A DNA stretch of 64,000 nucleotides from Frankineae bacterium MT45 (lineage in GTDB: Bacteria > Actinomycetota > Actinomycetes > Mycobacteriales > Jatrophihabitantaceae): NCBI GenBank assembly GCA_900100325.1, contig LT629697.1, forward strand, positions 620,001 through 684,000, read 5' to 3'. The notes under the pieces are model-generated. The model had not been told where the DNA came from. It saw nothing but the letters and a program-made list of their open reading frames with translations, and did not search any database. Below are positions 1-64,000 of this stretch, piece after piece (within the stretch, counting starts at the first letter, position 1; every line of letters starts with the position of its first letter). The position numbers were made by a program, and so were the translations under genes.

Positions 1-79
1 GCGATGCGAACATCGTCTTGTCGGGGAGCTCCGCGATCAGCACGGTGCCGAATACGACTGCTGCTACTGCGAAATCCAC
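1..79 (-). CDS. GDT1/TMEM165 (UPF0016) family transporter, 5' end only
   Basis: Only the first 26 codons are inside the window; the gene runs off the left edge. Translating the minus strand from the GTG at 79 gives a hydrophobic helix carrying AELPDKTMFAS. This matches the E-x-G/P-D-K-T signature of UPF0016/GDT1 cation transporters, which typically export Mn2+ (or Ca2+) across the membrane in exchange for protons; actinobacterial members often have Pro in the third position. The assignment is strengthened by the yybP-ykoY riboswitch in its leader, because that riboswitch class senses Mn2+ and commonly controls this family. Ribosome-binding site is weak (AAAGTG). Seen: motif and hydrophobicity. 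Inferred: Mn2+ export. Confidence 0.8.
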   Translation of the reverse strand, partial: MDFAVAAVVFGTVLIAELPDKTMFAS

Positions 80-164
80 GTTGATCACTTTCGGTCTGGG
101 CGAGACCGAGGGGAACTTGGAGAGCCCACTTCGGCCTAGCCTTCTGGATGGTGCCGGCTAGAAC

Positions 165-270
165 CGAAGGTCTCGTCCACCCGCGACGACCGGCGGTCGT
201 GACGGGCCCAGCGGCCGGGCGCGTGAACGCCAGTATGTCGACCTGCCGGATTGGGGACTACTCCCCTTCG
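165..270 (-). promoter_or_regulatory. yybP-ykoY (manganese) riboswitch
   Basis: Read on the minus strand, the leader of the GDT1-family gene has the diagnostic parts of the class in order. Stem P1 is CGAAGG (270-265) pairing with CCTTCG (170-165). The invariant L1 segment GGGGAGTAG follows directly. The second loop segment GTCGACATACTGG corresponds to the GACATAC of known examples, and the closing ACGAGACC precedes the P1 3' strand. The RNA is about 106 nt. Downstream, CTAGCC/GGCTAG (about 137-162) and GGTCT/AGACC (about 99-113) hairpins could form the expression platform. The class binds Mn2+ and turns on export genes, consistent with the gene it precedes. Confidence 0.87.
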
Positions 271-292
271 CGCCTACAGCCTAGCGGAGTCC

Positions 293-781
293 TCAGGCCG
301 CCTTGTTGTGATGGTGCTTACGGACCTTCTGGGTCCGGGCGATCATGCCCACCGCGTTCAGCACGCAGGCCGACGCCATCACGAGGATGACCACCCAGAA
401 GATCCACGTCCTCCACCCGTACTTCTCGGTGAGCCCCCAGGTCTCGGCGACGGCGAGCAGCAGGCCGCCCGACCCGACGATGAACCAGCCGCGCGCCTTG
501 TTCATGAAGGTGAGCAGCCCCTCCATCGCCTCGTCCGACAGCTGATTCAGCAGCCGCTGCCGGCTCGCCTCGTTGCGCCGTCGCTGTAACCAGAGGTGCA
601 GTGGCGGCAGGATCCACCACCACGCCGAGACCGGCTCGACCTTGGGGAGGGTGGTCGAGAGTTCGATCATCTCGTCGCGACGCAGGTCCTGCTCCCGCAG
701 TTCGAGGATGGCCTGGAACAACGCTCCGGCCACGAGCAGCCATGCGCCGAGAAAGCTGCACCATTCGATGAAGTCGGCCAT
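293..781 (-). CDS. Small integral membrane protein, unknown function
   Basis: A 162-residue protein with about four hydrophobic helices (roughly 8-26, 49-65, 98-115, 124-148). A basic Arg-rich stretch (about 65-76) lies in the loop after the second helix, and a His/Lys-rich tail (KVRKHHHNKAA) ends the protein. No signal peptide or enzyme motif is visible and I do not recognise the family. Its ATG lies 10 bp downstream of the stop of the GH63-like gene on the same strand, so the two are probably co-transcribed. High GC third positions support real coding. No function can be assigned. Confidence 0.75.
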   Translation of the reverse strand: MADFIEWCSFLGAWLLVAGALFQAILELREQDLRRDEMIELSTTLPKVEPVSAWWWILPPLHLWLQRRRNEASRQRLLNQLSDEAMEGLLTFMNKARGWFIVGSGGLLLAVAETWGLTEKYGWRTWIFWVVILVMASACVLNAVGMIARTQKVRKHHHNKAA

Positions 782-791
782 CAGCCCTACG

Positions 792-3518
792 TTACCGAGG
801 GTCGGCCGGAAGTCTCGGATTCAACAGGTGAGCGACCAGCGCGGTCCACCCCGTCTGATGGGTCGCCCCGAGACCCTCACCGGTGTCGCCGTCGAAGAAC
901 TCGCTGAAGGTCGGGTGCTGGCTCCAGAGCGGGTTCTTGCTCGACTCGATCCGCTCACCGTCGGCCGGCCGCCGCCCGTCGGTCGGACGGAAGAGCGCGG
1001 TGAGGCTGGAGTCGATGAGATCTGCCGCGTCTATAAGGGTTTTCCAGTCGCCCGAGCCGGTCGGGATCTCGATCTTGAAGGAGTCGCCGAAGTGCCGGCC
1101 GTAGGTGCGCAGCTTGTCGGCCAGCAGCACGTTGACCGGGAACCAGACCGGCCCCCGCCAATTCGAGTTGCCACCGAAGAGCGCGGTCCGCGACTCGCCG
1201 GGCTCGTACTCGATCGACTGGCTCTCGCCCTTCACCTCGGCGGTGATCCGCTCCTTGGCCGCAGCCGAGAGCGACCGGATACCGAAGGGTGAGAGGAACT
1301 CGTCGGTGTCGAAGAGGCGGCTCAGGATCTGCCGTAGCCGCTCAGGGTTCAACAAAGATAGGAGCATCTGACGTCCACCCGGGCCGGAGCGGGAGAGCAG
1401 TGGCCCCACCAACTCCGGCCGGCGTCGCTGCAGCCAGCGCAGCCGGGCCGTCACGTCCGGGCACTCCAGCGCGAGCCAGGACGGCACCTCGGTCGCGCCG
1501 AGGATCGGCAGCAGCCCGACCATGGAACGCACCCGCATCGGCTGCGCGTTGCCGTCGGGGTCGACCAGGACGTCGTAGAAGAAGCCATCCTCCTCGTGCC
1601 AGAGCGACGATCCCTGCGAGCCGAAGTCGTTCATCGAGCGCGAGATCCACAAGAAGTGCTCGAGGAACTTCGTCGCCGCATCCTCCCAGGCCGGGTCGCT
1701 ACGGCTCAGCTCGATGGCGATCTTGAACATCTGCTGGCAGTAGAAGGCCATCCAGCTCGTCGCGTCCGACTGCTCCAGCCGGTACCCGGGCGGCAGCGGG
1801 GCCGAACGGTCGAAGAGGCCGATGTTGTCCATTCCGAGGAAGCCGCCCTCGAAGAGGTTCGAGCCGGTGGAGTCCTTGCGGTTGACCCACCAGGAGAAGT
1901 TGAGGAGGAGCTTGGTGAAGACGCGGATCAGGAAGTCCCGGTCGCGGTATCCGTCGATGCGATAGACGTGCCAGGCCGCCCACGCGTGCACGGGCGGGTT
2001 GACGTCACCGAAGGCCCATTCGTAGGCCGGGAGTTGTCCGTTCGGGTGGATCGACCACTCCCGGCACATCAGGACGAGCTGCTCCTTGGCGAACTCCGGG
2101 TCGACGTGGGCCAGCGGGATCGCGTGGAAGGCCAGGTCCCAGGCCGCGAACCAGGGGTACTCCCACTCGTCGGGCATGGAGATGACATCGGCCAGCGACA
2201 TGTGCCGCCAGCCGGTGTTCCGCCCGCCCTTCCCCTGCCGGGCGTCCGGGGCATGCGCACCGACGGGGTCGCCCTCCAGCCACTGTTCGACGTCGTAGCG
2301 GTAGAGCTGCTTTCCCCAGAGAAGCCCGGCATACGCCCGGCGGGCCACGTGGTAGTCGTCGTCGCTCATGCCTTGGTGGATGACGGTCGAGTAGAACTCG
2401 TCGGCCTCGGCCAGCCGGTCGCGATTCACCGCGTCGAAGCCGGCGCCGAAGGTGAACTCATCGGGTGCGTTCTGCGACATGCGCAGCTCGATGGTCACCG
2501 TCTCGCCCGGTTCGATCGCGTCGTAGTGGTACCAGAAGGCGGCCTTGGTGCCCTCGCCGAGCGGATTCACCGCCTTCCGGTCACCGTTGACGACCCGGTT
2601 GTTGATGCCGTCCTTGGTGTACTTGGTCCGGTTGGATTTGGCGCCGAAGAGGGCCACCGAGTTCGTCTCGTTCTCGCAGAAGAGCACCTCGGGGCTTCCC
2701 TTGGCCGCGACGAAGTAGCGACCGAGGAAGCCGTGCGTGGTCTCTACGGCCTCCACGCCGCCGACGGCCAGGGTCGGTGGCAGCAGCTGATCGATCCGAC
2801 CGCTGCGGGTGTCCCGTCCCCAGGCCCAGGTGTTGCGGAACCATAGCTGCGGCAGGACGTCCAGCGGCGCCACCTCCGGTCCCTCGTTAGTGACGGAGAT
2901 GGTGATGCAGACGTCGTCGGGGGCGGCCTTGGCGTAGGTGACCGTCATGTCAAAGAAGCGGTCGTCGTCGAGGATTCCGGTGTCACCGAGTTCGAACTCG
3001 CGCTCGTCACGGCCGCGGCGGGCGTTCTCCTCGCGCAGTTGCTGATACGGGTACTCGGCCTGCGGGTAGCGGTAGAGCCACTTCATCCAGCTGTGCGAGG
3101 GTGTTCCGTCGAGTGCCCACCAGTACTCCTTGGCGTCCTCGCCGTGGTTCCCCTCGGAGTTGGTCAGCCCGAAGAGGCGCTCCTTGAGGATCGGGTCCTT
3201 GCCGTTCCAGAGGGCGACGGAGAAGTTCAGGAAGCCGAAGCGGTCGCAGATGCCGCCCAGCCCGTCCTCGCCCCAGCGGTAACTGCGGGCGACGGCCTGG
3301 TCGAAGGTGAAGGACGACCAGGGATCGCCCTCGGCCGAGTAGTCCTCCCGGACGGTTCCCCACTGCCGTCCGGCCAGGTACGGCCCCCAGAGCCGCCACG
3401 GCCCGCTGGCCGACGGTGACTCCTCCAGGCGGGCATGCTCGGCGCTCAGGTGCTGGCTGCCGGTGGGGGTCTGGTCGGCCGGGGAGGTGCTCACGGCACT
3501 AACTCTGCCGTCCCGCAC
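792..3518 (-). CDS. GH63/MGH1-like glycoside hydrolase (glucosidase)
   Basis: A 908-residue cytosolic protein (no signal peptide) of the bacterial GH63-like group, related to eukaryotic processing alpha-glucosidase I. The N-terminal third carries the family blocks RLWGPYLAGRQWGTVREDYS, SYRWGEDGLGGICD and LFGLTNSEGNHGEDAKEYWW. The C-terminal (alpha/alpha)6 barrel has WFAAWDLAFHAIPLA, GFLGMDNIGLFDRS and NSNWRGPVWFPVN. The acidic residues in the WDLAFH and NWRGPVWFPVN neighbourhoods are where such enzymes place their catalytic pair. Length is normal for the group (about 880). The likely role is hydrolysis of alpha-glucosides or trehalose-type disaccharides; substrate is not predictable. The GTG at 3494 is an alternative start. 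The membrane-protein gene downstream is probably in the same operon. Confidence 0.88.
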   Translation of the reverse strand: MRDGRVSAVSTSPADQTPTGSQHLSAEHARLEESPSASGPWRLWGPYLAGRQWGTVREDYSAEGDPWSSFTFDQAVARSYRWGEDGLGGICDRFGFLNFSVALWNGKDPILKERLFGLTNSEGNHGEDAKEYWWALDGTPSHSWMKWLYRYPQAEYPYQQLREENARRGRDEREFELGDTGILDDDRFFDMTVTYAKAAPDDVCITISVTNEGPEVAPLDVLPQLWFRNTWAWGRDTRSGRIDQLLPPTLAVGGVEAVETTHGFLGRYFVAAKGSPEVLFCENETNSVALFGAKSNRTKYTKDGINNRVVNGDRKAVNPLGEGTKAAFWYHYDAIEPGETVTIELRMSQNAPDEFTFGAGFDAVNRDRLAEADEFYSTVIHQGMSDDDYHVARRAYAGLLWGKQLYRYDVEQWLEGDPVGAHAPDARQGKGGRNTGWRHMSLADVISMPDEWEYPWFAAWDLAFHAIPLAHVDPEFAKEQLVLMCREWSIHPNGQLPAYEWAFGDVNPPVHAWAAWHVYRIDGYRDRDFLIRVFTKLLLNFSWWVNRKDSTGSNLFEGGFLGMDNIGLFDRSAPLPPGYRLEQSDATSWMAFYCQQMFKIAIELSRSDPAWEDAATKFLEHFLWISRSMNDFGSQGSSLWHEEDGFFYDVLVDPDGNAQPMRVRSMVGLLPILGATEVPSWLALECPDVTARLRWLQRRRPELVGPLLSRSGPGGRQMLLSLLNPERLRQILSRLFDTDEFLSPFGIRSLSAAAKERITAEVKGESQSIEYEPGESRTALFGGNSNWRGPVWFPVNVLLADKLRTYGRHFGDSFKIEIPTGSGDWKTLIDAADLIDSSLTALFRPTDGRRPADGERIESSKNPLWSQHPTFSEFFDGDTGEGLGATHQTGWTALVAHLLNPRLPADPR

Positions 3519-3563
3519 GTGTCACCCGGGTTTCGGGGTGGCGAAATGTGGCTGACCGGGAGG

Positions 3564-4019
3564 TCATAACGGCTTCACCCACCGTGACCACTCCGGCTGC
3601 CGCTGATACCCGGTGGCCGACCAGGTGGCCTGCCCCAGCTGGTTGCCGTCCAGCACCATCGCGTCGGCCCGCGTGCCGCCGAAGGCGAGGAACCGGGCCT
3701 CGGCCGCGGCGAGGAGCGCCCGTCCGAGCCCGGCTCCGCGGCGGTGCGGGGCGACCGCGAGACGGTAGACGTGGCAGCGCCAGCCGTCCCAGCCGGCGAT
3801 CACCGAGCCGACGATCTCATCGGCCCCACCATCGCCAGCGGCCCCGCCGGCCTCGACCGCGACCAGCAGCGCCCCCGGGTCGCGGGCGACGAGGCGATCC
3901 AGCGCCTGGCGACTGTCCGGCGGGCGGTGCGCGTCCTCGGCGGCGACGCTCCAGAACTGCAGGATCTGGTCGAGCTCGCGGGCGCGGATCGGACGGATTA
4001 CCGGTGGCAGAGCAGTCAT
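3564..4019 (-). CDS. GNAT family N-acetyltransferase
   Basis: A 151-residue single-domain GNAT protein. The acetyl-CoA pyrophosphate loop is visible as LAVAPHRRGAGLGRALL (motif A, R-x-x-G-x-G), preceded by a beta strand GWDGWRCHVYRLAV. The C-terminal half, with MVLDGNQLGQATWSATGY, matches the usual motif B region. The ATG at 4019 is the only sensible start. It transfers an acetyl group from acetyl-CoA to an amine, but nothing in the sequence or the neighbours (GH63 glucosidase upstream in coordinate, bluB beyond) reveals the acceptor. Confidence 0.85.
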   Translation of the reverse strand: MTALPPVIRPIRARELDQILQFWSVAAEDAHRPPDSRQALDRLVARDPGALLVAVEAGGAAGDGGADEIVGSVIAGWDGWRCHVYRLAVAPHRRGAGLGRALLAAAEARFLAFGGTRADAMVLDGNQLGQATWSATGYQRQPEWSRWVKPL

Positions 4020-4043
4020 ACCTGCGACCCTAGGCTGGGTCGG

Positions 4044-4733
4044 TTAACCGGTGTAGCGATCCTGGTGGATCGCGTCGGCCAGCGGGCGCCGGGAGCGCCA
4101 GCCCAGACGCTCCAGATCGGGCACCTCTTCCAGGTGGCTCACCGGCCCGACGCAGAGCCACGCCACCGGGCGCACCCCGGCCGGAATCTCCAGCAACTCC
4201 TGCAGGAACGGCTCGCGGTAGAAGGAGACCCACCCGACGCCCAGCCCCTCGGCCGTCGCCGCCAGCCAGAGATTCTGGATGGCCAGGCAGGTGGAGTAGA
4301 GACCGGCGTCGGCGATGGCGTGCCGCCCGAGTACCGCCGGTGAACCCCGGTCAGCGTCGTAGGTGATGACGATTCCGAGGCTCGACTCCAGGATGCCCTC
4401 GATCTTGATGCGGGCGAACGTCTGCGCCTCGGCGTCACTGAGGCTGGCGTTGAAGACGTCCCGCTCGCCAGCGACGTGCTGCTGAAACTGCTGGCGCAGT
4501 CCCTGGTCGCGCACCAGGATGAAGTCCCAGGGCTGGGTCATACCGACACTCGGGGCGGCGTGAGCCGCGGCCAGGATTCGCTGCAGCGCCTCGTCGGCGA
4601 CCGGCTCGCCGGTGAACTGCGCGCGCACGTCCCGGCGCCGGGTAATGACGTCGTAGAGATCGGCGGAGGGCAGATCGGCGGACGGCAACTCGGCTGGAGC
4701 CGAGGCGGCGGGGTGGAACAGGTCGGACGGCAT
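4044..4733 (-). CDS. bluB: 5,6-dimethylbenzimidazole synthase
   Basis: A 229-residue flavin-destructase of the nitroreductase fold that fragments FMNH2 with O2 to make 5,6-dimethylbenzimidazole, the lower ligand of cobalamin. Family blocks seen: DVITRRRDVRAQF near the N-terminus, AAPSVGMTQPWDFILV, ADAGLYSTCLAIQNLWLAA, EGLGVGWVSFYRE, and the Pro-rich C-terminal turn. Start chosen at the ATG at 4733, which has GTGGGAG about 8 nt upstream; the frame is open for 52 more codons but those look unlike the family. A short SADLP repeat lies just before the conserved domain. No other cobalamin genes are within the window, and I found no cobalamin riboswitch in the leader. Confidence 0.9.
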   Translation of the reverse strand: MPSDLFHPAASAPAELPSADLPSADLYDVITRRRDVRAQFTGEPVADEALQRILAAAHAAPSVGMTQPWDFILVRDQGLRQQFQQHVAGERDVFNASLSDAEAQTFARIKIEGILESSLGIVITYDADRGSPAVLGRHAIADAGLYSTCLAIQNLWLAATAEGLGVGWVSFYREPFLQELLEIPAGVRPVAWLCVGPVSHLEEVPDLERLGWRSRRPLADAIHQDRYTG

Positions 4734-4891
4734 GCAGTGACTCCCACTGTCGGATGGCGGTGCGACCAGACTGTAGTCGCCGACGCTGAGTGATCGCCGA
4801 CCGTCCGTTCCGCTAGCGCCCGCGGCCCAGCCGCTATGCCCAGAGTGAAAGGGCCTCGACTCAACCGGCTGCGGCTGCTTGAGTCTCAAGA

Positions 4892-5890
4892 GTGGACGTC
4901 CTGATACTCGGCGGCACGGCCTGGCTCGGTCGCGAGATCACCCAGCAGGCGCTGGCCCGTGGGCACTCGGTGACCTGCCTGGCCCGGGGCGAGAGCGGTC
5001 CGGTGGCCGGCGGCGCCGAACTCGTCGCCGTCGATCGCAGTGACCACGCCGCCTACGACGCCGTCCGGAACCTCACCTGGGACGCTGTCATCGAGATCTC
5101 CTGGCAGCCCGGTTTCGTCAGCGACGCACTCGCGGCCCTGGGCGGCCGGGCCCGGCACTGGACGTACGTCTCCTCCTGCAGCGTCTACGCCGTCCACAAC
5201 GTACCGGGCGCGGACGAGTCGACCGAGACGCTGCCGCCGACCGAGACGGCGACGGTGACCCGGGCCGACTACGGCGGGGCCAAGGTCGCCTGCGAGCAGG
5301 CTTCGCTGGCCGCCGTCGGAGACCGGCTGCTGATCGCCCGGGCGGGGTTGATCGGCGGCCCCGGAGATCACACCGGTCGCAGCGGGTACTGGGTGGCCCG
5401 GTCGGCCCGCGACCCGCAGACGCCGATGCTGGTGCCGGACACACCGGAGTTGGCGACCCAGGTCATCGACGTCCGCGACCTCGCCGCCTGGCTCCTGGAC
5501 AGCGCCACCGCCGGGATCACCGGGACGTTCAACGCCGTCGGTCCGGTGACCCCGTTCGGCGAGTGGGTCGCCGCCTCGCGCCGGATCGGCGGCCACAGCG
5601 GCGAGGTGGTGTCGGTGCCCGCCAGCTGGCTCACCGAGCAGAGCGTCGAGGAGTTCATGGGGCCGGAGTCGCTGGCGCTCTGGTTGAGCGACCCCGACTG
5701 GTCGGCGTTCTGCGACCGCAGCTCAGCCGCCGCCCGGGCCGCTGGACTCAGCTACCGCCCGACCGCCGAACTGCTTGCCGACGTGCTGGAATGGGAGCGG
5801 CAACAGGGCCTGTCCCGCCCCCGAAACGCCGGCCTCAGCGCGAAGCGGGAGGCCGAACTCATCGCCGGCTACCGCGCCCAGACGGGCTGA
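4892..5890 (+). CDS. NAD-dependent epimerase/dehydratase (extended SDR-like)
   Basis: A 332-residue Rossmann protein. The N-terminus [19 protein letters not shown] is a GGTxxLG dinucleotide-binding loop close to the start, followed by an Arg after the second strand (CLARGES), which often favours NADP. A Y-G-G-A-K sequence ([12 protein letters not shown]) supplies the SDR YxxxK catalytic pair, preceded by VSSCSVY with the Ser. The C-terminal half has the [11 protein letters not shown] substrate-side element common in NAD-dependent epimerases. GTG start; it is divergent from bluB with only 158 bp between the true starts. The sugar or other substrate cannot be told. Confidence is in the family, not the reaction. 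Confidence 0.85.
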
Positions 5891-5912
5891 CTAAGCCGCC
5901 CAGACAGCCGGG

Positions 5913-6557
5913 TTAGCCGTTCAGATAGGCCAAAACCGCCAGCACTCGGCGGTTGTCGTCGTCGCAGGGTGGCAGTCCGAGCCGGGCGAAGATGTTGTTG
6001 GTGTGCTTGCTGACCGACTTCTCGGTGATGAACATCCGGGCCGCGATCGCTGCGTTGGAGCGACCCTCGGCCATCAGCCCCAGCACCTCCCGCTCGCGTG
6101 GCGTGAGGACGGCGAGCGGCTCCTCCCGCGACCGGCGACCCAGCAGTTGCCCGATCACCTCCGGGTCCATCGCGGTGCCCCCGCCGGCCACCTGGCGGAC
6201 AGCTTCGAGGAACTGGCCGACGTTGGCCACCCGATCCTTGAGCAGGTAACCGACACCGCCGCTGCCGTCGACGAGCAACTCGCGGGCGTATAACTGCTCG
6301 ACGTATTGCGAGAGCACCAGCACCGGGAACCCGGGCCACTGCTCACGGGCCTCGATCGCAGCGCGGAGCCCTTCGTCGGTGAAGGTCGGCGGCAGGCGCA
6401 CGTCGACGACGGCGATGTCCGGGCGATGCTCGCGCAGCGCGCGGCGCAGCGACGGCCCGTCGGCGACCGCCTCGACCACCTCGAACTCGTGCGCCTCGAG
6501 CAGCCGGATCAGCCCGTCACGCAGCAACGCGAGATCTTCTGCCAGCACAACCCGCAC
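5913..6557 (-). CDS. LuxR/NarL-family response regulator
   Basis: A 214-residue response regulator. The receiver domain (1-120) has the acidic pair E7/D8, phospho-acceptor D52 in VVDVRLPP, the Ser of VLVLSQYVEQLYA and the Lys of GYLLKDRV. The C-terminal NarL-type HTH begins at LTPREREVLGLMAEGRSN and ends with KSVSKHTNNIFARLGL. It lies 30 bp after the histidine kinase gene on the same strand, its evident partner. Together they face the divergent MMPL exporter gene, the most likely target, with a GATGGTGG/CCACCATC palindrome in the shared intergenic region as a candidate site. The output-domain tail (PPCDDDNRR) is slightly extended relative to typical members. Confidence 0.92.
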   Translation of the reverse strand: MRVVLAEDLALLRDGLIRLLEAHEFEVVEAVADGPSLRRALREHRPDIAVVDVRLPPTFTDEGLRAAIEAREQWPGFPVLVLSQYVEQLYARELLVDGSGGVGYLLKDRVANVGQFLEAVRQVAGGGTAMDPEVIGQLLGRRSREEPLAVLTPREREVLGLMAEGRSNAAIAARMFITEKSVSKHTNNIFARLGLPPCDDDNRRVLAVLAYLNG

Positions 6558-6587
6558 AGGCAGACCCTACCGAGTCGGGGCGTCCGC

Positions 6588-7709
6588 CTAGTTCGTGCGG
6601 GCCGGGAGGTAGGGCAGGGTCATCCGGACCGAGGTCGGGCCGCCGACCGGGCTGGTGAGCGCGAGGGTGCCGTCGAAGGCGGCGAGGCGGCGCTGGATGC
6701 CGGCTAGACCAGATCCGCGGGAAATGTCGGCCCCACCGCAGCCGTCGTCGGCCACCACGATCGTCAGCAGATCATCCGCGACCTGCAGGTCGATCCGAGC
6801 CGTCGTCGAACCGCTGTGCTTGAGCACGTTGGCCAGCGTCTCGGCCACCGCGAAGTAGGCCGCCGACTCGACGGGAGCGGTGAGGCGTCCCGGGAGTTCG
6901 GCGCGGAGGGTGACGTCGACCGGTGTCGCCAGCACCAGCGCCTGGACGGCGCCGACGAGCCCACGGTCGGCCAGCACCGGCGGGTGGATGCCCCGAACCA
7001 GATCGCGGAGCTCCACCAGCGCGGCCGTGTTCGTCTCCAGCGCCTCGGCGATGAGCTGACGGGCCTGCTCCGGGTCGGCCTCGATCTGCTCGTGCGCCAG
7101 CCCCAGGCTCATCCCGAGCGACACGAGGCGAGCCTGGGCGCCGTCGTGGAGATCCCGTTCGATGCGTCGCAGCTCGGCGGCCTGGGTATCGACCGTCTCG
7201 GCCCGTGACTCGGTGAGCTGCTGAACCCGCTGCCCGAGCCGGGCGGTCTCGCTCGGGGTCAGCATCGCCGCGATGAGATGGGCGTCCAGGCGGAGCAGGG
7301 TCGAGGGTGGAATCCACCAGAAGATCAGCCCGAAGATCGACTCGACGATGGCCAGGATCGAGAAGAGCAGCCCCACCGTGCTGTTGACGAAGAGCCAGGC
7401 CAGGTCCCGCCAGGTGGAGGGGTCTCGGGCCAGCAGCACCGGCTGTCGTAGCCAGCTGGCCTGCCCGATGCGCAGGTAGGCCGAGTCGATCTCGGTCCGC
7501 AGCATGCGGGCGGCGAAGCGTCGGTGCAGGCTCGCGAACTGCCGGAGCAGCATGAGGCAGCCGACGGTGAGCGGCAGCCCCACCCAGACGACGATGAGCA
7601 CCACCGAGACGATCGTCAGGACGAAGAGCACCAGCCCGAGGATGGCCAGCACGGTGAGCAGCACGGCCCAGGCCAGGGCCTCGGCCCGATCGGAGAGATT
7701 GCGAAGCAT
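6588..7709 (-). CDS. Sensor histidine kinase, PF13796 sensor domain plus HisKA_3
   Basis: A 373-residue membrane kinase. Residues 10-150 form a PF13796-type sensor: hydrophobic helices at about 12-28, 31-55, 103-121 and 122-135, with WVGLPL and STWRDLAWLFVN blocks. A short coiled linker (151-178) leads to the dimerisation helix with phospho-acceptor H188 in RIERDLHDGAQARLV. The ATPase domain has the N-box EALANVLKHSG and the G-box VVADDGCGGAD, then GLAGIQRRLAAFDG. All key residues look intact. It partners the LuxR regulator downstream. The stand-alone PF13796 protein at 10160-10879 carries the same sensor blocks. Confidence 0.9.
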   Translation of the reverse strand: MLRNLSDRAEALAWAVLLTVLAILGLVLFVLTIVSVVLIVVWVGLPLTVGCLMLLRQFASLHRRFAARMLRTEIDSAYLRIGQASWLRQPVLLARDPSTWRDLAWLFVNSTVGLLFSILAIVESIFGLIFWWIPPSTLLRLDAHLIAAMLTPSETARLGQRVQQLTESRAETVDTQAAELRRIERDLHDGAQARLVSLGMSLGLAHEQIEADPEQARQLIAEALETNTAALVELRDLVRGIHPPVLADRGLVGAVQALVLATPVDVTLRAELPGRLTAPVESAAYFAVAETLANVLKHSGSTTARIDLQVADDLLTIVVADDGCGGADISRGSGLAGIQRRLAAFDGTLALTSPVGGPTSVRMTLPYLPARTN

Positions 7710-7800
7710 CGCCGCTCACCTCCCTTCTGGGTTTCTGACGTCGGCTCCACGACGAGTCGGCTCGCCGCGTCACTCCATCCTTACCTATCGACGTCGCCAA

Positions 7801-7824
7801 GATGGTGGAGTTAGCACCACCATC
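7801..7824. promoter_or_regulatory. Candidate operator between kinase and MMPL genes
   Basis: GATGGTGG (7801-7808) and CCACCATC (7817-7824) form a perfect 8-bp inverted repeat with an 8-bp spacer. It sits 92 bp upstream of the divergent kinase start and 77 bp upstream of the MMPL GTG. The position suits a dimeric NarL-type regulator acting on both genes. Only the palindrome is seen; the bound protein is inferred. Confidence 0.45.
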
Positions 7825-7901
7825 ATTTGGGATCTGACACCCGTGTTTCTCGGGCGGTCCGCTGGAAACGTAGTCGGCACGACCTCGAAGGAAGGTGTGC
7901 C

Positions 7902-10163
7902 GTGACTCGGATCAGGCCCGCAGAAGCGCCCGCAGCTAAGCAGATTGACCGTCCCATCACTGTTCGTATTGCCCGAGCGTGTGCGCTGCATCCGTGGCGC
8001 GCGATCGCGTTCTGGCTCGTCTTCGTCGCCGCCTGCGTGGCCGCCGGTCAGCTGGCCGGGCTGCGCAGCCTCTCCGATCTGGATAGCGGAGTCGGCCAGT
8101 CGGGGCAGGCGGCCCGGATGCTGCACGCCGCCGGGATGGACGAGAAGGCCCAGGAGTCGGTGCTCATCACGCCCCGATCGGGTCGACTCGACGCCGGTGC
8201 GGCCAACGCGGCCGCGGCCCAGGTTCCCCAGCGAATGGCACAGCTGCCAGGCGTCGCGTCCATCGCGCCGCCGGTGCGCGCGGCGGATGGGAGTGCCGTC
8301 CTGGTCAAGGTGACGATGACCCAGACGCAGGCCGATGCGACTGACGAAGTCACGGCACTGCAGGGGAAGACGGCCGAGATTCAACGGGCCTTCCCGCAGC
8401 TTCGGGTGGAGCAGGTCGGGGGCACGTCGCTCAACACCGCCGTCAACGACCAGGTCTCGACCGACCTCGGACTGGCCGCCAAGTACAGCCTCCCGGCGAC
8501 GCTGCTCATCCTGCTGGTCGCCTTCGGGGCGATCATCGCGGCCGGCGTGCCGGTGCTGCTCGCACTGTCGGCCGTCGTCGCCGCCGGTGGGCTAGCCGCC
8601 GTGGCCTCCCACATCCTCCCGGACTCCGGCACGACGTCGAGCATGATCCTGCTGATGGGGATGGCGGTCGGGGTGGACTACTCACTCTTCTACGTCAAAC
8701 GAGCTCGGGAGGAGCGGGCCCTCGGACGCGACACCCTGGACGCCATCGAGATCGCCGCCGAGACCTCCGGGCACTCCGTGGTGGTCTCCGGGGTCGCCGT
8801 CATCGTCGCCATGCTCGGCCTCTTCGTGACCGGGAACCCGGTCTTCGCCTCCCTGGCCATCGGCTCCATCATCGTCGTCGCGATCGCCGTCCTCGGCTCG
8901 CTCACCGTGCTTCCGGCGCTGTTGGCGAAGCTCGGACGCCACATCGACCGTCCCCGCGTCCCGATCGTCTGGCGGCTGACCGCGGGCGACGCGAAGCGGG
9001 AGTCCCGCCTCTGGTCGCGACTGCTGCGTCCGGCGCTCAACCACCCCGGCCGCACCCTGGCCGTCTCGGTGCTGGCGCTCCTGGTGCTGGCGAGCCCGGC
9101 GCTCGGGCTGACGCTGCGGTCGGGTTCGGACCGGACCCTGCCCCGCAGCATTCCTGAGGTGCAGACGCTGGACCGTCTCACCAAGGCCTTCCCAGGCGAG
9201 AGTTCGTCGCTGCAGGTCGTCGTGCACGCGCCGGCCAGTCAGGTCGACGCGGTGGCGCAGCGGCTCGACAGCCTCTCGGCCCGGGTCGCCGGTGATCCGC
9301 TCTTCGCCGACACTGCTCCGACGACGACCGTCTCGGCTGATCGCACCACACAGTTGCTGGAGATCTCCGTCCCCTTCGACGGTGAGTCGGCGCAGGCCCG
9401 TCACGGCCTGGCCGAACTCCGCAGCCACGATGTCCCGACGGCGATGGCCGGCCTCACCGCGGCGAAGTGGGCCGTCGGCGGCGAGGTGGCCTCCAACGTG
9501 GATGCCGACAATCAGCTGTCGGGTTCGATCGTCTGGGTGGTGGCCTGCGTGGTCGGGATGACCATGCTGATCATGCTGTTCGTCTTCCGATCCCTGGTGC
9601 TGGCGCTGGTGACCGCGGTGGTGAACCTGCTCTCGACGGCCGCCGCCTTCGGTGTTCTTGCCCTCACCTTCCAGAACACCTGGGCCGAGGGCCTGCTCGG
9701 TTTCCGTTCGACCGGGGCGGTGGTCACCTGGATACCGCTCTTCACCTTCGCTGTCCTCTTCGGACTATCCATGGATTACCACGTCTTCGTCATCAGCCGG
9801 ATTCGTGAGGCGGCGGCGTCTGGCGTGCCGACCCGGGTTGCGGTCCGGCAGGGCATCGTCCGCTCGGCCGGGACGGTGACGAGTGCGGCGATCGTGATGG
9901 TCTCGGTCTTCGGCATCTTCGCGCTGCTGCACATGGTGGAGATGAAGCAGCTCGGAGTCGGGCTGGCCGCGGCGGTCCTCATCGACGCGCTGGTGGTCCG
10001 GGCCGTGGTCCTTCCGTCGCTGCTCTGCCTGCTGGGGGAGCGGACCTGGTGGCCGTCCCGTCCGAGCCCTTGGAACTCAGCCGAGACGTCAACCGACGTT
10101 ACCGCCGAGATGACCGGCGCCGGGGCGCCGTCGTTCTCCGTCGCCGGAGCGAGCCCGCAGTGA
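7902..10163 (+). CDS. MMPL-family RND exporter
   Basis: A 753-residue polytopic membrane protein of the MMPL type: an N-terminal helix, a large extracytoplasmic loop, five helices, and the same arrangement repeated (12 helices in all). Typical blocks seen are MGMAVGVDYSLFYVKRAREE in the first half and LFGLSMDYHVFVISRIREA in the second; their Asp residues in the helices are the usual proton-relay positions. Start chosen at GTG 7902 because GAAGGAAGG lies 6 nt upstream; the frame is open 25 codons further. MMPL proteins export lipids or hydrophobic compounds using proton motive force. It is divergent from a two-component pair and overlaps the next gene by 4 bp. Confidence 0.9.
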   Translation: MTRIRPAEAPAAKQIDRPITVRIARACALHPWRAIAFWLVFVAACVAAGQLAGLRSLSDLDSGVGQSGQAARMLHAAGMDEKAQESVLITPRSGRLDAGAANAAAAQVPQRMAQLPGVASIAPPVRAADGSAVLVKVTMTQTQADATDEVTALQGKTAEIQRAFPQLRVEQVGGTSLNTAVNDQVSTDLGLAAKYSLPATLLILLVAFGAIIAAGVPVLLALSAVVAAGGLAAVASHILPDSGTTSSMILLMGMAVGVDYSLFYVKRAREERALGRDTLDAIEIAAETSGHSVVVSGVAVIVAMLGLFVTGNPVFASLAIGSIIVVAIAVLGSLTVLPALLAKLGRHIDRPRVPIVWRLTAGDAKRESRLWSRLLRPALNHPGRTLAVSVLALLVLASPALGLTLRSGSDRTLPRSIPEVQTLDRLTKAFPGESSSLQVVVHAPASQVDAVAQRLDSLSARVAGDPLFADTAPTTTVSADRTTQLLEISVPFDGESAQARHGLAELRSHDVPTAMAGLTAAKWAVGGEVASNVDADNQLSGSIVWVVACVVGMTMLIMLFVFRSLVLALVTAVVNLLSTAAAFGVLALTFQNTWAEGLLGFRSTGAVVTWIPLFTFAVLFGLSMDYHVFVISRIREAAASGVPTRVAVRQGIVRSAGTVTSAAIVMVSVFGIFALLHMVEMKQLGVGLAAAVLIDALVVRAVVLPSLLCLLGERTWWPSRPSPWNSAETSTDVTAEMTGAGAPSFSVAGASPQ

Positions 10164-10879
10164 CGCTTCGGCCGTCGCCGTCTGCGGCGCCGACCCCGCC
10201 GGATGCCGTTACGGCTCCGGCGGGGCTCGCGCTGTGGAACCCGGTACGGCTGCTCTTCTCGCCGGCGCCGTGGGCGTCACTGCTCTACGTCGTTTCCTAC
10301 TTGATTTACGGGCTCTTCTGCTTCGTCGTCGCCCTCGTCACCGTGGTGGTCGGTGCGGCGCTGGGGCTGACCTGGTTGGGCCTCCCGCTCCTGCTGCTCG
10401 CGCTCCTCATTGTCCGGACGCTGGCCGCGGTGGAGCGGCGTCGCGTCGGGATCGTCGGAGCGCGAATCGGGGTGGCCCGTCCCCGCGCAGGAGTCCGCGA
10501 CCCGCTGCGCCGGCAACTGCGTGACGGCGGCACCTGGCGCGACTTCGCCACCCTGGTGCTGCTCTGGCCCTACCTGTTCGTGGTGGAGCTCTTCGCCTTC
10601 GTCTTCTGGAGCTTCTGCGTGATGCTGCTGACCTGCCCGCTCTGGTACCGCTACGTCCCGCAGACGTTCGAGAACGGCACCACCGGGCACGGGCTGGAAC
10701 TCGGCTGGTACCCGGACGGCCCTCACGGAGACCGTCGCTACGGGTTCTTCATCGGTGACCTGCACTCCGCACTCGGGGCAGCCGTCACCGGTCTGCTGCT
10801 GCTCACCCTCGTCGGCAGCTACCTCATCGTCGCTGCGGCGCGACACCATGTGGCGCGGGTGGCCACCCTCAGCGGTTAG
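10160..10879 (+). CDS. Stand-alone PF13796 sensor-domain membrane protein
   Basis: A 239-residue membrane protein with no kinase module. It has a helix pair around 31-80 containing LTWLGLPLLLLALLIVRTLA, a basic segment, GTWRDFATLVLLWPYLFVVE, another helix pair and a final helix. The LGLPL and WRDFA blocks match the sensor part of the histidine kinase at 6588-7709, so the locus has two copies of this fold. Start taken as GTG 10160, whose GTGA overlaps the MMPL stop, implying translational coupling; an open 37-codon extension inside the MMPL gene is rejected. It may modulate the exporter or titrate the kinase's ligand; this is inference. Confidence 0.82.
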   Translation: MTLRPSPSAAPTPPDAVTAPAGLALWNPVRLLFSPAPWASLLYVVSYLIYGLFCFVVALVTVVVGAALGLTWLGLPLLLLALLIVRTLAAVERRRVGIVGARIGVARPRAGVRDPLRRQLRDGGTWRDFATLVLLWPYLFVVELFAFVFWSFCVMLLTCPLWYRYVPQTFENGTTGHGLELGWYPDGPHGDRRYGFFIGDLHSALGAAVTGLLLLTLVGSYLIVAAARHHVARVATLSG

Positions 10880-10947
10880 CGGCTTGCCGGCAACTGAGAA
10901 CCCGCAGGCTCTGGCCCCGGAGACGGCTGGCGACCTAGACTCTCGCA

Positions 10948-11289
10948 ATGGAGTTCGATCAGTTCAGCGTCGCACTGCTCGTTCTCCGCGATGACGCACC
11001 AAAGCTGGAGGAGCCGGCGGCCGGCGAGTTGCAAGACGCCCACATGGCGCACCTCGCGTCGCTGCATGAGTCGGGCTTCGCGGTGGCCGGAGGGCCACTC
11101 CGCCACGACATGTTCCGGGGGCTGACGCTCTTCACTGTGGACGCCGAAGAGGCGCGCCGGCTGGCCGAGGCTGATCCGGCGGTGGTCGCCGGACGGTTCC
11201 GGGTCGAGGTTCTGCCGTGGCTGGTGCCCAGCGGTGCGATGTCGTTCCACAGCACGTACTTCCCACGATCACGAGCGGATGTGAGCTAG
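10948..11289 (+). CDS. YCII-related domain protein
   Basis: A 113-residue alpha/beta-barrel protein of the YCII/DGPF type: an N-terminal strand FSVALLVLRDD, an early His (HMAHLASLHESG), the central AVAGGPLRHD segment and FTVDAEEARRLAEADPAVVAGRF, which is the classic D-P-x-x-x-A-G end of the domain. YCII proteins are small dimers, some with dehalogenase-like or peroxidase-like chemistry using a conserved His-Asp pair; here the early His is present but the chemistry is not established. It starts a probable three-gene unit with GrpB-like (3-bp gap) and a GNAT gene (4-bp overlap). Confidence 0.85.
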   Translation: MEFDQFSVALLVLRDDAPKLEEPAAGELQDAHMAHLASLHESGFAVAGGPLRHDMFRGLTLFTVDAEEARRLAEADPAVVAGRFRVEVLPWLVPSGAMSFHSTYFPRSRADVS

Positions 11290-11292
11290 AGG

Positions 11293-11844
11293 GTGACGGT
11301 CGAAGTCGTTCCACACGAGCCGAATTGGTCAGCGCAGTTCGAGTGGGAGCGACGCCGTTTGGAGGGTGTGCTCGTCTCCCGCCTCACCGGCCCCGTAGAG
11401 CACATCGGCTCCACTGCCGTGCCCGGCCTCCCGGCCAAGCCCATCCTCGACATGATCGGCGGCGTGCATCATCTGGACTTGGCCCGCTCGGCGATCGAAC
11501 CGCTGGCCGAGCTCGGGTACGTCTACACCGAGCACCGTCCGTCCGCGCTCTATTTCTACCGGGCCCGCCCCGGGCAGAACTTCCTTGACGACGCGACCCA
11601 CACCCACCACCTGCACCTGACCCAGCCCGGCAGTGACATCTGGCAGGAGCGGCTCGCCTTCCGTGACGCGCTGCGGGCCGACCCCGAACTGGCCCGGCGC
11701 TACAGCGACCTCAAGCAGGGGCTGGCCCAGATCTACCGCGACGATCCGATCGCGTACACCGAGGGGAAGCGGGAGTTCGTCAGCGAAGTGCTGGCCGGCG
11801 CCGGGATCGCCCTGCAGACGAACTTCGACACTCTGCAGCTTTGA
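11293..11844 (+). CDS. GrpB/UPF0157 family nucleotidyltransferase-like protein
   Basis: A 183-residue GrpB-family protein. Family blocks: VVPHEPNWSAQFEWERRRL at the N-terminus, VEHIGSTAVPGLPAKPILDM (the GST and D-x-D-like strand of the nucleotidyltransferase fold), THTHHLHLTQPGSDIWQERL and the C-terminal YTEGKREFVSEVL. The fold is related to the domain fused to dephospho-CoA kinase in mycobacteria, but the reaction is unknown. GTG start, 3 bp after the YCII stop; the TGA overlaps the TTG start of the next gene. Confidence 0.88.
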   Translation: MTVEVVPHEPNWSAQFEWERRRLEGVLVSRLTGPVEHIGSTAVPGLPAKPILDMIGGVHHLDLARSAIEPLAELGYVYTEHRPSALYFYRARPGQNFLDDATHTHHLHLTQPGSDIWQERLAFRDALRADPELARRYSDLKQGLAQIYRDDPIAYTEGKREFVSEVLAGAGIALQTNFDTLQL

Positions 11845-12374
11845 CCTCAGTAGTCCTGCGGCCGTGGCAGGCCGGGGATCTCTGGATTCTCCGCGCCGCG
11901 AACGCCCCCGAGATGACCGATCACCTCGGGGGTCCGGAGACCGACGAGAAGGTGCAGGAGCGGCATCGCCGCTACCTCGACGGCTGGGTCAGCGGCGACT
12001 CGCAGATGTACAGCATCCAACTGCGGGCCGAGGCTGGAACTGCGGCCGCGGCTGAGGCGCATAGCGCCGGTGTCATCGGATTCTGGCCGCGCACCTGGCA
12101 CGGCGAGGAGGTCTACGAGACCGGCTGGGGTGTGCTCCCCGAGTTCCAGGGACGGGGCGTCGCCATCGCGGCTCTACGCGAATTGATCGCCGAGCTGCGA
12201 AGCGCGGCGGAGAGTGACCCGCCGATGGGCAGCGTGCACGCGTACCCGTCGGTGGATCACCCGGCCTCGAACGCCATCTGCCGCCGGGGCGGTTTCACGC
12301 TCCTCGGCGAATGCGACTTCGAGTACCCGCCGGGCCAGAGGATGCGCTGCAATGACTGGTACTTGCCCCTCTAA
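11841..12374 (+). CDS. GNAT family N-acetyltransferase
   Basis: A 177-residue acetyltransferase of the RimJ/RimL-like branch: it opens with the strand VVLRPWQAGDLWILRAAN, has ETGWGVLPEFQGRGVAIAA (acetyl-CoA loop Q-G-R-G-V-A) and the late VHAYPSVDHPASNAICRRGG (N-x-A-S-N block typical of this branch). The TTG start overlaps the TGA of the GrpB-like gene, so translation is probably coupled. Acceptor unknown. The 26-bp gap to the convergent hydrolase gene leaves little room for a terminator. Confidence 0.85.
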   Translation: MTSVVLRPWQAGDLWILRAANAPEMTDHLGGPETDEKVQERHRRYLDGWVSGDSQMYSIQLRAEAGTAAAAEAHSAGVIGFWPRTWHGEEVYETGWGVLPEFQGRGVAIAALRELIAELRSAAESDPPMGSVHAYPSVDHPASNAICRRGGFTLLGECDFEYPPGQRMRCNDWYLPL

Positions 12375-12400
12375 CCAGCGGGTGGCGCTCCGAAGACCGT

Positions 12401-13201
12401 CTAGAGTCCCTGCTTCTTCAGCCAGTCCAGGGAGGCGTCGGCCACTTCGAGCCATCCGGAGTCGATGGTCAGCGAGTGCCCGCGGTCCTCGAACTCCAGC
12501 AGGTCGGTGACCGCGGTCGAGTGCTTGTACTGCTTCAGCGTCGACTCGGTGATCGCCTCCGGCACCGTGTGGTCCTTGCCGCCCATGATGAGTAGCAGTG
12601 GGCCGCGGTCGGAGTTGTCGGTGTCGACCTTCGCCTCGGAGTGCGGGGAGAAGTTCGCTGCCGCCGCCTGGAAGAGCGGCTTGCCGGGGGCGGGGATGGT
12701 CCACTGCTCGAAGAGTGCGTTCGACTCCTCCTCGGAGATAGCGTTGCCGAAGGAGTACCGGAACTGCTCGGCGCTGAGTGAGACGGCGCGGTCCTTGTTG
12801 GCCGGGTTCTTCAACGCCACTGACGCGGTACGCAGGGCCGAGATCGGCAGCGGCAGCACACCCTTGATCGGGGCGGCGTCGATGGCGATCCCGGCCGCGC
12901 CGATGCCCTTGCTCAGGATCTTCTCGACGATGGTTCCGCCGAAGGAATGACCAATGAGAATCGGCGATTCCGGCATGTCGTTGATGATTGCCTCGAGGTG
13001 GGCGACGACGTCGTCGATGCCGTGTCCGGCGATCGCCTCGGGGTGTTCGCGGGAGGCGGCCACGGTGTCGCCGTCGCCCGGCCAGTCCGCCGCCACCGGT
13101 GCATAGCCGGCCGCAGTGAAGTGGTCGATCCAGTTCTGCCAGGAGCTTGCGTGCAGCCAGAGTCCGTGGACGAGGAGGACGGGGCGGGCGGGAGCAGTCA
13201 T
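12401..13201 (-). CDS. Alpha/beta hydrolase
   Basis: A 266-residue alpha/beta-hydrolase. The oxyanion strand is LLVHGLWLHASSWQNW, the nucleophile elbow GHSFGG, the acid lies in IMGGKDHTVP and the histidine in FEDRGHSLTI, so the triad is complete. No signal peptide. Start taken as ATG 13201 (GAGGTG 5 nt upstream); the frame is open 44 codons further but that stretch looks non-coding. Related proteins are annotated as non-haem chloroperoxidases or esterases; substrate unknown. Confidence 0.88.
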   Translation of the reverse strand: MTAPARPVLLVHGLWLHASSWQNWIDHFTAAGYAPVAADWPGDGDTVAASREHPEAIAGHGIDDVVAHLEAIINDMPESPILIGHSFGGTIVEKILSKGIGAAGIAIDAAPIKGVLPLPISALRTASVALKNPANKDRAVSLSAEQFRYSFGNAISEEESNALFEQWTIPAPGKPLFQAAAANFSPHSEAKVDTDNSDRGPLLLIMGGKDHTVPEAITESTLKQYKHSTAVTDLLEFEDRGHSLTIDSGWLEVADASLDWLKKQGL

Positions 13202-13339
13202 AAGCACCTCAAGGCTGGGAGTGGCGATGGCGTGGGGCGACTTGCGAACAACGGTTGAACAAACGTAGTGGGAGTGAGCGCAGGAGGGCAATACCCCTGA
13301 TTTGAAAAGCGTGTCGCGTTCCCGCCTGTTCATCTAGGG

Positions 13340-14062
13340 TTAATGCGGCTCCCAGACCGCCGCGTCATGCGCGAAGTAGACGCGACGCGGATCGAAGGCG
13401 AGCAGACGTTCCATCCAGGCGGGTGCGACGGGCAGCGGCTCCTCGTGCCCGAGCTCGCGGGCGGAGGCGGCCAGGGCGTCCGCACTGAAACCCGAGGCGC
13501 GGTCGTGGGACTGTCCGGCCAGCACCAACGAGCCGTCACTGCACTGAATCGCCAATGATTGATGGCCGTTGACGTGCCCGGGGGTCGGAATGACGTGCAC
13601 CCCGGTCCGGATCTCGGCCTCGCCCTCGAGGAGCTCGTAGCTGGCCCCGGTGAAGTCGACCAGATGCTCGAAGGTGTAGCCGGGCGCCCGGGCCGCGTCC
13701 AGCTCGCCCCGTTGGGCCACGATGGGTGTGCTGTGAAACAAAGGGTTTTCGCCGCAGTGATCGAAGTGCAGGTGGCAGTTGATGACCATCGTGATGTCCT
13801 GTGGGGTGGCGCCGTGGGCGGCCAGGGCCGACGTCAGCGAGCTGCGGCGAGGGCGATACCACTCCTCGGTCTCCGTGTCGCCGTGACCCATCCCGGTGTC
13901 GAGGAGGAGCAGCCCGTCATCGTGGCGAATCAGGTATGCGTAGACGCTCTCGACCTCGGCCCGGCCGCTGAGCGACTCCTCCTCCGGACGGACGAAGGTG
14001 GCCAATCGGAGCCGGGCGATGTCCTCGATCCGCATGCTCCGACGATACTGCTGGTATGGCAT
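13340..14062 (-). CDS. Metallo-beta-lactamase fold hydrolase, AHL-lactonase-like
   Basis: A 240-residue protein with the dinuclear-zinc signature HLHFDH in INCHLHFDHCGEN, a later metal His in TPGHVNGHQS, the bridging Asp in GQSHDRAS and a final His in YFAHDAA. This layout is that of N-acyl-homoserine lactone lactonases (AiiA/AttM type) and other small lactonases. No signal peptide. The ATG at 14035 (nine codons in) is an alternative start. Lactone hydrolysis is inferred from family; the physiological substrate could be another lactone. It is convergent with no near partner; a QsdR-type regulator lies 31 kb away. Confidence 0.85.
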   Translation of the reverse strand: MPYQQYRRSMRIEDIARLRLATFVRPEEESLSGRAEVESVYAYLIRHDDGLLLLDTGMGHGDTETEEWYRPRRSSLTSALAAHGATPQDITMVINCHLHFDHCGENPLFHSTPIVAQRGELDAARAPGYTFEHLVDFTGASYELLEGEAEIRTGVHVIPTPGHVNGHQSLAIQCSDGSLVLAGQSHDRASGFSADALAASARELGHEEPLPVAPAWMERLLAFDPRRVYFAHDAAVWEPH

Positions 14063-14137
14063 CCGAACTTGCTGATCGCCCCACCCGGTTCGCCTTTACG
14101 ATGCGCGAGCGGCTCGCCCAGCCGGCGGAGGTCAAAG

Positions 14138-14521
14138 ATGCTCAGTACGTCTGAGGTCATCGCCTTCGCGGCCGCCACCGACCTCGAGCGGGCGGCCCGC
14201 TTCTACCGGGATGTGCTCGGCCTGCGCCTGGTCGAGCAGAACCAGTTCGCCTGCGTCTTCGATGCCAACGGGACGATGCTGCGGGTGACTCAGGTGGCCG
14301 AACGGGCCGATGCGCCGTACACCGTCCTGGGCTGGCGGGTCACCGAGATCGCCGCGGTAGTCGCCGGGCTGCAGGCTAAGGGGGTCGTCTTCCAGCTCTA
14401 CGACGGGATGGCCCAGGACGAGAGCGGAGTCTGGACCACTCCGGGCGGGGATCGCATCGCCTGGTTCAGCGACCCGGACGGCAACACCCTCTCGCTCACC
14501 GAATTCGTCCCGGCGCCGTAG
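14138..14521 (+). CDS. VOC (glyoxalase/bleomycin-resistance) family protein
   Basis: A 127-residue vicinal-oxygen-chelate protein made of two beta-alpha-beta-beta-beta modules. DLERAARFYRDVLGLRLVEQ opens module one, and IAWFSDPDGNTLSLTEF with its terminal Glu closes module two. The ATG at 14138 has GGAGG 6 nt upstream, which fixes the start; the much longer open frame upstream is the antisense of the lactonase gene. Function (isomerase, dioxygenase or drug-binding) cannot be told from sequence. Confidence 0.85.
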   Translation: MLSTSEVIAFAAATDLERAARFYRDVLGLRLVEQNQFACVFDANGTMLRVTQVAERADAPYTVLGWRVTEIAAVVAGLQAKGVVFQLYDGMAQDESGVWTTPGGDRIAWFSDPDGNTLSLTEFVPAP

Positions 14522-14543
14522 TCTCGCGCCGGCGCCAGACGGG

Positions 14544-15173
14544 TCAGGCCTTGCTGCGACTCTCCAGCACCGGCACCCCGTCGCCATCGAGGTCAACCAG
14601 GGCGGCGCTGCGGCCGGTCATGGCAAGGACGAGCGAGAGGAGCGGCCCGGTGACCTGCGGCCCGCTGCCGTGGGTCCAGTCGCCGTCGGTCGCGACGAGT
14701 TTGACCCCGTCGACCCGCCGCTTGCTACCCAGTAGTGCATTTGAGCCGACGTAGAACTGCGCGACCCGCAGCACCGCCTCCGGCGGGTAGGAGTGCGCGA
14801 TCCCCAGCGGCCGGCGGATGTCCTCACCGTGCACGATGATCTCCCCGACCATCGCCTCGATCGGCCCGGGCGGGGAGGTCTCGTCGTCCATGTGGGTCTG
14901 GAACTCGGCGAGCGTCGCGGCGGGCCCGTTGGCCGACTCGGCCGCCACGCCCTGCGCGGTGAAGTGATCGAACTTGAACCCGGCCTTGATGTAACCGCGA
15001 ATGAAGCGGCGCGGGCTCATCTTGGCCGTCGAGGTGATGTGGGCGAAGGTCTGGTAGACGCTCCACTCGTTGCAGAGCGAGCGGACCTCCCATTGCGCAG
15101 GCTGCAGGGTGCCTAGATCGGTGGCCAGTCGGCGCCGCTCGGAGTGGATGACATCCCATGGGGCATCGGACAT
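14544..15173 (-). CDS. DinB-like, TIGR03083-type mycothiol-dependent maleylpyruvate isomerase family protein
   Basis: A 209-residue four-helix-bundle protein of the actinobacterial MDMPI N-terminal type. It begins with the amphipathic helix SERRRLATDLGTLQPAQWE, carries the first metal-site His in YQTFAHITS (where the family has W-x-V-x-x-V-x-x-H), and the second pair in EIIVHGEDIRRPLG. Such proteins use mycothiol as cofactor for isomerisation or thiol transfer, consistent with an actinomycete. Specific substrate unknown. A second member of the broader family is at 42634-43224. Confidence 0.83.
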   Translation of the reverse strand: MSDAPWDVIHSERRRLATDLGTLQPAQWEVRSLCNEWSVYQTFAHITSTAKMSPRRFIRGYIKAGFKFDHFTAQGVAAESANGPAATLAEFQTHMDDETSPPGPIEAMVGEIIVHGEDIRRPLGIAHSYPPEAVLRVAQFYVGSNALLGSKRRVDGVKLVATDGDWTHGSGPQVTGPLLSLVLAMTGRSAALVDLDGDGVPVLESRSKA

Positions 15174-15270
15174 GTGATTCCCTCGCTGTGGTCGCGGGTG
15201 GCCAACGGCCGATGCTACCGCCTGGCGAACGGCGCAGACCGGGATCAGCCGGGATCGATATCGAGCTGAG

Positions 15271-15633
15271 TCAGGGCTGCTCCTTCGTCAGGTGCAGCAG
15301 CCACCCGGCGTCCGTGCGAATGAGCGCGTAGCGGCGTGGGGTGGACTGCCCGTGCAGGGTGAAGAGGATGCGCCGTTCGGTGCGGTCGTGCTCCTCCCAC
15401 CAGCCGATGTCGGCGATCGACTTGTCGGCGTCGGTGTAGGTCAGGTGCTCGAGGTCGTGGTCAGGCACCGCGATGGCCAGGCGATTCTCGCCGCTACTGG
15501 TCGGAAGGCCGCGGGGAACCGCCCAGGAGGCCAGCACCCCGCGCTCTTCGAGGCGAAGGTCGTAGTGCGGCCTCGGCTTGCGGTGATCATGGAGCACGAA
15601 GGCCGGACGGGCCGGCTCGTCGATGGAGGTCAC
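15271..15633 (-). CDS. Stand-alone LigD-type 3'-phosphoesterase domain protein
   Basis: A 120-residue protein that is just the PF13298 phosphoesterase domain found at the N-terminus of many LigD NHEJ ligases. The signature HDHRKPRPHYDLRLE supplies the H-x(n)-H-x-D-x-R metal and phosphate residues; AVPDHDLEH corresponds to the third His site. In LigD this domain trims 3' ribonucleotides and 3' phosphates at broken ends using Mn2+. No Ku, ligase or primase gene is near. Instead it is 9 bp downstream of two small membrane-protein genes in the iron-box operon. The GTG start has AGGGG almost touching it, so the start is not certain. Confidence 0.85.
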   Translation of the reverse strand: MTSIDEPARPAFVLHDHRKPRPHYDLRLEERGVLASWAVPRGLPTSSGENRLAIAVPDHDLEHLTYTDADKSIADIGWWEEHDRTERRILFTLHGQSTPRRYALIRTDAGWLLHLTKEQP

Positions 15634-15642
15634 CCCTCGACG

Positions 15643-16038
15643 CTAGCCGCGATGCAGCCACCAGAGCGCGAGCAGCGGCAGCACCGCCGGGACGAAGGCG
15701 TAGCCGGAGCCGAAGAGCGACCAGACGGTGGCGTCCGGGTAGCTCGCCGGAAAGATCACGCTGCTCAGCCCGACCAGGATGACCCCGCCCAACTCGGCCA
15801 CGCAGAGCCGGCGGGCCAGCCGTACCCGTCGGGGGGTGGCGTCGGCCTCCACCCGCAGGATGAGGATGGTCGCCGTCAGGTAGATCAGCGCGGCCACCGC
15901 CGACAGCAGGTAGGCCAGCGGCGCCTGACCGAACTCGGTGGTGAGCTGGACCGCGCTGCGGGCACCGGCGGCCAGGGTGAAGAAGCCGTAGGCCACGGCC
16001 AGGACGCGTCCGGGGCCGACCACGCTGACCTCAGCCAC
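15643..16038 (-). CDS. Small four-helix membrane protein, unknown function
   Basis: A 131-residue protein with four predicted helices (about 11-31, 41-62, 78-96, 108-128) and a basic cytoplasmic loop TPRRVRLARRL between helices 2 and 3. It is not recognised. Its GTG start overlaps the end of the preceding membrane-protein gene by 8 bp and it ends 9 bp before the LigD-type phosphoesterase, so all are likely one transcript driven from the iron-box promoter. No metal-binding Cys/His pattern is evident. Confidence 0.72.
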   Translation of the reverse strand: MAEVSVVGPGRVLAVAYGFFTLAAGARSAVQLTTEFGQAPLAYLLSAVAALIYLTATILILRVEADATPRRVRLARRLCVAELGGVILVGLSSVIFPASYPDATVWSLFGSGYAFVPAVLPLLALWWLHRG

Positions 16039-16396
16039 CGTCGCTGCCGAGCGTCTGCAGCAGCCGGGCCGAGACGACGGCGACCAGCAGGAGCCCCACC
16101 GCCAGGGCGGCGCTCCCCCAGCGGCCGCGGTCCATCCGTACCGCGGCCGCCGTCACCGGCAGGATCAGCAGGCTGGTGACGAGGTAGCCGACGTTGGTCG
16201 CGGCCTCGTCGCCGTGCTGGCCGCGAAGCAGTGCGACGACGTCCAGCACCGCCTGCAGCAGCAGCCCGATCTCGAGCACGATCAACGCCGCGACGAAGGC
16301 CGGCGAGCGGGGCCGGTCGCGCACCGCGGAGCCCAGGCACCAGAGCGCGAGGCCGAGCGCGTAGAGAATCGTCGCCAGATTGAGGGACGCGCTCAC
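16031..16396 (-). CDS. Small membrane protein, unknown function
   Basis: A 121-residue protein with three or four hydrophobic helices (about 6-22, 31-53, 68-86, 95-113), of the same overall size and topology as the next gene product, perhaps an ancient duplicate. The start is the GTG at 16396, whose GTGA overlaps the TGA of the PepSY gene. This choice removes a spurious 65-codon open extension that is the antisense and shifted frame of that gene. Co-expression with an iron-regulated PiuB-like protein suggests a membrane role under iron limitation, but the sequence shows no direct motif for it. Confidence 0.75.
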   Translation of the reverse strand: MSASLNLATILYALGLALWCLGSAVRDRPRSPAFVAALIVLEIGLLLQAVLDVVALLRGQHGDEAATNVGYLVTSLLILPVTAAAVRMDRGRWGSAALAVGLLLVAVVSARLLQTLGSDGG

Positions 16397-17811
16397 CGGC
16401 CGGCGTCGGCCAGTGACGGCTCTGGCTCTGGCGCCGGTTGCGCTCCGCTGGCCGCCTCCCGTGCCTCCCGCGCCTTTTTGGCCTGGGTGCGCTTCCTCTT
16501 CACACCCCGCTTGGCCAGCCAGGTCGATACGCCGGTGATGGCCAGCAGGATGGGCGTGAGGCCGAAGAGGAACCACGGTATCCGCCACCACCCGTTGACG
16601 GACTGCCCGAAGTGGAACATCGGTGCGTTCCAGTTGTCCCAGAGCTGGTTGGAGAGGGTATCGGCGTGCCCGTAGTCGCTGGCGTGCACCCGGCTGGCGT
16701 CATGCCGGTCGACCGCGACGCCGTACTCGCCGGGGTAGGCGCCGTGCTGGTACTGGTCGAAGCCTTTGGAGAAGTAGAAGTTGTACGTCGAGGTCGCGTC
16801 GTCGGCCGTCGGTGACGAGGCGTAGACGAGCTTCGCGTCCCCGGCCAGGGTGCGGGCCGATGTGATGGCTTGGGCGAGGCCAATGTCGGGGGTCTTCGGG
16901 TCCTTCACCTCGTTGGAGACGAAGGGATCCTCCTCGGCCGGCTGGTGACCACCGGTGACGGCGTACCAGGCGGTGCCGACCCAGTGGAACTCGAAGCCGG
17001 CGCCGGTGAGCCCCCAGATGAGCAGGAACGGCACGGCGGCCATTCCGATCACCTGGTGCAGGTCGTAGTCGCGGGCGTAGCGCCCCTTCTTCCACCGCAC
17101 CCGGAAGCCGTGCGACCACCGCTTCAGCCCGGGCCACCAGAGCCAGATACCCGACAGCGCGAGGAAGAGCAGGAAGGCGCCCATCGTGCCCAGGATCAGT
17201 CCGGACCAGGTGACGTCCTTCATCCAGTGCATCCCGAGCGTCGGGGCCGGCTTCTCCAGGAACGGTAGGTAGCCCGGGTAGTCGTCGCAGGTGAAGAAGC
17301 ATTCGTGGATCTGGTTCATGAATGCCATGAACCCCTGGTTGGGGTTGGTGTAGCCGGTGATCCGCCCGCTGCCCGGGTCGACCCCGTAGAAGCCCGGGTG
17401 GGTGTCGTCGTCGGCCGAGGTGATCTCGTAGAGGCCGGAGTAGACGTTCACGCCGGCCGCCTCGAACTCGGGGTGGGCCCGGTTCACGATGTCGACGGCC
17501 TGCGGGACGGAGATTGGGTGGGCGGAGGCGCTCACCTGGAAGATCTCGGAGTTGGTGAGCTTCAGCCATTCGGGCGTGTAGACCACCGCCGCCCCGCTGG
17601 TCGTGATCACGAGGAGCAGCAGTCCGAGCAGCAGCGAGGTCCAGCGGTGCAGGAAGATGATGCTCCGCTTCACCGGCTTGCGGCGGCGCAGCGGCACCCG
17701 GCGCCGGGCCGCCGGCCGTGTCGTCGACACCCTGCTAGTCGGCTCGGTTGGCGTCTCGCTCCGCTCATCTCCGGTCGGCGTCGGCTCCGCGGTCTCTTGA
17801 TTCAGCGTCAT
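16393..17811 (-). CDS. PepSY-TM, PiuB-like iron-regulated membrane protein
   Basis: A 472-residue membrane protein of the COG3182 (PiuB) type. It has a basic, Thr/Arg-rich N-terminal tail (1-48), a first helix around 52-77, a periplasmic PepSY region (about 95-180), two helices around 200-235, a second periplasmic PepSY-like part, and a last helix at about 420-445 before a basic C-terminus. Conserved blocks seen: FLHRWTSLLLGLLLLV, DLHQVIGMAAVPFLLIWGLT and FHFGQSVNGWWRIPWFLFG. Family members are induced by iron starvation and may help siderophore-iron reduction or uptake. The near-consensus IdeR/DmdR box 25 bp upstream supports this. Confidence 0.87.
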   Translation of the reverse strand: MTLNQETAEPTPTGDERSETPTEPTSRVSTTRPAARRRVPLRRRKPVKRSIIFLHRWTSLLLGLLLLVITTSGAAVVYTPEWLKLTNSEIFQVSASAHPISVPQAVDIVNRAHPEFEAAGVNVYSGLYEITSADDDTHPGFYGVDPGSGRITGYTNPNQGFMAFMNQIHECFFTCDDYPGYLPFLEKPAPTLGMHWMKDVTWSGLILGTMGAFLLFLALSGIWLWWPGLKRWSHGFRVRWKKGRYARDYDLHQVIGMAAVPFLLIWGLTGAGFEFHWVGTAWYAVTGGHQPAEEDPFVSNEVKDPKTPDIGLAQAITSARTLAGDAKLVYASSPTADDATSTYNFYFSKGFDQYQHGAYPGEYGVAVDRHDASRVHASDYGHADTLSNQLWDNWNAPMFHFGQSVNGWWRIPWFLFGLTPILLAITGVSTWLAKRGVKRKRTQAKKAREAREAASGAQPAPEPEPSLADAGR

Positions 17812-17835
17812 CGTCCCTACTTAGGTAACCCTTAC

Positions 17836-17854
17836 GTTGGTTAGGCTCACCTAA
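17836..17854 (-). promoter_or_regulatory. IdeR/DmdR iron box
   Basis: GTTGGTTAGGCTCACCTAA matches the actinobacterial iron-box consensus TTAGGTTAGGCTCACCTAA at 17 of 19 positions. Extra half-sites TTAGGTAACC (17821) and CTTAGG (17855) flank it. It ends 25 bp before the PiuB-like ATG, so Fe2+-loaded repressor would block transcription of this operon and iron limitation would release it. Confidence 0.85.
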
Positions 17855-18106
17855 CTTAGGCCACGACTCGGTGGTCACGGAAGCCGGGGGTGGGTGAGCG
17901 AGCGGGATCGCAGGGGGTGCCGCATCCCGACTTGTAACGCAGGGTTGCGTTTGTAGCACGTATCGTAGCTATTGCACAGTCGTACAACAGGCATGCTATG
18001 TTTCGCCGCGCAATTCACAAACGTGACGAAGCGGCATCGGGCCGCGGGCCTCGCAACGTGCCTGGGGGCATCGGCGAGGGGTCACTCAACGGAAGGCAAT
18101 ACCCGA

Positions 18107-18448
18107 ATGCGAGTTACAACACCACGTAAGTCCGCCACGCTCCGCACCAAGACGCTCGTCGCGGCCGGAACGCTGGCGGTCGCCGGAATCGCAGCCACGG
18201 TCTCGGCCGCGCCTGCCTCGGCGGCCTGGGCCTATCTCAGCGGCCAGCACACGGTGTGCGCCGACAGCCTGACCTATCGTGACTCCCCTGGGGGAACCGT
18301 CCGCGGCACGCTTTACCGAGGCGCGACCTTCGACATCTACGGATCGAGCAAGGGCGCGACCTGGGTCCAGGGCGACTCGCTGCAGTACGTCCGGGGAGTC
18401 AGAGAGACGACGAAGGGCTTCTACGTTCTCAACGGCTACTTCTGCTGA
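18107..18448 (+). CDS. Small secreted protein, SH3-like
   Basis: A 113-residue precursor with a Sec signal peptide: a basic start (RVTTPRKSATLRTK), a hydrophobic core and cleavage after PASA, leaving about 75 residues. The mature part has two Cys (TVCADSL and terminal GYFC), likely one disulphide, and strands with DSPGGTVRGTLYRGATFDI that resemble a bacterial SH3 domain, which usually binds cell-wall peptide. The ATG at 18107 is preceded by GGAAGG; the open 45 codons upstream are discarded. Convergent or divergent partners give no clue. Confidence 0.8.
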   Translation: MRVTTPRKSATLRTKTLVAAGTLAVAGIAATVSAAPASAAWAYLSGQHTVCADSLTYRDSPGGTVRGTLYRGATFDIYGSSKGATWVQGDSLQYVRGVRETTKGFYVLNGYFC

Positions 18449-18496
18449 TTGACAGACTGGGTTCGCGATAGCGAGTAGCAGCGTGTAGCGGTAGAC

Positions 18497-18545
18497 CCGC
18501 CCCTCCCGTTCCTGTCCGGGGTGCCCGTGACGAAGGGAGGGGCGG
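18497..18545 (+). terminator. Hairpin after secreted-protein gene
   Basis: CCGCCCCTCCC (18497-18507) pairs perfectly with GGGAGGGGCGG (18535-18545) around a 27-nt loop. It lies 49 bp after the stop of the secreted protein and before the likely start of the GAF regulator; no U-tract, as is common in actinobacteria. Confidence 0.5.
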
Positions 18546-18640
18546 TCACCGGGAGTAAGAGTGTCATCGCCGGCCGAGACAGCCGCTGTGCATCACCGTC
18601 GAAGGTGGCAATTCTGGGCCGCGCGCGCTTGACTAGTGGG

Positions 18641-19969
18641 GTGTCTCACACTGATCGCGGCCTGGACGGGCTGCGGCGAGCGCACTCGGCGTTTCTCGAG
18701 ACCGGTGCCGTACCGCGCTGGATGCGCTCGGTCGTCGCCCAATCCTGGCTGAGGTCGGCGGCGGCCGGAGTCGACGCCGAGACGAACCTGGCCCCGGTCG
18801 GCCTCGGGCGGGACGATCTGGAGAGTTACCGGTCGACGCACCAGCTCTCGCTGGTCTTTCCACTGCTCTACGACGTCCTCGGGCGGGCCGCCGAAGACTG
18901 CGAGGCGGTGATGGCGGTCGGGGACGCCCAGGGGCAGCTGCTCTGGGTCTGTGGCCGTCCGGCGATGCTGCGCGAGGCCGAGCGGATCCACTTCGCCGAG
19001 GGGGCCATCTGGGACGAGGTCCATGCCGGCACCAACGCCCCGGGCACCGCGCTGCGCCTCGACGCCGCCGTGCAGATCCACGCCGGCGAGCACTTCAACC
19101 GTCTGGTTCAGCCCTGGAGCTGCGCGGCCGCCCCCATCCACGACCCGCAGAGCGGCGCGATCCTGGGCATCGTCGACGTCACCGGCGGCGAACCCATCGC
19201 CTCCCCACAGACGCTCGGCATGGTGCGGGCCGCCGCCCGGATGGCCGAGGCCGAGTTGGCTCGGATCGCCGCCGTGGAGTCGGCGCGGGTCCACGACGCC
19301 GAGGCGCGGCAGAGCGTCTCCTTCGGATGGAGCCAACCTGCCGCCTCGGCCAGCTCAACCCGCGCGGAGGCGCGGCTGCCGCTGCAGCTGCGGGCCCTCG
19401 GACGCCTGGAGGCGGACGCCAGCCCGGACGACGGAGTGAGCATCCAGCTCAGCCCCCGGCACTCCGAGATCCTGGTGCTGCTGGCCGAGCACCCGGAGGG
19501 GATGACCGGCGACCAGCTCGCGGTGCAGGTCTACGCCAGCCAGACCCACCCGTCGACGATGCGTGCCGAGATGACGAGGCTGCGGGCGCTCCTCGGCCGC
19601 GACGTGCTCGAGTCGCGCCCCTACCGGCTGCTCGCTGAGGCCGGGGCCGACTGGCAGACCGTGCGGGCCCACCTCAGTGCCGGACGGGTGCGTGAGGCGC
19701 TGTCCCTGTACGACGGGCCGCTGCTGCCGCAGTCCGACGCCCCCGGAGTCATCGAGTTGCGGGATTCGCTGGAGCGGCAGCTGCGGGCCTCGATCCTCAG
19801 CGCCGGCCAGCCCGAGTTGATGGTCGCCTGGACGCGCAGCCGCTGGGGCGCGGACGACCTGCAGATGTGGCAGCGGCAGGCCGAGTCGCTGCCGGCGAGT
19901 TCGCCGCTGCGTCCGATTGCGGTGGCCGAGGCCGAGCGGCTGGAGTTCGAGCTAGCCGCCCCGGTCTGA
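18641..19969 (+). CDS. GAF-domain transcriptional regulator of the aldehyde dehydrogenase unit
   Basis: About 442 residues. The N-terminal helical segment RWMRSVVAQSWLRSAAAGVD and a GAF domain (about 60-215) with GPSWEx-like blocks LLWVCGRP, FAEGAIWDEVHAGTNAPGTA and GIVDVTGGE resemble the AcoR/AdhR sensory part. There is no sigma-54 AAA+ domain; instead the C-terminal half (about 285-430) is a winged helix (LSPRHSEILVLLAEHPEGMT) followed by a helical repeat segment. Such regulators commonly sit before the ALDH/DUF779 pair found here, and probably sense an aldehyde or alcohol. GTG 18641 is chosen because the longer frame runs into the hairpin upstream; the start is uncertain. Confidence 0.82.
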   Translation: MSHTDRGLDGLRRAHSAFLETGAVPRWMRSVVAQSWLRSAAAGVDAETNLAPVGLGRDDLESYRSTHQLSLVFPLLYDVLGRAAEDCEAVMAVGDAQGQLLWVCGRPAMLREAERIHFAEGAIWDEVHAGTNAPGTALRLDAAVQIHAGEHFNRLVQPWSCAAAPIHDPQSGAILGIVDVTGGEPIASPQTLGMVRAAARMAEAELARIAAVESARVHDAEARQSVSFGWSQPAASASSTRAEARLPLQLRALGRLEADASPDDGVSIQLSPRHSEILVLLAEHPEGMTGDQLAVQVYASQTHPSTMRAEMTRLRALLGRDVLESRPYRLLAEAGADWQTVRAHLSAGRVREALSLYDGPLLPQSDAPGVIELRDSLERQLRASILSAGQPELMVAWTRSRWGADDLQMWQRQAESLPASSPLRPIAVAEAERLEFELAAPV

Positions 19970-20003
19970 CGCCCGGCCAGGCGCCAGTTACCTGGGTCAC
20001 ACC

Positions 20004-20024
20004 GTTGCAGCGTGGTTGCAGCGT
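20004..20024 (+). promoter_or_regulatory. Direct repeat upstream of aldehyde dehydrogenase
   Basis: GTTGCAGCGT occurs twice (20004-20013 and 20015-20024), an 11-bp period equal to one helical turn, with a further TTGC behind. It lies 110 bp before the dehydrogenase ATG and 35 bp after the regulator stop, a good place for an activator site. Binding by the GAF regulator is inferred. Confidence 0.4.
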
Positions 20025-20134
20025 TGCCGGATCTACCTTTCGCTCATAGCCACCCGGACGCACTCGCGCTCCAGGCGGCATCGAGTCCACTCCGCCCCAG
20101 CGCGGCAGTCCACGAGAGGTCAGTGAATCCAGCA

Positions 20135-21658
<1,524 letters not shown>

Positions 21659-21694
21659 AACACGGATGATTCCCGTACACCAGGCGATCAGCTC

Positions 21695-22078
21695 ATGAGT
21701 GATCTCAGCCGCGTAGCGGTGACGGAGGAGGCGGCGCAGTTGCTGCGCGGCCTCACCCTCCGCCACGGTCCGTTGATGTTCCACCAGTCCGGCGGGTGCT
21801 GCGACGGTTCGTCGCCGATGTGCTACCCGAACGGCGAGTTCATCACCGGCGACGCTGACGTGCATCTGGCCGATCTGGAGATCGACGAGATTGCTGAACC
21901 CATCCCGTTCTGGATGTCGGCGACGCAGTTCGAATACTGGAAGCACACGCACCTCACCGTCGATGTCGTGAAGGGACGCGGCAGCGGATTCTCGGTTGAG
22001 GCGCCGGAGGGAGTGCGTTTCCTGATCCGGTCACGGCTACTCACCGACGACGAGTCGGTCGCCTTCGGGCTGGCCTGA
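21695..22078 (+). CDS. DUF779 protein
   Basis: A 127-residue protein matching the DUF779 family: VTEEAAQLLRGLTLRHGPLM, then HQSGGCCDGSSPMCYPNGEF with its three Cys, WMSATQFEYWKHTHLTVDVV and the closing GRGSGFSVEAPEGVRFLIRS. DUF779 genes nearly always accompany ExaC-like aldehyde dehydrogenases; the Cys/His-rich centre suggests metal binding or a redox helper role, but the biochemistry is unknown. It is co-directional with the dehydrogenase and followed by a strong terminator hairpin. Confidence 0.92.
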   Translation: MSDLSRVAVTEEAAQLLRGLTLRHGPLMFHQSGGCCDGSSPMCYPNGEFITGDADVHLADLEIDEIAEPIPFWMSATQFEYWKHTHLTVDVVKGRGSGFSVEAPEGVRFLIRSRLLTDDESVAFGLA

Positions 22079-22094
22079 TCCTGCACCGCGCTTA

Positions 22095-22125
22095 GCCGGC
22101 GCCGCCTGCACCGGGCGGCGCCGGC
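22095..22125 (+). terminator. Terminator hairpin after DUF779
   Basis: GCCGGCGCCGC (22095-22105) pairs perfectly with GCGGCGCCGGC (22115-22125) around a 9-nt loop, 17 bp after the DUF779 stop and before the lipoprotein gene. There is no U-tract. Confidence 0.7.
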
Positions 22126-22197
22126 GCAGCACGGCTCCCTTGATTTGTGACCCTCGAGCCATATGCTCGTGCAGGACGAGGCTCGGAGGGGGAACTG

Positions 22198-22740
22198 GTG
22201 CAGCAGGTGACCGGGCGCGCGGCCAGCTGCGTCGGTCTCGTGCTGCTGAGCCTGCTACTCGTCGGCTGCACCACCGATCCGAAGGCCAGCCTGTCTACCG
22301 CCTCGGCCTCGCAGCCGGGAGCCGGCACCGCCACCATCACGCTCGACGGTGCCGAGCACACCTTCGACGTCAAGTGCGCCCGCAGCGCCTCCTCGACCCA
22401 GGCCTCCGGCTCGTCGGGCCCCTACGCGCTCACCATCACCATGATCGGCTCCCCGCAGGCGGCCGTCCTCGTAGAGACGATGAGCGGCGGATCGCGCATC
22501 ATCAGCCAGGCCATCAACGACCTCCGCGACGAGTCGGGGAAGGCGGTTGGGGCCATCTCGATCAAGGCCGACGGGAATCGCTACACCGGCACCGGCACCT
22601 TCGTGCACACCACCATCGACGCCTCCGGCAAGCGGGTGGCCACCACTGGCAGCACGGTCACCAGCGGCACATTTGTCGTCAACTGCGGCACCGGGTTCCA
22701 GACCCCGCAGCCGGCCCCCTCCTCGAGCAAGAGTTCCTGA
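22198..22740 (+). CDS. Lipoprotein, possibly LpqH-like
   Basis: A 180-residue lipoprotein precursor: a short basic start, hydrophobic core and lipobox LLLVGC, then a Ser/Thr/Ala-rich linker. The mature domain has ATITLDGAEHTFDVKCARS, NRYTGTGTFVHTTID and a final GTFVVNCGTGF, which resembles in order and Cys placement the mycobacterial 19-kDa antigen family (LpqH). That link is tentative. GTG 22198 is chosen because GGAGGGGGA lies 6 nt upstream; the open frame continues 17 codons further. The C-terminus is Pro/Ser-rich. Membrane-anchored outside the cell; function unknown. Confidence 0.8.
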   Translation: MQQVTGRAASCVGLVLLSLLLVGCTTDPKASLSTASASQPGAGTATITLDGAEHTFDVKCARSASSTQASGSSGPYALTITMIGSPQAAVLVETMSGGSRIISQAINDLRDESGKAVGAISIKADGNRYTGTGTFVHTTIDASGKRVATTGSTVTSGTFVVNCGTGFQTPQPAPSSSKSS

Positions 22741-22779
22741 GCGCGCTCGGCCTTGGGTTCAGTTCGGTCGCGGTTCAGT

Positions 22780-23913
22780 TCAGTCGCGCTGCGAGCAGGT
22801 CACGCTGAACTTCGGGTTCTGGCCGACCAGACGGGTCGCCCCGACGTGCTTGCGCAGCAGCGGCCGGTAGTCCAGGTGCGAGTTGTAGACCGTCCAGAGT
22901 TCGCCCCCGGGGCGGAGCACCCGCCCGGCCCCGGCGAAGAGGCGCTCGGCCACTCTCGGCTCCACCGATGTGCCGATATGGAAAGGCGGATTGCAGACGA
23001 TCAGGTCGGCCGACGCCGCCGGTAGTGCCCCCATGGCGTCGTCGCGGATGACGCTGATCCGCTCGCTGAGACCATTCGCCTCCGCCGTCGCCTCCGTCGA
23101 ACTGACGGCGGCCGCAGACTGGTCGGTCGCCGTCACCTCCAGGTCCGGGCGGGCGAGGGCCAGCATCGCGGCCAGGATCCCGGTCCCGCATCCGAGATCG
23201 ATCGCGCTGGTGGCCGTGGGCAGCATATTGTCAATGAATTGCAGCAGAAACCGCGTCCCCTGATCCAGCTTCGTCCCGGCGAAGGCGGCCCCGGAGGCAC
23301 AGACCCAGAGATCGAGCTCGGGCTGAAATACCCGCTCCGGATAGGTGAAGGGAGCGTCGGGGTCACCTCCGATCGCCCCGGAGGCGATCAGCAGGCGTGA
23401 CTTCTGCCGGGCCAGACTGGCCTGCACCTGCGAGAAGTGCCGACCGAGTACCTCGTTCATCGTGAACGTCAGGTGCTTCACCCGGCCACCGACGACGAGC
23501 CTCACCGACGGGTCGGCGTATCGGGCGGTGAGTTCGGCGATCTCGCGCAGTGCAGCCAGATTCTTGGGCGCCTGCAGCAGCACGACCCGCGCCCCGCTCA
23601 GCAGCTCCTCGCCGAGCGCGAGGTTGCGGTAGCTTCCTTCAAGGTTGACGGCGGCCGCGTTGCGCTGCAGCGCCTGCTCGGCGATCAGCCCATCCTGATG
23701 GACCCGGATCCCGGTCGCACGGGCGAGTGCAGCCGCCCCGAGCGTGAGCGCGCCGTAGCGATCCTCGATGACCACCAGCTCACCCGGCGCGAGCCCGGAG
23801 ATCGCCTCGAGTTCGGTGTCGAGCAGGAGGCGGTCGGTGGCGTCGACCGCGAAGAGATTCGGTGCCTCGACGTCCGGGGTGCGCCGCAGCGCGTCGAAGG
23901 AGAAGGTGGTCAC
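22780..23913 (-). CDS. RsmC/RlmG-like rRNA guanine-N2 methyltransferase
   Basis: A 377-residue duplicated-Rossmann protein. The N-terminal half (1-175) is the catalytically dead copy that helps bind RNA; the C-terminal half has motif I AIDLGCGTGILAAML, an acidic motif II region (VTATDQS) and motif IV NPPFHIG, the NPPF signature of guanine-N2 methyltransferases such as RsmC (16S G1207) and RlmG (23S G1835). A closing FSVTCSQRD is normal. Which rRNA position is modified cannot be told. The ATG overlaps the TGA of the upstream hydroxyacid dehydrogenase, so it is the third gene of a TetR-led operon. Confidence 0.88.
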   Translation of the reverse strand: MTTFSFDALRRTPDVEAPNLFAVDATDRLLLDTELEAISGLAPGELVVIEDRYGALTLGAAALARATGIRVHQDGLIAEQALQRNAAAVNLEGSYRNLALGEELLSGARVVLLQAPKNLAALREIAELTARYADPSVRLVVGGRVKHLTFTMNEVLGRHFSQVQASLARQKSRLLIASGAIGGDPDAPFTYPERVFQPELDLWVCASGAAFAGTKLDQGTRFLLQFIDNMLPTATSAIDLGCGTGILAAMLALARPDLEVTATDQSAAAVSSTEATAEANGLSERISVIRDDAMGALPAASADLIVCNPPFHIGTSVEPRVAERLFAGAGRVLRPGGELWTVYNSHLDYRPLLRKHVGATRLVGQNPKFSVTCSQRD

Positions 23914-24851
23914 CGGATGCCGTCAGGTGCGGGTTCGGCGGCGGCTTCGACGACGTTTCGCAGCGGCTCGCCGGCCAGGTAGCGACGCAGCTGCTCCCGG
24001 GCCAGCCGGTAGGCCCGCTCGCTCCAGCCGGATGTGCCACCACCGACGTGCGGGGTGATGAGGACGTTTGGCATCTCCCAGAGCGGATGGCCAGACGGGA
24101 GGGGCTCCGGCTCGACCACATCGAGGGCCGCGCTGATCCGGCCAAGGCGCAACTCGGCGACCAGGTCGTCGGTGTCGACGACCTGGCCCCGCGAGACGTT
24201 CACCAGCAGCGCCCCGTCAGCCATCGCCTGTAGGAATCGCCGGTCGACTAACCCGCTCGTGGCCGGGGTGAGCGGAACGGTGACGATGACGAGCTCCGCG
24301 GCCGGGAGCAGGTCGAAGAGCGCGTCAATCGGCTGCACCCCGTCGGCGGCGCGGCGCCCGACCGGCGTCACCTCGACCTCGAAGGCGCGTAGCCGCTGGG
24401 CCACCGCGCGCCCAATCTCGCCGTAGCCGACGACGAGCGCCCGCATCCCCGCGAGCTCGCGTGACGGGAGTGGCTCCCAGACGCCACGCCCCTGCGCCGC
24501 CACGTAGTGCGGCAGACCGCGAACTGATGCCACGGTGAGGGCGACGGCCAGCTCGGCCGTCGAGCTGGTGTGGATACCCCGCCCATTGCAGAGCTTCGCC
24601 GTCCGGGGCAGGCGCCCCGACCAGCCGTCGAATCCGGCCGAGAAGAGTTGCAGCACCCGCAGGTTCGGCAAGCCAGCTAGGAAGTGGGCGATGTCGAAGC
24701 CCCCGCCGGGGTACGGCGCGATGACGAACTCGGCCTGCGCCGCGCGGGGCGGGGCCTCACCTCGGCCGTCCCAGACCACGGCCTCGACTCCGCTCGGCAG
24801 TGGAGCGAGGCGCCCGCGAGCTTCATCGTCGGGCAGGGCGATGACCGTCAC
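23910..24851 (-). CDS. D-isomer 2-hydroxyacid dehydrogenase
   Basis: A 313-residue NAD-dependent enzyme. The cofactor loop is ALVVGYGEIGRAVAQRL (GxGxxG), the catalytic Arg lies in LLVNVSRGQVVDTDDLV, the Glu in ALDVVEPEPLPSGHPLW and the His in VLITPHVGGGTSGWSER. Thus the R-E-H triad of the phosphoglycerate/D-lactate dehydrogenase family is complete. The substrate is unknown. It overlaps by 4 bp with both the TetR gene upstream and the methyltransferase downstream, so the three are translated from one message. Confidence 0.9.
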   Translation of the reverse strand: MTVIALPDDEARGRLAPLPSGVEAVVWDGRGEAPPRAAQAEFVIAPYPGGGFDIAHFLAGLPNLRVLQLFSAGFDGWSGRLPRTAKLCNGRGIHTSSTAELAVALTVASVRGLPHYVAAQGRGVWEPLPSRELAGMRALVVGYGEIGRAVAQRLRAFEVEVTPVGRRAADGVQPIDALFDLLPAAELVIVTVPLTPATSGLVDRRFLQAMADGALLVNVSRGQVVDTDDLVAELRLGRISAALDVVEPEPLPSGHPLWEMPNVLITPHVGGGTSGWSERAYRLAREQLRRYLAGEPLRNVVEAAAEPAPDGIR

Positions 24852-25483
24852 GGACGAGTCAGCAGACCGTTCAGCAGTTCCTGGACCGTCTGTGACAGTT
24901 CCTGCGGGGCGTCCTCCTGGCCGAAGGAGTACCTCAGCAACGCCTGCTGGAAGATGCCGTCGAAGAGGCCGTACGCCACGGCCGGCGAGACACTGATCGG
25001 CGCCTCGGCGAGCTCGCCGAAACGGGAGACGACCCGCCAGATCATCCGCTCCAGGCCAGCGTCGATCGCCACGATGTCCTCGCGCAGACCCGGTTCGAAG
25101 AAACTCTGCGTCCGCAGGTCGTACCAGAGGCGGTGGGTCGGGGCGTCACAGCGCAGCGTCTCAGCCATCGTCGCCCCGAAGCCGGCGCGCAGCTCCTCGG
25201 GGGTGCGCGACTGCTCCACCACGTCGTCGTAGCGCAGCACGCAGACGGCCTTGTACTGGCGGACGCCTTCGGTGATCAGGTCGAGCTTGTCCCGGAAGTA
25301 GTAGTGCAGGACGCCGTGGGAAAACTCGGAATTCTGGGCGATCTCGCGGAGGCTGGTTCGCGTGTACCCCAGTTCGGAGAGGGTGAGGAGTGCCGTTCCG
25401 GCCAGCTGGGCTCGACGCTCGGCGAACTTATCGACCTGCCGACGCGATATCCGGTCCGAGGAACGGGGCGCAAGATTCGTCAT
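24848..25483 (-). CDS. TetR family regulator
   Basis: A 211-residue TetR protein. The HTH (about 25-70) reads ALLTLSELGYTRTSLREIAQ then FSHGVLHYYFRDKLDLITE, the classic YYFxxKxxL ending. The ligand domain contains conserved RLWYDLRTQSFFEP and VAYGLFDGIFQQALLRY blocks. The start is the ATG at 25483 with GAAGG 9 nt upstream; the open frame extends 84 codons further but that part is not TetR-like. The first gene of an operon with a hydroxyacid dehydrogenase and rRNA methyltransferase. A CGCAATTGCG palindrome 30 bp upstream (25513-25522) is a possible self-operator. Confidence 0.88.
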   Translation of the reverse strand: MTNLAPRSSDRISRRQVDKFAERRAQLAGTALLTLSELGYTRTSLREIAQNSEFSHGVLHYYFRDKLDLITEGVRQYKAVCVLRYDDVVEQSRTPEELRAGFGATMAETLRCDAPTHRLWYDLRTQSFFEPGLREDIVAIDAGLERMIWRVVSRFGELAEAPISVSPAVAYGLFDGIFQQALLRYSFGQEDAPQELSQTVQELLNGLLTRP

Positions 25484-26021
25484 TTGGCATACCTTCGTGC
25501 CGCGCAAACGCGCGCAATTGCGAGTACTCATCGGCAGTGTAGCCCGGCCTACCCGTCCGTATCGAGGTGAAGTCGCCGCCGGCCGTCGAACGAGGCGAGC
25601 GCGATCTAGTACGTCCGCTGAACTAAATAGCCGAGCCGAGTCGCCGAAATCCTTGACGCCTGGCCAAATCGGTGTACATGATGGGCGGGCAAGCCCCGTA
25701 AACAGCCAGCGGTACCAATGCGTTCGCTGGTGCAAGCGCAGTTCGCAGGTGGATGGCCGGGAGCTGCTTAGAGCCGGCCACCCGCGCAGAGCGTCGAGGG
25801 TCCTGTGAGTGTCGCGCCGACTGGAGCGAAACCGTCGGTACGCCGCTTCCCTCGGCGTTTCTGTGTCCCTGCCGAGGGTGACGACCAGAACGATGCGCTG
25901 GGTTTGCGCCGGCCGCCGCGCCGCGGGTCGGGTGTCCCCGTCATGAACGTTCCATTACGCCCGAGGCGTATTCCTGAGGAACAGATGGGCAAACCCACCG
26001 ACACGACGTAGCCTGGATGGC
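25484..26021. other. Gene-poor 538-bp stretch with several hairpins
   Basis: No convincing gene. It holds TGGCCGG/CCGGCCA (25754-25780), CCCTCGGC/GCCGAGGG (25849-25878) and a long imperfect hairpin GTTCC...GGAAC (25949-25982) with inner TACGCC/GGCGTA. A TTGACG (25653) stands 16 bp from TACATG as a weak promoter candidate for the plus strand. A 68-codon Arg/Pro-rich open frame at 25805-26011 has no RBS. This may be an untranslated leader of the small gene at 26022 or a structured RNA. Confidence 0.4.
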
Positions 26022-26285
26022 ATGACTCAGTGGGGCTTGGATGTGCTCTTCAACCCGTCCAAACGGCACATGGACGAGGAGAAGCAGCGTCTGCAGGCGA
26101 CCCGTCCGATCATTGGTGACGCATCCGGCGGCAAGCGGATCGACCTCGAATCCGGCAAGGTCCGGATCAAGTCGAAGGCCGCGCCGGCCGAGAACTCCGC
26201 TGTGCTCCCCGAAGAAGTGAAGCCTGCCGGATCACGCGAGGATGAGTCCGACCCGGGCGAGGCTGGAAGCTCCGACTCCGAGTAG
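26022..26285 (+). CDS. Small hydrophilic protein, possibly DUF6191-like
   Basis: An 87-residue soluble, charged protein. The first part WGLDVLFNPSKRHMDEEKQR plus RIDLESGKVRIKSK resembles the pattern of small actinobacterial DUF6191 proteins (a 'P-x-x-R/K-H-x-x-E' start and an 'DLxSGxVxI' end); I hold this loosely. The C-terminal third is an acidic, disordered Ser/Glu/Asp tail. Local GC is normal and it lies alone between two non-coding stretches. No function known. Confidence 0.65.
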   Translation: MTQWGLDVLFNPSKRHMDEEKQRLQATRPIIGDASGGKRIDLESGKVRIKSKAAPAENSAVLPEEVKPAGSREDESDPGEAGSSDSE

Positions 26286-26532
26286 TCGGTACTCGCAAGC
26301 GCAGCCGCTTGCTGAGGTTCGCCGTCTAGCTGGACGCCTGGCGGCGTCCTGTTGCCTTCTGTTCGGCTTAGTCGCCAAATCAACAGCCCTCGACGATCTC
26401 TCGAGGACGATGCCGATCTGCTCCCTCGGATCCGTCGCCTGATGGGGATTCGGCAACGAAATCCGTAGTTGGCGAGCGGCGGGATGCGGCCTGAATTCCG
26501 TTCTCGACGGCTACCGTTTACGAAATTGGCCT

Positions 26533-26705
26533 AAAAATAAATGTAGGCCTCACGCGGACGGGGGTTCCGAGTGAGGCCTACTGCAAGTGAGAATTGAGTC
26601 TCTGCGGTCGGGGGTCCGCAGCGGCTCTTATACCTCCGACAGTTTCGGCTTATTTAGCCGCAAGGCTGGGGTTCCAGCGGCTACGTAGTCCGGCTTTTCC
26701 GGGGG
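26533..26705 (-). ncRNA. Candidate small RNA with three C-rich-loop hairpins and intrinsic terminator
   Basis: Read on the minus strand, three hairpins follow each other. Hairpin A is TAGCCGC/GCGGCTA (26683-26655) with loop containing GGAACCCCAG. Hairpin B is CTGCGG/CCGCAG (26621-26602) with loop ACCCCCGA and a flanking GAGCC/GACTC extension. Hairpin C is an 11-bp perfect stem GTAGGCCTCAC/GTGAGGCCTAC (26581-26543) whose loop holds GGAACCCCCG. Hairpin C is followed by ATTTATTTTT, making it a Rho-independent terminator. C-rich loops recall actinobacterial 6C RNAs, which pair with G-rich ribosome-binding sites, but here the C runs are 4-5 long and the gene context differs. A DosR-like box lies about 35 bp upstream of the inferred start. 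Confidence 0.55.
26543..26581 (-). terminator. Intrinsic terminator, minus strand
   Basis: An 11-bp perfect stem (26571-26581 with 26543-26553) followed on the minus strand by ATTTATTTTT (26542-26533). This is unusually canonical for so GC-rich a genome. No minus-strand gene ends here, so it implies an unannotated minus-strand transcript. Confidence 0.7.
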
Positions 26706-26733
26706 CTTTCTCTCTTACATCTCAAATCATGGA

Positions 26734-26747
26734 GGGACCAAAGTCCT
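26734..26747 (-). promoter_or_regulatory. DosR/DevR-like box
   Basis: On the minus strand AGGACTTTGGTCCC matches the core DosR consensus GGGACTTTAGTCCC at 12 of 14 positions. A TTGACG sits just upstream and TAAGAG/CATGAT-like -10 elements downstream, so it overlaps the probable promoter of the candidate small RNA. A DevR homologue is encoded 8 kb away. Confidence 0.5.
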
Positions 26748-26831
26748 TCGTCAAGGCAGAATGGCACTCTTTTTCAATCTGTTTGGCATCTACTCGCGGG
26801 TAACTCCTATGGGTTAGCAAGGAGAGTTGAA

Positions 26832-27200
26832 ATGTCACTCTCCGTGAGCAAATGGTCGACTCAGGCGGGTTGGTCGCCCCGAGTCGCCGGTATCGGTGTG
26901 AGTGTCATGTTCGGGTTTGGGGCTTCTGGGACCTTGGGACCGCGTCCCTCGCTCCGTCTGGGATCGGATCCCGATCGCCTCGCAGGGCCCCAGTCCGCGG
27001 GGATTCAGGACGCCGGCAGATGCTTCTTGGGCGCACGGCAGCGCAATTCAGCGGCACAACTGCCGATCCACATTCGATATCCGCTGCGGCGACCTTGTGA
27101 CGGTGGCCATAGTCGCAAATTGAGCGTCTTACCAGATCGATTGGCTCGGCCAATTCGGCGGCCGAGAAAGTTAGACGCTATTGCGCCAGGTGTCAGGTAG
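26832..27200 (+). CDS. Doubtful small ORF with strong ribosome-binding site
   Basis: A 122-codon open frame beginning 5 nt after AAGGAGAG, a very good Shine-Dalgarno. The first 30 residues (KWSTQAGWSPRVAGIGVSVM) look like a basic then hydrophobic start. After about 26925 the codon bias becomes poor in this frame and better in the +1 frame, which stays open to 27123, so this may be a frameshifted or decayed gene. It overlaps the end of the HtrA gene by 8 bp in convergent orientation. No similarity recognised. Confidence 0.3.
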   Translation: MSLSVSKWSTQAGWSPRVAGIGVSVMFGFGASGTLGPRPSLRLGSDPDRLAGPQSAGIQDAGRCFLGARQRNSAAQLPIHIRYPLRRPCDGGHSRKLSVLPDRLARPIRRPRKLDAIAPGVR

Positions 27201-28692
27201 TCGCGGTTCCGAGGGTGACCTTGGCCTTCTGCGGTGCGCCACCGCTACGGGTGTAGGTCAGCACGACGGTGTCACCCGGGGCGTGCGAGCGGATCGCCGC
27301 GATGAGACTGTCGGCATCCTGCACACGCTGGGAGTCCACCGCTGTCACCACATCCCCTGACTTCAGGCCGGCTGCGGCCGCCGGGCCGTTGGCGGTGACG
27401 TCCTGGATGGTGGCGCCGACGACGGCGGGAGTGCTGGAGCTCTGGCCGGATGAACCGTTGGCCGAGCTCTGCACCGTCACACCGATGACCGCGTGTGTGG
27501 CCTTCCCGGACGTGATGAGTTCGCTGGCGATCCGGCTCGCCTCGTCAGAGGGGATGGCGAAGCCGATACCGATGCTTCCGGACTCGGTGGTCTGCCCGGG
27601 GATGGAGAGCCCGCCGGAGTTGGCGGTGGCGATCGCCGCGTTGATTCCGATGACGTTGCCGTTGAGGTCGACCAGCGGGCCACCCGAGTTTCCGGGGTTG
27701 ATCGCCGCGTCGGTCTGGATGGCCTCGAAGACGGCCTGGTCGTTGTCGCCGGAGCGAACCGGCCGCGCCGTGTTGCTAACGATGCCGGAGGTGACGGTGT
27801 CGGAGAGGCCGAGCGGCGCCCCGACGGCGACCACGCTCTGGCCGACCTGCACAGCCGCGGACTTGGCGAAGGTGGCCGAGGTGAGGTTCTTCAGCCCGCT
27901 CACCTTGACGACGGCCAGGTCGTCGGCGGCGTCGACTCCGACGATGCTGGCCGACCCCGTCTGCCCGTCCGTGGTGACGACTGAGATGGAGCCACCGTTA
28001 CCGGCGACGGAGACGACGTGGTCGTTGGTCAGGATGTAGCCGTCGCTGCGGAGGATAACGCCCGAGCCGGTGCCCGACTCCTGGCTGCCGGTGACGTTGA
28101 TGGTGACCACGCTGGGCTGGATCTTGGCCGCAGCCGCCGTCACCGTGCCGTCGATCTTCGCGGTGTTCTGACCGGTGGCCGTACTCACGCGCAGGCCGGC
28201 CGAGGAGCTGTTGTTCGAGTTGTGGTCGACCAGCGCGACGGTCGCGGCCCCGACACCACCGCCGACGATCGCGGCCGTCACGGCGGCGACCAGTACGGTG
28301 CGACCGGTCCGGCTCGGCTTCGGCTGGGGCTGCTCGACGACGGGCGCGGCAAACGGGGCAGCGCCCGTCGGGTACTCGCCGGGCGTCTGCTGGTAGCTCG
28401 GCTGAGGTGCGGAGTATCCGGGGTACGGGGCGTCGGAGTAGGGGGTCTCCGAGTAGGGCGTCTGGGGGTACGGCGTGTCTGAGTAGGAGTGGTGCTGAGC
28501 CGTCCACGGAGCGGGGGCGGCATAGGGCGCGTCGGCGGAGTACGGGCCGGTGGAGTACGTGGCCGGGGGGTTGTATGGGTCGCTGTAGCCGGCGGTGGAT
28601 GAGGTGTCGGCACCATGCTCAGTCTGCGGAGCCGCGCCAGTGGCCGGCGTCTGGTCTTCGCTGGGCATGCCGCTACTCATGTCATCGCTCAT
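27193..28692 (-). CDS. HtrA/DegP-type membrane-anchored serine protease
   Basis: A 499-residue S1C protease. The N-terminal cytoplasmic part (1-125) is a disordered Tyr/Pro/Ser-rich tail with repeats such as YSDTPYPQTPYSETPYSDAP. One helix (about 132-155) anchors the protein. The outside trypsin-like domain has the catalytic His in ILTNDHVVS, Asp in AADDLAVVKV and Ser in INPGNSGGPLVD. A PDZ domain (about 400-495) with PAAAAGLKSGDVVTAVDSQ ends the protein. It degrades or chaperones misfolded envelope proteins. ATG 28692 preferred; GTG 28698 possible. It resembles mycobacterial PepD/HtrA. No partner sigma or sensor gene adjoins it. Confidence 0.93.
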   Translation of the reverse strand: MSDDMSSGMPSEDQTPATGAAPQTEHGADTSSTAGYSDPYNPPATYSTGPYSADAPYAAPAPWTAQHHSYSDTPYPQTPYSETPYSDAPYPGYSAPQPSYQQTPGEYPTGAAPFAAPVVEQPQPKPSRTGRTVLVAAVTAAIVGGGVGAATVALVDHNSNNSSSAGLRVSTATGQNTAKIDGTVTAAAAKIQPSVVTINVTGSQESGTGSGVILRSDGYILTNDHVVSVAGNGGSISVVTTDGQTGSASIVGVDAADDLAVVKVSGLKNLTSATFAKSAAVQVGQSVVAVGAPLGLSDTVTSGIVSNTARPVRSGDNDQAVFEAIQTDAAINPGNSGGPLVDLNGNVIGINAAIATANSGGLSIPGQTTESGSIGIGFAIPSDEASRIASELITSGKATHAVIGVTVQSSANGSSGQSSSTPAVVGATIQDVTANGPAAAAGLKSGDVVTAVDSQRVQDADSLIAAIRSHAPGDTVVLTYTRSGGAPQKAKVTLGTATT

Positions 28693-28784
28693 GCCCACCA
28701 GGATCGTCCGTGAAACTGTGTGCGGTCTGTGTTCAGACTATGCGGTGTATACGACGGGCAGCGACGGCGCTGTTACCTAGCGAG

Positions 28785-29081
28785 CTAGCCGCCGCTGGCC
28801 TGCTCCTCGCCCTCCAGTGACCAGCCGCCCCCATGGGCCCGGCTGACCAGATCGTTCAGCACCGGCGACAGGACCTGCGGGAACCCCGCGAGCTGGATGG
28901 CGATGCTGAATCGATCGCTGGTAACCCCGTCCTCCGGTTTCTGAGGGTCGAGCACCATCCGTTCGCTCAGGGTCAGCACCTGGAACGCGATTCCGCGCGC
29001 GGTGAGCCACGCGCTGGCCTGCTGTACCTCGATCTCATCGACGGTCTGCAGAAAAACCTGGCCCGTGATCCACCCAGTCAT
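28785..29081 (-). CDS. Hypothetical protein
   Basis: A 98-residue soluble protein with a strand-helix pattern: GWITGQVFLQTVDEIEVQQA, an 'ARGIAFQVLTLSERMV' strand and an amphipathic C-terminal half (QVLSPVLNDLVSRAHG). It could be a small ferredoxin-fold regulator, but this is a guess. GAAGG lies 8 nt before the ATG at 29081, which is preferred to the ATG two codons upstream. It is upstream of and co-directional with htrA (92-bp gap). Unknown function. Confidence 0.65.
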   Translation of the reverse strand: MTGWITGQVFLQTVDEIEVQQASAWLTARGIAFQVLTLSERMVLDPQKPEDGVTSDRFSIAIQLAGFPQVLSPVLNDLVSRAHGGGWSLEGEEQASGG

Positions 29082-29154
29082 GTCCATACCTTCATTCTTC
29101 CCTAACTGAGCGCGGCGTGCGGGCGGCCCGTCAGGTCGTCACCCGGTGAGGTCA

Positions 29155-29244
29155 GTCGGGTCGGTTAGCCAGGTCGGTCGGCTAGGTCGGCTAGGTCGGT
29201 CGGCCAGGACGGTCGGCTACGTCGGTCGGCTAGGTAGGTCGGCC
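29155..29244. repeat. Degenerate GGTCGG(CTA) tandem repeat
   Basis: About 90 bp made of variants of GGTCGGCTA and GGTCGGTC repeated roughly ten times, lying 27 bp before the thioesterase start. It resembles a short-sequence repeat expanded by slippage and is likely variable in copy number between strains. Confidence 0.75.
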
Positions 29245-29270
29245 ACGGGCCGCGAAGTAAGGTCTGCCTC

Positions 29271-30059
29271 GTGAACGAATTCGCGACCGATACTGCGGTC
29301 AACCTGCTCGAGCCGGGGCGTTACGGTGCCACCATCACCGACCGGTGGTGCCTGCCGATGGGCAATGTCAATGGCGGTTACCTGCTCGGGGTCGCCAACC
29401 GGGCCCTGGAAGCGGCGCTCCCCTTCAGCGACCCGGTCGCCACCAGCGCCACCTATCTGCGCCAGGCCCGCCCCGGTCCGGCCGAGGTGCACGTCGAGGT
29501 GGTGCGGAGTGGACGCCGCCTCGCGGTCGGCGAAGCACGGGTGATCACCGGCGGCAAGGAGGTGCTGCGCGTGGTCGCGACCTTCGCCGATCTGACGGCC
29601 GGCGCCGAGGCCCGGTCGGTGCAGCAGTTGGATGCGCCCCGACTCCCGCCACCGATGGAGTGCGAGCGCCTGCACACCGACAAGGTCCCTACCCTGACCC
29701 TCGCGCAGCGCCTGGAGTTCCGGTACCCGGCCCTGCCGGGATGGGTTGGGGGAGCGCCGACCAACGACGCGAGCCACGAGTTCTGGATGCGCTTCGCCGA
29801 CGGCAGTGACGCCGACACCATCGCGCTACCGACCCTGGTCGACGCGGCCACTCCACCGGCCTTCGAGATCGGTGTCTGGCAGTCCACCACCGTCGAGCTG
29901 ACGACCTACGTCCGGGCCATTCCGGCCGCGGGCTGGCTCTCGGCGCGGGCCAGCACGAGGTACCTGGCCGGAGGTTTTCACGAGGAAGACTTCGAGATAT
30001 GGGACAGTGAGGGCATATTGGTAGCGCAGTCCCGTCAATTGATGCTTGACCTGGGCTGA
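29271..30059 (+). CDS. Acyl-CoA thioesterase, double hot-dog (TesB-like)
   Basis: A 262-residue protein with two hot-dog halves. The first has WCLPMGNVNGGYLLGVANRA (the N-x-N-G-G-Y block at the start of the central helix) and SATYLRQARPGPAEVHVEVV; the second has TIALPTLVDAATPPAFEIG and the final strands DFEIWDSEGILVAQSRQL, which end as most TesB-like enzymes do. It hydrolyses acyl-CoA to free acid and CoA; chain length is not predictable. GTG start. The repeat tract just upstream may affect its expression. Confidence 0.87.
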   Translation: MNEFATDTAVNLLEPGRYGATITDRWCLPMGNVNGGYLLGVANRALEAALPFSDPVATSATYLRQARPGPAEVHVEVVRSGRRLAVGEARVITGGKEVLRVVATFADLTAGAEARSVQQLDAPRLPPPMECERLHTDKVPTLTLAQRLEFRYPALPGWVGGAPTNDASHEFWMRFADGSDADTIALPTLVDAATPPAFEIGVWQSTTVELTTYVRAIPAAGWLSARASTRYLAGGFHEEDFEIWDSEGILVAQSRQLMLDLG

Positions 30060-30128
30060 CTGGCGGTTGAGCCGGGGCCGTCCAGCGAAGTCTTAGCCCG
30101 TACCGGGAGCGCGTCGCTAGGGTGAGGT

Positions 30129-30743
30129 ATGAACGTTCTACTGATCGGTCCGCCCGGATCGGGCAAGGGGACTCAGGGAGAGCGTCTTTCGCAGCGCCTG
30201 GGCGTCGAACACCTGGCCGCCGGTGACATTCTGCGGGCTGAGGTGGCCGCCGGCACCGAACTCGGCCAGCGCGCCGCAGAGTATCTGCAGCGCGGTGCCC
30301 TGGTCCCCGACTCCATGGTCGTCGACCTGATGCTTCCAGTGACGATCGCCGCCGCCCATCGGGGCGGGTACCTGCTGGACGGCTTCCCCCGCTCGGTCGA
30401 TCAGGCCATCGAGGCGAGGCGGCTGGCCGAGGAGTCTGACGCGGCGGCGGATGTCGTCGTCTACCTCGACGCGCCCACCGACGTGCTCATCGAGCGACTG
30501 CTCCGGCGGGCCGAGATCCAGGGGCGCTCCGATGACACCCTTGAGGTGATCGAAAAGCGACTACACGTCTTCGAGATGCAGACCCTGCCGCTCATCGCCT
30601 ACTACGAGCAGCGCGGTCTACTGATCCGCTTCGACGCCCAGGCCAGCCCTGAGGTGATCACGGACGAGATAGCTGCGGCGATTGACGGGGTGCTCCGCGC
30701 CGCCGCCGAGCGGAGGGCCACTCAGGCGAACAAAAGTCGATAG
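30129..30743 (+). CDS. Adenylate kinase, short type, second copy outside the ribosomal operon
   Basis: A 204-residue nucleoside monophosphate kinase. P-loop GPPGSGKGTQ, AMP site AAGDILRAEVAAGTELG, GGYLLDGFPRSVDQA and the lid region LRRAEIQGRSDDTLEVIEKR are all present. There is no zinc-finger lid insert, so it is the short form. The main bacterial adk normally sits next to secY; this solitary copy, 75 bp before a DosR-like box and upstream of a DevS-DevR-like cluster, looks like a paralogue perhaps used in energy stress. The last codons overlap the 5' arm of the hairpin at 30732-30756. Confidence 0.88.
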   Translation: MNVLLIGPPGSGKGTQGERLSQRLGVEHLAAGDILRAEVAAGTELGQRAAEYLQRGALVPDSMVVDLMLPVTIAAAHRGGYLLDGFPRSVDQAIEARRLAEESDAAADVVVYLDAPTDVLIERLLRRAEIQGRSDDTLEVIEKRLHVFEMQTLPLIAYYEQRGLLIRFDAQASPEVITDEIAAAIDGVLRAAAERRATQANKSR

Positions 30744-30795
30744 TGTCCCGACTTTTCGTTAATAGACCGTTGCCGACGCAACAATACGACTTTTG
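30731..30795 (+). promoter_or_regulatory. Two mutually exclusive hairpins after the adenylate kinase gene
   Basis: CAAAAGTCG (30731-30739) can pair with CGACTTTT (30749-30756, 8 bp, 9-nt loop) or with CGACTTTTG (30787-30795, 9 bp, 47-nt loop). The short form ends in a T-run and would be a terminator; the long form would prevent it. Whether the switch is real is unknown. Confidence 0.45.
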
Positions 30796-30818
30796 TCCGT
30801 TTCGACGGCACGAATTCT

Positions 30819-30832
30819 GGGACCTTAGTCCC
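30819..30832 (+). promoter_or_regulatory. DosR/DevR box
   Basis: GGGACCTTAGTCCC differs from the DosR core GGGACTTTAGTCCC at one position and is a perfect GGGAC/GTCCC inverted repeat. It lies between adk and the kinase-kinase-DevR operon, whose regulator keeps all DosR DNA-contact residues. It would drive the non-coding stretch that follows, or the kinase operon 345 bp downstream. Confidence 0.7.
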
Positions 30833-31176
30833 TGCCCAATCGGCAAGATGTGAGGCAAAATTAGCAGCACGGTTGGCGCCGATGGCGTTCAAGTGCGGTC
30901 CTCGGACCGTCGCAGTCGGGGGACTGCGTTGAGCAAAGTTGTGCAGCCGACCTGGGATCATGTCGGTGGCTGGGGGCTGGCGCATGGTCAAGGGGTACAG
31001 AGGCGAGAAATTGCTTCTCTGGAGCCGGTGCGCCGCGTGCGGCGCACCGGCTAAAACTCGTTCAGTCCAGGATGTATCCGCGGCGCATCGCCATCCGCTG
31101 AGCGCGAGTTTTCGCGGCATTCGCTGACATATCGGGCAGCCTGACCAGGTGCCCGCACCGCTCATGCTGCCCGGGG
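30833..31176 (+). other. 344-bp untranslated stretch downstream of the DosR box
   Basis: No gene seen. It contains a CGGTCC/GGACCG palindrome (30896-30909), the hairpin CGCAGTC/GACTGCG with a GGGG loop (30911-30928), and the very strong hairpin at 31023-31052. The hairpin-rich part between box and terminator-like stem, about 150-180 nt, could be a DosR-controlled small RNA (compare DrrS of M. tuberculosis); otherwise it is a long leader of the kinase operon. Confidence 0.4.
31023..31052 (+). terminator. Strong terminator-like hairpin
   Basis: AGCCGGTGCGCCGC (31023-31036) pairs perfectly with GCGGCGCACCGGCT (31039-31052) across a 2-nt gap. There is no U-tract on either strand. If it terminates transcription, it separates the DosR-box transcript from the kinase operon. 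Confidence 0.6.
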
Positions 31177-33006
31177 GTGGCTCCCGAAGCGGATCTGACT
31201 CATTATGAGCGAACTATGGTTTCGGTCACTGCAGCTACGGAGGTGCCGCTGGCCTGGCGAGAGTTGGATCGGCAACTCACCTCGTTGCGCGCTCTCGGCG
31301 AGGACGTCGTCTCCTCCGGCGAACGGCTGCAGGATCTCCTGCGAGTCACCCAGCACGTCATCGGCGATCTGCGCCTGCCGGTAGTGCTGCGCCGAGTCGT
31401 CGAAGTGGCCTGCCAACTGACCCACGCCGACGTCGGCGTGCTGACCCTCCTCGGCCCGGGTGACCGGATTCGTGACTTCGTCCTCACCGGGATCTCAGCG
31501 GTCGAGGACGCCCAGGAACTCGTCCGCAGCGTTCACGCCGACGGGCTCCTCTGCCCGCCCAGCGAGGAGAGCCTGCGCATGCCGCTCTCGGACTTCGGTC
31601 ACCGGCCGGCGACCGTGGCCGGTCCCGATGCGGCCGCCGACGGCGTTGGCGCGCTCGGTGTCTCCATCCGGGTCCGGGGCGAGAACTTCGCGAACGTCTA
31701 CGTGCTGGCCCCTGAAGGCGGGGGCTTCTTCCGTCACGACGAGGAGCTGCTCACCGCACTCGCCGAGACCGCTGGCGTGGCCATCGACAATGCCCGACTC
31801 TTCGAGGAGTCTCGCGCCCGCCAGCAGTGGCTGCAGGCCTCGGCCGAGATCACCTCCGAACTACTGCGCGACGACCGCGCCGAACCGCTGGAGCTCATCG
31901 TCCAGCGCACCCTGGAGGTGGCCGACGCGGCCGCGGTCATGGTGATGCTCCCCGATGACAAGGGTGTCCGCCTCGAAGGTGCCATCGGCGTCGACCGGGA
32001 GGGGCGCCGCCTCACCGACCCTGGTGTGCCGATCATCGGCTCCACCCACGGCCTGGTGATGCTGCACGCCCGCCCCATCCGCATCACCGAACCGAATCAG
32101 CTGCTGCATCGGGCCAATGCCGAGTCGGTCCTCGACCGGTACGGCGGCCAGATCATGATGCTGCCGCTGGTCGACGCCCGTGGTGCGCGCGGGGTGCTCA
32201 CCATCTGTCGGCTGACCGGTGAGAGCCCCTTCACCGACGCCGATCTGCAGATGGCGACGAGCTTCGCCAGCCACGCGGCGCTCTCGTTGGAGTTGAGCGA
32301 CGCCCGCAAGGACCTGGAGCGCGTGGTGCTCCTCGAGGACCGGGACCGGATCGCCCGTGACCTGCACGACCACGTCATCGCCCGGCTCTTCGCCACTGGG
32401 CTGGTGCTGGAGCGGATCGCGGCCGACGTCGGACCGGGCGATGCCGCCAGCCGGCTGCTGGCCCGAGTCGGCGACATCGACGACACCATCCGCGAGATCC
32501 GTTCGAGCATCTTCCAGCTCCGGGGCGGGGGGTTCGAGGCGTCCAGCTCGGCCGACGGGACGGTGATCCCCAATCTGCTGGCCATCGCCGCCGAGGCCGA
32601 GGAGGCGCTCGGCTTTGCCCCGACCCTGCGCTTCCACAGCAACTCCGGGGTAATCCCGCCCGAACTCGCCGACGACCTGGCCGCGGTGCTGCGAGAGGCG
32701 CTGGCCAACGTCGTCCGCCACGCTCACGCGTCCCGGGTGGACGTCGACGTCGAGGTCGAGGCGGAGGCGGTGTCGATCTCGGTGAGCGACGACGGCGTCG
32801 GACTCTCCGGACGGGCCCGCAACAGTGGGTTGGAGAACCTCGGCCAGCGTGCCCAGCGCTGGGGCGGCGAGTTCCAGGCGACCTCCGGCGGTGCGACGAC
32901 GTCACCGGCGACCAGCGGCGACCCCGGCAGCACGTCAGGGGAAGGCGGTGGCCTGCGCGGGACGACACTGCGGTGGCGGGCCCCGCTGCGCGACGGGGTG
33001 CGATGA
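31177..33006 (+). CDS. DevS-like sensor histidine kinase (GAF-GAF-HisKA_3-HATPase)
   Basis: A 609-residue soluble kinase with the architecture of M. tuberculosis DevS/DosT: GAF-A (about 68-205), GAF-B (about 232-375), the dimerisation helix with H397 in RIARDLHDHVIARLFATGL, and an ATPase domain with N511 (REALANVVRHAH) and D538-x-G540-x-G542. In GAF-A the stretch that carries the haem-ligand His in DevS reads PATVAGPDAAADGVGALGV here, with no His at that place. An extra Gly/Ser/Thr-rich stretch (about 570-593) enlarges the ATP lid. GTG 31177 gives the longest form; ATG 31216 is also possible. Its TGA overlaps the ATG of the second kinase. Confidence 0.88.
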   Translation: MAPEADLTHYERTMVSVTAATEVPLAWRELDRQLTSLRALGEDVVSSGERLQDLLRVTQHVIGDLRLPVVLRRVVEVACQLTHADVGVLTLLGPGDRIRDFVLTGISAVEDAQELVRSVHADGLLCPPSEESLRMPLSDFGHRPATVAGPDAAADGVGALGVSIRVRGENFANVYVLAPEGGGFFRHDEELLTALAETAGVAIDNARLFEESRARQQWLQASAEITSELLRDDRAEPLELIVQRTLEVADAAAVMVMLPDDKGVRLEGAIGVDREGRRLTDPGVPIIGSTHGLVMLHARPIRITEPNQLLHRANAESVLDRYGGQIMMLPLVDARGARGVLTICRLTGESPFTDADLQMATSFASHAALSLELSDARKDLERVVLLEDRDRIARDLHDHVIARLFATGLVLERIAADVGPGDAASRLLARVGDIDDTIREIRSSIFQLRGGGFEASSSADGTVIPNLLAIAAEAEEALGFAPTLRFHSNSGVIPPELADDLAAVLREALANVVRHAHASRVDVDVEVEAEAVSISVSDDGVGLSGRARNSGLENLGQRAQRWGGEFQATSGGATTSPATSGDPGSTSGEGGGLRGTTLRWRAPLRDGVR

Positions 33007-34733
33007 ACGCCGAGGCCCTCGAGCAGCTGGTGCAGGCCGACACCGACGAGCTGCCTTACGTTGCCGAGAACATCGCCCGGGTGTGGCGGCGGGATCCGGT
33101 GGCCCGGGTGGGCGACCGGTTGCTGCGCGACGTGCGCGCGGTGCTGGCCGACGGGCTGGCCGACAATCAGCGGCTGGCCGAGCTGCTGCGCTCCAACCAG
33201 CTCATCATCGGCGATCTGCTCATGCCGATCGTGCTGCGCCGGATCGCCGAGTCGGCCTGTGAGGTCTCCGGTGCCAGCGGCTGCGTGCTGGTCCGGCGCA
33301 CGCCGTTCGGGGACGTGGCCGAGGCGGTGGGCTTCAACGTCGACAGCGCCGAACTGGCCTCAGTCAAGTCGCTCGCCGCCTCGGGGCGCACGCCTCCCGG
33401 CTACCGCGGTACCGCTGTGACCAGCGGTGAGCGTCTCTTCGGGACGATCTATCTCGCGCTGCCACCCTCGCGGCCCCTCGGTGCGCACGAGCACGAGCTC
33501 ATCGAGGCGCTGGCCCGTACGGCGGCCGTCTCCATCGACAACGCCGAGCTCTTCGACGAGTCGCGTCACCGCCAGCACTGGCTGCAGGCCTCCACCGAGA
33601 TCTTCCGTCAGCTCCTCTCCGGTTCCACCGACGAACATCTCGCCCTGATCACCAGCCGGGCCCGAGACATCGCCGACGCTGACGCCGGGATGCTCGCCGT
33701 CGGCCGGTCAGGCGGTAACAGCCTTGAGGTGCGGGTCAGCGTCGGGCGGGCGGCCGACGGCTTGATCGGCTGGGTCTTCCCGGTGGAGGGATCGCTCAGT
33801 GGACGGGTGATGAGTAGCGGTGAGCCGCTGCTGCTCGACGACTTCGACTCCGCCGATCATCTGCGCGTGCCCCTGCAGGATGAGCAGCAGATCACCGTCG
33901 GCCCGACGCTTGTCCTGCCGCTGACCGGTTCCCGCCAGGTCCGGGGGATCCTCTCGCTGGTGCGCTCCCACGAGCGCCCGCCCTTCACCCCGGTCGACCT
34001 GGAGCTGGCCGCCGCCTTCGCCAGTCAGGCCGCGCTGGCGCTGGATCTGGCCGAGGCTCGCCTGCATCAGCAGCGCATGATGCTGCTGGAGGACCGGGAG
34101 CGCATCGCCCGCGACCTGCACGATCACGTCATTCAGCGGCTCTTCGCCACCGGACTGAGTCTGGAGAGCATCGCCCGTTCACTCGACGGCCTGGTGGCCG
34201 AGCGCCTGGTCAGCGAGGTCGGCGAGATCGACGCCATCATCCGAGAACTGCGGGCCAGCATCCTGCGGCTGCGGGGTTCGCTGGCGGTGGGCGAGGACGT
34301 CCTCACCAGCCGGCTGAAGCAGCTCATCGACGGCGCCACCGACCTCTTCGGCTTCGCACCTTCGCTGAACTTCACGTCGACGACCGGAAAGCGGTTGGGC
34401 GATCAGCTGGTGGAGGACATCGCCACGGTGCTGCATGAGGCCTTCGCCGACGTGGCCCGTCGCGGGGGTGTCACCGAGGTGAACGTCGCCGTCACGATCA
34501 CGCCGGGCCTGGTTACCGTTACCGTCCACGACAACGGCGATATTCAGGCGCGTTCGCCCGTCCGGGAAGGGCTGACGAAGCTCCGGGCGTTGGCGCTGTC
34601 GCGCAGCGGGGCGTTCGACTTCGCGCTCGGCACCGGTCTGCCGCCCGGCGTGACTCCCGACCTGCCCCGTCGCGGCGGCTCAGTTGTCGAGGGGCGGACA
34701 CTGACGTGGACCGTGCCGATAGATCCGGAGTAA
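33003..34733 (+). CDS. DevS-like sensor protein with degenerate ATPase domain (probable pseudokinase)
   Basis: A 576-residue paralogue of the preceding kinase: a shortened GAF-A (about 78-180), GAF-B (about 208-350) and an intact dimerisation helix with H373 in RIARDLHDHVIQRLFATGL. The ATPase part is damaged. The N-box Asn is D483 (LHEAFADVARRGG), the G1 box DxGxG reads D510-N-G-D-I514, and the segment after it lacks the usual GLxNLxxRA. It probably cannot bind ATP normally. It might be phosphorylated by, or form heterodimers with, kinase 1, or act as a phosphatase. ATG 33003 overlaps the upstream TGA by 4 bp. Confidence 0.87.
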   Translation: MNAEALEQLVQADTDELPYVAENIARVWRRDPVARVGDRLLRDVRAVLADGLADNQRLAELLRSNQLIIGDLLMPIVLRRIAESACEVSGASGCVLVRRTPFGDVAEAVGFNVDSAELASVKSLAASGRTPPGYRGTAVTSGERLFGTIYLALPPSRPLGAHEHELIEALARTAAVSIDNAELFDESRHRQHWLQASTEIFRQLLSGSTDEHLALITSRARDIADADAGMLAVGRSGGNSLEVRVSVGRAADGLIGWVFPVEGSLSGRVMSSGEPLLLDDFDSADHLRVPLQDEQQITVGPTLVLPLTGSRQVRGILSLVRSHERPPFTPVDLELAAAFASQAALALDLAEARLHQQRMMLLEDRERIARDLHDHVIQRLFATGLSLESIARSLDGLVAERLVSEVGEIDAIIRELRASILRLRGSLAVGEDVLTSRLKQLIDGATDLFGFAPSLNFTSTTGKRLGDQLVEDIATVLHEAFADVARRGGVTEVNVAVTITPGLVTVTVHDNGDIQARSPVREGLTKLRALALSRSGAFDFALGTGLPPGVTPDLPRRGGSVVEGRTLTWTVPIDPE

Positions 34734-34764
34734 CTATGGTGACCAGTGGAGGGGGTGGTGCCGG

Positions 34765-35409
34765 GTGATTCGAGTCTTTCTGCTCGACGACCATGAGATC
34801 GTGCGTCGGGGCATAGCCGAGATGCTCAGCTACGAGCCGGGGATCGAGATCGTCGGTGACGCCGGCACCGCGGAGCAGGCGCTGCTGCGGATCAAGGCGC
34901 TGCGCCCGGACGTGGCGATTCTGGATGCCCGGCTGCCGGACGGGAGCGGCATCGACGTCTGCCGTGAGATCCGCTCCAGCGTCCCCGAGACCAACTGCCT
35001 CATCCTCACCTCCTACGACGATGACGACGCGCTCTTCTCGGCCGTGCTGGCCGGAGCCGCGGCCTACGTGCTGAAGGAGGTACGCGGCTCGAACCTGGTG
35101 CACACGGTGCGCGAGGTGGCCACCGGCCGATCGCTCATCGACCCCGAAGTGAGTGAGCGGGTGCTGGCCCGGGTCCGCGACGGCGCCGCCACCGATCCTC
35201 GGCTGGCCGGCCTCAGCGAGCGTGAGCGGGAGATCCTGACGCTCATCACCGACGGCCTCACCAACCGGCAGATCGGGGACCGCCTCTTCCTGGCCGAGAA
35301 GACGGTGAAGAACTACGTCTCCGGCCTGCTGGCCAAGCTCGGAATGCAGCGGCGCACGCAGGTGGCCGTCTTCGGAGCTGAGGTACTGGGCGACCCGCCC
35401 AACAACTAG
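34765..35409 (+). CDS. devR: DevR/DosR-type response regulator
   Basis: A 214-residue NarL-family regulator close to mycobacterial DosR. The receiver has D8/D9, phospho-acceptor D54 in AILDARLPDG, T82/S83 in LILTSYDDD and K104. The HTH has LSEREREILTLITDGLTNRQIGDRL cut by AEKTVKNYVSGLLAKLG. K179, K182 and N183, which contact DNA in M. tuberculosis DosR, fall at the same numbers here, as does T198. GTG start 31 bp after the second kinase, with GGAGGGGGTGG upstream. It should bind GGGACTTTAGTCCC-like palindromes, two of which are in this window. The classical role is the hypoxia/NO dormancy response; here the signal is unclear because the sensors lack the haem His. Confidence 0.9.
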   Translation: MIRVFLLDDHEIVRRGIAEMLSYEPGIEIVGDAGTAEQALLRIKALRPDVAILDARLPDGSGIDVCREIRSSVPETNCLILTSYDDDDALFSAVLAGAAAYVLKEVRGSNLVHTVREVATGRSLIDPEVSERVLARVRDGAATDPRLAGLSEREREILTLITDGLTNRQIGDRLFLAEKTVKNYVSGLLAKLGMQRRTQVAVFGAEVLGDPPNN

Positions 35410-35430
35410 CCCCGCCGGAACCTAAGGGTG

Positions 35431-36078
35431 TTAGCGGGCGACGCGCTGCGCGCCGGCGAACTGCCGGATCTGCTGCTCTTCACCGGGGACGGGCCAGGCG
35501 TCGAGCATGAGGCGCTTGGCGTGCAGCCAGCGGGCCTCGCGCTGCGGCTCGCTCATGCCCCAACTCCAGATGATGAGGCCGCGGATGGTGTCCCGGGCGC
35601 TGTAGATCTGGGCGATGAAGCGCGGGTCCTTGGTGCGCTCGGGCATGATCATGGTCCCGATCTCCAGCGCGGCGGCGGCGACCAGGCCCTCGACCTCGTG
35701 CGCGTGCGAGCGCAGGTCGGAGTCGGTACGGGCCGCGACCCAGAGTTCGACGCTGGCCTCGAAGAGGCGACCCTGATTCATCTTCCAGAGCAGGTCGAGG
35801 GCGTCGGAGAGCTTGTTCGTCGACGTGACCAGTGTCTTGGCGTCGATGCGGGCGGCTTCGATTCGCTTGGTTGCCAGGTACTGGACTGCGGCGACCACCA
35901 GATCGACCTTGGCCGGGTAGTGGTGAACCTGGGCGCCGCGGGTGACGCCGGCGCGCTCGGCGACCCGGTTCACCGTCGTTCCGGCATACCCGTAGTCGAC
36001 GAGACAGTCAATAGTGGCTTCGAGCAGCCGGGTGCGCATCTCGCTGCTGCGCTGCTCTTGTGTGCGGCGGGGGACCAT
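35431..36078 (-). CDS. TetR family regulator
   Basis: A 215-residue TetR protein. HTH: ATIDCLVDYGYAGTTVNRVA then GVTRGAQVHHYPAKVDLVV, the HHYPxKxxL variant that is common in one actinobacterial branch. The ligand domain contains ASVELWVAARTDSDLRSHAH. Start is ATG 36078; 71 further open codons upstream are rejected. It is convergent with devR (21-bp gap). Upstream GTTTTGTAAAC is a partial palindrome that may be a self-operator. Target unknown. Confidence 0.87.
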   Translation of the reverse strand: MVPRRTQEQRSSEMRTRLLEATIDCLVDYGYAGTTVNRVAERAGVTRGAQVHHYPAKVDLVVAAVQYLATKRIEAARIDAKTLVTSTNKLSDALDLLWKMNQGRLFEASVELWVAARTDSDLRSHAHEVEGLVAAAALEIGTMIMPERTKDPRFIAQIYSARDTIRGLIIWSWGMSEPQREARWLHAKRLMLDAWPVPGEEQQIRQFAGAQRVAR

Positions 36079-36145
36079 GAGGTCAGCATATCCAGTGGTT
36101 TTGTAAACGGCGCGCTGAGTTGGCAAATTAGTTTCCCGGGCAAGC

Positions 36146-36685
36146 TTATTCGTGCGTTCTGCGCAGATCGGGCATCGAATCCGGCGCCCTCCACCACCCT
36201 TCTGGGAGTTGCAAGTCGGCGGGTCGGCCCGGCGCCGGTCCAGTGGCGTCCCGCTCCGCCCACCCGTCGGCCCACTCGATGAGCAGGCCAACGTCCACTC
36301 CGAAGGGGTTACTTACCCGGTACGGGGCGATCGTGACCGCGCCTCGGCGCAGCAGCGTCGCGGCGCTGGCCGGGTGGCCGCGGGCCGCGTGTGTCAACCC
36401 CACGGCGAGTTGGGCCATCCCCCGCCAGAACTCGCGCTCCGGCTCGTCGGCGCTCTTCCAGGCGTCCTCGAAGACCTCATGGGCGTGGAAGGGCTTCCCC
36501 TCGCTGAGGAGTCGGGCCACCTCGGTCAGGGTCTGCTCCGGTGTGCGGACGACCCCCTCGGGCTGGCGGGGCACACCCTCCGCGCTGTAGGGGAGCGGAC
36601 GCCCGAGCGCGTCCCGGGGGCGGTCGCTGCGGGCCCGCCCGTCGGCGTCGCGGGGGCGCTGCGGCCAGTCGTCGGGTGACGGCAT
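36146..36685 (-). CDS. DUF309 protein
   Basis: A 179-residue soluble protein. The first 45 residues are Arg/Asp/Pro-rich and probably disordered. The helical DUF309 core (about 50-125) shows the family signature KPFHAHEVFEDAWKS, then FWRGMAQLAVGLTHAARGHP and LLRRG. The H-x-x-H/E residues suggest a small metal or ligand site, but no activity is known. It starts 3 bp after the proC stop, so both are in one operon. Confidence 0.88.
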   Translation of the reverse strand: MPSPDDWPQRPRDADGRARSDRPRDALGRPLPYSAEGVPRQPEGVVRTPEQTLTEVARLLSEGKPFHAHEVFEDAWKSADEPEREFWRGMAQLAVGLTHAARGHPASAATLLRRGAVTIAPYRVSNPFGVDVGLLIEWADGWAERDATGPAPGRPADLQLPEGWWRAPDSMPDLRRTHE

Positions 36686-36688
36686 CGC

Positions 36689-37450
36689 TCAGCTGACCGT
36701 CGCGTCCATGGCGTCGTTGAAGGCGCTGCGCACGCCGGCCCGCTCCAAGGCGGCCAGCCCACGCGCGGTGATGCCGCCGGGCGAGGTGACGGCCCGCCGC
36801 GCGCCCAGGGTGTCGTACCCGCCGCGGCGCAGCAGTTCGGCCGTCCCGGCCATCGTGGCGGTGACGAGCTCTCCGGCCACCGCCGGGGTGAGGCCGTGAC
36901 GCACAGCGGCATCCATCTGGGCCTCGACCAGCAGCGACCAGTAGGCCGGCCCGACCCCGGAGACCGAGGAGGCGGCGGAGAAGTCCTCCTCGGCGACAGT
37001 GACCACCGACCCGAGTCGTGCGAAGAGTTCGACGATCTGGCTGATCACAGCTGGGTCGATACCGGGGAGTGGAGCGGCCAGCAGCAGCACGCCGCGGCCC
37101 AGTTCGACCAGCGTGTTCGGTTCGATGCGCAGCACCGGCACGGACGGGTACGCCGCCCGCAGTTCCTGCTGGGTGGTGTCAGCCAGCACCGAGACGACGG
37201 CCGTGGTCCGGTCAGTCAGACCGGCGCCGACCTCGGCCGCCACCCGTCCGAGGAGGGCGGGCTTGTGGGCCAGCACGATGACGTCGCTCTCCCGGGCCAG
37301 GTCGGCGTTGGTCGCCACGCTCCGGCCACCCACTTCCGCGGCCAGCGCCGCGGCCCGGCCGGAGCCGGCGTCAGTGCAGAGGATCGGCTCGCCCCAGCCC
37401 AGGGCCATCGCACGAGCCATGTTTCCGGACCCGACGAAGCCGACCGTCAT
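36689..37450 (-). CDS. proC: Pyrroline-5-carboxylate reductase family protein
   Basis: A 253-residue Rossmann enzyme. Cofactor loop TVGFVGSGNMARAMALGW, the conserved VLAHKPALLGRV strand-helix, and the C-terminal dimer domain ASSVSGVGPAYWSLLVEAQMDA with TSPGGITARGLAALE. The pattern is that of ProC, which makes L-proline from P5C with NAD(P)H. Two places are atypical: the RxMPN block reads RIEPNTLVEL, and the length is a little short (usually 265-275). So it could be a paralogue with shifted specificity. It heads an operon with DUF309. Confidence 0.85.
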   Translation of the reverse strand: MTVGFVGSGNMARAMALGWGEPILCTDAGSGRAAALAAEVGGRSVATNADLARESDVIVLAHKPALLGRVAAEVGAGLTDRTTAVVSVLADTTQQELRAAYPSVPVLRIEPNTLVELGRGVLLLAAPLPGIDPAVISQIVELFARLGSVVTVAEEDFSAASSVSGVGPAYWSLLVEAQMDAAVRHGLTPAVAGELVTATMAGTAELLRRGGYDTLGARRAVTSPGGITARGLAALERAGVRSAFNDAMDATVS

Positions 37451-37552
37451 GTGCGCCTCCTGGGGTGCCGTGTGCGCGGGGTGGTTCCTGCGATTCTTCC
37501 TGTGATCTTGTCACGGCCGGCCCGTCCTTCAGTTGCGCGGCGCTGGCCGCGT

Positions 37553-38125
37553 TCAGCTCAGGAAGTCGGCTACCCGCTCCCAGAGCAGCTGGGCAGAGTC
37601 GGCGTCGTACTCGGCGGTGAGCGACTTGTCGGTGAAGAGATGCCCGGCGCCGGGGTAGTCGTAGACATCCAGGTCGCCGCCCGCTGCCCGGATCGAGGCG
37701 ACCACGCTGTCGATGCCGGCCTGCCGGCGGAACGGGTCGTCGAGGGCGTAGTGGATCTGCGCCGGTACGCCGGCCGGCCATTCGGCGACTCCGAGCATCT
37801 CCAGCGGGAGGGCGCCGGAGAACATCAGCACACCGGCGACCCGGCGCTGGGTGGCGACGAACTCCGCCATCCCGCCACCGTTGGAGAAGCCAGCCGCGAC
37901 GAAGCCATCCGGGAGCTCGGCAGTGCCGGCGAGGGCACGCTCCATCAGAGCCGGGTAGCCGATGGATTCGGCAAAGCGCCCGGCCTCCTCGTAGTCGTCG
38001 AAGTCGCGGCCGTCGTACTGATCGACGACCACAACGCGATGCCCGAGGCGGGTGAGTCGAAGGGCAGCGTCCAGGACGCCTTGACGTACCCCGAGCACCG
38101 AGTGGAAGAGGGCGATGTCTGGCAT
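37553..38125 (-). CDS. Dienelactone hydrolase family protein
   Basis: A 190-residue alpha/beta-hydrolase of the DLH branch: FHSVLGVRQGVLDAALRLTR, VVVVDQYDGRDFDDYEEA, nucleophile elbow GFSNGGG (Ser where classical DLH has Cys), Asp in HYALDDPF and His in YPGAGHLFTD. All three triad members are therefore present. ATG 38125 is the start; 22 more open codons are Ala/Pro-rich and rejected. It follows the MFS gene by 10 bp and probably works on a compound that the transporter or its TetR regulator handles. Confidence 0.87.
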   Translation of the reverse strand: MPDIALFHSVLGVRQGVLDAALRLTRLGHRVVVVDQYDGRDFDDYEEAGRFAESIGYPALMERALAGTAELPDGFVAAGFSNGGGMAEFVATQRRVAGVLMFSGALPLEMLGVAEWPAGVPAQIHYALDDPFRRQAGIDSVVASIRAAGGDLDVYDYPGAGHLFTDKSLTAEYDADSAQLLWERVADFLS

Positions 38126-38135
38126 GCCCCCGACG

Positions 38136-39377
38136 TTAGCGCGAGGCTGCGACAAGCCCGGCCCGGCGGCGGCTGCCGCGGGCGGCGACACCCCAGATAG
38201 CCAGGGCGACCAGCGGCAGGACGGCCCCGGCCAGGGTCACCGTTCGCCAGCCGTGCTCCTCGTAGAGCAGCCCGGCCAGCGCCGACGCGATGGCCCCGCC
38301 GACGAAGATCGTCGTCATGTGAACGGTGTTGATGCGGGCCCGGGCGTCACCGCGCAGCGAGTAGATCTCCTGCTGGCTGAAGATCTGATGCCCCTGCACG
38401 CCGAGATCCAGCAGCACCGCTGCGGCGGCGAGGACGACTATGTTCGCCGAGCCGAAGCCGGCCATCAGCATCGCCACGAAGGCCAGTGCGATCGCCGATC
38501 CGCTGCCCGCGATGCTGTGTCCGTGATCGGCCAGTCGTCCGGCGATCGGCGCAGCGAGTGCGCCGGCGGCGCCGACCAGGGCGAAGAGGCCGATGGCGGT
38601 CTGCGAGAAGCCGTGCTCGTCGATGAGCTCGTAGGCGATCGAGGTCCAGAAGCAGGAGAAGGTGCCGAACATCAGCGCCTGGGTGACGGCCCGGCGGCGC
38701 AGCGCGGGCTCGGTACGAATCAGCATCCCCAGCGAGCGGAGCAGCTTCGGGTAGCTGGCGGCGTTCTCCGCCCGGTGCGTCGGCAGCACCTTCACCAGCG
38801 TGCGTGAGGTGGCGAGCATCAGGACGGCCGAGATGATGTAGACGCTGCGCCAGCCCCACTGGGCGGCGACCAGGCTGGAGACGGTGCGGGCCAGCAGGAT
38901 CCCGAGCAGCAGGCCGCTCATCACCCGTCCGACGAAGCGGCCCCGCTCAGCCTCCGGTGCCAGGTGCGCGGCGAACGGGATGAGGATCTGGGCGACCACC
39001 GAGGTGACGCCGATGAGGACCGACATCGCCGCGAAGAGGGCGAAGTCCTTGGCGAAGGCGGCGATGAGCAGCGCCACCGTCGTCGCCAGCAGGGTGCGCG
39101 AGGCGAAGGCGCGGTTCTCGAGCAGGTCACCGAGGGGGAGCAGGAAGAGCATCCCGAGGGCGTAGCCGAGCTGGGTCAGGGTGACGACGGTGGCCGCGGT
39201 CCCCTGGCTGACCCCGAAGGTGTCGCTCAGCAGCGGGAGCAGCGGCTGGCAGTAGTAGAGATTGGCGACGGTGGCCCCGCAGGCGACCGCGAGCACGAGG
39301 GTGACCAGTCGCATGCTGCGAACCTTCGGAGGGTCGACGAACTGAGGGTGGTCGATCACTGCGTCCTGCACTGCCAC
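38136..39377 (-). CDS. MFS transporter
   Basis: A 413-residue protein with 12 predicted helices of the major facilitator type. The loop between helices 2 and 3 has GYALGMLFLLPLGDLLENR, the diagnostic motif A variant. ATVANLYYCQPLLPLLSDTF near helix 1 is typical of the YgaY/YfcJ-like exporter branch. The promoter region holds a perfect TGAACG/CGTTCA operator for the TetR protein encoded just upstream. Likely a drug or metabolite exporter; the substrate cannot be read off. The dienelactone hydrolase gene downstream is in the same unit. Confidence 0.9.
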   Translation of the reverse strand: MAVQDAVIDHPQFVDPPKVRSMRLVTLVLAVACGATVANLYYCQPLLPLLSDTFGVSQGTAATVVTLTQLGYALGMLFLLPLGDLLENRAFASRTLLATTVALLIAAFAKDFALFAAMSVLIGVTSVVAQILIPFAAHLAPEAERGRFVGRVMSGLLLGILLARTVSSLVAAQWGWRSVYIISAVLMLATSRTLVKVLPTHRAENAASYPKLLRSLGMLIRTEPALRRRAVTQALMFGTFSCFWTSIAYELIDEHGFSQTAIGLFALVGAAGALAAPIAGRLADHGHSIAGSGSAIALAFVAMLMAGFGSANIVVLAAAAVLLDLGVQGHQIFSQQEIYSLRGDARARINTVHMTTIFVGGAIASALAGLLYEEHGWRTVTLAGAVLPLVALAIWGVAARGSRRRAGLVAASR

Positions 39378-39421
39378 GGCTGCTGTCTCTCTCGTCCGGT
39401 CGGTTCCTACCCCTCTTTAAC

Positions 39422-39436
39422 TGAACGCTACGTTCA
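39422..39436. promoter_or_regulatory. TetR operator
   Basis: TGAACGCTACGTTCA is a perfect 6-bp inverted repeat with a 3-bp spacer, in the 93-bp gap between the TetR gene and the MFS gene. It is the standard size for TetR-family operators controlling multidrug exporters. Binding by the adjacent TetR is inferred. Confidence 0.7.
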
Positions 39437-39470
39437 TTAATTCCTACCGGCAAGTCGGTTTTCGCCGTGC

Positions 39471-40094
39471 TCAGACGGGAGTGATCGAGTCCGGCGCGAT
39501 CCCGTCCAGCAGCTGGCTGACCAGGCGATCAGCCATTCCGGGGTCGAGCGGCTGGTGGCCGAAGATCAGGCGGTGATACACCGGCGCGAAGAGTTGGTCG
39601 GCCGCCAGTTGCGGGTCGGTATCGAGGCTCAGTTCGCCGCGCTCGATGGCGTCGGCCAGGATGCCGGCCACCACCAGGCGTCGCGGCGCGATCCAGCGCT
39701 CCCGCAGCGCCTGGTCAAGGTCTGGGTCGGCCACCGCCTGGCCGATGAGGGCGCGCATCAGCGGTCCGCCTTCGGTGTCCCGGAAGACCTGGATCAGGGC
39801 GTCGACGTGGTAGCTGAGCGCGGCCCGCAGTTCGGTGGTCTCGGGGATCGGTACGGCGTCCCGAACCCGCGCGAAGAAGCCCTCCAGGGCGACGGCGTTG
39901 CGGTTGGGCCACCACTTGTAGATCGTGGCCTTGCTGACGCCGGCCCGGGCCGCGATCGCCTCGACGGTGGCGGCCTTCATACCGCCGGAGTACATCAGCT
40001 CACCGGCCGCCTGCACGATCGCCGTTCGGGCCCGCTCGCTGCGCGGTCGCCCTCGCCCCGAGGTTTGGGTCGGCGACTCGCTCTCCATGCTCAT
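39471..40094 (-). CDS. TetR family repressor of the MFS unit
   Basis: A 207-residue TetR protein: a disordered start (SESPTQTSGRGRPRSERART), HTH with AAGELMYSGGMKAATVEAIA and GVSKATIYKWWPNRNAVAL, and a ligand domain of the TetR_C_11-like type (GPLMRALIGQAVADPDLDQA). The KWWPNR ending is common in actinobacterial TetR proteins regulating exporters. It lies directly upstream of, and co-directional with, the MFS gene, and a TGAACG/CGTTCA operator lies between. It probably represses the exporter until the drug-like ligand binds. Confidence 0.9.
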   Translation of the reverse strand: MSMESESPTQTSGRGRPRSERARTAIVQAAGELMYSGGMKAATVEAIAARAGVSKATIYKWWPNRNAVALEGFFARVRDAVPIPETTELRAALSYHVDALIQVFRDTEGGPLMRALIGQAVADPDLDQALRERWIAPRRLVVAGILADAIERGELSLDTDPQLAADQLFAPVYHRLIFGHQPLDPGMADRLVSQLLDGIAPDSITPV

Positions 40095-40118
40095 GCCGAA
40101 GATCCTGCGGTCTGGGCG

Positions 40119-40505
40119 CTATAGGGCGCTAGTTGCAGGAGCCTTCGGGGAGTCGGCGCGCGGCTGCAGGTCGTCGCGACGGGCCACCAGGAAGCCGCCG
40201 CCGGGGAGAATCGCGTCGCCCAGCACGATCAACAGGGTGCTCCGGCTCCAGCCCAGCGGGCGCATCAGCGACAGCGCCAGAAGCACGTAGGCGATGAAGA
40301 GCATGCCGTGGATGGGGCCGAGGATCTTCACCCCGATCGGGGCGCTGGCCGCGTACTTGACGATGGTGGCGACGATGAGCAGCAGCCAGGAGATGGCCTC
40401 GGCGATGGCGACATAGCGAAACGCCTGGACGCTGGACGGCGACGGGGCTGGACCGGCGGGAGCTTGGGGCTGGGCTGCTGGCTGGTCTGACTCTGGGCTC
40501 GGCAT
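40119..40505 (-). CDS. DUF3817 membrane protein
   Basis: A 128-residue membrane protein with three helices (about 27-47, 56-76, 84-100). The DUF3817 signature is clear: FRYVAIAEAISWLLLIVATI, KILGPIHGMLFIAYVLLA and WSRSTLLIVLGDAILPGGGF. The N-terminus is Pro/Ala-rich and the C-terminus has an Arg/Asp-rich tail. ATG 40505 is chosen; the longer open frame is not membrane-like. It is co-directional with the TetR gene (24-bp gap). Function unknown; the family is widespread in actinobacteria. Confidence 0.9.
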   Translation of the reverse strand: MPSPESDQPAAQPQAPAGPAPSPSSVQAFRYVAIAEAISWLLLIVATIVKYAASAPIGVKILGPIHGMLFIAYVLLALSLMRPLGWSRSTLLIVLGDAILPGGGFLVARRDDLQPRADSPKAPATSAL

Positions 40506-40552
40506 CGGCCCAGAGTAGCGGTGCGCCCCGTGAGATGGCTGAATGCATCTAG

Positions 40553-40600
40553 GGCAGGCTGTAGCTGATACGGCAGGCTGTGGTTGATACGGCAGGCTGA
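40553..40600. repeat. 19-bp tandem repeat, 2.5 copies
   Basis: GGCAGGCTGTAGCTGATAC (40553), GGCAGGCTGTGGTTGATAC (40572) and GGCAGGCTGA (40591) form a head-to-tail repeat with two substitutions. It lies between the divergent DUF3817 and DMT genes, just before the DMT ribosome-binding site. Confidence 0.8.
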
Positions 40601-40639
40601 GGGGACGTCCGTTCACCATCGGAGGGAGGCGCAGCGGCG

Positions 40640-41557
40640 TTGCATCACCATCATCACGGGATTCTCGGTCACCACACGACCATCGCGATCATCTTTGCGC
40701 TCCTCTCCGCCGTGGCCTTCGCCGTGGCGACGGTGGCCCAGCAGCGCGCCGCCTCCAAGGTCACCGATGACGAGGTCGACAGCGGGCAGCTGATCGGCGT
40801 GCTGCTGCGCCGGCCACTCTGGTGGGCCGGGACGATGGGGAACCTCGGCGGCTACCTGCTCCAGGCGGTGGCGCTGGGCTACGGCTCGCTGCTGATCGTG
40901 CAGCCGATCCTCATCACCTCCATCCTCTTCGCCCTCCCGCTCGAGGCGCGGGTGGCCAAGGTCAAGCTGGCCCGTCAGGTCTGGATCTGGGGCACGGCCT
41001 TGGTGCTCGCGCTGGCCGTCTTCGTGGTGATCAGCAACCCCTCGCGTGGCCTGGAGCAGCCGCACACCCGGTCCTGGGTGCTCCTGCTCCTCATCGGTGG
41101 CCCGCTGGTCGCACTCTGCGTAGCGGTCGGGCTGCGCCGCAGCGGCGCGACCCGCTCCAGCCTGTTGGCGATCGCCGTCGGCTTCCTGGCCGGCGTGGCG
41201 GCGCTGCTCACGAAGGTCGTCGTCGAGTTGATCCAGCACGGGCCGGGCGAGGTGCTCACCTCGTGGGAGACCTACGCGCTGGTGGTGGTCGGCCTCGGCG
41301 GCGTCTACCTGCAGCAGGTGGCCTTCCAGGCCGGGTCGCTGCGCACGTCCATGCCGATCATCCAGGTCATCGAGCCGCTCACCGCATCCGTCCTCGGAGC
41401 TTTGATGCTGGAGGAGCACCTGCGGGTCGGGCACCGGGAGGTGCTGCTGCTGGCCGTGGCCACGGTGGTGATGGTGATCGCGACGGTGCAGTTGGCGCTC
41501 GGTCAGGCCGAGGTCGAGAGCGAACACCCTGTGTCTCACGCCCACCTGCCGCACTAG
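40640..41557 (+). CDS. DMT (EamA-like) transporter with histidine-rich termini
   Basis: A 305-residue protein with about nine or ten helices of the drug/metabolite-transporter type. Blocks such as LLSAVAFAVATVAQQRAASK and GSLRTSMPIIQVIEPLTASV with LGALMLEEHL are typical of actinobacterial DMT proteins (some called magnesium/NIPA-like). The TTG start, with GGAGGGAGG 10 nt upstream, is followed at once by five His codons and a further HH. The C-terminus ends with HPVSHAHLPH, so the two ends together could bind a metal. This is a natural sequence, not a tag. The stop shares a CTAG with the convergent WYL gene's stop. Confidence 0.85.
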   Translation: MHHHHHGILGHHTTIAIIFALLSAVAFAVATVAQQRAASKVTDDEVDSGQLIGVLLRRPLWWAGTMGNLGGYLLQAVALGYGSLLIVQPILITSILFALPLEARVAKVKLARQVWIWGTALVLALAVFVVISNPSRGLEQPHTRSWVLLLLIGGPLVALCVAVGLRRSGATRSSLLAIAVGFLAGVAALLTKVVVELIQHGPGEVLTSWETYALVVVGLGGVYLQQVAFQAGSLRTSMPIIQVIEPLTASVLGALMLEEHLRVGHREVLLLAVATVVMVIATVQLALGQAEVESEHPVSHAHLPH

Positions 41558-42522
41558 CTGTACAGCCGCTGGACCTCCGCCGCGCTGCGGGCCATCTCAA
41601 CCCGAAGCTCAGGCGGGCTCAGCACCTCGACGTCGGTGGCGAAGCCGAGGAGCATCCCGCGGGCGGCCCAGAGGTGATTGAACTGCAGGGTGACGTCGAC
41701 ATGCCCTTTCTTCTCCGGGACGTCCGTCACCGGTGCCTCGGCCACGAGGTTCTTCTCGGTGATGCGGCGGATGCGTCCGAGGGCCTGGGGCGCCACCCGC
41801 ACCACCGCGGAGACCTCGGTCGGCACCTGCTCGGCGGCGGCGGAGAGATCGCTCCAGACCTGCTCGAGCGTGACCGTGCTGCGACGTCGCGCCGGCTCGT
41901 TCACCGCGGCGGCGGCCAGGATGCGACTCACCCGGAAGAGCCGGGCCGCCCGTCTCGAATCGGCCACCAGGTACCAGACGCCGGCCTTCGCCACCAGCCC
42001 GTACGGATCGAGGGTGTAGCGGCTGACCTGCTCACTTCGCCCATGTTTATAGGTGATTCGCAGCCGGAGGTCATTCAGGACAACCCGCTGCACCAGGGCC
42101 AGGTGGGGCACCTCGTCGTCGGGCTTCATCCATGGACGGGGGTCGGCCAGGATGCGCAACCCGGCCCGCTCGGCCTCGCCGCGCTGCCCCTGCGGCACCG
42201 CGGCCAGCAGCTTCGACATGGCGCTGGCCAGCGCGTCACCGAGGCCAAGGTCGGCGTGGGTGCGCTGCGAGGTGAGGACGAAGAGCGAGAGGGACTCTTC
42301 AGGCGTGAGGGCGGGCACCTTGGCCTGGTACCCGTCCAGCAGGCGCACACCGCCTGAACGTCCCTGCTCGCAGTACACCGGCACGCCGGCCGTACTGAGT
42401 GCGTCGACGTCGCGGTAGATGGTGCGGGTGGAGACCTCCAGGCTGTCGGCCAGTTCGCGGGCCGAGACCATTCCCCGTCCCTGCAGCGTCAGCAGGATCG
42501 CCAGTAGCCGGTCAGCTCTCAT
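41554..42522 (-). CDS. WYL-domain transcriptional regulator (YafY-like)
   Basis: A 322-residue regulator: an N-terminal HTH_11 winged helix (RLLAILLTLQGRGMVSARELA, then SLEVSTRTIYRDVDALSTAGV) and a WYL domain (about 140-225) with LRITYKHG, YTLDPYGLVAKAGVWYLVAD and FRVSRI. A WCX-like C-terminal extension follows. WYL domains sense nucleotides or small ligands. The gene is divergent from a mycothiol-type DinB gene, a common arrangement in which the regulator controls its neighbour; palindromes between them support this. Confidence 0.92.
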   Translation of the reverse strand: MRADRLLAILLTLQGRGMVSARELADSLEVSTRTIYRDVDALSTAGVPVYCEQGRSGGVRLLDGYQAKVPALTPEESLSLFVLTSQRTHADLGLGDALASAMSKLLAAVPQGQRGEAERAGLRILADPRPWMKPDDEVPHLALVQRVVLNDLRLRITYKHGRSEQVSRYTLDPYGLVAKAGVWYLVADSRRAARLFRVSRILAAAAVNEPARRRSTVTLEQVWSDLSAAAEQVPTEVSAVVRVAPQALGRIRRITEKNLVAEAPVTDVPEKKGHVDVTLQFNHLWAARGMLLGFATDVEVLSPPELRVEMARSAAEVQRLYS

Positions 42523-42528
42523 ACCTCC

Positions 42529-42569
42529 ATATTGGCATCAATATATGACATCAGGTGTCAGATATTGGC
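42529..42569. promoter_or_regulatory. Repeat-rich intergenic operator region
   Basis: TGACATCAGGTGTCA (42546-42560) is a TGACA/TGTCA inverted repeat, and it is bracketed by a direct repeat ATATTGGC at 42529-42536 and 42562-42569. The whole lies between the WYL regulator and the divergent DinB-like gene, so it probably binds the WYL protein. Confidence 0.55.
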
Positions 42570-42633
42570 GACGAGTATTGCTCCTGTCGCACCGAGACGA
42601 ACCGCCAATCAATCGAAATCTCAGGAGAATCCG

Positions 42634-43224
42634 ATGACCGCACAGCTCACGAACTTCGATCCCCGCCTCCCCTACGCCCAGGCCGTCGAGCAGACGGAGC
42701 TCACGGTGGCCGGCATCCGCCCGGACCAGTTCGGCCTGCCGACCCCGTGCGACGAGTACGACGTCCGCACCCTGGTCGGGCACATGATCGGCGGGATGAA
42801 CCGCATCGCCTACGTCGGCCAGGGCGGCGACTGCGAGGACGTCGAGGCGCAGATCTACGGCGTTCCGGACGACCAACTGCTGGAGGAGTTCCGGCAGGCC
42901 CGACTGCGCACGGTCGACGTCTGGTCGGACGAGGCCGTGTTGGAGAGAATGGCCAAGGTTCCGTGGGGTGTCGTGCCGGGGCGCATCGCCCTCGGTGGCT
43001 ACGTGATGGAGATTCTGACCCACGGGTGGGATCTGGCGGTGGCCACCGGCCAGCCCAGCGAGGGTGCACCGGAATTGGCCGAACTGGCGCTGGGGATCGG
43101 CCACCTGGCTGTGCCGGCCGAGGCCCGTCAGGACCCCGAGATGCCCTTCGACACCGTGGTCGACGTCCCCGAGGACGCCGGCGCCTACGCGCGGCTGGCT
43201 GGGTGGCTGGGTCGCAAGGCCTGA
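42634..43224 (+). CDS. DinB-like TIGR03086-type metal-binding protein
   Basis: A 196-residue four-helix-bundle protein: LPYAQAVEQTELTVAGIRPD, the TPCDEYDVRTLVGHMIGGMN block (P-C-D-x-W/Y-D-V-x-x-L-x-x-H, the first metal His) and the second metal site YVMEILTHGWDLAVATGQ. Such proteins act with mycothiol and a divalent metal, some as isomerases or thiol transferases. AGGAGAA lies 6 nt before the ATG at 42634. The divergent WYL gene is the evident regulator. Specific substrate unknown. Confidence 0.9.
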   Translation: MTAQLTNFDPRLPYAQAVEQTELTVAGIRPDQFGLPTPCDEYDVRTLVGHMIGGMNRIAYVGQGGDCEDVEAQIYGVPDDQLLEEFRQARLRTVDVWSDEAVLERMAKVPWGVVPGRIALGGYVMEILTHGWDLAVATGQPSEGAPELAELALGIGHLAVPAEARQDPEMPFDTVVDVPEDAGAYARLAGWLGRKA

Positions 43225-43241
43225 CGCGGGTGCACGAACGA

Positions 43242-43274
43242 ACGGGAGCCCCGGCAGATCGCCGGGGCTCCCGT
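43242..43274. terminator. Bidirectional terminator
   Basis: ACGGGAGCCCCGGC (43242-43255) pairs perfectly with GCCGGGGCTCCCGT (43261-43274) around AGATC. It sits between the convergent DinB-like and MFS genes, 18-24 bp from each stop, so it can serve both. Confidence 0.88.
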
Positions 43275-43297
43275 GTCGGTTACTTGCGCGGTATCTC

Positions 43298-45535
43298 CTA
43301 GCTGGCCGCCCCCGCCGTCTCCAGGGCCTTCAGCTCCTGCTCGATCTTCGCGTCGTGCTCATCGGCGTCCTTCTTGGCGGCCTTCGGGCTCCAGCGTCCG
43401 ATCATCAGGAAGACGAACGGGATGAAGAGGATCTGAGCGGCGAAGCAGATCCACCACCAGGTACGCCACTGCTTACCGATGTCCTCCTGGGCCTTCTGCA
43501 CCTTCGGACCATTCACCTTCAGGTAGGCCAGGTCGGCCGTCGGCACCTTTCCGAGCGCCACTAGTTGGGCACCGGCGTCCTTCACGGCGGGGCCGGCGGT
43601 CTTGAGCAGGGCCAGCGACGAGACCGGCACCGCACCCAGCGCCTGCAGCTGAGCCGACGCATCCTTCACGACCGGGCCGGCCGTGGTGAGCAGGGCCAGA
43701 TCAGCCTTCGGCACCGCGCTGGCCGCGGCGAGTCGAGCCGCCGCCTCGGCCGGCGGGATCTTCAGCGCCACTGCGATCTCGCCGACGGCGGTGGCCGCCG
43801 CCGGGCCGGTCGGGTTGGCCTGCAGCGCGGCCAGGGTGGCCGGGCTGACCGCTGCCAGCGTCTCGATCTCCTTGGCGTACTTCACCGAGTCGGTCTTGAG
43901 CTGGACGATCTGGGCCGCGGTGACACCCTTGGCCTTGGTGAGGTCGGCCAGGGCCGCCACCTGCGCCGCCGGGTCGTTCGGGGCAACCGTCAATGCGGCC
44001 AGGTTCGCCGGGTCGATCGCGGCCGCGGTGGCCAGTTCATCCTTGTATTTCACCGAATCGGTGAGCACCTGGCCGACCTGGGCCTGGGTGATGCCCTTGC
44101 TCGCCGTGATGTCGGCGATGGCGGCGGCCTGGGTGGCCGGGTCGGTCGGGTTCAGCGCCAGTGCCGTCTGATGGGCCGGCGTGATCAGGGCGGCGGTGGC
44201 CAGTTCGGCCTGGTACTTCGTCGCCAGTTCCTTCACCTTGGTGCCCTGATCGACCAGCGCGTTCGTGCCGCTGACCACGAAGGTGAGGGCGATGAGAACG
44301 ACGGTGACCACGGTGCGCAGCAGCGCGCCCCAGACAGCGAGGCCGGTAGCCGTCGCTGCCGGGTTGTGCTTCTCGACCGTCTCGGTGAAGGCGGCCATCC
44401 AGGCGGTGTAGGCGACGCCGCCACCGGCCGCGATGAAGATGATGATGGTGGCCAGCTCGTAGTAGCTGGTGGTCGGCGGGTTGAGGCCGTGCACGCCCGT
44501 CGTCGCCTTGGTGGCCCAGACGGCGACACCGGCAGCACTGACGACGGCGCCGATGACCATGAACGGCTTCCGCACCCGGAAGCGGTCCGAGAGCGCGCCG
44601 GCGACCACGAGCGCGATCGCGTTGGTAACCCAGTACCAGTTGCCGAGGGCGTTGGCCTGCGCTTCGGAGTAGCCGAAGACCGTGGCCAGGTAGACGACGA
44701 AGAAGCCGACGGCGACGTAGTAGAAGATCAGGAAAATGCTGATCGCGAAGGCCGGGCCGATGATGTCGGCCCTCATCATCTGCCTCCAATGGCCGTGCAG
44801 CGCGGTCTCCGGGTCCAGGCCGGCGGCGCGCGCCTCGATGAGGACACGCTCCCGGTGCGTCACCATCAGCTGGTCGCGTAGCTTCGGGCTGAGCTCCCGC
44901 AGCAGTATGAACGCGATGACGAAGACGATCAGGCCAACCGTGCCGCAGACGTAGAACTGGAACTGCCAGTCCGGGTGCGAGTCGAGCGTGTTGCTGCTGA
45001 TCGCGGTGACGGCGAGGCTTCCCAGTACCGGACCGAGGGTCCAGAACCCCATGGCACTGGCTCGTCCGATCTGCGGGCTGAAGTCGCGAACCAGCGCCGG
45101 CGTCGCGACGAGGACAATGCCCTCGACGATGCTGAGGATCGCGAAGAGGAACATGTAGACACCCTTGCTGCCGGCGTGCGGCAGCCCGACCAGGATGATC
45201 AGACCGGTGATCAACAGGCCGTAGACGACCATGTTGGCCCGGCCCCAGCGATCGGCCAGACCCGCCGCCAGTGAGCCCAGCGCACCTACCGCATTGCCGA
45301 CGATCGAGACGGCTACATAGAACCCGAAGGTCATGTGGAAGTAAGTGATGATCTGCGTGGCGACCGCGCCTTGAATGTAAAGCTCGTAGTAGAGCACTAC
45401 GGTGGCGAGGACGGTAATGGCAAGGTATGTATAGCGACGGGTGTTATTCGGGTAACGACCGAGTTGTCGGTTCCATAAGGTTTCGGTGGCTACCGACTCC
45501 GGCGCTTCACCGGATGAATGCGCAAGCGCGGTCAT
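43298..45535 (-). CDS. MFS permease with large repetitive extracytoplasmic loop before the last helix
   Basis: A 745-residue protein, nearly twice the normal MFS length. Residues 37-425 hold eleven MFS helices (motif A GLADRWGRANMVVYG at 92-106), and the last helix is at about 692-713. In between is an Ala-rich, soluble, helical region (about 426-690). It has three 56-residue repeats starting at K440, K496 and K552 (KYxxELATAA...P..LAAL) and three 28-residue repeats starting at V608, V636 and V664 (VPxxxLALLkTAGPxVKDA). By MFS topology this loop is outside the membrane. The charged tail (KKDADEHDAKIEQELKALE) is cytoplasmic. Substrate unknown. It is divergent from a QsdR-type regulator. Confidence 0.88.
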   Translation of the reverse strand: MTALAHSSGEAPESVATETLWNRQLGRYPNNTRRYTYLAITVLATVVLYYELYIQGAVATQIITYFHMTFGFYVAVSIVGNAVGALGSLAAGLADRWGRANMVVYGLLITGLIILVGLPHAGSKGVYMFLFAILSIVEGIVLVATPALVRDFSPQIGRASAMGFWTLGPVLGSLAVTAISSNTLDSHPDWQFQFYVCGTVGLIVFVIAFILLRELSPKLRDQLMVTHRERVLIEARAAGLDPETALHGHWRQMMRADIIGPAFAISIFLIFYYVAVGFFVVYLATVFGYSEAQANALGNWYWVTNAIALVVAGALSDRFRVRKPFMVIGAVVSAAGVAVWATKATTGVHGLNPPTTSYYELATIIIFIAAGGGVAYTAWMAAFTETVEKHNPAATATGLAVWGALLRTVVTVVLIALTFVVSGTNALVDQGTKVKELATKYQAELATAALITPAHQTALALNPTDPATQAAAIADITASKGITQAQVGQVLTDSVKYKDELATAAAIDPANLAALTVAPNDPAAQVAALADLTKAKGVTAAQIVQLKTDSVKYAKEIETLAAVSPATLAALQANPTGPAAATAVGEIAVALKIPPAEAAARLAAASAVPKADLALLTTAGPVVKDASAQLQALGAVPVSSLALLKTAGPAVKDAGAQLVALGKVPTADLAYLKVNGPKVQKAQEDIGKQWRTWWWICFAAQILFIPFVFLMIGRWSPKAAKKDADEHDAKIEQELKALETAGAAS

Positions 45536-45571
45536 TCGTTTTCCTCCAACTCGGAGAGCGTTGTGCTCTAG

Positions 45572-45587
45572 GTCTCAGGAATGAGAC
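45572..45587. promoter_or_regulatory. Candidate QsdR/TetR operator
   Basis: GTCTCAGGAATGAGAC is a perfect 6-bp inverted repeat with a 4-bp spacer, midway between the divergent MFS permease (start 45535) and the TetR gene (start 45626). It is well placed to control both. Confidence 0.55.
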
Positions 45588-45625
45588 GATATGGGAAATG
45601 TTGCACGATGGAAAGGATTTCGCCA

Positions 45626-46450
45626 GTGGGGGTGTCGGCCGAGGCTCCGATAGGTCCAGAAGGCCCGATTGGTCAAGCGGGCCCGATCGGTGAGGGAGAC
45701 CCTTTCGGTGAAGGAGGCCAAGCCGCTTCAATATCTGCCCATACCTCGGCCTTGGCAAGCGCAACACCCACATTTGGACACTCGACTAGGTGGGCGGCGA
45801 AACTGCAGGCGGAGTCGGTACGAGCGGCTCAGCGCTGCCCTGACGTCGACCGGGTCCTCCCCGGCGGCGTAGCGCCGCCGTCTGACATTCGCGAGGCCGC
45901 GCTCTCGGCTGCGCTGCGGGACTTCGACGAACTGCGCCGCCTCGACATGGGTGCACTGGCCCAGACGCTCGGGGTATCCCGCTCCACGCTGTACCGCCAG
46001 GCCGGCGACCGTGACAACCTGCTCGGCCAGGCGATCTGGTGGCGCTCCCGGATGAGCTACGCCCTCGTGCTCGACGAGACCTCGGAGATGCTCGGGCTGG
46101 AGCGACTCAACGCGGCGATCGGAGCGGTCGTCCGCCGCTATCAGGGAACCCCGCAGATCCGGCGCTTCATCGATGAGGAGCCGCAGGCCGCGATGCGCAT
46201 CCTCACCGGCCCGACCGGCCATATCCAACGGGGCTTCATCACGGTGACCCGCAATCTTCTAGAGTTGGAGATCGAGAAGGACGACCTGCACTTCAGCATC
46301 CCGCCGGCCACCCTGGCCTACGCGATCGTCCGTCTCATCGAGAGCTTCATGTACTCCGACGTGCTCGCGGTCCGCGAGCCTGACATAGAGGTAGGTATCG
46401 AGGTGGTGCGCAGTCTGCTCGCCGGAGCGCTCACCGCCCGGCAGACCTAG
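45626..46450 (+). CDS. QsdR-type TetR regulator with collagen-like N-terminal segment
   Basis: About 274 residues from the GTG at 45626, which has GAAAGGA 8 nt upstream. The first part contains GPEGPIGQAGPIGEG, a short run of Gly-x-y triplets, then a Ser/Thr-rich linker. The real TetR part starts at about 90: AALSAALRDFDELRRLDMGA, LAQTLGVSRSTLYRQAGDRD, and a C-terminal domain ending IVRLIESFMYSDVLAVREPD that matches the QsdR ligand domain. QsdR was described in Rhodococcus as the repressor of a quorum-quenching lactonase. Here the neighbours are a permease and a helicase, so the role is open. The TAG is followed at once by the helicase GTG. Confidence 0.8.
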   Translation: MGVSAEAPIGPEGPIGQAGPIGEGDPFGEGGQAASISAHTSALASATPTFGHSTRWAAKLQAESVRAAQRCPDVDRVLPGGVAPPSDIREAALSAALRDFDELRRLDMGALAQTLGVSRSTLYRQAGDRDNLLGQAIWWRSRMSYALVLDETSEMLGLERLNAAIGAVVRRYQGTPQIRRFIDEEPQAAMRILTGPTGHIQRGFITVTRNLLELEIEKDDLHFSIPPATLAYAIVRLIESFMYSDVLAVREPDIEVGIEVVRSLLAGALTARQT

Positions 46451-49012
46451 GTGGCGGCACCGACCTCGCTCGCCGCGGTGCTGGACGCGGCCCTGGCCCA
46501 GGCATCTAGCACCGACCCGGGCGCCCAGCCGCTGGCCGCATCCGATCCGGACGCCGTCTATGACGCCTTCGCCGGCTGGGTCGCCTCCCGCGGCATCGAG
46601 CTGTACCCGGCCCAGGCCGAGGCGCTGATCGAGATCGTCACCGGCTCCAACGTCATCCTCTCCACGCCGACCGGCTCGGGAAAGTCGCTGGTCGCCACCG
46701 GCGCGCACTTCGCCGCCCTGGTCGAGGGGAAGCGCAGCTTCTACACCGCCCCGATCAAGGCCCTAGTCAGCGAGAAGTTCTTCGATCTCTGCGAGATCTT
46801 CGGCCCGTCCCGAGTCGGCATGATGACCGGTGACGCGAGCGTCAACGCCGACGCGCCGATCATCTGCTGCACGGCGGAGGTGCTGGCCAATCTGGCTCTG
46901 CGACAGGGACCGTCGGCCGACATTCACCTGATAATCATGGACGAATTCCACTACTACGGTGACAGTGATCGCGGCTGGGCCTGGCAGGTACCGCTGCTGG
47001 AACTCACCTCGGCCCAGTTCCTGTTGATGTCGGCCACCCTCGGGGACGTGAAGTTCTTCGCCGACGACCTCACCCGGCGCAACGGCCGCGGCACCGCCGT
47101 CGTCACTTCGGTGGACCGCCCGGTACCGCTGCACCACTACTACGCCACCACGCCGCTGCACGAGACGATCACCGATCTCCTGGAGAGTCATCAGGCACCG
47201 ATCTACATCGTCCACTTCACCCAGGCCTCGGCTCTGGAGCAGGCGCAGGCCCTGATGAGCGTCAACGTCTGCACCCGCGAGGAGAAGGACCGTATAGCGC
47301 TGGCCATCGGCGATTTCCGCTTCAGCTCCGGTTTCGGGAAGGTGCTCTCCCGGCTGGTCCGTCACGGCATCGGCGTGCATCACGCCGGCATGCTGCCGAA
47401 GTACCGGCGGCTGGTTGAGCAGTTGGCCCAGACCGGACTGCTGAAGCTGATCTGCGGCACCGACACCCTCGGCGTCGGGATCAACGTCCCGATCCGCACC
47501 GTTGTCCTCACGTCGCTGTCGAAGTACGACGGGCAGCGCACCCGCCATCTGCAGGCCCGCGAGTTCCACCAGATCGCCGGCCGCGCCGGACGGGCCGGCT
47601 TCGACACCGCCGGGACCGTCGTCGTGCAGGCGCCCGAACACGAGGTCGAGAACATCCGGCTGATCGCCAAGGCGGGCGACGATCCCAAGAAGTTGAAGCG
47701 GGTGCAGCGCAAGAAGGCGCCCGAGGGGTTCGTCTCCTGGTCGAAGGGCACCCATGACCGCCTGATCGCGGCCGAGCCGGAGCCACTGAAGTCGCATTTC
47801 CAGGTCTCCCACTCGATGCTGCTCAACGTGATCGCCCGTCCGGGTGATGCCTTCGTCGCGATGCGGAAGCTGCTGACCGACAATCACGAGACGCCGTCGG
47901 CCCAGCGGCTGCATGTGCGCAGTGCGATCCAGGCCTACCGCTCGCTGCTGACGGCCGGGGTGATCGAGCGGTTGGCCGAGCCGGACGAGGAGGGGCGCAC
48001 GGTCCGGCCGACCGTCGACCTGCCGATGAACTTCGCGCTGAACCAGCCGCTCTCGACGTTTGCCCTAGCCGCTATGGAGATTCTCGACGTCGAGTCGGAG
48101 ACGTTCGCTCTGGACGTCCTCTCGGTCATCGAGGCCACCCTGGAGAATCCGCGCCAGATCCTCTTCGCGCAGGAGCACAAGGCTCGGGGTGAGGCGATCG
48201 GGCGGATGAAGTCGGAGGGGATCGAGTACGACGAGCGGATGGAGCTGCTGGAGGAGGTCACCTACCCGCAGCCGCTGGCCGACTTGCTCAACGCGGCCTT
48301 CGAGATCTATGCCCAGGGGCATCCCTGGCTGCATGAGCTGGAACTCTCACCCAAGTCGGTGGTCCGGGACATGTGGGAACGGGCTATGACCTTCGGTGAA
48401 TACGTTTCTTTCTATGGCCTTACTCGCTCCGAGGGGCTGGTGCTGCGCTACCTCTCCGACGCCTACCGGGCGCTGCGGGCCGGTGTCTCGGCCGCGGCCC
48501 GGACGGAGGCGGTCGAGGAGCTCACCGAGTGGCTGGGGGAGTTGGTGCACCAGGTCGACTCGAGCCTGCTCGACGAGTGGGAGCACCTGACCAGCGGCGA
48601 CCTCGACCCGTCGGCGCGCGAGGTGGCACCGCCGACACGCAGCCTCACCTCGAACGTGCGGGCCTTCACCGTGCTCGTCCGCAACGCTCTCTTCCGCCGG
48701 GTGGCGCTGGCTGCCCGACGCAACTACTACGAGCTGGGGCAGTTGGACGGCGCCGACGGCTGGGACTTCGACGCCTGGCAGGAGGCGCTTGAGCAGTATT
48801 TCGAGGAGTATTCCTCAATGGGCTGGGGTCCGGTGGCGCGTGGCCCGGCGCTCTTCCAGGTGACGGTCGAGCCGACGCAGTGGGTCGTGCGGCAGATCTT
48901 CGACGACCCGGAGGAGGACCACGACTGGGGCATCAGCGCGGTGGTCGACCTGGCCGCGAGTGACGAGGCCGGCGAGGCGGTCCTGCACATCACCGGTGTC
49001 GATCGCTGGTAG
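46451..49012 (+). CDS. Ski2/Mtr4-like DEAD/DEAH-box helicase with DUF3516
   Basis: An 853-residue superfamily-2 helicase. Walker A TPTGSGKS (72-79), motif II DEFH (165-168), SAT (195-197), the motif IV-V region GVHHAGMLPKYRRLVE and CGTDTLGVGINVPIRT, and motif VI FHQIAGRAGRAGF are all intact. The C-terminal 350 residues (from about 500) are the DUF3516 domain with QVSHSMLLNVIARPG and MWERAMTFGEYVSFYGL. It is a likely RNA helicase, related to Ski2/HelY proteins; RNA decay or ribosome assembly is possible. The GTG start directly abuts the preceding TetR stop, so the two are co-translated. No exosome gene is near. Confidence 0.93.
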   Translation: MAAPTSLAAVLDAALAQASSTDPGAQPLAASDPDAVYDAFAGWVASRGIELYPAQAEALIEIVTGSNVILSTPTGSGKSLVATGAHFAALVEGKRSFYTAPIKALVSEKFFDLCEIFGPSRVGMMTGDASVNADAPIICCTAEVLANLALRQGPSADIHLIIMDEFHYYGDSDRGWAWQVPLLELTSAQFLLMSATLGDVKFFADDLTRRNGRGTAVVTSVDRPVPLHHYYATTPLHETITDLLESHQAPIYIVHFTQASALEQAQALMSVNVCTREEKDRIALAIGDFRFSSGFGKVLSRLVRHGIGVHHAGMLPKYRRLVEQLAQTGLLKLICGTDTLGVGINVPIRTVVLTSLSKYDGQRTRHLQAREFHQIAGRAGRAGFDTAGTVVVQAPEHEVENIRLIAKAGDDPKKLKRVQRKKAPEGFVSWSKGTHDRLIAAEPEPLKSHFQVSHSMLLNVIARPGDAFVAMRKLLTDNHETPSAQRLHVRSAIQAYRSLLTAGVIERLAEPDEEGRTVRPTVDLPMNFALNQPLSTFALAAMEILDVESETFALDVLSVIEATLENPRQILFAQEHKARGEAIGRMKSEGIEYDERMELLEEVTYPQPLADLLNAAFEIYAQGHPWLHELELSPKSVVRDMWERAMTFGEYVSFYGLTRSEGLVLRYLSDAYRALRAGVSAAARTEAVEELTEWLGELVHQVDSSLLDEWEHLTSGDLDPSAREVAPPTRSLTSNVRAFTVLVRNALFRRVALAARRNYYELGQLDGADGWDFDAWQEALEQYFEEYSSMGWGPVARGPALFQVTVEPTQWVVRQIFDDPEEDHDWGISAVVDLAASDEAGEAVLHITGVDRW

Positions 49013-49101
49013 CTGGTCGGCTTCGGCAAAGTCCTGCGTATTGGGCGTTCTGGCCGCCGATATGCAGGACGTTTGCTCTGTAGTGATGCGCAGCTGCCTG
49101 A

Positions 49102-49443
49102 CTAGCGGATGAGGTAGGCGAGAGTTCCAACCAACAGCCAGAGAAAATAAGGGGCAACTCCCAAGCCCAGCCCCGCACTCGCGGCAAACGCTAGGCCATG
49201 AAGACGTGACGTTCCTCCGCGGGTCGTGATGCCGGCAATGACAGTCGCCGCGCCCTCGACGAGCAAGAGTAGGAGCCAGAACGGACTGCGCAGGGAAGCC
49301 GCTGCGAACACCCAAAGGTTCAGCACGAGACTCACAACGCCCACGATGATCGCGACTGCGAACCGCTGTCCACCGTGCCGCCGAGCGTTCGCCGCTTCTG
49401 CTTGGCCTAGCTGCATGAGTGGCAGTCTCGCAGACGTCGACAT
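49102..49443 (-). CDS. Small membrane protein, unknown function
   Basis: A 113-residue protein with three hydrophobic helices (about 29-48, 52-70, 85-110) after a short hydrophilic start containing ANARRHGGQRF. No motif is recognised. Start taken as ATG 49443; ATG 49416 (MQLGQAEAANARRHG) is equally possible. It is convergent with the helicase gene (89-bp gap), and codon use is less GC-rich than in neighbours. Real but uncharacterised. Confidence 0.65.
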   Translation of the reverse strand: MSTSARLPLMQLGQAEAANARRHGGQRFAVAIIVGVVSLVLNLWVFAAASLRSPFWLLLLLVEGAATVIAGITTRGGTSRLHGLAFAASAGLGLGVAPYFLWLLVGTLAYLIR

Positions 49444-49643
49444 GCGGCGGTCCGGCAACGCGTACCGCGTGGAACCTCTCGCCCTTCCGTGCGAGCCACA
49501 GGTTGGAATGTCCTGCATTTATAAGCTGAAACTGGCTTGAAGACGAGATCGAACGTATGTATGATTAGACGCTGCACGGTGACTCGCTCGACCCTGGGGA
49601 CGGCCCGCAGGATGGCCCTGCGCCGACGGAAGAGTTGGCCGGG

Positions 49644-51110
49644 GTGTCTATGGGTGAGCCGTTCTGTGCGGAGAGCGTCGCGGGTCTGCTCGAGGATGAG
49701 TCGTTCGCGTTGTCAGTGTCGCATCGGCCTCTGACGGTGTTGGATGTGTTGGCGGCGCCGGGGGTGTTCGCGAAGCATTTCGCGGGGTCGGACCCGGAGC
49801 CGGGTGACCTTTCGTTGTTGAGTGTGTTGGATCCGCGTGTCTTGTCGGCGGCGGGCCGGGTGGATCTGCTGACTGCGTTACGCCGGCACACCGCGGCGTT
49901 GCACGCGGCGACCACCGGTGTGTTGGGGGTGGTGGTGGAGCGGGTCACCGACGACGGGCTGAGTGTCGAGTTGGGTGGGGAGTGCGCGAACGCGGAGGTG
50001 TCGACGGCGTTGATGATCTCCCCGCGGGTGGCGGCGTTCGAACTGTCCCACGCTGAGCAACTGGTCCGGAAACTCCCCACGACGATGGGGCTACTGGCGC
50101 GGGGGGTGATCACCGGCGAGCACGCATCGGTCCTGGCCCGCGAAACGGTCGGTGTCAAGGACCCGGGCGTGCTGGCCCGGATCGAGGAGGCGGTGCTGGG
50201 CCGGGTGGTGGAGCAGACCCCGCAACTGTTCGCCCGGTCGGTGCGACGCGCGGTCCTCACCCACAACCAGGTCACCGCTGAGCAGCAACACAAAGAGGTG
50301 GTGGCGAAGCGGACGGTGGAGCACACCCCGAGACCGGACGGGATGGCCGAGATCTGGGCACTGCTGCCGGCTGAGGACGCCGCCGCGGTGATCACCGCCG
50401 TCCGCACCCTCGCCGGCCACCGGAGCGCGGATGATCCCCGGACGGCCGATCAGCGCCGCGCCGACGCGTTCACCCAGATCTTCCTCGACGCCCTGACCAC
50501 CCCCGGCCAAGTGCCGACCCGCCACGGTCAACGCCCCGGCGTGCAGGTCACCGTCGCCCTGACCACCCTCCTCGGCCTGGACGACCTACCCGGTGAACTA
50601 GCCGAGCACGGCCCAGTACCGGCCGCGGTCGCCCGTCGGGTCGCCGCCGACCCGACCGGGACCTGGCGGCGACTGATCACCGACCCAACCACCGGCGGGC
50701 TGCTGGACTACGGCCGGACCCGCTACACCCCACCCCAGGACCTCACCGACTTCGTCCTCGCCCGCGACCAGGTCTGCTCCTTCCCGACCTGCGCCGTCCC
50801 CGCCCACGACGCTGACCTCGACCACCGCGTCCCCTACCCGAACGGACCGACCAGCCCCGACAACCTGGATCCGAAATGCCGCCGTCACCACCGCCTCAAA
50901 CACCAAACCCGATGGCACACCACCACCATCCGCGACGACACCGGCACCCACTACCAATGGACATCCCCCACCGGCCACACCTACCGCAACCACACACCCC
51001 CACTCACCGACCCCGAAAACGAGGGGCCGGTGAAGACGGACCCCAAGAGCGAGGGAACGACGCTTCTCACAGACACGCCGAGAATCGAGGACGATCCGCC
51101 TCCGTTCTGA
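49644..51110 (+). CDS. DUF222/HNH endonuclease domain protein (13E12-like)
   Basis: A 488-residue protein of the family that includes the mycobacterial 13E12 repeat proteins. The N-terminal DUF222 domain (about 50-330) has FELSHAEQLVRKLPTTMGLL and RPDGMAEIWALLPAEDAAAV. The HNH part (about 385-440) reads CSFPTCAVPAHDADLDHRVP then NLDPKCRRHHRLKHQ, with the Cys pairs and the D-H-x-x-P-Y-x-x-G-P-T nuclease core. A Pro/Glu-rich tail follows. Members are multicopy in actinobacteria, are thought to be selfish or defence-related, and no target is established. GTG 49644 is chosen (GGAAGAG 9 nt before); TTG 49635 and ATG 49650 are possible. Confidence 0.9.
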   Translation: MSMGEPFCAESVAGLLEDESFALSVSHRPLTVLDVLAAPGVFAKHFAGSDPEPGDLSLLSVLDPRVLSAAGRVDLLTALRRHTAALHAATTGVLGVVVERVTDDGLSVELGGECANAEVSTALMISPRVAAFELSHAEQLVRKLPTTMGLLARGVITGEHASVLARETVGVKDPGVLARIEEAVLGRVVEQTPQLFARSVRRAVLTHNQVTAEQQHKEVVAKRTVEHTPRPDGMAEIWALLPAEDAAAVITAVRTLAGHRSADDPRTADQRRADAFTQIFLDALTTPGQVPTRHGQRPGVQVTVALTTLLGLDDLPGELAEHGPVPAAVARRVAADPTGTWRRLITDPTTGGLLDYGRTRYTPPQDLTDFVLARDQVCSFPTCAVPAHDADLDHRVPYPNGPTSPDNLDPKCRRHHRLKHQTRWHTTTIRDDTGTHYQWTSPTGHTYRNHTPPLTDPENEGPVKTDPKSEGTTLLTDTPRIEDDPPPF

Positions 51111-51336
51111 GCCGTTTTCGTCGGTAGTCTCCGGCGAGTGGGCTCCCGACCGAGTCCCGCAGCTCGCCGTCGAAGGTTGCCGCCATCGTCGTCGCTGTAT
51201 CAGGCGATCGTGTGCGACCTCTCGATGAGAAGCGGCCAACGGTGGCTGCGAGCTTCCGGCTGTCCGTCAGCGCTGACGACCGCCGACGATCCAGACGGCT
51301 CCAATACCGAGCATCACTCACATCGAGAGGCATGTC

Positions 51337-52323
51337 ATGGCCCAGCAGATCGATCGATTCATCCCACGTCGCCGCTTCTTCGCCGGTGCCGGTGCGGCGG
51401 CGCTCGGAGCCGCGGCGCTCGGCGCCACTCCGGCCCGCGCTGATGCAGCGCCCGTCGTCCCCGGAACCCCAACGGGAGCCGGTGCCGCCGGTGTACCCGA
51501 GGCCCACCCGGACGCGACAACCGCCGGAACCACGATCGCATCGGCGCCGCTGCCGGGATATACCTACCGGCACGCGGAGATGTTCGACTTCACGCCGGAG
51601 AGCGGGATCGCGATACGGCAGTGGGGTGGCAACGGCGTCTACACGACCGGGGCAAGCGGCGCCCTCTGGACCAGCATGGAGATCCCGGCTGGGGCGAAGG
51701 TCCGCGACGTCGAGTGGTACGCCTACAACAATTCGTCGGCGACGACGATAGCGCTCGCCCGAATCTGGCGCGCCGGTAGCGGCGGTTTCTACGTCCCGGT
51801 GGTCGACGTGACGATCCCGATCAGCACCAGCGTTGTCGCCACCCGCGGCGTCGTCGCCGCGGCTGACTACGGTCCATTCCCAACCGGGACCAAGCTCGCC
51901 CTCGCCTTCTACACAAATGACACGACCGGCAAGAACCAGGTCAACGGGGTGCGAGTCGGCTTCTCCGAGGGAGCCGGCGCCGTCGGAGTCTTCGCCGTGC
52001 CGGTGCGCGCCTACGACACCCGCAGCACTGGCAACAAGTTCGCCGGCGGTGAACTGCGGGCGATCACCCTGCCGGCGTCGTCCGTGCCGGTCGGCACCAC
52101 ATCCGTGCAACTGAAGTTCACCTCGGCCAACTCGACGATTAGCGGCAATCTCAAGGCATACCCGGCCGGTGGATCGCTGCCGCAGATGACGGTCCTGAAC
52201 TACCAGGCGGGCCAGCAGGCCGGCAACGTGGTCATGATGAACGTCCCGCCGAGCCGTCAGATCGTCATCCTGGCCTCGACCGCGACCGACGTGATCGTGG
52301 ATATAGTCGGCACGGTCGGCTAG
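51337..52323 (+). CDS. Tat-exported protein with C-terminal beta domain
   Basis: A 328-residue precursor. The Tat signal is FIPRRRFFAGAGAAALGAAA with cleavage after ARADA. An Ala/Pro/Gly linker (40-75) leads to two beta-rich parts. The second (about 220-328) carries FAVPVRAYDTRSTGNKFAGG, ...LKAYPAGGSLPQMTVLNY and the end ATDVIVDIVGTVG, which is the actinobacterial repeat domain ('DTR ... YPAG ... VDVxGY') found in many secreted proteins, here one copy. Probably a surface or secreted adhesive or carbohydrate-binding protein. ATG 51337 follows GAGAGG. Confidence 0.82.
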   Translation: MAQQIDRFIPRRRFFAGAGAAALGAAALGATPARADAAPVVPGTPTGAGAAGVPEAHPDATTAGTTIASAPLPGYTYRHAEMFDFTPESGIAIRQWGGNGVYTTGASGALWTSMEIPAGAKVRDVEWYAYNNSSATTIALARIWRAGSGGFYVPVVDVTIPISTSVVATRGVVAAADYGPFPTGTKLALAFYTNDTTGKNQVNGVRVGFSEGAGAVGVFAVPVRAYDTRSTGNKFAGGELRAITLPASSVPVGTTSVQLKFTSANSTISGNLKAYPAGGSLPQMTVLNYQAGQQAGNVVMMNVPPSRQIVILASTATDVIVDIVGTVG

Positions 52324-52447
52324 CAGGTCGGCAGGGGCGGCGTTTCGGAATCTCCTGTGACGGGTAGTCAGGCGTTGGCCCCGAAGCCGAATTCAGCCTG
52401 ACAACCAGCCGGAACGCTCCGGCGCTAGCTCCCCGAACTGGACCACA

Positions 52448-53446
52448 ATGCGCGACTTCCTCTGTCCGAACTGCGGCAACCGCCTGGCGTTCGAGAACTC
52501 CGTCTGCCTCAACTGCGGCAACAGCGTCGGCTTCGATCTCGACACCCGGGACTTCGCGATCGTCGGCCCCGACGGGCTCACCACCGCCGAGCCGGCGCGT
52601 CGGATCTGCCTGAACCTGAACCTCGCGGTCTGCAACTGGTTGGTGCCGGACGACTCTCCGACCGGACTCTGCCGCTCCTGCTCGCTGACCCGCACTCGCC
52701 CCTCCGACGACGATCTCACCGGCCTACCCGAGTTTGCCGAGGCAGAGGCGGCCAAACGCCGGCTGGTGCTGGAGCTCACCGAGCTCGGCCTGCCCATCGT
52801 CGGACGCGACCAGGACCCGGAGAACGGGCTCTGCTTCGACCTCCTCTCCAGCGTCCATGAGCCGGTGATCACCGGGCACGACAACGGTGTCATCACCCTC
52901 GACCTCGCCGAGAGCGACGACGTGCACCGCGAGCAGCTGCGCATCTCGATGGACGAGCCGTACCGGACGCTCCTCGGGCACTTCCGCCACGAGATCGGCC
53001 ACTACTACAACGACGTCCTGGCACTGACTGGTGAACCGCGGCAGCGCTACGAGACGCTCTTCGGTGACTACGACCTCGACTACCAGCAGGCGCTCGATCG
53101 CCACTACGCCGAGGGAGCGCCAGAAGGCTGGCCGGAGAACTACATCTCGTCCTACGCGACGATGCATCCGGCTGAGGACTGGGCCGAGACCTTCGCTCAC
53201 TACCTGCATATCCGCGACACCATCGACACCGCGGCCGCCTTCGGACTGGCCCCGGCCGGCGCCACCGTCGACAAGCCGCTGGCCGGCAGCAGCGGCTTCG
53301 ACCGGATCATCGAGCTCTGGCTACCGCTGGCCTGGGCGCTGAACATGCTGAACCGATCGATGGGTCACCCAGACCTCTACCCGTTCGTGCTTCCACCCCC
53401 GGTGCTCGAGAAGATGCGCTTCATCCACGAGCTCATCAGCGCATAA
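52448..53446 (+). CDS. Putative zinc-binding metallopeptidase (zinc ribbon plus HExxH)
   Basis: A 332-residue soluble protein of the PF15887-like group. The N-terminal zinc ribbon is CPNCGN...CLNCGN, with a further CNWL and CRSC pair in the next 70 residues. The peptidase part has FRHEIGHYYND (HExxH zinc site) and a downstream acidic ligand candidate in EDWAETFAHYLH. No signal peptide. It begins at ATG 52448 and ends 9 bp before the hydroxyacid-oxidase gene, so the two are likely one operon. The natural substrate is unknown. Confidence 0.88.
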   Translation: MRDFLCPNCGNRLAFENSVCLNCGNSVGFDLDTRDFAIVGPDGLTTAEPARRICLNLNLAVCNWLVPDDSPTGLCRSCSLTRTRPSDDDLTGLPEFAEAEAAKRRLVLELTELGLPIVGRDQDPENGLCFDLLSSVHEPVITGHDNGVITLDLAESDDVHREQLRISMDEPYRTLLGHFRHEIGHYYNDVLALTGEPRQRYETLFGDYDLDYQQALDRHYAEGAPEGWPENYISSYATMHPAEDWAETFAHYLHIRDTIDTAAAFGLAPAGATVDKPLAGSSGFDRIIELWLPLAWALNMLNRSMGHPDLYPFVLPPPVLEKMRFIHELISA

Positions 53447-53455
53447 TGCGTAACC

Positions 53456-54613
53456 ATGGCGAACTGGAGCGACTACCAGCTGGGGATCTACTACAACGGC
53501 GTCCAGGGTGTGCAGCCTGACCTACCGGTCAGCTACGCGGAACTCGAGCGGCGTGCGCACGCCGTACTTCCGCCCGGAATCCTCGGCTACGTCGCCGGAG
53601 GCGCCGGGGATGAGACGACGCAGCGGCGCAACGTGGAGGCCTTCGAGCGCTGGGGACTGATGCCCCGGATGCTGGTGGGGGCGGCCGAGCGCGACCTCTC
53701 CGTCGACCTCTTCGACCTCCACCTGCCGAGCCCCCTCTACCTCTGCCCGGTCGGCGTCCTCGGCGTCTGCCACCCCGAGGGTGACCTGGAGACGGCGCGG
53801 GCGTCGGCGGCGACGGGCGTGCCGATGCTCGCCTCCACTCTCTCGGCCAGCCCGCTGGAGGAGGTGGCCGCCGCGACCGGTGAGACGCCGGGGTTCTTCC
53901 AGCTCTACCCGCCGAATGACCGGGAATTGACGGAGAATCTCGTCCATCGGGCCGAGGCGTCCGGGTACGCCGGCATCGTCATCACGGTGGATACGTGGGT
54001 CAACGGGTGGCGCCCGCGGGATCTGAGCAACGCCTACCTGCCCATGCTGCGCGGCCACTGCCTAGCCAACTACCGCAGTGACCCGCGCTTCGCCCAGATC
54101 GTCGCCCAGATCCCCGAGGCTCAGCCGCACCGCGAGGAGCTGGCCTGGGCCTCCATCTTCGGCAAGCCGACGCTGAGCTGGGACGACCTGCCCTGGTTCC
54201 GCTCGCTCACCAATCTCCCCTTACTTCTCAAGGGAATCTGCTCACCGTTGGACGTCACCCGGGCCAAGGACGGCGGCGTCGACGGCATCATCTGCTCCAA
54301 CCACGGCGGGCGGCAGGCCAACGGTGGGCTGCCCGCCCTAAACTGCCTGGCCGGTGTGGTCGCCGCCGCCGACGGGCTGCCGGTGCTCTTCGACTCCGGG
54401 GTGCGCAGCGGGCCGGACATCGTGAAGGCGCTGGCCCTCGGGGCGACGGCGGTCGGGGTCGGACGCCCTTACGTTTACGGGCTGTCCCTGGCCGGCGCCC
54501 GCGGGGTGGAGCACGTCCTGCGCAGCCTGCTCGCCGAGGCCGACCTGACGATGGCGGTCGACGGCTACCGGAGCATCGCCGATCTCTCCCCGGAGGCGCT
54601 GGTTCCCTGCTGA
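53456..54613 (+). CDS. FMN-dependent alpha-hydroxy-acid oxidase (lactate 2-monooxygenase-like)
   Basis: A 385-residue TIM-barrel flavoprotein: PPGILGYVAGGAGDETTQRR, SPLYLCPVGVLGVCHPEGDL, GIVITVDTWVNGWRPRDL and the catalytic ICSNHGGRQANGG with the base His, then VLFDSGVRSGPDIVKALALG that binds FMN phosphate. The long loop between PRDLSNAYLP and the barrel's next strand suggests the lactate 2-monooxygenase/oxidase branch rather than L-lactate dehydrogenase LldD. It oxidises an L-2-hydroxy acid such as lactate with O2. Its 3' end overlaps the convergent DHA2 gene by 49 bp. Confidence 0.92.
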   Translation: MANWSDYQLGIYYNGVQGVQPDLPVSYAELERRAHAVLPPGILGYVAGGAGDETTQRRNVEAFERWGLMPRMLVGAAERDLSVDLFDLHLPSPLYLCPVGVLGVCHPEGDLETARASAATGVPMLASTLSASPLEEVAAATGETPGFFQLYPPNDRELTENLVHRAEASGYAGIVITVDTWVNGWRPRDLSNAYLPMLRGHCLANYRSDPRFAQIVAQIPEAQPHREELAWASIFGKPTLSWDDLPWFRSLTNLPLLLKGICSPLDVTRAKDGGVDGIICSNHGGRQANGGLPALNCLAGVVAAADGLPVLFDSGVRSGPDIVKALALGATAVGVGRPYVYGLSLAGARGVEHVLRSLLAEADLTMAVDGYRSIADLSPEALVPC

Positions 54614-56115
54614 GGCGCGGCGAGCGGAGCCGCAGGGTTGGCCGCCGAATCAACGGCGGCTCCGCGCGGGGTCATGCCGGCAGCGGTGACTGCGGCGATC
54701 CAGGCCGAGATCGCGATGGCCCACCAGACCCGCTGGAAGGCGGTGTGGGCCTGCAGGTAGCCGTTCGGGGTGCCGAGGAGTGCCACCAGGATGCTGACGC
54801 CCAGCACCGTCCCGACCTGCCGGCTCATATTCACGACGGCGCTTCCGGTGGCGGCACGGGCCGCCGGCAGGTCGATGGTCGCGGCCGAGAGGATGGTGGG
54901 CAGGGCCAGTCCCACGCCGATGCCGCCGACGATCCAGCCGGGCAGGATCTCCCCGGCATAGTTGGGCGTCGGGCCGACCCGGGTCAGCACGAGCACCGCA
55001 CCGACGCCGAAGAGGAGGCAGCCGGCCGCGGCCAGTCGCCCGACCGAGACGCGCCCGGCCAGGCGCTGCCCGACGGCGGCGAAGATCGGCACCATCAGCG
55101 GCCCGGGGGCGACGGCCAGACCGGTTCGCAGCGCTGAGTAGTGCCAGACCTGCTGCATCCACAGGATGTTGCTGAGCAGGCTGGCCGCGAACCCGATGCT
55201 GAAGAGAAGCGCCGTCACGTTCGACCAGGCGAAGGCGCGGACCTTCAGCAGAGCCGGCTCGACCACCGGTGCCGGGTGGTGCAGCGAGCGCACCCAGAAG
55301 AGCGCGAGCCCGATGGCGGCGACCGCCATGGCGGCGATGAAGCCACCGCTGAGCCAGCCCCAGCTGGGTGCCTTCACCAGGCCGAGAGCGAGCGAGCCGA
55401 TGGCGACGACGAGCAGCAGCGCGCCGGTGAGATCGGGGATGGGTCCGCGGTTGGCGTCCCGGGAGTCCGGGACGAAGCGCACGGTGGCAATGAGGGCCGC
55501 GATGCCGATCGGGATGTTCACCAGGAAGACCCATCGCCAGGAGGCGCTCACCAGCAGGCCTCCGACGACCGGTCCAGCGGCGGCGGCCAGCGCGCCGGCG
55601 GCGGCCCAGATGCGGACGGCTCGCGCCCGTCGCTCGGCCGGTGTCGCGCTGAGGAGCAGGCCGAGGCTGGTCGGCGTGAGCAGGGCAGCACCGGCGGCCT
55701 GCAGCACCCGGAAGAAGACGAGAAGCCAGAGACCCCCGCTGGCGGCGCAGGCGGCACTGGCCACGGTGAAGAGACCGACGCCGAGGAGGAATCCGGCCTT
55801 GCGCCCGTACCGATCGGCCAGCCGTCCGAGCGGGACCAGCAGCGCGGCGTAGGTGATCGCGTAGCCATTCAGGATCCAGCTCAGGTCCGACAGCGAGGCG
55901 CTGCTGAAGTCGTGGCCGATGTCGTCGAAGGCGACGTTGACGATGAAAAGATCGAGGCTGGCCATGAAAGCGGCCGTCGAGAGGATGGCCAGCACTAAGC
56001 CGGGTCGGATGCCGGGTCGGATGCCAGGTCGGATGCCGGGTCGGACGCTAGGGCGGGCGCTCGCCGGCGCGTTCGGGGTAGCTTCGACCGGCTGAGGCTG
56101 ACTGGAATTAACCAT
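54565..56115 (-). CDS. DHA2-family (EmrB/QacA-type) MFS exporter
   Basis: A 516-residue exporter with about 14 helices. AALLVPLGRLADRYGRKAGF is motif A, RVLQAAGAALLTPTSLGLLL is a motif C-like stretch. Its start is unusual: after the Pro-rich first 25 residues comes a tetrapeptide repeat RPGIRPGIRPGIRPG encoded by a 12-bp DNA repeat. ATG 56115 has AGGGTG 7 nt upstream. The gene is divergent from an HxlR regulator with a 24-bp palindrome between, so drug-inducible expression is likely. Substrate unknown. Confidence 0.92.
   Translation of the reverse strand: MVNSSQPQPVEATPNAPASARPSVRPGIRPGIRPGIRPGLVLAILSTAAFMASLDLFIVNVAFDDIGHDFSSASLSDLSWILNGYAITYAALLVPLGRLADRYGRKAGFLLGVGLFTVASAACAASGGLWLLVFFRVLQAAGAALLTPTSLGLLLSATPAERRARAVRIWAAAGALAAAAGPVVGGLLVSASWRWVFLVNIPIGIAALIATVRFVPDSRDANRGPIPDLTGALLLVVAIGSLALGLVKAPSWGWLSGGFIAAMAVAAIGLALFWVRSLHHPAPVVEPALLKVRAFAWSNVTALLFSIGFAASLLSNILWMQQVWHYSALRTGLAVAPGPLMVPIFAAVGQRLAGRVSVGRLAAAGCLLFGVGAVLVLTRVGPTPNYAGEILPGWIVGGIGVGLALPTILSAATIDLPAARAATGSAVVNMSRQVGTVLGVSILVALLGTPNGYLQAHTAFQRVWWAIAISAWIAAVTAAGMTPRGAAVDSAANPAAPLAAPQQGTSASGERSAMLR
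56002..56049. repeat. 12-bp coding tandem repeat, four copies
   Basis: GGGTCGGATGCC at 56002 and 56014, AGGTCGGATGCC at 56026 and GGGTCGGACGC at 56038. It encodes RPGI repeats near the N-terminus of the DHA2 exporter on the minus strand. In-frame slippage would vary the N-terminal tail length without changing the frame. Confidence 0.85.
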
Positions 56116-56133
56116 AGTCAGCACCCTAGAAGG

Positions 56134-56157
56134 CTGACTTGGGTAAATGCAAGTCAG
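56134..56157. promoter_or_regulatory. HxlR operator between regulator and exporter
   Basis: CTGACTT (56134-56140) and AAGTCAG (56151-56157) form a perfect 7-bp inverted repeat with a 10-bp spacer, only 18 bp from both divergent starts. The size fits an HxlR dimer repressing both genes. Confidence 0.75.
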
Positions 56158-56174
56158 AGCGGTAATCTGATGCG

Positions 56175-56669
56175 ATGGTTGTGCAACTGCAAGGCGCGCT
56201 GGCCCGTCGAGACCGCTGGCTCGCGCCCGAGCGCTGTTCGCTGGACCGGGCCATCGGTGTCGTGGGCACCCGGTCGGCCCTGCTGCTCATGCGCGAGGCG
56301 TTCTACGGCACCACCCGCTTCGACGACTTCGCCCGCCGGGTCGGCGTTACCGAGGCGGTCGCGTCGGCGCGGCTGAAGGAGCTGGTCGAGGCCGGTCTCC
56401 TGGCTCGGGTCCCGTATCAGGAGCCCGGCCAGCGGACGCGTCACGAGTACGTGCTCACCGACTCCGGCTGTGACCTCTTCCCGGTCGCGCTGGCCCTGAT
56501 GCAGTGGGGCGACAAGTACGTCGCCGAAGCGGGCGGCCCGCTGGAGTTGACGCACGCCGGCTGTGGCGAGCCGATCGCAGTGGAGGTCCGCTGCGCCGCC
56601 GGCCATCAGGTGCCCCTTGACGAGGTCGCCGCCGCCGCTCGGAAGCCGCGCTCCGGCTCAAGTGATTAG
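56175..56669 (+). CDS. HxlR family transcriptional regulator
   Basis: A 164-residue winged-helix protein. CSLDRAIGVVGTRSALLLMR (the C-x-x-x-x-x-x-x-x-G-x-K/R-W/S-x-x-x-I/L start of HxlR proteins), RFDDFARRVGVTEAVASARL and LLARVPYQEPGQRTRHEYVLT give the typical fold. The single Cys near the N-terminus is the residue through which many HxlR proteins sense quinones, aldehydes or oxidants. A second segment with HAGCGEPIAVEVRCAAGHQ adds more Cys. It is divergent from the DHA2 exporter, its probable target. Confidence 0.92.
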   Translation: MVVQLQGALARRDRWLAPERCSLDRAIGVVGTRSALLLMREAFYGTTRFDDFARRVGVTEAVASARLKELVEAGLLARVPYQEPGQRTRHEYVLTDSGCDLFPVALALMQWGDKYVAEAGGPLELTHAGCGEPIAVEVRCAAGHQVPLDEVAAAARKPRSGSSD

Positions 56670-57066
56670 CTAAAAGGCGCAGGAGGCGATATTCGGCTTC
56701 GAGCGGGGCTGAATTGGTGACTCCGACGGGCGCGCGAATTGCGAGACAAACTGTCAACAGTTTGGAAATCCCGCTTATCAGACGACTTGTTAATAGCGTC
56801 GAAATGGGAGTGCGGCGACGTGGGTAAAGCGCTTGCGCTGTCCGTACCGCGAGTGATCAGCCTCCAAATACGGACATAATAAGCCACCAATCCGCAAAAA
56901 TCACTCAAATCGCACGACTTTTGGTTTACTTGTTGACTCGCCGGTAACTTCCGTAAATACTCCCCAGAACAGCGTGCAGTACGGCATGTATTTCGCGCGC
57001 TGTTGTTAATTCCATCCGCGAGCAAATGTGTTCGTGGCCCACTCTCTAAACCAACTGGGATGGTCT
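56670..57066 (+). other. 397-bp leader of the lipase gene with promoter and inverted repeats
   Basis: No gene. It is A/T-rich relative to the window. Seen: CAAACTGTCAACAGTTTG (56747-56764, a 7-bp inverted repeat), an AGCGC/GCGCT hairpin near 56830, and a promoter-like TTGACT (56933-56938) with 17 bp to AATACT (56956-56961). The distance from that promoter to the lipase ATG leaves a roughly 100-nt 5' UTR. Confidence 0.55.
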
Positions 57067-58347
57067 ATGAGAAAGAAATTTGTTGCGTCTGTGGCGGTTA
57101 TCGCCTGTGGCATCGGCGGTGCCGTCGCCATCGCGACGACCGGGTCGGCTGCATCGGCGGTCTCCGCCTGTACCGCCTCGGCGAACGACATCTACAACCC
57201 GCCGGCCAGCGTCACCGCGCCGAATGGCACGCTGCTGGCCTGCCGCTCGGTGACCCTGAGCCAGATTCCGAACAACGTGCCGATGAAGGCCTGGCAGGTG
57301 CAGTACGCCTCGACCGACGCCAACGGAGCCCGGGTCGCCGTCTCCGGAACGATCGCCGTTCCGACGGCCGCCTGGACCGGCAAGGGAACCCGTCCGGTCG
57401 TCGCCTTCAACCCCGGCACGCTCGGGATCGGGCCACAGTGCGCCTTCTCGAAGCAGATCGCCGGCGCGTACCAGGACGAGTACGAGGGTGACAACATCAG
57501 CGCCCTGCTCAAGGCCGGCATCGCGGTCGCCGCGACCGACGGCGTCGGTTATCTGAACGGCCAGATCCACCCGTACGTCGTCGGCGCTGACGCCGGCCAC
57601 GCACTGCTGGACATCGCCCGGACGTCCTTCCAGGTCCCGTCCGACGGGCTCGTCTCGAGCACCAAGGTCGGCATCTGGGGTTACTCCGAGGGTGGCCAGG
57701 CCTCCCTCTGGGGCGCTCAGCTCGCCGCGAGCTACGCACCGGAACTTCAGGTCGCCGGCGATGCCGCCGGTGGCGTGCCCGGAGACCTCAAGCTCACCGC
57801 GTCGCAGCTCAACGGTGGAGCCTTCTTCGGCTTCCTCGGTGACGCCGTGATCGGGACGATCACCGCCCACCCGAGCTTCCCGGTGAACCAGTACATCAAC
57901 GCCACCGGTGCGAGTGCCATCGCTCAGCTGAAGACCACCTGCCTGCTCGGGACGCTCGCCGCGGTCGCCGGCCAGAAGATCGAGAGCTACACCACGCAGG
58001 GCCTCAGCCTGGACCAGCTATACGCGTTGGCTGACCCGTCGGGCTACACCGTCGGCCAGTTCCTCGACTCCTCGAAGCTCGGGGTGAACATCGGCAAGCC
58101 GGGCTCGGGTGCTCAGTACACGATCAACTTCCCCGTCTACCAGTACCGCGGAGCGTTGGAAGAGGTCATCAACACCCAGACCGAGGACGCAACCGCCAAG
58201 GCGTACTGCAACTCGGGCATCACCACGCAGTACCGCAACAACTACCTCAGTGAGCACCTGACCACCGACAACAGCGCCATCCCGGACGTGGTCAAGTTCC
58301 TCACCGATCGTTTCAACGGAGTGGCCGCCTCGAACAGCGGCTGCTGA
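57067..58347 (+). CDS. Secretory (LIP-family) lipase/esterase
   Basis: A 426-residue precursor with a Sec signal peptide (RKKFVASVAVIACGIGGAVA, cut near SAASA) and a mature alpha/beta-hydrolase of the secretory lipase type. VVAFNPGTLGIGPQCAFSKQ supplies the oxyanion region, WGYSEGGQASLW the nucleophile Ser, and the late part SEHLT a candidate His. The acid position, usually Asp in 'GxxDExVP', reads GALEEVI, so it may be Glu. There is also a large helical lid (about 220-330). It probably hydrolyses extracellular acyl esters. ATG 57067 is used; the open frame extends 13 codons. Confidence 0.88.
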   Translation: MRKKFVASVAVIACGIGGAVAIATTGSAASAVSACTASANDIYNPPASVTAPNGTLLACRSVTLSQIPNNVPMKAWQVQYASTDANGARVAVSGTIAVPTAAWTGKGTRPVVAFNPGTLGIGPQCAFSKQIAGAYQDEYEGDNISALLKAGIAVAATDGVGYLNGQIHPYVVGADAGHALLDIARTSFQVPSDGLVSSTKVGIWGYSEGGQASLWGAQLAASYAPELQVAGDAAGGVPGDLKLTASQLNGGAFFGFLGDAVIGTITAHPSFPVNQYINATGASAIAQLKTTCLLGTLAAVAGQKIESYTTQGLSLDQLYALADPSGYTVGQFLDSSKLGVNIGKPGSGAQYTINFPVYQYRGALEEVINTQTEDATAKAYCNSGITTQYRNNYLSEHLTTDNSAIPDVVKFLTDRFNGVAASNSGC

Positions 58348-58360
58348 TCACACCCCCGAG

Positions 58361-58407
58361 CGGTGTTGGCCGATCCCGCGCCCCGCGAGCCGGATCGGCC
58401 AACACCG
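58361..58407. terminator. Bidirectional terminator
   Basis: CGGTGTTGGCCGATCC (58361-58376) pairs perfectly with GGATCGGCCAACACCG (58392-58407), a 16-bp stem with a 15-nt loop, between the convergent lipase and S9 peptidase genes. Confidence 0.88.
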
Positions 58408-58430
58408 CAAGGAGGTTCAGCGGTGCGGGG

Positions 58431-60395
58431 TCAGGTGAGGGGCAGAACCGGAACTCCAACCGGGACGAAGCCCATCACCTGACCGTAGAAGGAGAGTTCC
58501 GCCTCCTGGGAGTGGATGATCGTCTCCTTCTTGCGGAACCCGTGCGACTCGCCCTCGTAGGCCAGGTACGCGTGCGGCAGGCCCTTGGCCACCAGCGCAT
58601 CGCGGAACCGCTCGGCCTGCGAGGGCGGCACGACCGGATCGTCCAGTCCCTGCAGTAGCAGCACCGGGCAGGAGAGGCCGTCGACGTTGTTCAGCGGGGC
58701 CCGGCTCTCATACAGCGCGCGGGCCTGTGGCAGCGGCCCGATCAACCCGTCCAGGTACCGCGACTCGAAGTCGTGGGTCTCCTCGGCGAACTGAAGTAGC
58801 TCGGCCACGCCGAAGTAGGAGGCCCCGCAGGCGAAGGCGTCGGTCTGGGTGAGGGCCGAGAGCACCGTCCAGCCGCCGGCCGACCCGCCCTGGATGGCCA
58901 GCCGCTCGCCGTCGGCCAGACCGGCCGCGGCCAGACCCTCAACCGCGGCAACGACATCCTCGACGTCGACGATCCCCCACTCCCCGCGCAGACGCTCGCG
59001 GTAGGCCCGTCCGTAGCCGCTGGAACCGCCGTAGTTCACGTCGACCACGCCGATGCCGCGGCTGGTGAAGTAGGCCGCACCCAGGTTCAGCATCCCGGCG
59101 ACGTGCGCCGTCGGGCCACCGTGAACGAAGGCGACGAAGGGTGGGAGCTCCCCATCCGGCGCGGCGAACTCCGGGTTGCTCGGCGGGTAGACGAAGGCGT
59201 GCACCTCGCGCCCGTCCGCGCCCTGAAACGTCATCGGATAGGACGGCGGGAGGTACGCCGCGTCGGGAAGATCGTCCACGCTGAGCCGGACGTCGGTGAG
59301 CTGACCCGTGCCGAGTGAGTAGCGACGCAGGCCGTGTGGCGTCCGGGCGCCGCCACTGCGCAGCAGCACGTCACCTCCGCGCAGCTGCCCGAGGCGCAGG
59401 GTGGTGAGGTCGCCGAGGTCGAGGTCGGTGAGCTCGCCGGTCCCGGGGTCGAGGATGCCGAGGGTGTCGAGGCCGACCGTGCGGACGGTGAGCAGGCGCC
59501 CGTCGGGCAGTGGCTGGTACCAGCGGGCCCCGAACTGCCAGAGCGGGGCGCCGAAGTCGGCCGCCATCTCGCAGAGCCCCTCCAACGTAGGTGCGTCACC
59601 CGAGGCTGCATCGGGGAGGGTCAGCCGGTAGAGGTTCCACCAGCCTGTCCGGTCGCTGATGACGTAGAGGCTGGTCTCGTCGATCCACTCCGGCTGCAGC
59701 AGCGATTCGGTGGCTGAGCCGAGGATGCTCCGCCACTCACCGCAGCGGCCGTCGGCGTCGAGGGAGCCGACCCGCAGCTCGCAGCCGTCCCACGGCATCT
59801 GCGGGTGATCCCAGGCGAGCCAGGCCAGCTGCGTCCCGTCCGGTGAGAAACGAGCTGCGGCGAGGAACTGCGAGCCCGAGACGATCGAGCGGATTCGCTC
59901 GGCATCCTCAGCCGCGCTGCCGTCCAGCGGCACGGCGACCAGATCCCGGCTCACCTCGCCGTCGGTGTGCGTCTCGCGGACGCAGCGGATCTCGTCGCCG
60001 GCGGCGGCGACCTGCAGTTCGGCGAAGCGCACCCCGGCCTGCTCGGAGGGCGGGGTCAGCGGCTGTGGTTCGCCGCCGTCCGGGTCAAGACGGTAGAGGC
60101 GCTGATCGGTGAACTCGGCGAAGACGAGCACCCCGTCGGCGGTCACCGTCCAGGCCGCACCGCCGTACTCGTGGACGCGGGTTCGCGCGTTCCACGGTGG
60201 CGGGAGGATATCGACCGGCTGGCCGTCGGGACCGTGACGGCGCACGGCGTAGCGGCCGCCCTCGTCGCTACGCAGCTCCGACCACCACACCACGTCCATG
60301 ACGAACGCGCTCGCGTCGACCGGATGTTCGCCTGCGGCCAGGTCGGCCGCGGAGATGGGGGAGGACCAGCTGCCAAAGGGGGATGTCGTCGTCAT
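58431..60395 (-). CDS. S9 family (prolyl-oligopeptidase-like) peptidase
   Basis: A 654-residue cytosolic protein. The N-terminal beta-propeller (about 40-400) has repeats such as ARFSPDGTQLAWLAWDHPQM. The catalytic alpha/beta-hydrolase (about 410-645) has the nucleophile in IQGGSAGGWTVLSAL, Asp in LLQGLDDPVVPP and His in YEGESHGFRKKE, a full triad. The HGGPTAHV oxyanion loop is also clear. It cleaves small peptides, perhaps acyl-aminoacyl or dipeptidyl type. It is downstream of and co-directional with a truncated haemoglobin gene (29 bp). The length is normal for the acyl-aminoacyl-peptidase branch. Confidence 0.93.
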   Translation of the reverse strand: MTTTSPFGSWSSPISAADLAAGEHPVDASAFVMDVVWWSELRSDEGGRYAVRRHGPDGQPVDILPPPWNARTRVHEYGGAAWTVTADGVLVFAEFTDQRLYRLDPDGGEPQPLTPPSEQAGVRFAELQVAAAGDEIRCVRETHTDGEVSRDLVAVPLDGSAAEDAERIRSIVSGSQFLAAARFSPDGTQLAWLAWDHPQMPWDGCELRVGSLDADGRCGEWRSILGSATESLLQPEWIDETSLYVISDRTGWWNLYRLTLPDAASGDAPTLEGLCEMAADFGAPLWQFGARWYQPLPDGRLLTVRTVGLDTLGILDPGTGELTDLDLGDLTTLRLGQLRGGDVLLRSGGARTPHGLRRYSLGTGQLTDVRLSVDDLPDAAYLPPSYPMTFQGADGREVHAFVYPPSNPEFAAPDGELPPFVAFVHGGPTAHVAGMLNLGAAYFTSRGIGVVDVNYGGSSGYGRAYRERLRGEWGIVDVEDVVAAVEGLAAAGLADGERLAIQGGSAGGWTVLSALTQTDAFACGASYFGVAELLQFAEETHDFESRYLDGLIGPLPQARALYESRAPLNNVDGLSCPVLLLQGLDDPVVPPSQAERFRDALVAKGLPHAYLAYEGESHGFRKKETIIHSQEAELSFYGQVMGFVPVGVPVLPLT

Positions 60396-60424
60396 CCCTC
60401 CATCGTGACAGGTCCTCCAACCCC

Positions 60425-60817
60425 TCAGGCGCGGGATTGCCGGGAGAGGCCGGCCGGTGCGACGGTGACGATCGTCGCGCGCAGCGGAAGCAGCCGGGCT
60501 CCGATCTCGCCGATCGTCGAGTCCGCGACGCCGAGGCTGGTAAGGGCGTCGACCAGGTGCGCCACCACAGCGTCGAAGTCGGCGTCGGAGATCTCCAACC
60601 CGGCATGGGCCGCCCCCAGGTCCCGCCCGGCGTAGAGCTCCGGGCCGCCAACCGCGGCGGCGATGAAGGACCGCTGGTGGGCCTTAAGGCGGGAGAGATC
60701 CGAGCCCGCAAAGACCGGTTCGAGCGTAGGATCTGCCAGCACGCGCCGATAGAACTCGTCGACCGTGGCGTGCACCGCGGGTGCACCACCGATGGAGTCG
60801 TAGATGCTCAAGTGCAT
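60425..60817 (-). CDS. Truncated haemoglobin, group I (TrHbN-like)
   Basis: A 130-residue 2-on-2 globin. SIYDSIGGAPAVHATVDEFY carries the B10 Tyr (Y23) that steers O2/NO chemistry, the FG-turn GGPELYAGRDLGAAH gives the proximal haem ligand H71 at position F8, and LEISDADFDAVVAHLVDAL closes the fold. It resembles mycobacterial GlbN, which detoxifies NO. No DosR box is in its 138-bp upstream gap. It is followed by the S9 peptidase gene. Confidence 0.9.
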   Translation of the reverse strand: MHLSIYDSIGGAPAVHATVDEFYRRVLADPTLEPVFAGSDLSRLKAHQRSFIAAAVGGPELYAGRDLGAAHAGLEISDADFDAVVAHLVDALTSLGVADSTIGEIGARLLPLRATIVTVAPAGLSRQSRA

Positions 60818-60955
60818 ACCCCGTTCATTCGAAGTCGCTTCCGTTGCTGTGGAAGCCGGACGTTACGAACGGCATGTTTCGATGTCGAAGAGTCGTAGTG
60901 ACGAGCAGGCAACGTTCCGCGCACAGCGCTGCCCTGGCTGTGGTGAAGTGGAGCA

Positions 60956-61633
60956 ATGAGCGAGCTGGATCTCTGGCTGATCGACGTAGCCACGTCGGCT
61001 GAGACGGCGGAGTCGCTCGGTGACGTCCTCGACGAGGAGGAGCAGCGGCGGCTAGCCAGCCTCTCGACGCCGGACGTGGCGGCCCGCTATCTCACCGCCC
61101 ATGTCGCGCTGCGTCTGGTGCTCTCCACTTACCTGGGCACGGCACCGGAGCGCCTCGTCTTCGCCCGGGACAAGTGCCCGGGCTGCGGCGGGGCCCACGG
61201 ACGGCCGATCCTGGCCGACGCGCCCGGGGCTCCGCAGTTCTCGCTGACGCATTCCGGTGACGCGGTGCTCGTTGCGGTCGCCGACGAGCCGGTGGGGGTC
61301 GACGTCGAGCGGGCCCGTCCGGGGCGGGATCGCAGCGGCGTGATCAGCCGGCTGCATCCTATGGAGCGGGAGATGCTCCGTATCGACCCGACCGAGGAGC
61401 AGTTCCTCGACTGCTGGACCCGCAAGGAGGCATTTCTGAAGGCGACTGGCATCGGGATGGCCGGTGGGTTGGCCAGCCACTACACGGGGATGGCCGGGGC
61501 GCCGGAGGAGGCGCTGCCGCCCGGGTGGAGCTTTGTCCACGTCGAGGTGCCGCAGGGGTACTGGGGCTCGGCCGCGGTCGCCGGTTCGGTCGAGGTCTCG
61601 AGCCTCTCGCCCCGGCCATTCGCCCTCGCCTAA
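60956..61633 (+). CDS. 4'-phosphopantetheinyl transferase (Sfp-type)
   Basis: A 225-residue enzyme that activates carrier proteins of NRPS, PKS or fatty acid synthases by transferring phosphopantetheine from CoA. Two lobes are seen: FSLTHSGDAVLVAVADEPVG leading to VGVDVERARP (the GxD metal site) and CWTRKEAFLKATG (W-x-x-K-E-x-x-x-K). FARDKCPGCGGAHGRP, with its CxxC, is the variable loop before them. ATG 60956. No NRPS or PKS lies in the window, so it may serve clusters elsewhere. Confidence 0.92.
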   Translation: MSELDLWLIDVATSAETAESLGDVLDEEEQRRLASLSTPDVAARYLTAHVALRLVLSTYLGTAPERLVFARDKCPGCGGAHGRPILADAPGAPQFSLTHSGDAVLVAVADEPVGVDVERARPGRDRSGVISRLHPMEREMLRIDPTEEQFLDCWTRKEAFLKATGIGMAGGLASHYTGMAGAPEEALPPGWSFVHVEVPQGYWGSAAVAGSVEVSSLSPRPFALA

Positions 61634-61665
61634 ACACGACGGCTAGTCAGCTTAGCTTTCGGCTG

Positions 61666-63219
61666 TCAGTTCAGAGGGCCGACGACGCTCTGAGCCGCCT
61701 CCAGCACCTGGCCCGACTCAACCGCCGCCACCGCGGCTTCGATCTCGGGAGTGAGCCAGCGGTCGGCGCCGATTCCAGGCACCGTTTCCCGCAGCGCCTG
61801 CAGTACCGCTGCCGATGCCGGCGACGGATCTAGTGGTTGCCGCAGATCCAGGGCCCGGGTCGCCGTCAGAACCTCGATGGCCAGCACTCGCTGCAGCGCG
61901 TCGATGCCGCGGCGCAGCTTGCGGGCGGCCGACCACCCCATGGAGACGTGATCCTCCTGCATCGCCGACGAGGGGATCGAGTCGACGCTCGCGGGTGCGG
62001 CTAATCGCTTTAGCTCGCTTACCAAGGCGGCCTGCGTGTACTGCGCGATCATGAGTCCGGAGTCGACGCCGGGGTTGCCGGCCAGGAAGGCCGGGAGGCC
62101 GTGCGAGCGGGCCGGGTCGAGCATCCGGTCGGTGCGCCGCTCAGAGATGGAGGCCAGATCGGCCACGGCAATGGCGAGGAAGTCCAGTACGTAGCCGACG
62201 GGGGCGCCGTGGAAGTTTCCGTTGCTCTCGATGCGCTGATCGCTGAGTACCGCCGGGTTATCGATGGAACTGGCCAGCTCCCGCTCGGCCACCTGCCGCG
62301 CGTAGCCCGCGGTGTCCCGGAAGGCACCGGCCACCTGCGGCGCACAGCGCAGGGAATAGGCGTCCTGGACGACGCTGCAGTCGGCGCCGCGGTGGCTCTG
62401 CATGATCTGCGAACCGGCGAGGAGGGCCCGCAGATTGGCGGCCGAATCGGCCTGCCCGGGGTGCGGACGGAGGGCCTGGATATCGGCCGCGAAGACGCGG
62501 TCGGTGCCGAGTTGAGCCTCGACGCTCATCGCGGCCGCAATGTCAGCCACCTTGGCCAGTCGGGCCAGGTCCACCAGCGCCAGGCAGAGCATCCCCAGCA
62601 TCCCGTCGGTGCCGTTGATGAGGGCCAGCCCCTCCTTCGCCACCAGCGTGACCGGGATGATCCCGGCCGCGGCCAGCGCCTCGGCCGCCGGCATGAGTGT
62701 GCCGGCCCCGTCGCGCACCTCACCCTCGCCGGTGGCGGCCAGGGCGCAGGTGGCTAGCGGGGCCAGATCCCCGGAGCAGCCGAGTGAGCCGTACTCCCGC
62801 ACCATCGGCGTGATGCCGGCGTTCAGCAGTGCGGCGTACGCGTCGACGGTCGTCTCGGTGACGCCCGTGTGCCCGGTGACGAAGGTGTGCAGCCGCAGCA
62901 GCATCAGCGCCCGGACGACCTCCCGCTCCACTTCGGGACCGGAGCCGGCGGCATGCGAGCGGACCAGCGCCCGCTGCAGATCCTCGCGCTGGTCGGCCGA
63001 TATTCGGGTCGAGGCCAGCGCGCCGAAGCCGGTGGAGACGCCGTAGATCGGGGTCTCGCCCGCACCCAGCGTCTCGACGGCGTGCCGGGCGGCCCGGATG
63101 CCGACCCGGGCACCGTCGTCCACCTGCAGCGTCGCACCGTGGCGGGCGACCGCGACCACCTCGTCGAGGGTGAGGGCCTGCTGGCTGAGGACGACGCGGG
63201 CTGGGGCACCGGAAGTCAT
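61666..63219 (-). CDS. hutH: Histidine ammonia-lyase
   Basis: A 517-residue enzyme that removes ammonia from L-histidine to give urocanate, the first step of the Hut pathway. The MIO cofactor precursor is the tripeptide C148-S149-G150 in YGSLGCSGDLAPLA (Ala in many species, Cys in several actinobacteria). Catalytic Tyr in PIYGVSTGFG and the blocks NFHGAPVGYVLDFLA and SSAMQEDHVSMGWSA are normal. Start is ATG 63219; the longer open frame is the antisense of the hutF-type gene. hutF lies 10 bp upstream on the same strand, so they form one operon. Confidence 0.95.
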   Translation of the reverse strand: MTSGAPARVVLSQQALTLDEVVAVARHGATLQVDDGARVGIRAARHAVETLGAGETPIYGVSTGFGALASTRISADQREDLQRALVRSHAAGSGPEVEREVVRALMLLRLHTFVTGHTGVTETTVDAYAALLNAGITPMVREYGSLGCSGDLAPLATCALAATGEGEVRDGAGTLMPAAEALAAAGIIPVTLVAKEGLALINGTDGMLGMLCLALVDLARLAKVADIAAAMSVEAQLGTDRVFAADIQALRPHPGQADSAANLRALLAGSQIMQSHRGADCSVVQDAYSLRCAPQVAGAFRDTAGYARQVAERELASSIDNPAVLSDQRIESNGNFHGAPVGYVLDFLAIAVADLASISERRTDRMLDPARSHGLPAFLAGNPGVDSGLMIAQYTQAALVSELKRLAAPASVDSIPSSAMQEDHVSMGWSAARKLRRGIDALQRVLAIEVLTATRALDLRQPLDPSPASAAVLQALRETVPGIGADRWLTPEIEAAVAAVESGQVLEAAQSVVGPLN

Positions 63220-63229
63220 GGATGGGCTC

Positions 63230-64000
63230 CTATTCGTAGAGGGGATCGATGGCGCGCCGCAGCAACTGCCCGACGTCGCCCAGGATGTGCTGACCGCCGG
63301 CCACGATGCGGCGCCCATCCACACAGACGTCGCGGACGTCGGCCGCGGTGGCGGCGAAGATGAGCTGCGTCGGGTCGGCCCCGGCGGTGCGTAGCGAGTT
63401 GATGTCGATGGTGACGAGGTCGGCCCGCTGACCGACGGCGAGTTCGCCGGCGTCGCTGAAGCCGAGACTGGCGTGCGCGGTGAGCGCTTGCTGGAGTTGG
63501 GCGAGGGTGAAGCGGCCGCGCTGCTGGGTGGCCAGTCGCTCATGAAGTTCCAGGGCGCGGGCCTCTTCGAGGAGGTCGATCACCGCGTGCTGATCGCTCC
63601 CGAGGCTGAGCGGCGACCCGGCTTCGGCCAGCGCGCGGGCCGGCCCTATGCCGTCGCCGAGGTCCCGTTCGGTGGTCGGGCAGAGGCAGGCCGTGGTGGA
63701 AGTCCGTCCGAGGGTCCGTATGTCTGACTCGGTGAGGTGGGTGGCGTGCACCGCGGTGCTATGCGGTCCCAACGCCCCGGCTCCATCGAGGAGTTCGGTC
63801 GGCGTCCGGCCGTAGTGGGCCAGCGCCGCCGCGTTCTCGGCTGGCTGCTCGGAGAGGTGGAAGTGCAGCGGGCGCCCGGCCGAGGCCGCCACGACCGCTG
63901 CCAGATCCGGCTGCGGTACCGAGCGGACGGAGTGGATCGCCGCCCCGATCTGCAGTTGCGCCCCGGCCGGCAGCTGCGCGGTTCGCGACGCCCACCTCTC
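63230..64000 (-). CDS. hutF: Formimidoylglutamate deiminase (HutF), 5' end beyond window
   Basis: About 256 codons of the 3' part; the frame stays open to the right edge. It is an amidohydrolase: GAAIHSVRSVPQ then PLHFHLSEQPAENAAA (metal His and Glu), HATHLTESDI, SLGSDQHAVIDLLEEARALE (metal Asp) and the end GQRADLVTIDIN. These are the HutF blocks. It hydrolyses N-formimidoyl-L-glutamate to N-formylglutamate and ammonia, the five-step Hut branch. The residues expected at the start (HxH) are outside the window. Confidence 0.9.
   Translation of the reverse strand, partial: ERWASRTAQLPAGAQLQIGAAIHSVRSVPQPDLAAVVAASAGRPLHFHLSEQPAENAAALAHYGRTPTELLDGAGALGPHSTAVHATHLTESDIRTLGRTSTTACLCPTTERDLGDGIGPARALAEAGSPLSLGSDQHAVIDLLEEARALELHERLATQQRGRFTLAQLQQALTAHASLGFSDAGELAVGQRADLVTIDINSLRTAGADPTQLIFAATAADVRDVCVDGRRIVAGGQHILGDVGQLLRRAIDPLYE

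Follow-up and report, generated by a model that had tools for sequence, protein, structure and literature searches.

The protein described here joins an ordinary MFS transporter core to a modular helical insert between its last two transmembrane helices, a real and unusual feature, and across its relatives the two arms of this insert tend to lengthen together in steps, with exceptions. It is encoded on the minus strand of the window, by which we mean the whole stretch of 64,000 nucleotides that was analysed, by an open reading frame of 745 codons for amino acids that runs from ATG to stop (Table 1). The architecture, a modular helical insert on an ordinary core, is supported by structure prediction and comparative statistics, and the insert is probably a two-arm rod. 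No published description of a carrier with such a modular insert was found in the open literature searched, a body of text that has preprints and most subscription journals outside it.

The transporter core and its neighbourhood

Membership of the MFS is evident from sequence and from predicted structure alike. The carrier scores 93.1 bits with the Pfam model MFS_1 (E 2.1e-26), for which the gathering score is 33.4. The whole protein was modelled in AF2 from an 80-row alignment (mean pLDDT 87.9, pTM 0.77), and the core of this model has the 12-helix, two-domain fold of the superfamily, superposing on SLC37A4 (9w1r) with a Z of 42.2 and an rmsd of 3.2 Å over 379 aligned residues of a 382-residue chain. 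When helix limits were set by hand, 27 lysine and arginine residues were counted in the predicted inner segments vs one in the five short outer loops, which places the insert after TM11 on the outer side of the membrane, where the first-pass annotation of this DNA had located the repeat region.

By profile, the nearest solved relatives of the core belong to the SLC17-like anion symporters. At the threshold of E 0.001, a sequence profile search found no solved relative of the carrier; the closest structures were sialin (E 0.0018), VGLUT3 (0.02) and DgoT (0.025). Scores with the NCBIfam models for SLC17/ACS carriers lie far below the curated cut-offs (TIGR00893, 44.9 vs 395 bits; TIGR00895, 42.4 vs 418.55 bits). 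Two residues in transmembrane segments, E138 in TM4 and R407 in TM11, are invariant across the 80-row alignment. In the profile alignment E138 falls on a sialin glutamate, so that the acidic TM4 residue of the SLC17/ACS carriers is present here; the aligned glutamate is one that we take to be the proton-coupling residue. From this we infer that the carrier is most likely a proton-coupled organic-anion transporter, and our best guess is a regulated, proton-coupled carrier with organic or aromatic acids as its putative substrate class.

Next to the carrier gene, and transcribed away from it, lies a TetR-type gene that possibly controls it. The Pfam model TetR_N finds no match in the regulator, which shows a weak Xre-like HTH match instead. 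Its reading frame opens with Gly/Pro-rich near-repeats (IGPEGPIGQAGPIGEG), and the true start may be further in. The regulator start overlaps a palindrome, GTCTCA-N4-TGAGAC with GGAA as spacer, which is a possible operator upstream of the carrier; its arms are kept in a second species of the genus (L002), where the spacer differs. With one mismatch allowed, 0.12 palindromes of this kind are expected per window, and one was present in 11 of 100 shuffles.

Gene neighbourhoods were compared across the family in a sample of 51 of 79 loci, reached after removal of near-copies and with one locus lacking a usable gene call. Genes were called by a GC-frame rule that is error-prone (182 near, 188 far). 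The 92 near genes scanned were the first on each side, except at L063, where the first was the carrier itself and the gene one step further was taken. The 92 far control genes were picked by hand from 150 listed, with longer genes favoured and fewer loci represented, and are not a random set. TetR_N domains occur in 12 of 92 adjacent genes and in 3 of 92 of the distant ones (Fisher p 0.028). AMP-binding enzymes (5 of 92) and FMO-like monooxygenases (3 of 92) are also present among the adjacent genes, and both are absent from the 25 control families listed out of 134. These contrasts are soft, the distant genes having been picked by hand. A conserved operon was not found: the largest cluster of neighbouring reading frames covers 20 of 81 loci, and the window is joined with another locus in just two clusters. 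The varied neighbours of the loci examined yielded no partner gene, and the six window neighbours scanned with Pfam included no lipoprotein family.

Table 1. Features of the carrier gene and its regulator, in positions of the window. U and V denote the 56- and 28-residue repeats.
Feature	Position	Strand	Basis
MFS transporter gene, 745 aa	43298..45535	-	Pfam MFS_1 and MFS fold
Transmembrane helices 1-11, residues 31-420	44276..45445	-	AF2 helices; positive-inside count
Stem helix above TM11, residues 422-440	44216..44272	-	AF2 helix 422-440
U1, residues 440-495, 56 aa, four short helices	44051..44218	-	Repeat analysis and AF2
U2, residues 496-551, 56 aa	43883..44050	-	Repeat analysis and AF2; 33/56 identical to U1
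U3, residues 552-607, 56 aa; aligns with the sole U of one-layer relatives	43715..43882	-	Repeat analysis, family alignment
V1, residues 608-635, one 25-aa helix 610-634	43631..43714	-	Repeat analysis and AF2
V2, residues 636-663, one 25-aa helix 638-662	43547..43630	-	Repeat analysis and AF2; 20/28 identical to V1
V3, residues 664-691, helix that runs on into TM12 (666-703)	43463..43546	-	Repeat analysis and AF2
Transmembrane helix 12, residues 692-713	43397..43462	-	Sequence and AF2
Divergent TetR-type regulator, possibly controlling the carrier	45581..46450	+	Pfam TetR_C_36, 3.3e-28
Palindrome GTCTCA-N4-TGAGAC at regulator start, upstream of carrier; possible operator	45572..45587	.	Sequence scan

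The insert and its repeats

The insert occupies residues 421-691, between TM11 and TM12, and the Ala-rich, repeat-bearing part of about 265 residues that the first-pass annotation had recognised there is indeed present. Alanine makes up 26% of residues 426-690, which contain no cysteine and a single tryptophan at the very end. Three units of 56 residues (U, starting at K440, K496 and K552) are followed by three of 28 residues (V, starting at V608, V636 and V664), in exact register and at precisely the starts that had been read from the sequence. This periodicity is beyond chance: in 2000 shuffles of the same residues none equalled that of the whole insert. At a lag of 56, identity within residues 438-607 is 47%, a score matched over all lags by 0 of 2000 shuffles, and at a lag of 28, identity within residues 606-690 is 54%, again with 0 of 2000 shuffles matching the score. 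In both series the third copy is the weaker one, with identities of 33/56 (U1-U2), 18/56 (U1-U3) and 21/56 (U2-U3) for the longer unit, and of 20/28 (V1-V2), 11/28 (V1-V3) and 10/28 (V2-V3) for the shorter.

A frameshift fusion of two genes, or another error of assembly, is excluded by the protein of the second species of the genus (L002), which also has 745 residues and is 89% identical over its full length. Between these two proteins the core keeps 373 of 390 residues and the units keep from 39/56 (U1) to 27/28 (V1), so that the insert evolves faster than the core as far as this one pair of sequences is concerned. Pfam recognises no known domain in the insert, and the sole NCBIfam match, to DNA polymerase III psi over residues 509-552, is below threshold (E 0.4). 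A search of the carrier's own genome at E 10 found no second copy of the insert.

Modelled alone in AF2 from a 55-row alignment (54 of 78 locus inserts together with that of the window), the insert reaches a pLDDT of 94.0 with a pTM of 0.73, a combination that would fit an elongated body. Each U is predicted to form four helices (442-448, 453-461, 466-480 and 484-496 in the first, for example), and the third V is predicted to run on into TM12 as one helix (666-703). A disordered region is excluded by this pLDDT.

Searches for the shape of the insert among solved structures gave no convincing match, which does not show that the fold is new. None of 111 Foldseek matches reached E 0.001 (best E 1.1); the best VIA-align match had a Z of 5.8, in a range common for helical shapes; and the best profile match, at E 0.048, was a designed protein. 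VIA-align paired 203 residues of the insert with SH3BP5 (Z 5.4, rmsd 21.8 Å) and 204 with the signalling domain of a chemoreceptor (Z 4.5, rmsd 14.9 Å). These long hairpins or coiled coils of helices, found alongside other helical proteins, are weak matches and only hint at the shape of the insert. Of the rod that had been proposed for this region, helical structure is thus predicted with high confidence, and these matches and models leave the rod shape itself probable.

Co-variation of the two arms across the family

A pattern scan of GTDB species genomes gave 431 confirmed relatives among 453 matching stretches, and the best 80 of the 431 were retained for analysis. By title, all of these best 80 are actinobacterial with the exception of L105, from a MAG labelled Bacillota; this family member is 55% identical in its best segment, and the contig is possibly mis-binned. 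A protein search of 101 relatives at E 1e-20 found a family member in 20. Within the window's order, at least 33 of 397 genomes carry the family at E 1e-60, with two candidates scored per genome; the phylum-wide alignment search, with about three candidates scored per genome, gave at least 1 of 396, a figure not usable as a distribution.

The comparison covers 108 inserts, that of the window included, on 108 core rows that represent 98 different sequences. L017 and L024 were excluded as duplicates, L121 and L122 were not extracted, and L098, L014, L019 and L020 were dropped as broken, gapped, partial or devoid of insert. L020, which is 32% identical to the carrier, has no insert. In the Streptomyces shenzhenensis relative (L098:10262-11563) the family sequence is lost just past the insert start, through a pseudogene or a sequencing error.

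Insert lengths fall into clusters of 88-102 residues (32 inserts), 171-182 (53), 229-231 (15) and 259-264 (3), with single lengths of 128, 140, 143, 214 and 301 residues outside them. U units are followed by V units, except that 5 of 108 inserts show a V-like match ahead of the last U. The boundary between the N-terminal arm (N-arm) and the C-terminal arm (C-arm) was marked by the last recognised U. Inserts with one U (n=38) have a median N-arm of 67 and a median C-arm of 31.5 residues; with two U (n=65) the medians are 119 and 59, and with three U, in five inserts only, 177 and 87. The 229-residue class has two U and both arms longer in proportion (N-arm 151, C-arm 78). By profile counts at E under 1e-3, U and V are equally numerous in 73 of 108 inserts (36 with one of each, 35 with two and 2 with three). 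Because the outer V copies are divergent, however, the case for co-variation rests on arm length and not on V counts. A misplaced boundary would shift the two arms in opposite directions, and would therefore hide a correlation rather than create one.

The lengths of the two arms are correlated with a Pearson r of 0.78 over the 108 inserts and of 0.69 over 27 distinct architectures. Independent contrasts, calculated on a family tree built from the cores with the insert left out, give an r of 0.78 and a slope of 0.53 C-arm residue per N-arm residue, for which the unit lengths would give 28/56 = 0.5. A sign-flip test reached the observed value in 1 of 20,000 trials, and of the 32 contrasts with a non-zero value for each arm, 25 agree in sign. 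By parsimony on the core tree the number of U changes 10 times, of which the well-supported branches alone force 4 to 6; this count would be too high if L006 and L013 hold a second U that went unrecognised. On a second tree r and slope were unchanged, and the number of U again changed 10 times.

Exceptions to this coupling are L004 (N-arm 66, C-arm 62 residues) and the pair L006 and L013 (66 and 113), in which a second U is absent or unrecognised. When four odd rows (L004, L006, L013 and L081) are left out, r rises to 0.96 with a slope of 0.60; these rows are kept in the main figure. By reading of the sequence, L081, L084 and L101 carry other repeats in their inserts. The first of them, the Trebonia kvetii relative (L081:9959-12004), has repeats of about 10 residues (APYSAQLxTI type) together with one recognised U.

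Possible roles of the insert and comparison with known carriers

We lean, if only slightly, towards a 12-helix MFS carrier, most likely the proton-coupled organic-anion transporter proposed above, in which the last outer loop has been extended into a rigid rod of helices. From TM11 the chain would pass into the stem helix, rise through the four-helix U units and turn, and a return arm of single V helices would continue straight into TM12, the two arms presumably pairing in antiparallel fashion. One U and one V would make up a layer of about 84 residues, and of about 4 nm if successive V helices follow one another in a straight line; at 1.5 Å per helical residue 28 residues measure about 42 Å, so that the three layers of this carrier would give a rod of about 12 nm. 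Any motion of the C-terminal half of the carrier would be shared by the rod, which is predicted to pass into TM12 without a break. Duplicating a U-V pair once in tandem would yield alternating units; with the order UUU-VVV, two events are needed for the arms to grow in step. Arms of matched length are most simply explained if U and V form the two sides of a single rod and have the same distance to span. The 56 residues of U would then be folded into four helices and the 28 of V drawn out into one straight helix, both equally tall.

The joint lengthening of the arms suggests that it makes a difference to the cell how far the rod reaches. The most likely job of the rod would be to reach the cell-wall zone, docking a partner or guiding substrate at a set distance, and a docking or reach device may be proposed by likeness to the role put forward for the Rv1410 extension with LprG. 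A fuller version, which we offer tentatively and with more doubt than belief, is a length-tunable stalk: two non-homologous helical repeats would be gained and lost in matched pairs, in steps of about 4 nm and to about 12 nm here, such that substrate is passed to a partner, or received from one, at a fixed depth in the cell wall.

Other readings account for part of these observations. An allosteric outer gate, in which only the membrane-adjacent layer matters through contact with outer loops of the N-half and further layers are neutral tandem duplications, would agree with the one-U members being common (38 of 108), with the faster change of the insert than of the core between the window protein and L002, and with EL7 of QacA, which lies between the last two helices and whose removal is reported to abolish efflux (PMC10425836). 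We judge it rather unlikely, as neutral duplication gives no reason for joint growth of the arms near 2:1, and the UUU-VVV order requires separate matched duplications and not one. We think it improbable that the insert is a wall anchor or spacer, one that sets the position of the carrier with respect to peptidoglycan and takes no direct part in transport. Its outer location and its regular Ala-rich helical repeats would suit such a role, as would the presence of the family both in genera that presumably have mycolic acids and in genera that presumably do not. Searches of the carrier with Pfam and NCBIfam found no known wall-binding domain, however, and the number of U follows no simple pattern of envelope type, Nocardia having some members with one U and some with two.

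The first-pass annotation had also seen in the lengths of 56 and 28 residues a hint of one ancestral 28-residue unit, so that each U would be a fused V-like pair. The 2:1 ratio is exact in this protein, and 5 of 108 inserts have a V-like match within the stem and first U. Comparisons of half against half and of V against U nevertheless remain at background: identity at a lag of 28 is 15% inside the U block, half-units score from -16 to 4, and the V profile finds no more in residues 426-607 than in shuffles, 124 of 300 of which score as well. The predicted structures differ too, with four short helices in U vs one long helix in V, and we regard common ancestry of the two repeats as very improbable.

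If the reading as a rod of two arms is right, rods of one, two and three U on similar transporter cores make up a natural length experiment. They would also be an uncommon example of how two unlike repeats evolve when the length of each constrains that of the other. The role of outer MFS extensions becomes directly testable by the addition or removal of layers.

Among the closest known systems is that of Rv1410 (P55) and MHAS2168, to which the best Foldseek match of the whole carrier model belongs (8pnl, E 2.9e-8). TM11 and TM12 of MHAS2168 extend by about 20 Å, with 31-38 residues among homologues; truncations of the extension abolish or weaken transport, and passage of triacylglycerides to LprG has been proposed (PMC10576003). 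These proteins are actinobacterial MFS carriers in which, as here, an outer helical extension joins TM11 to TM12 and TM12 is prolonged beyond the membrane, the corresponding helices of our model being 422-440 and 666-703. Unlike the present carrier, with 12 TM and a modular insert of about 265 residues, they have 14 TM, the shorter extension and LprG as partner. The extension of MHAS2168 is not known to contain repeats, whereas the insert here is built of them. The TM6-TM7 linker pair of 14-TM carriers of the Rv1410/P55 type is absent from our model, in which the only helices between TM6 and TM7 (217-237, 242-246 and 249-253) are polar in sequence.

A second parallel is EL7 of QacA, a helical hairpin (441-467) between TM13 and TM14 that is required for efflux and has been proposed to form a gate with EL1 (PMC10425836). 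Like the insert, this hairpin, also found in LfrA and SmvA, is helical and lies between the last two transmembrane helices; unlike it, EL7 has about 27 residues, is directed toward the membrane and belongs to the DHA2 family with 14 TM. Luminal domain 4 of SV2A, a synaptic vesicle protein, is built of pentapeptide repeats. This domain, likewise a large outer domain of regular structure on an MFS protein, is a beta-helix that lies between TM7 and TM8 (PMC11026379), whereas our insert follows TM11 and is helical throughout in the models. The SLC17-like symporters (sialin, VGLUT and DgoT) are the best solved relatives of the core by profile, weak as the likeness is (best E 0.0018), and we know of no such insert in them. 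In view of the helical hairpins at the corresponding place in Rv1410/MHAS2168 and QacA, and of the SV2A beta-helix elsewhere, the first-pass description of the insert as unlike anything in standard MFS proteins was too strong. The insert shares its place and its helical nature with the hairpins of Rv1410 and QacA, and differs from them in being seven to ten times longer, in consisting of two unrelated repeats and in its variable length.
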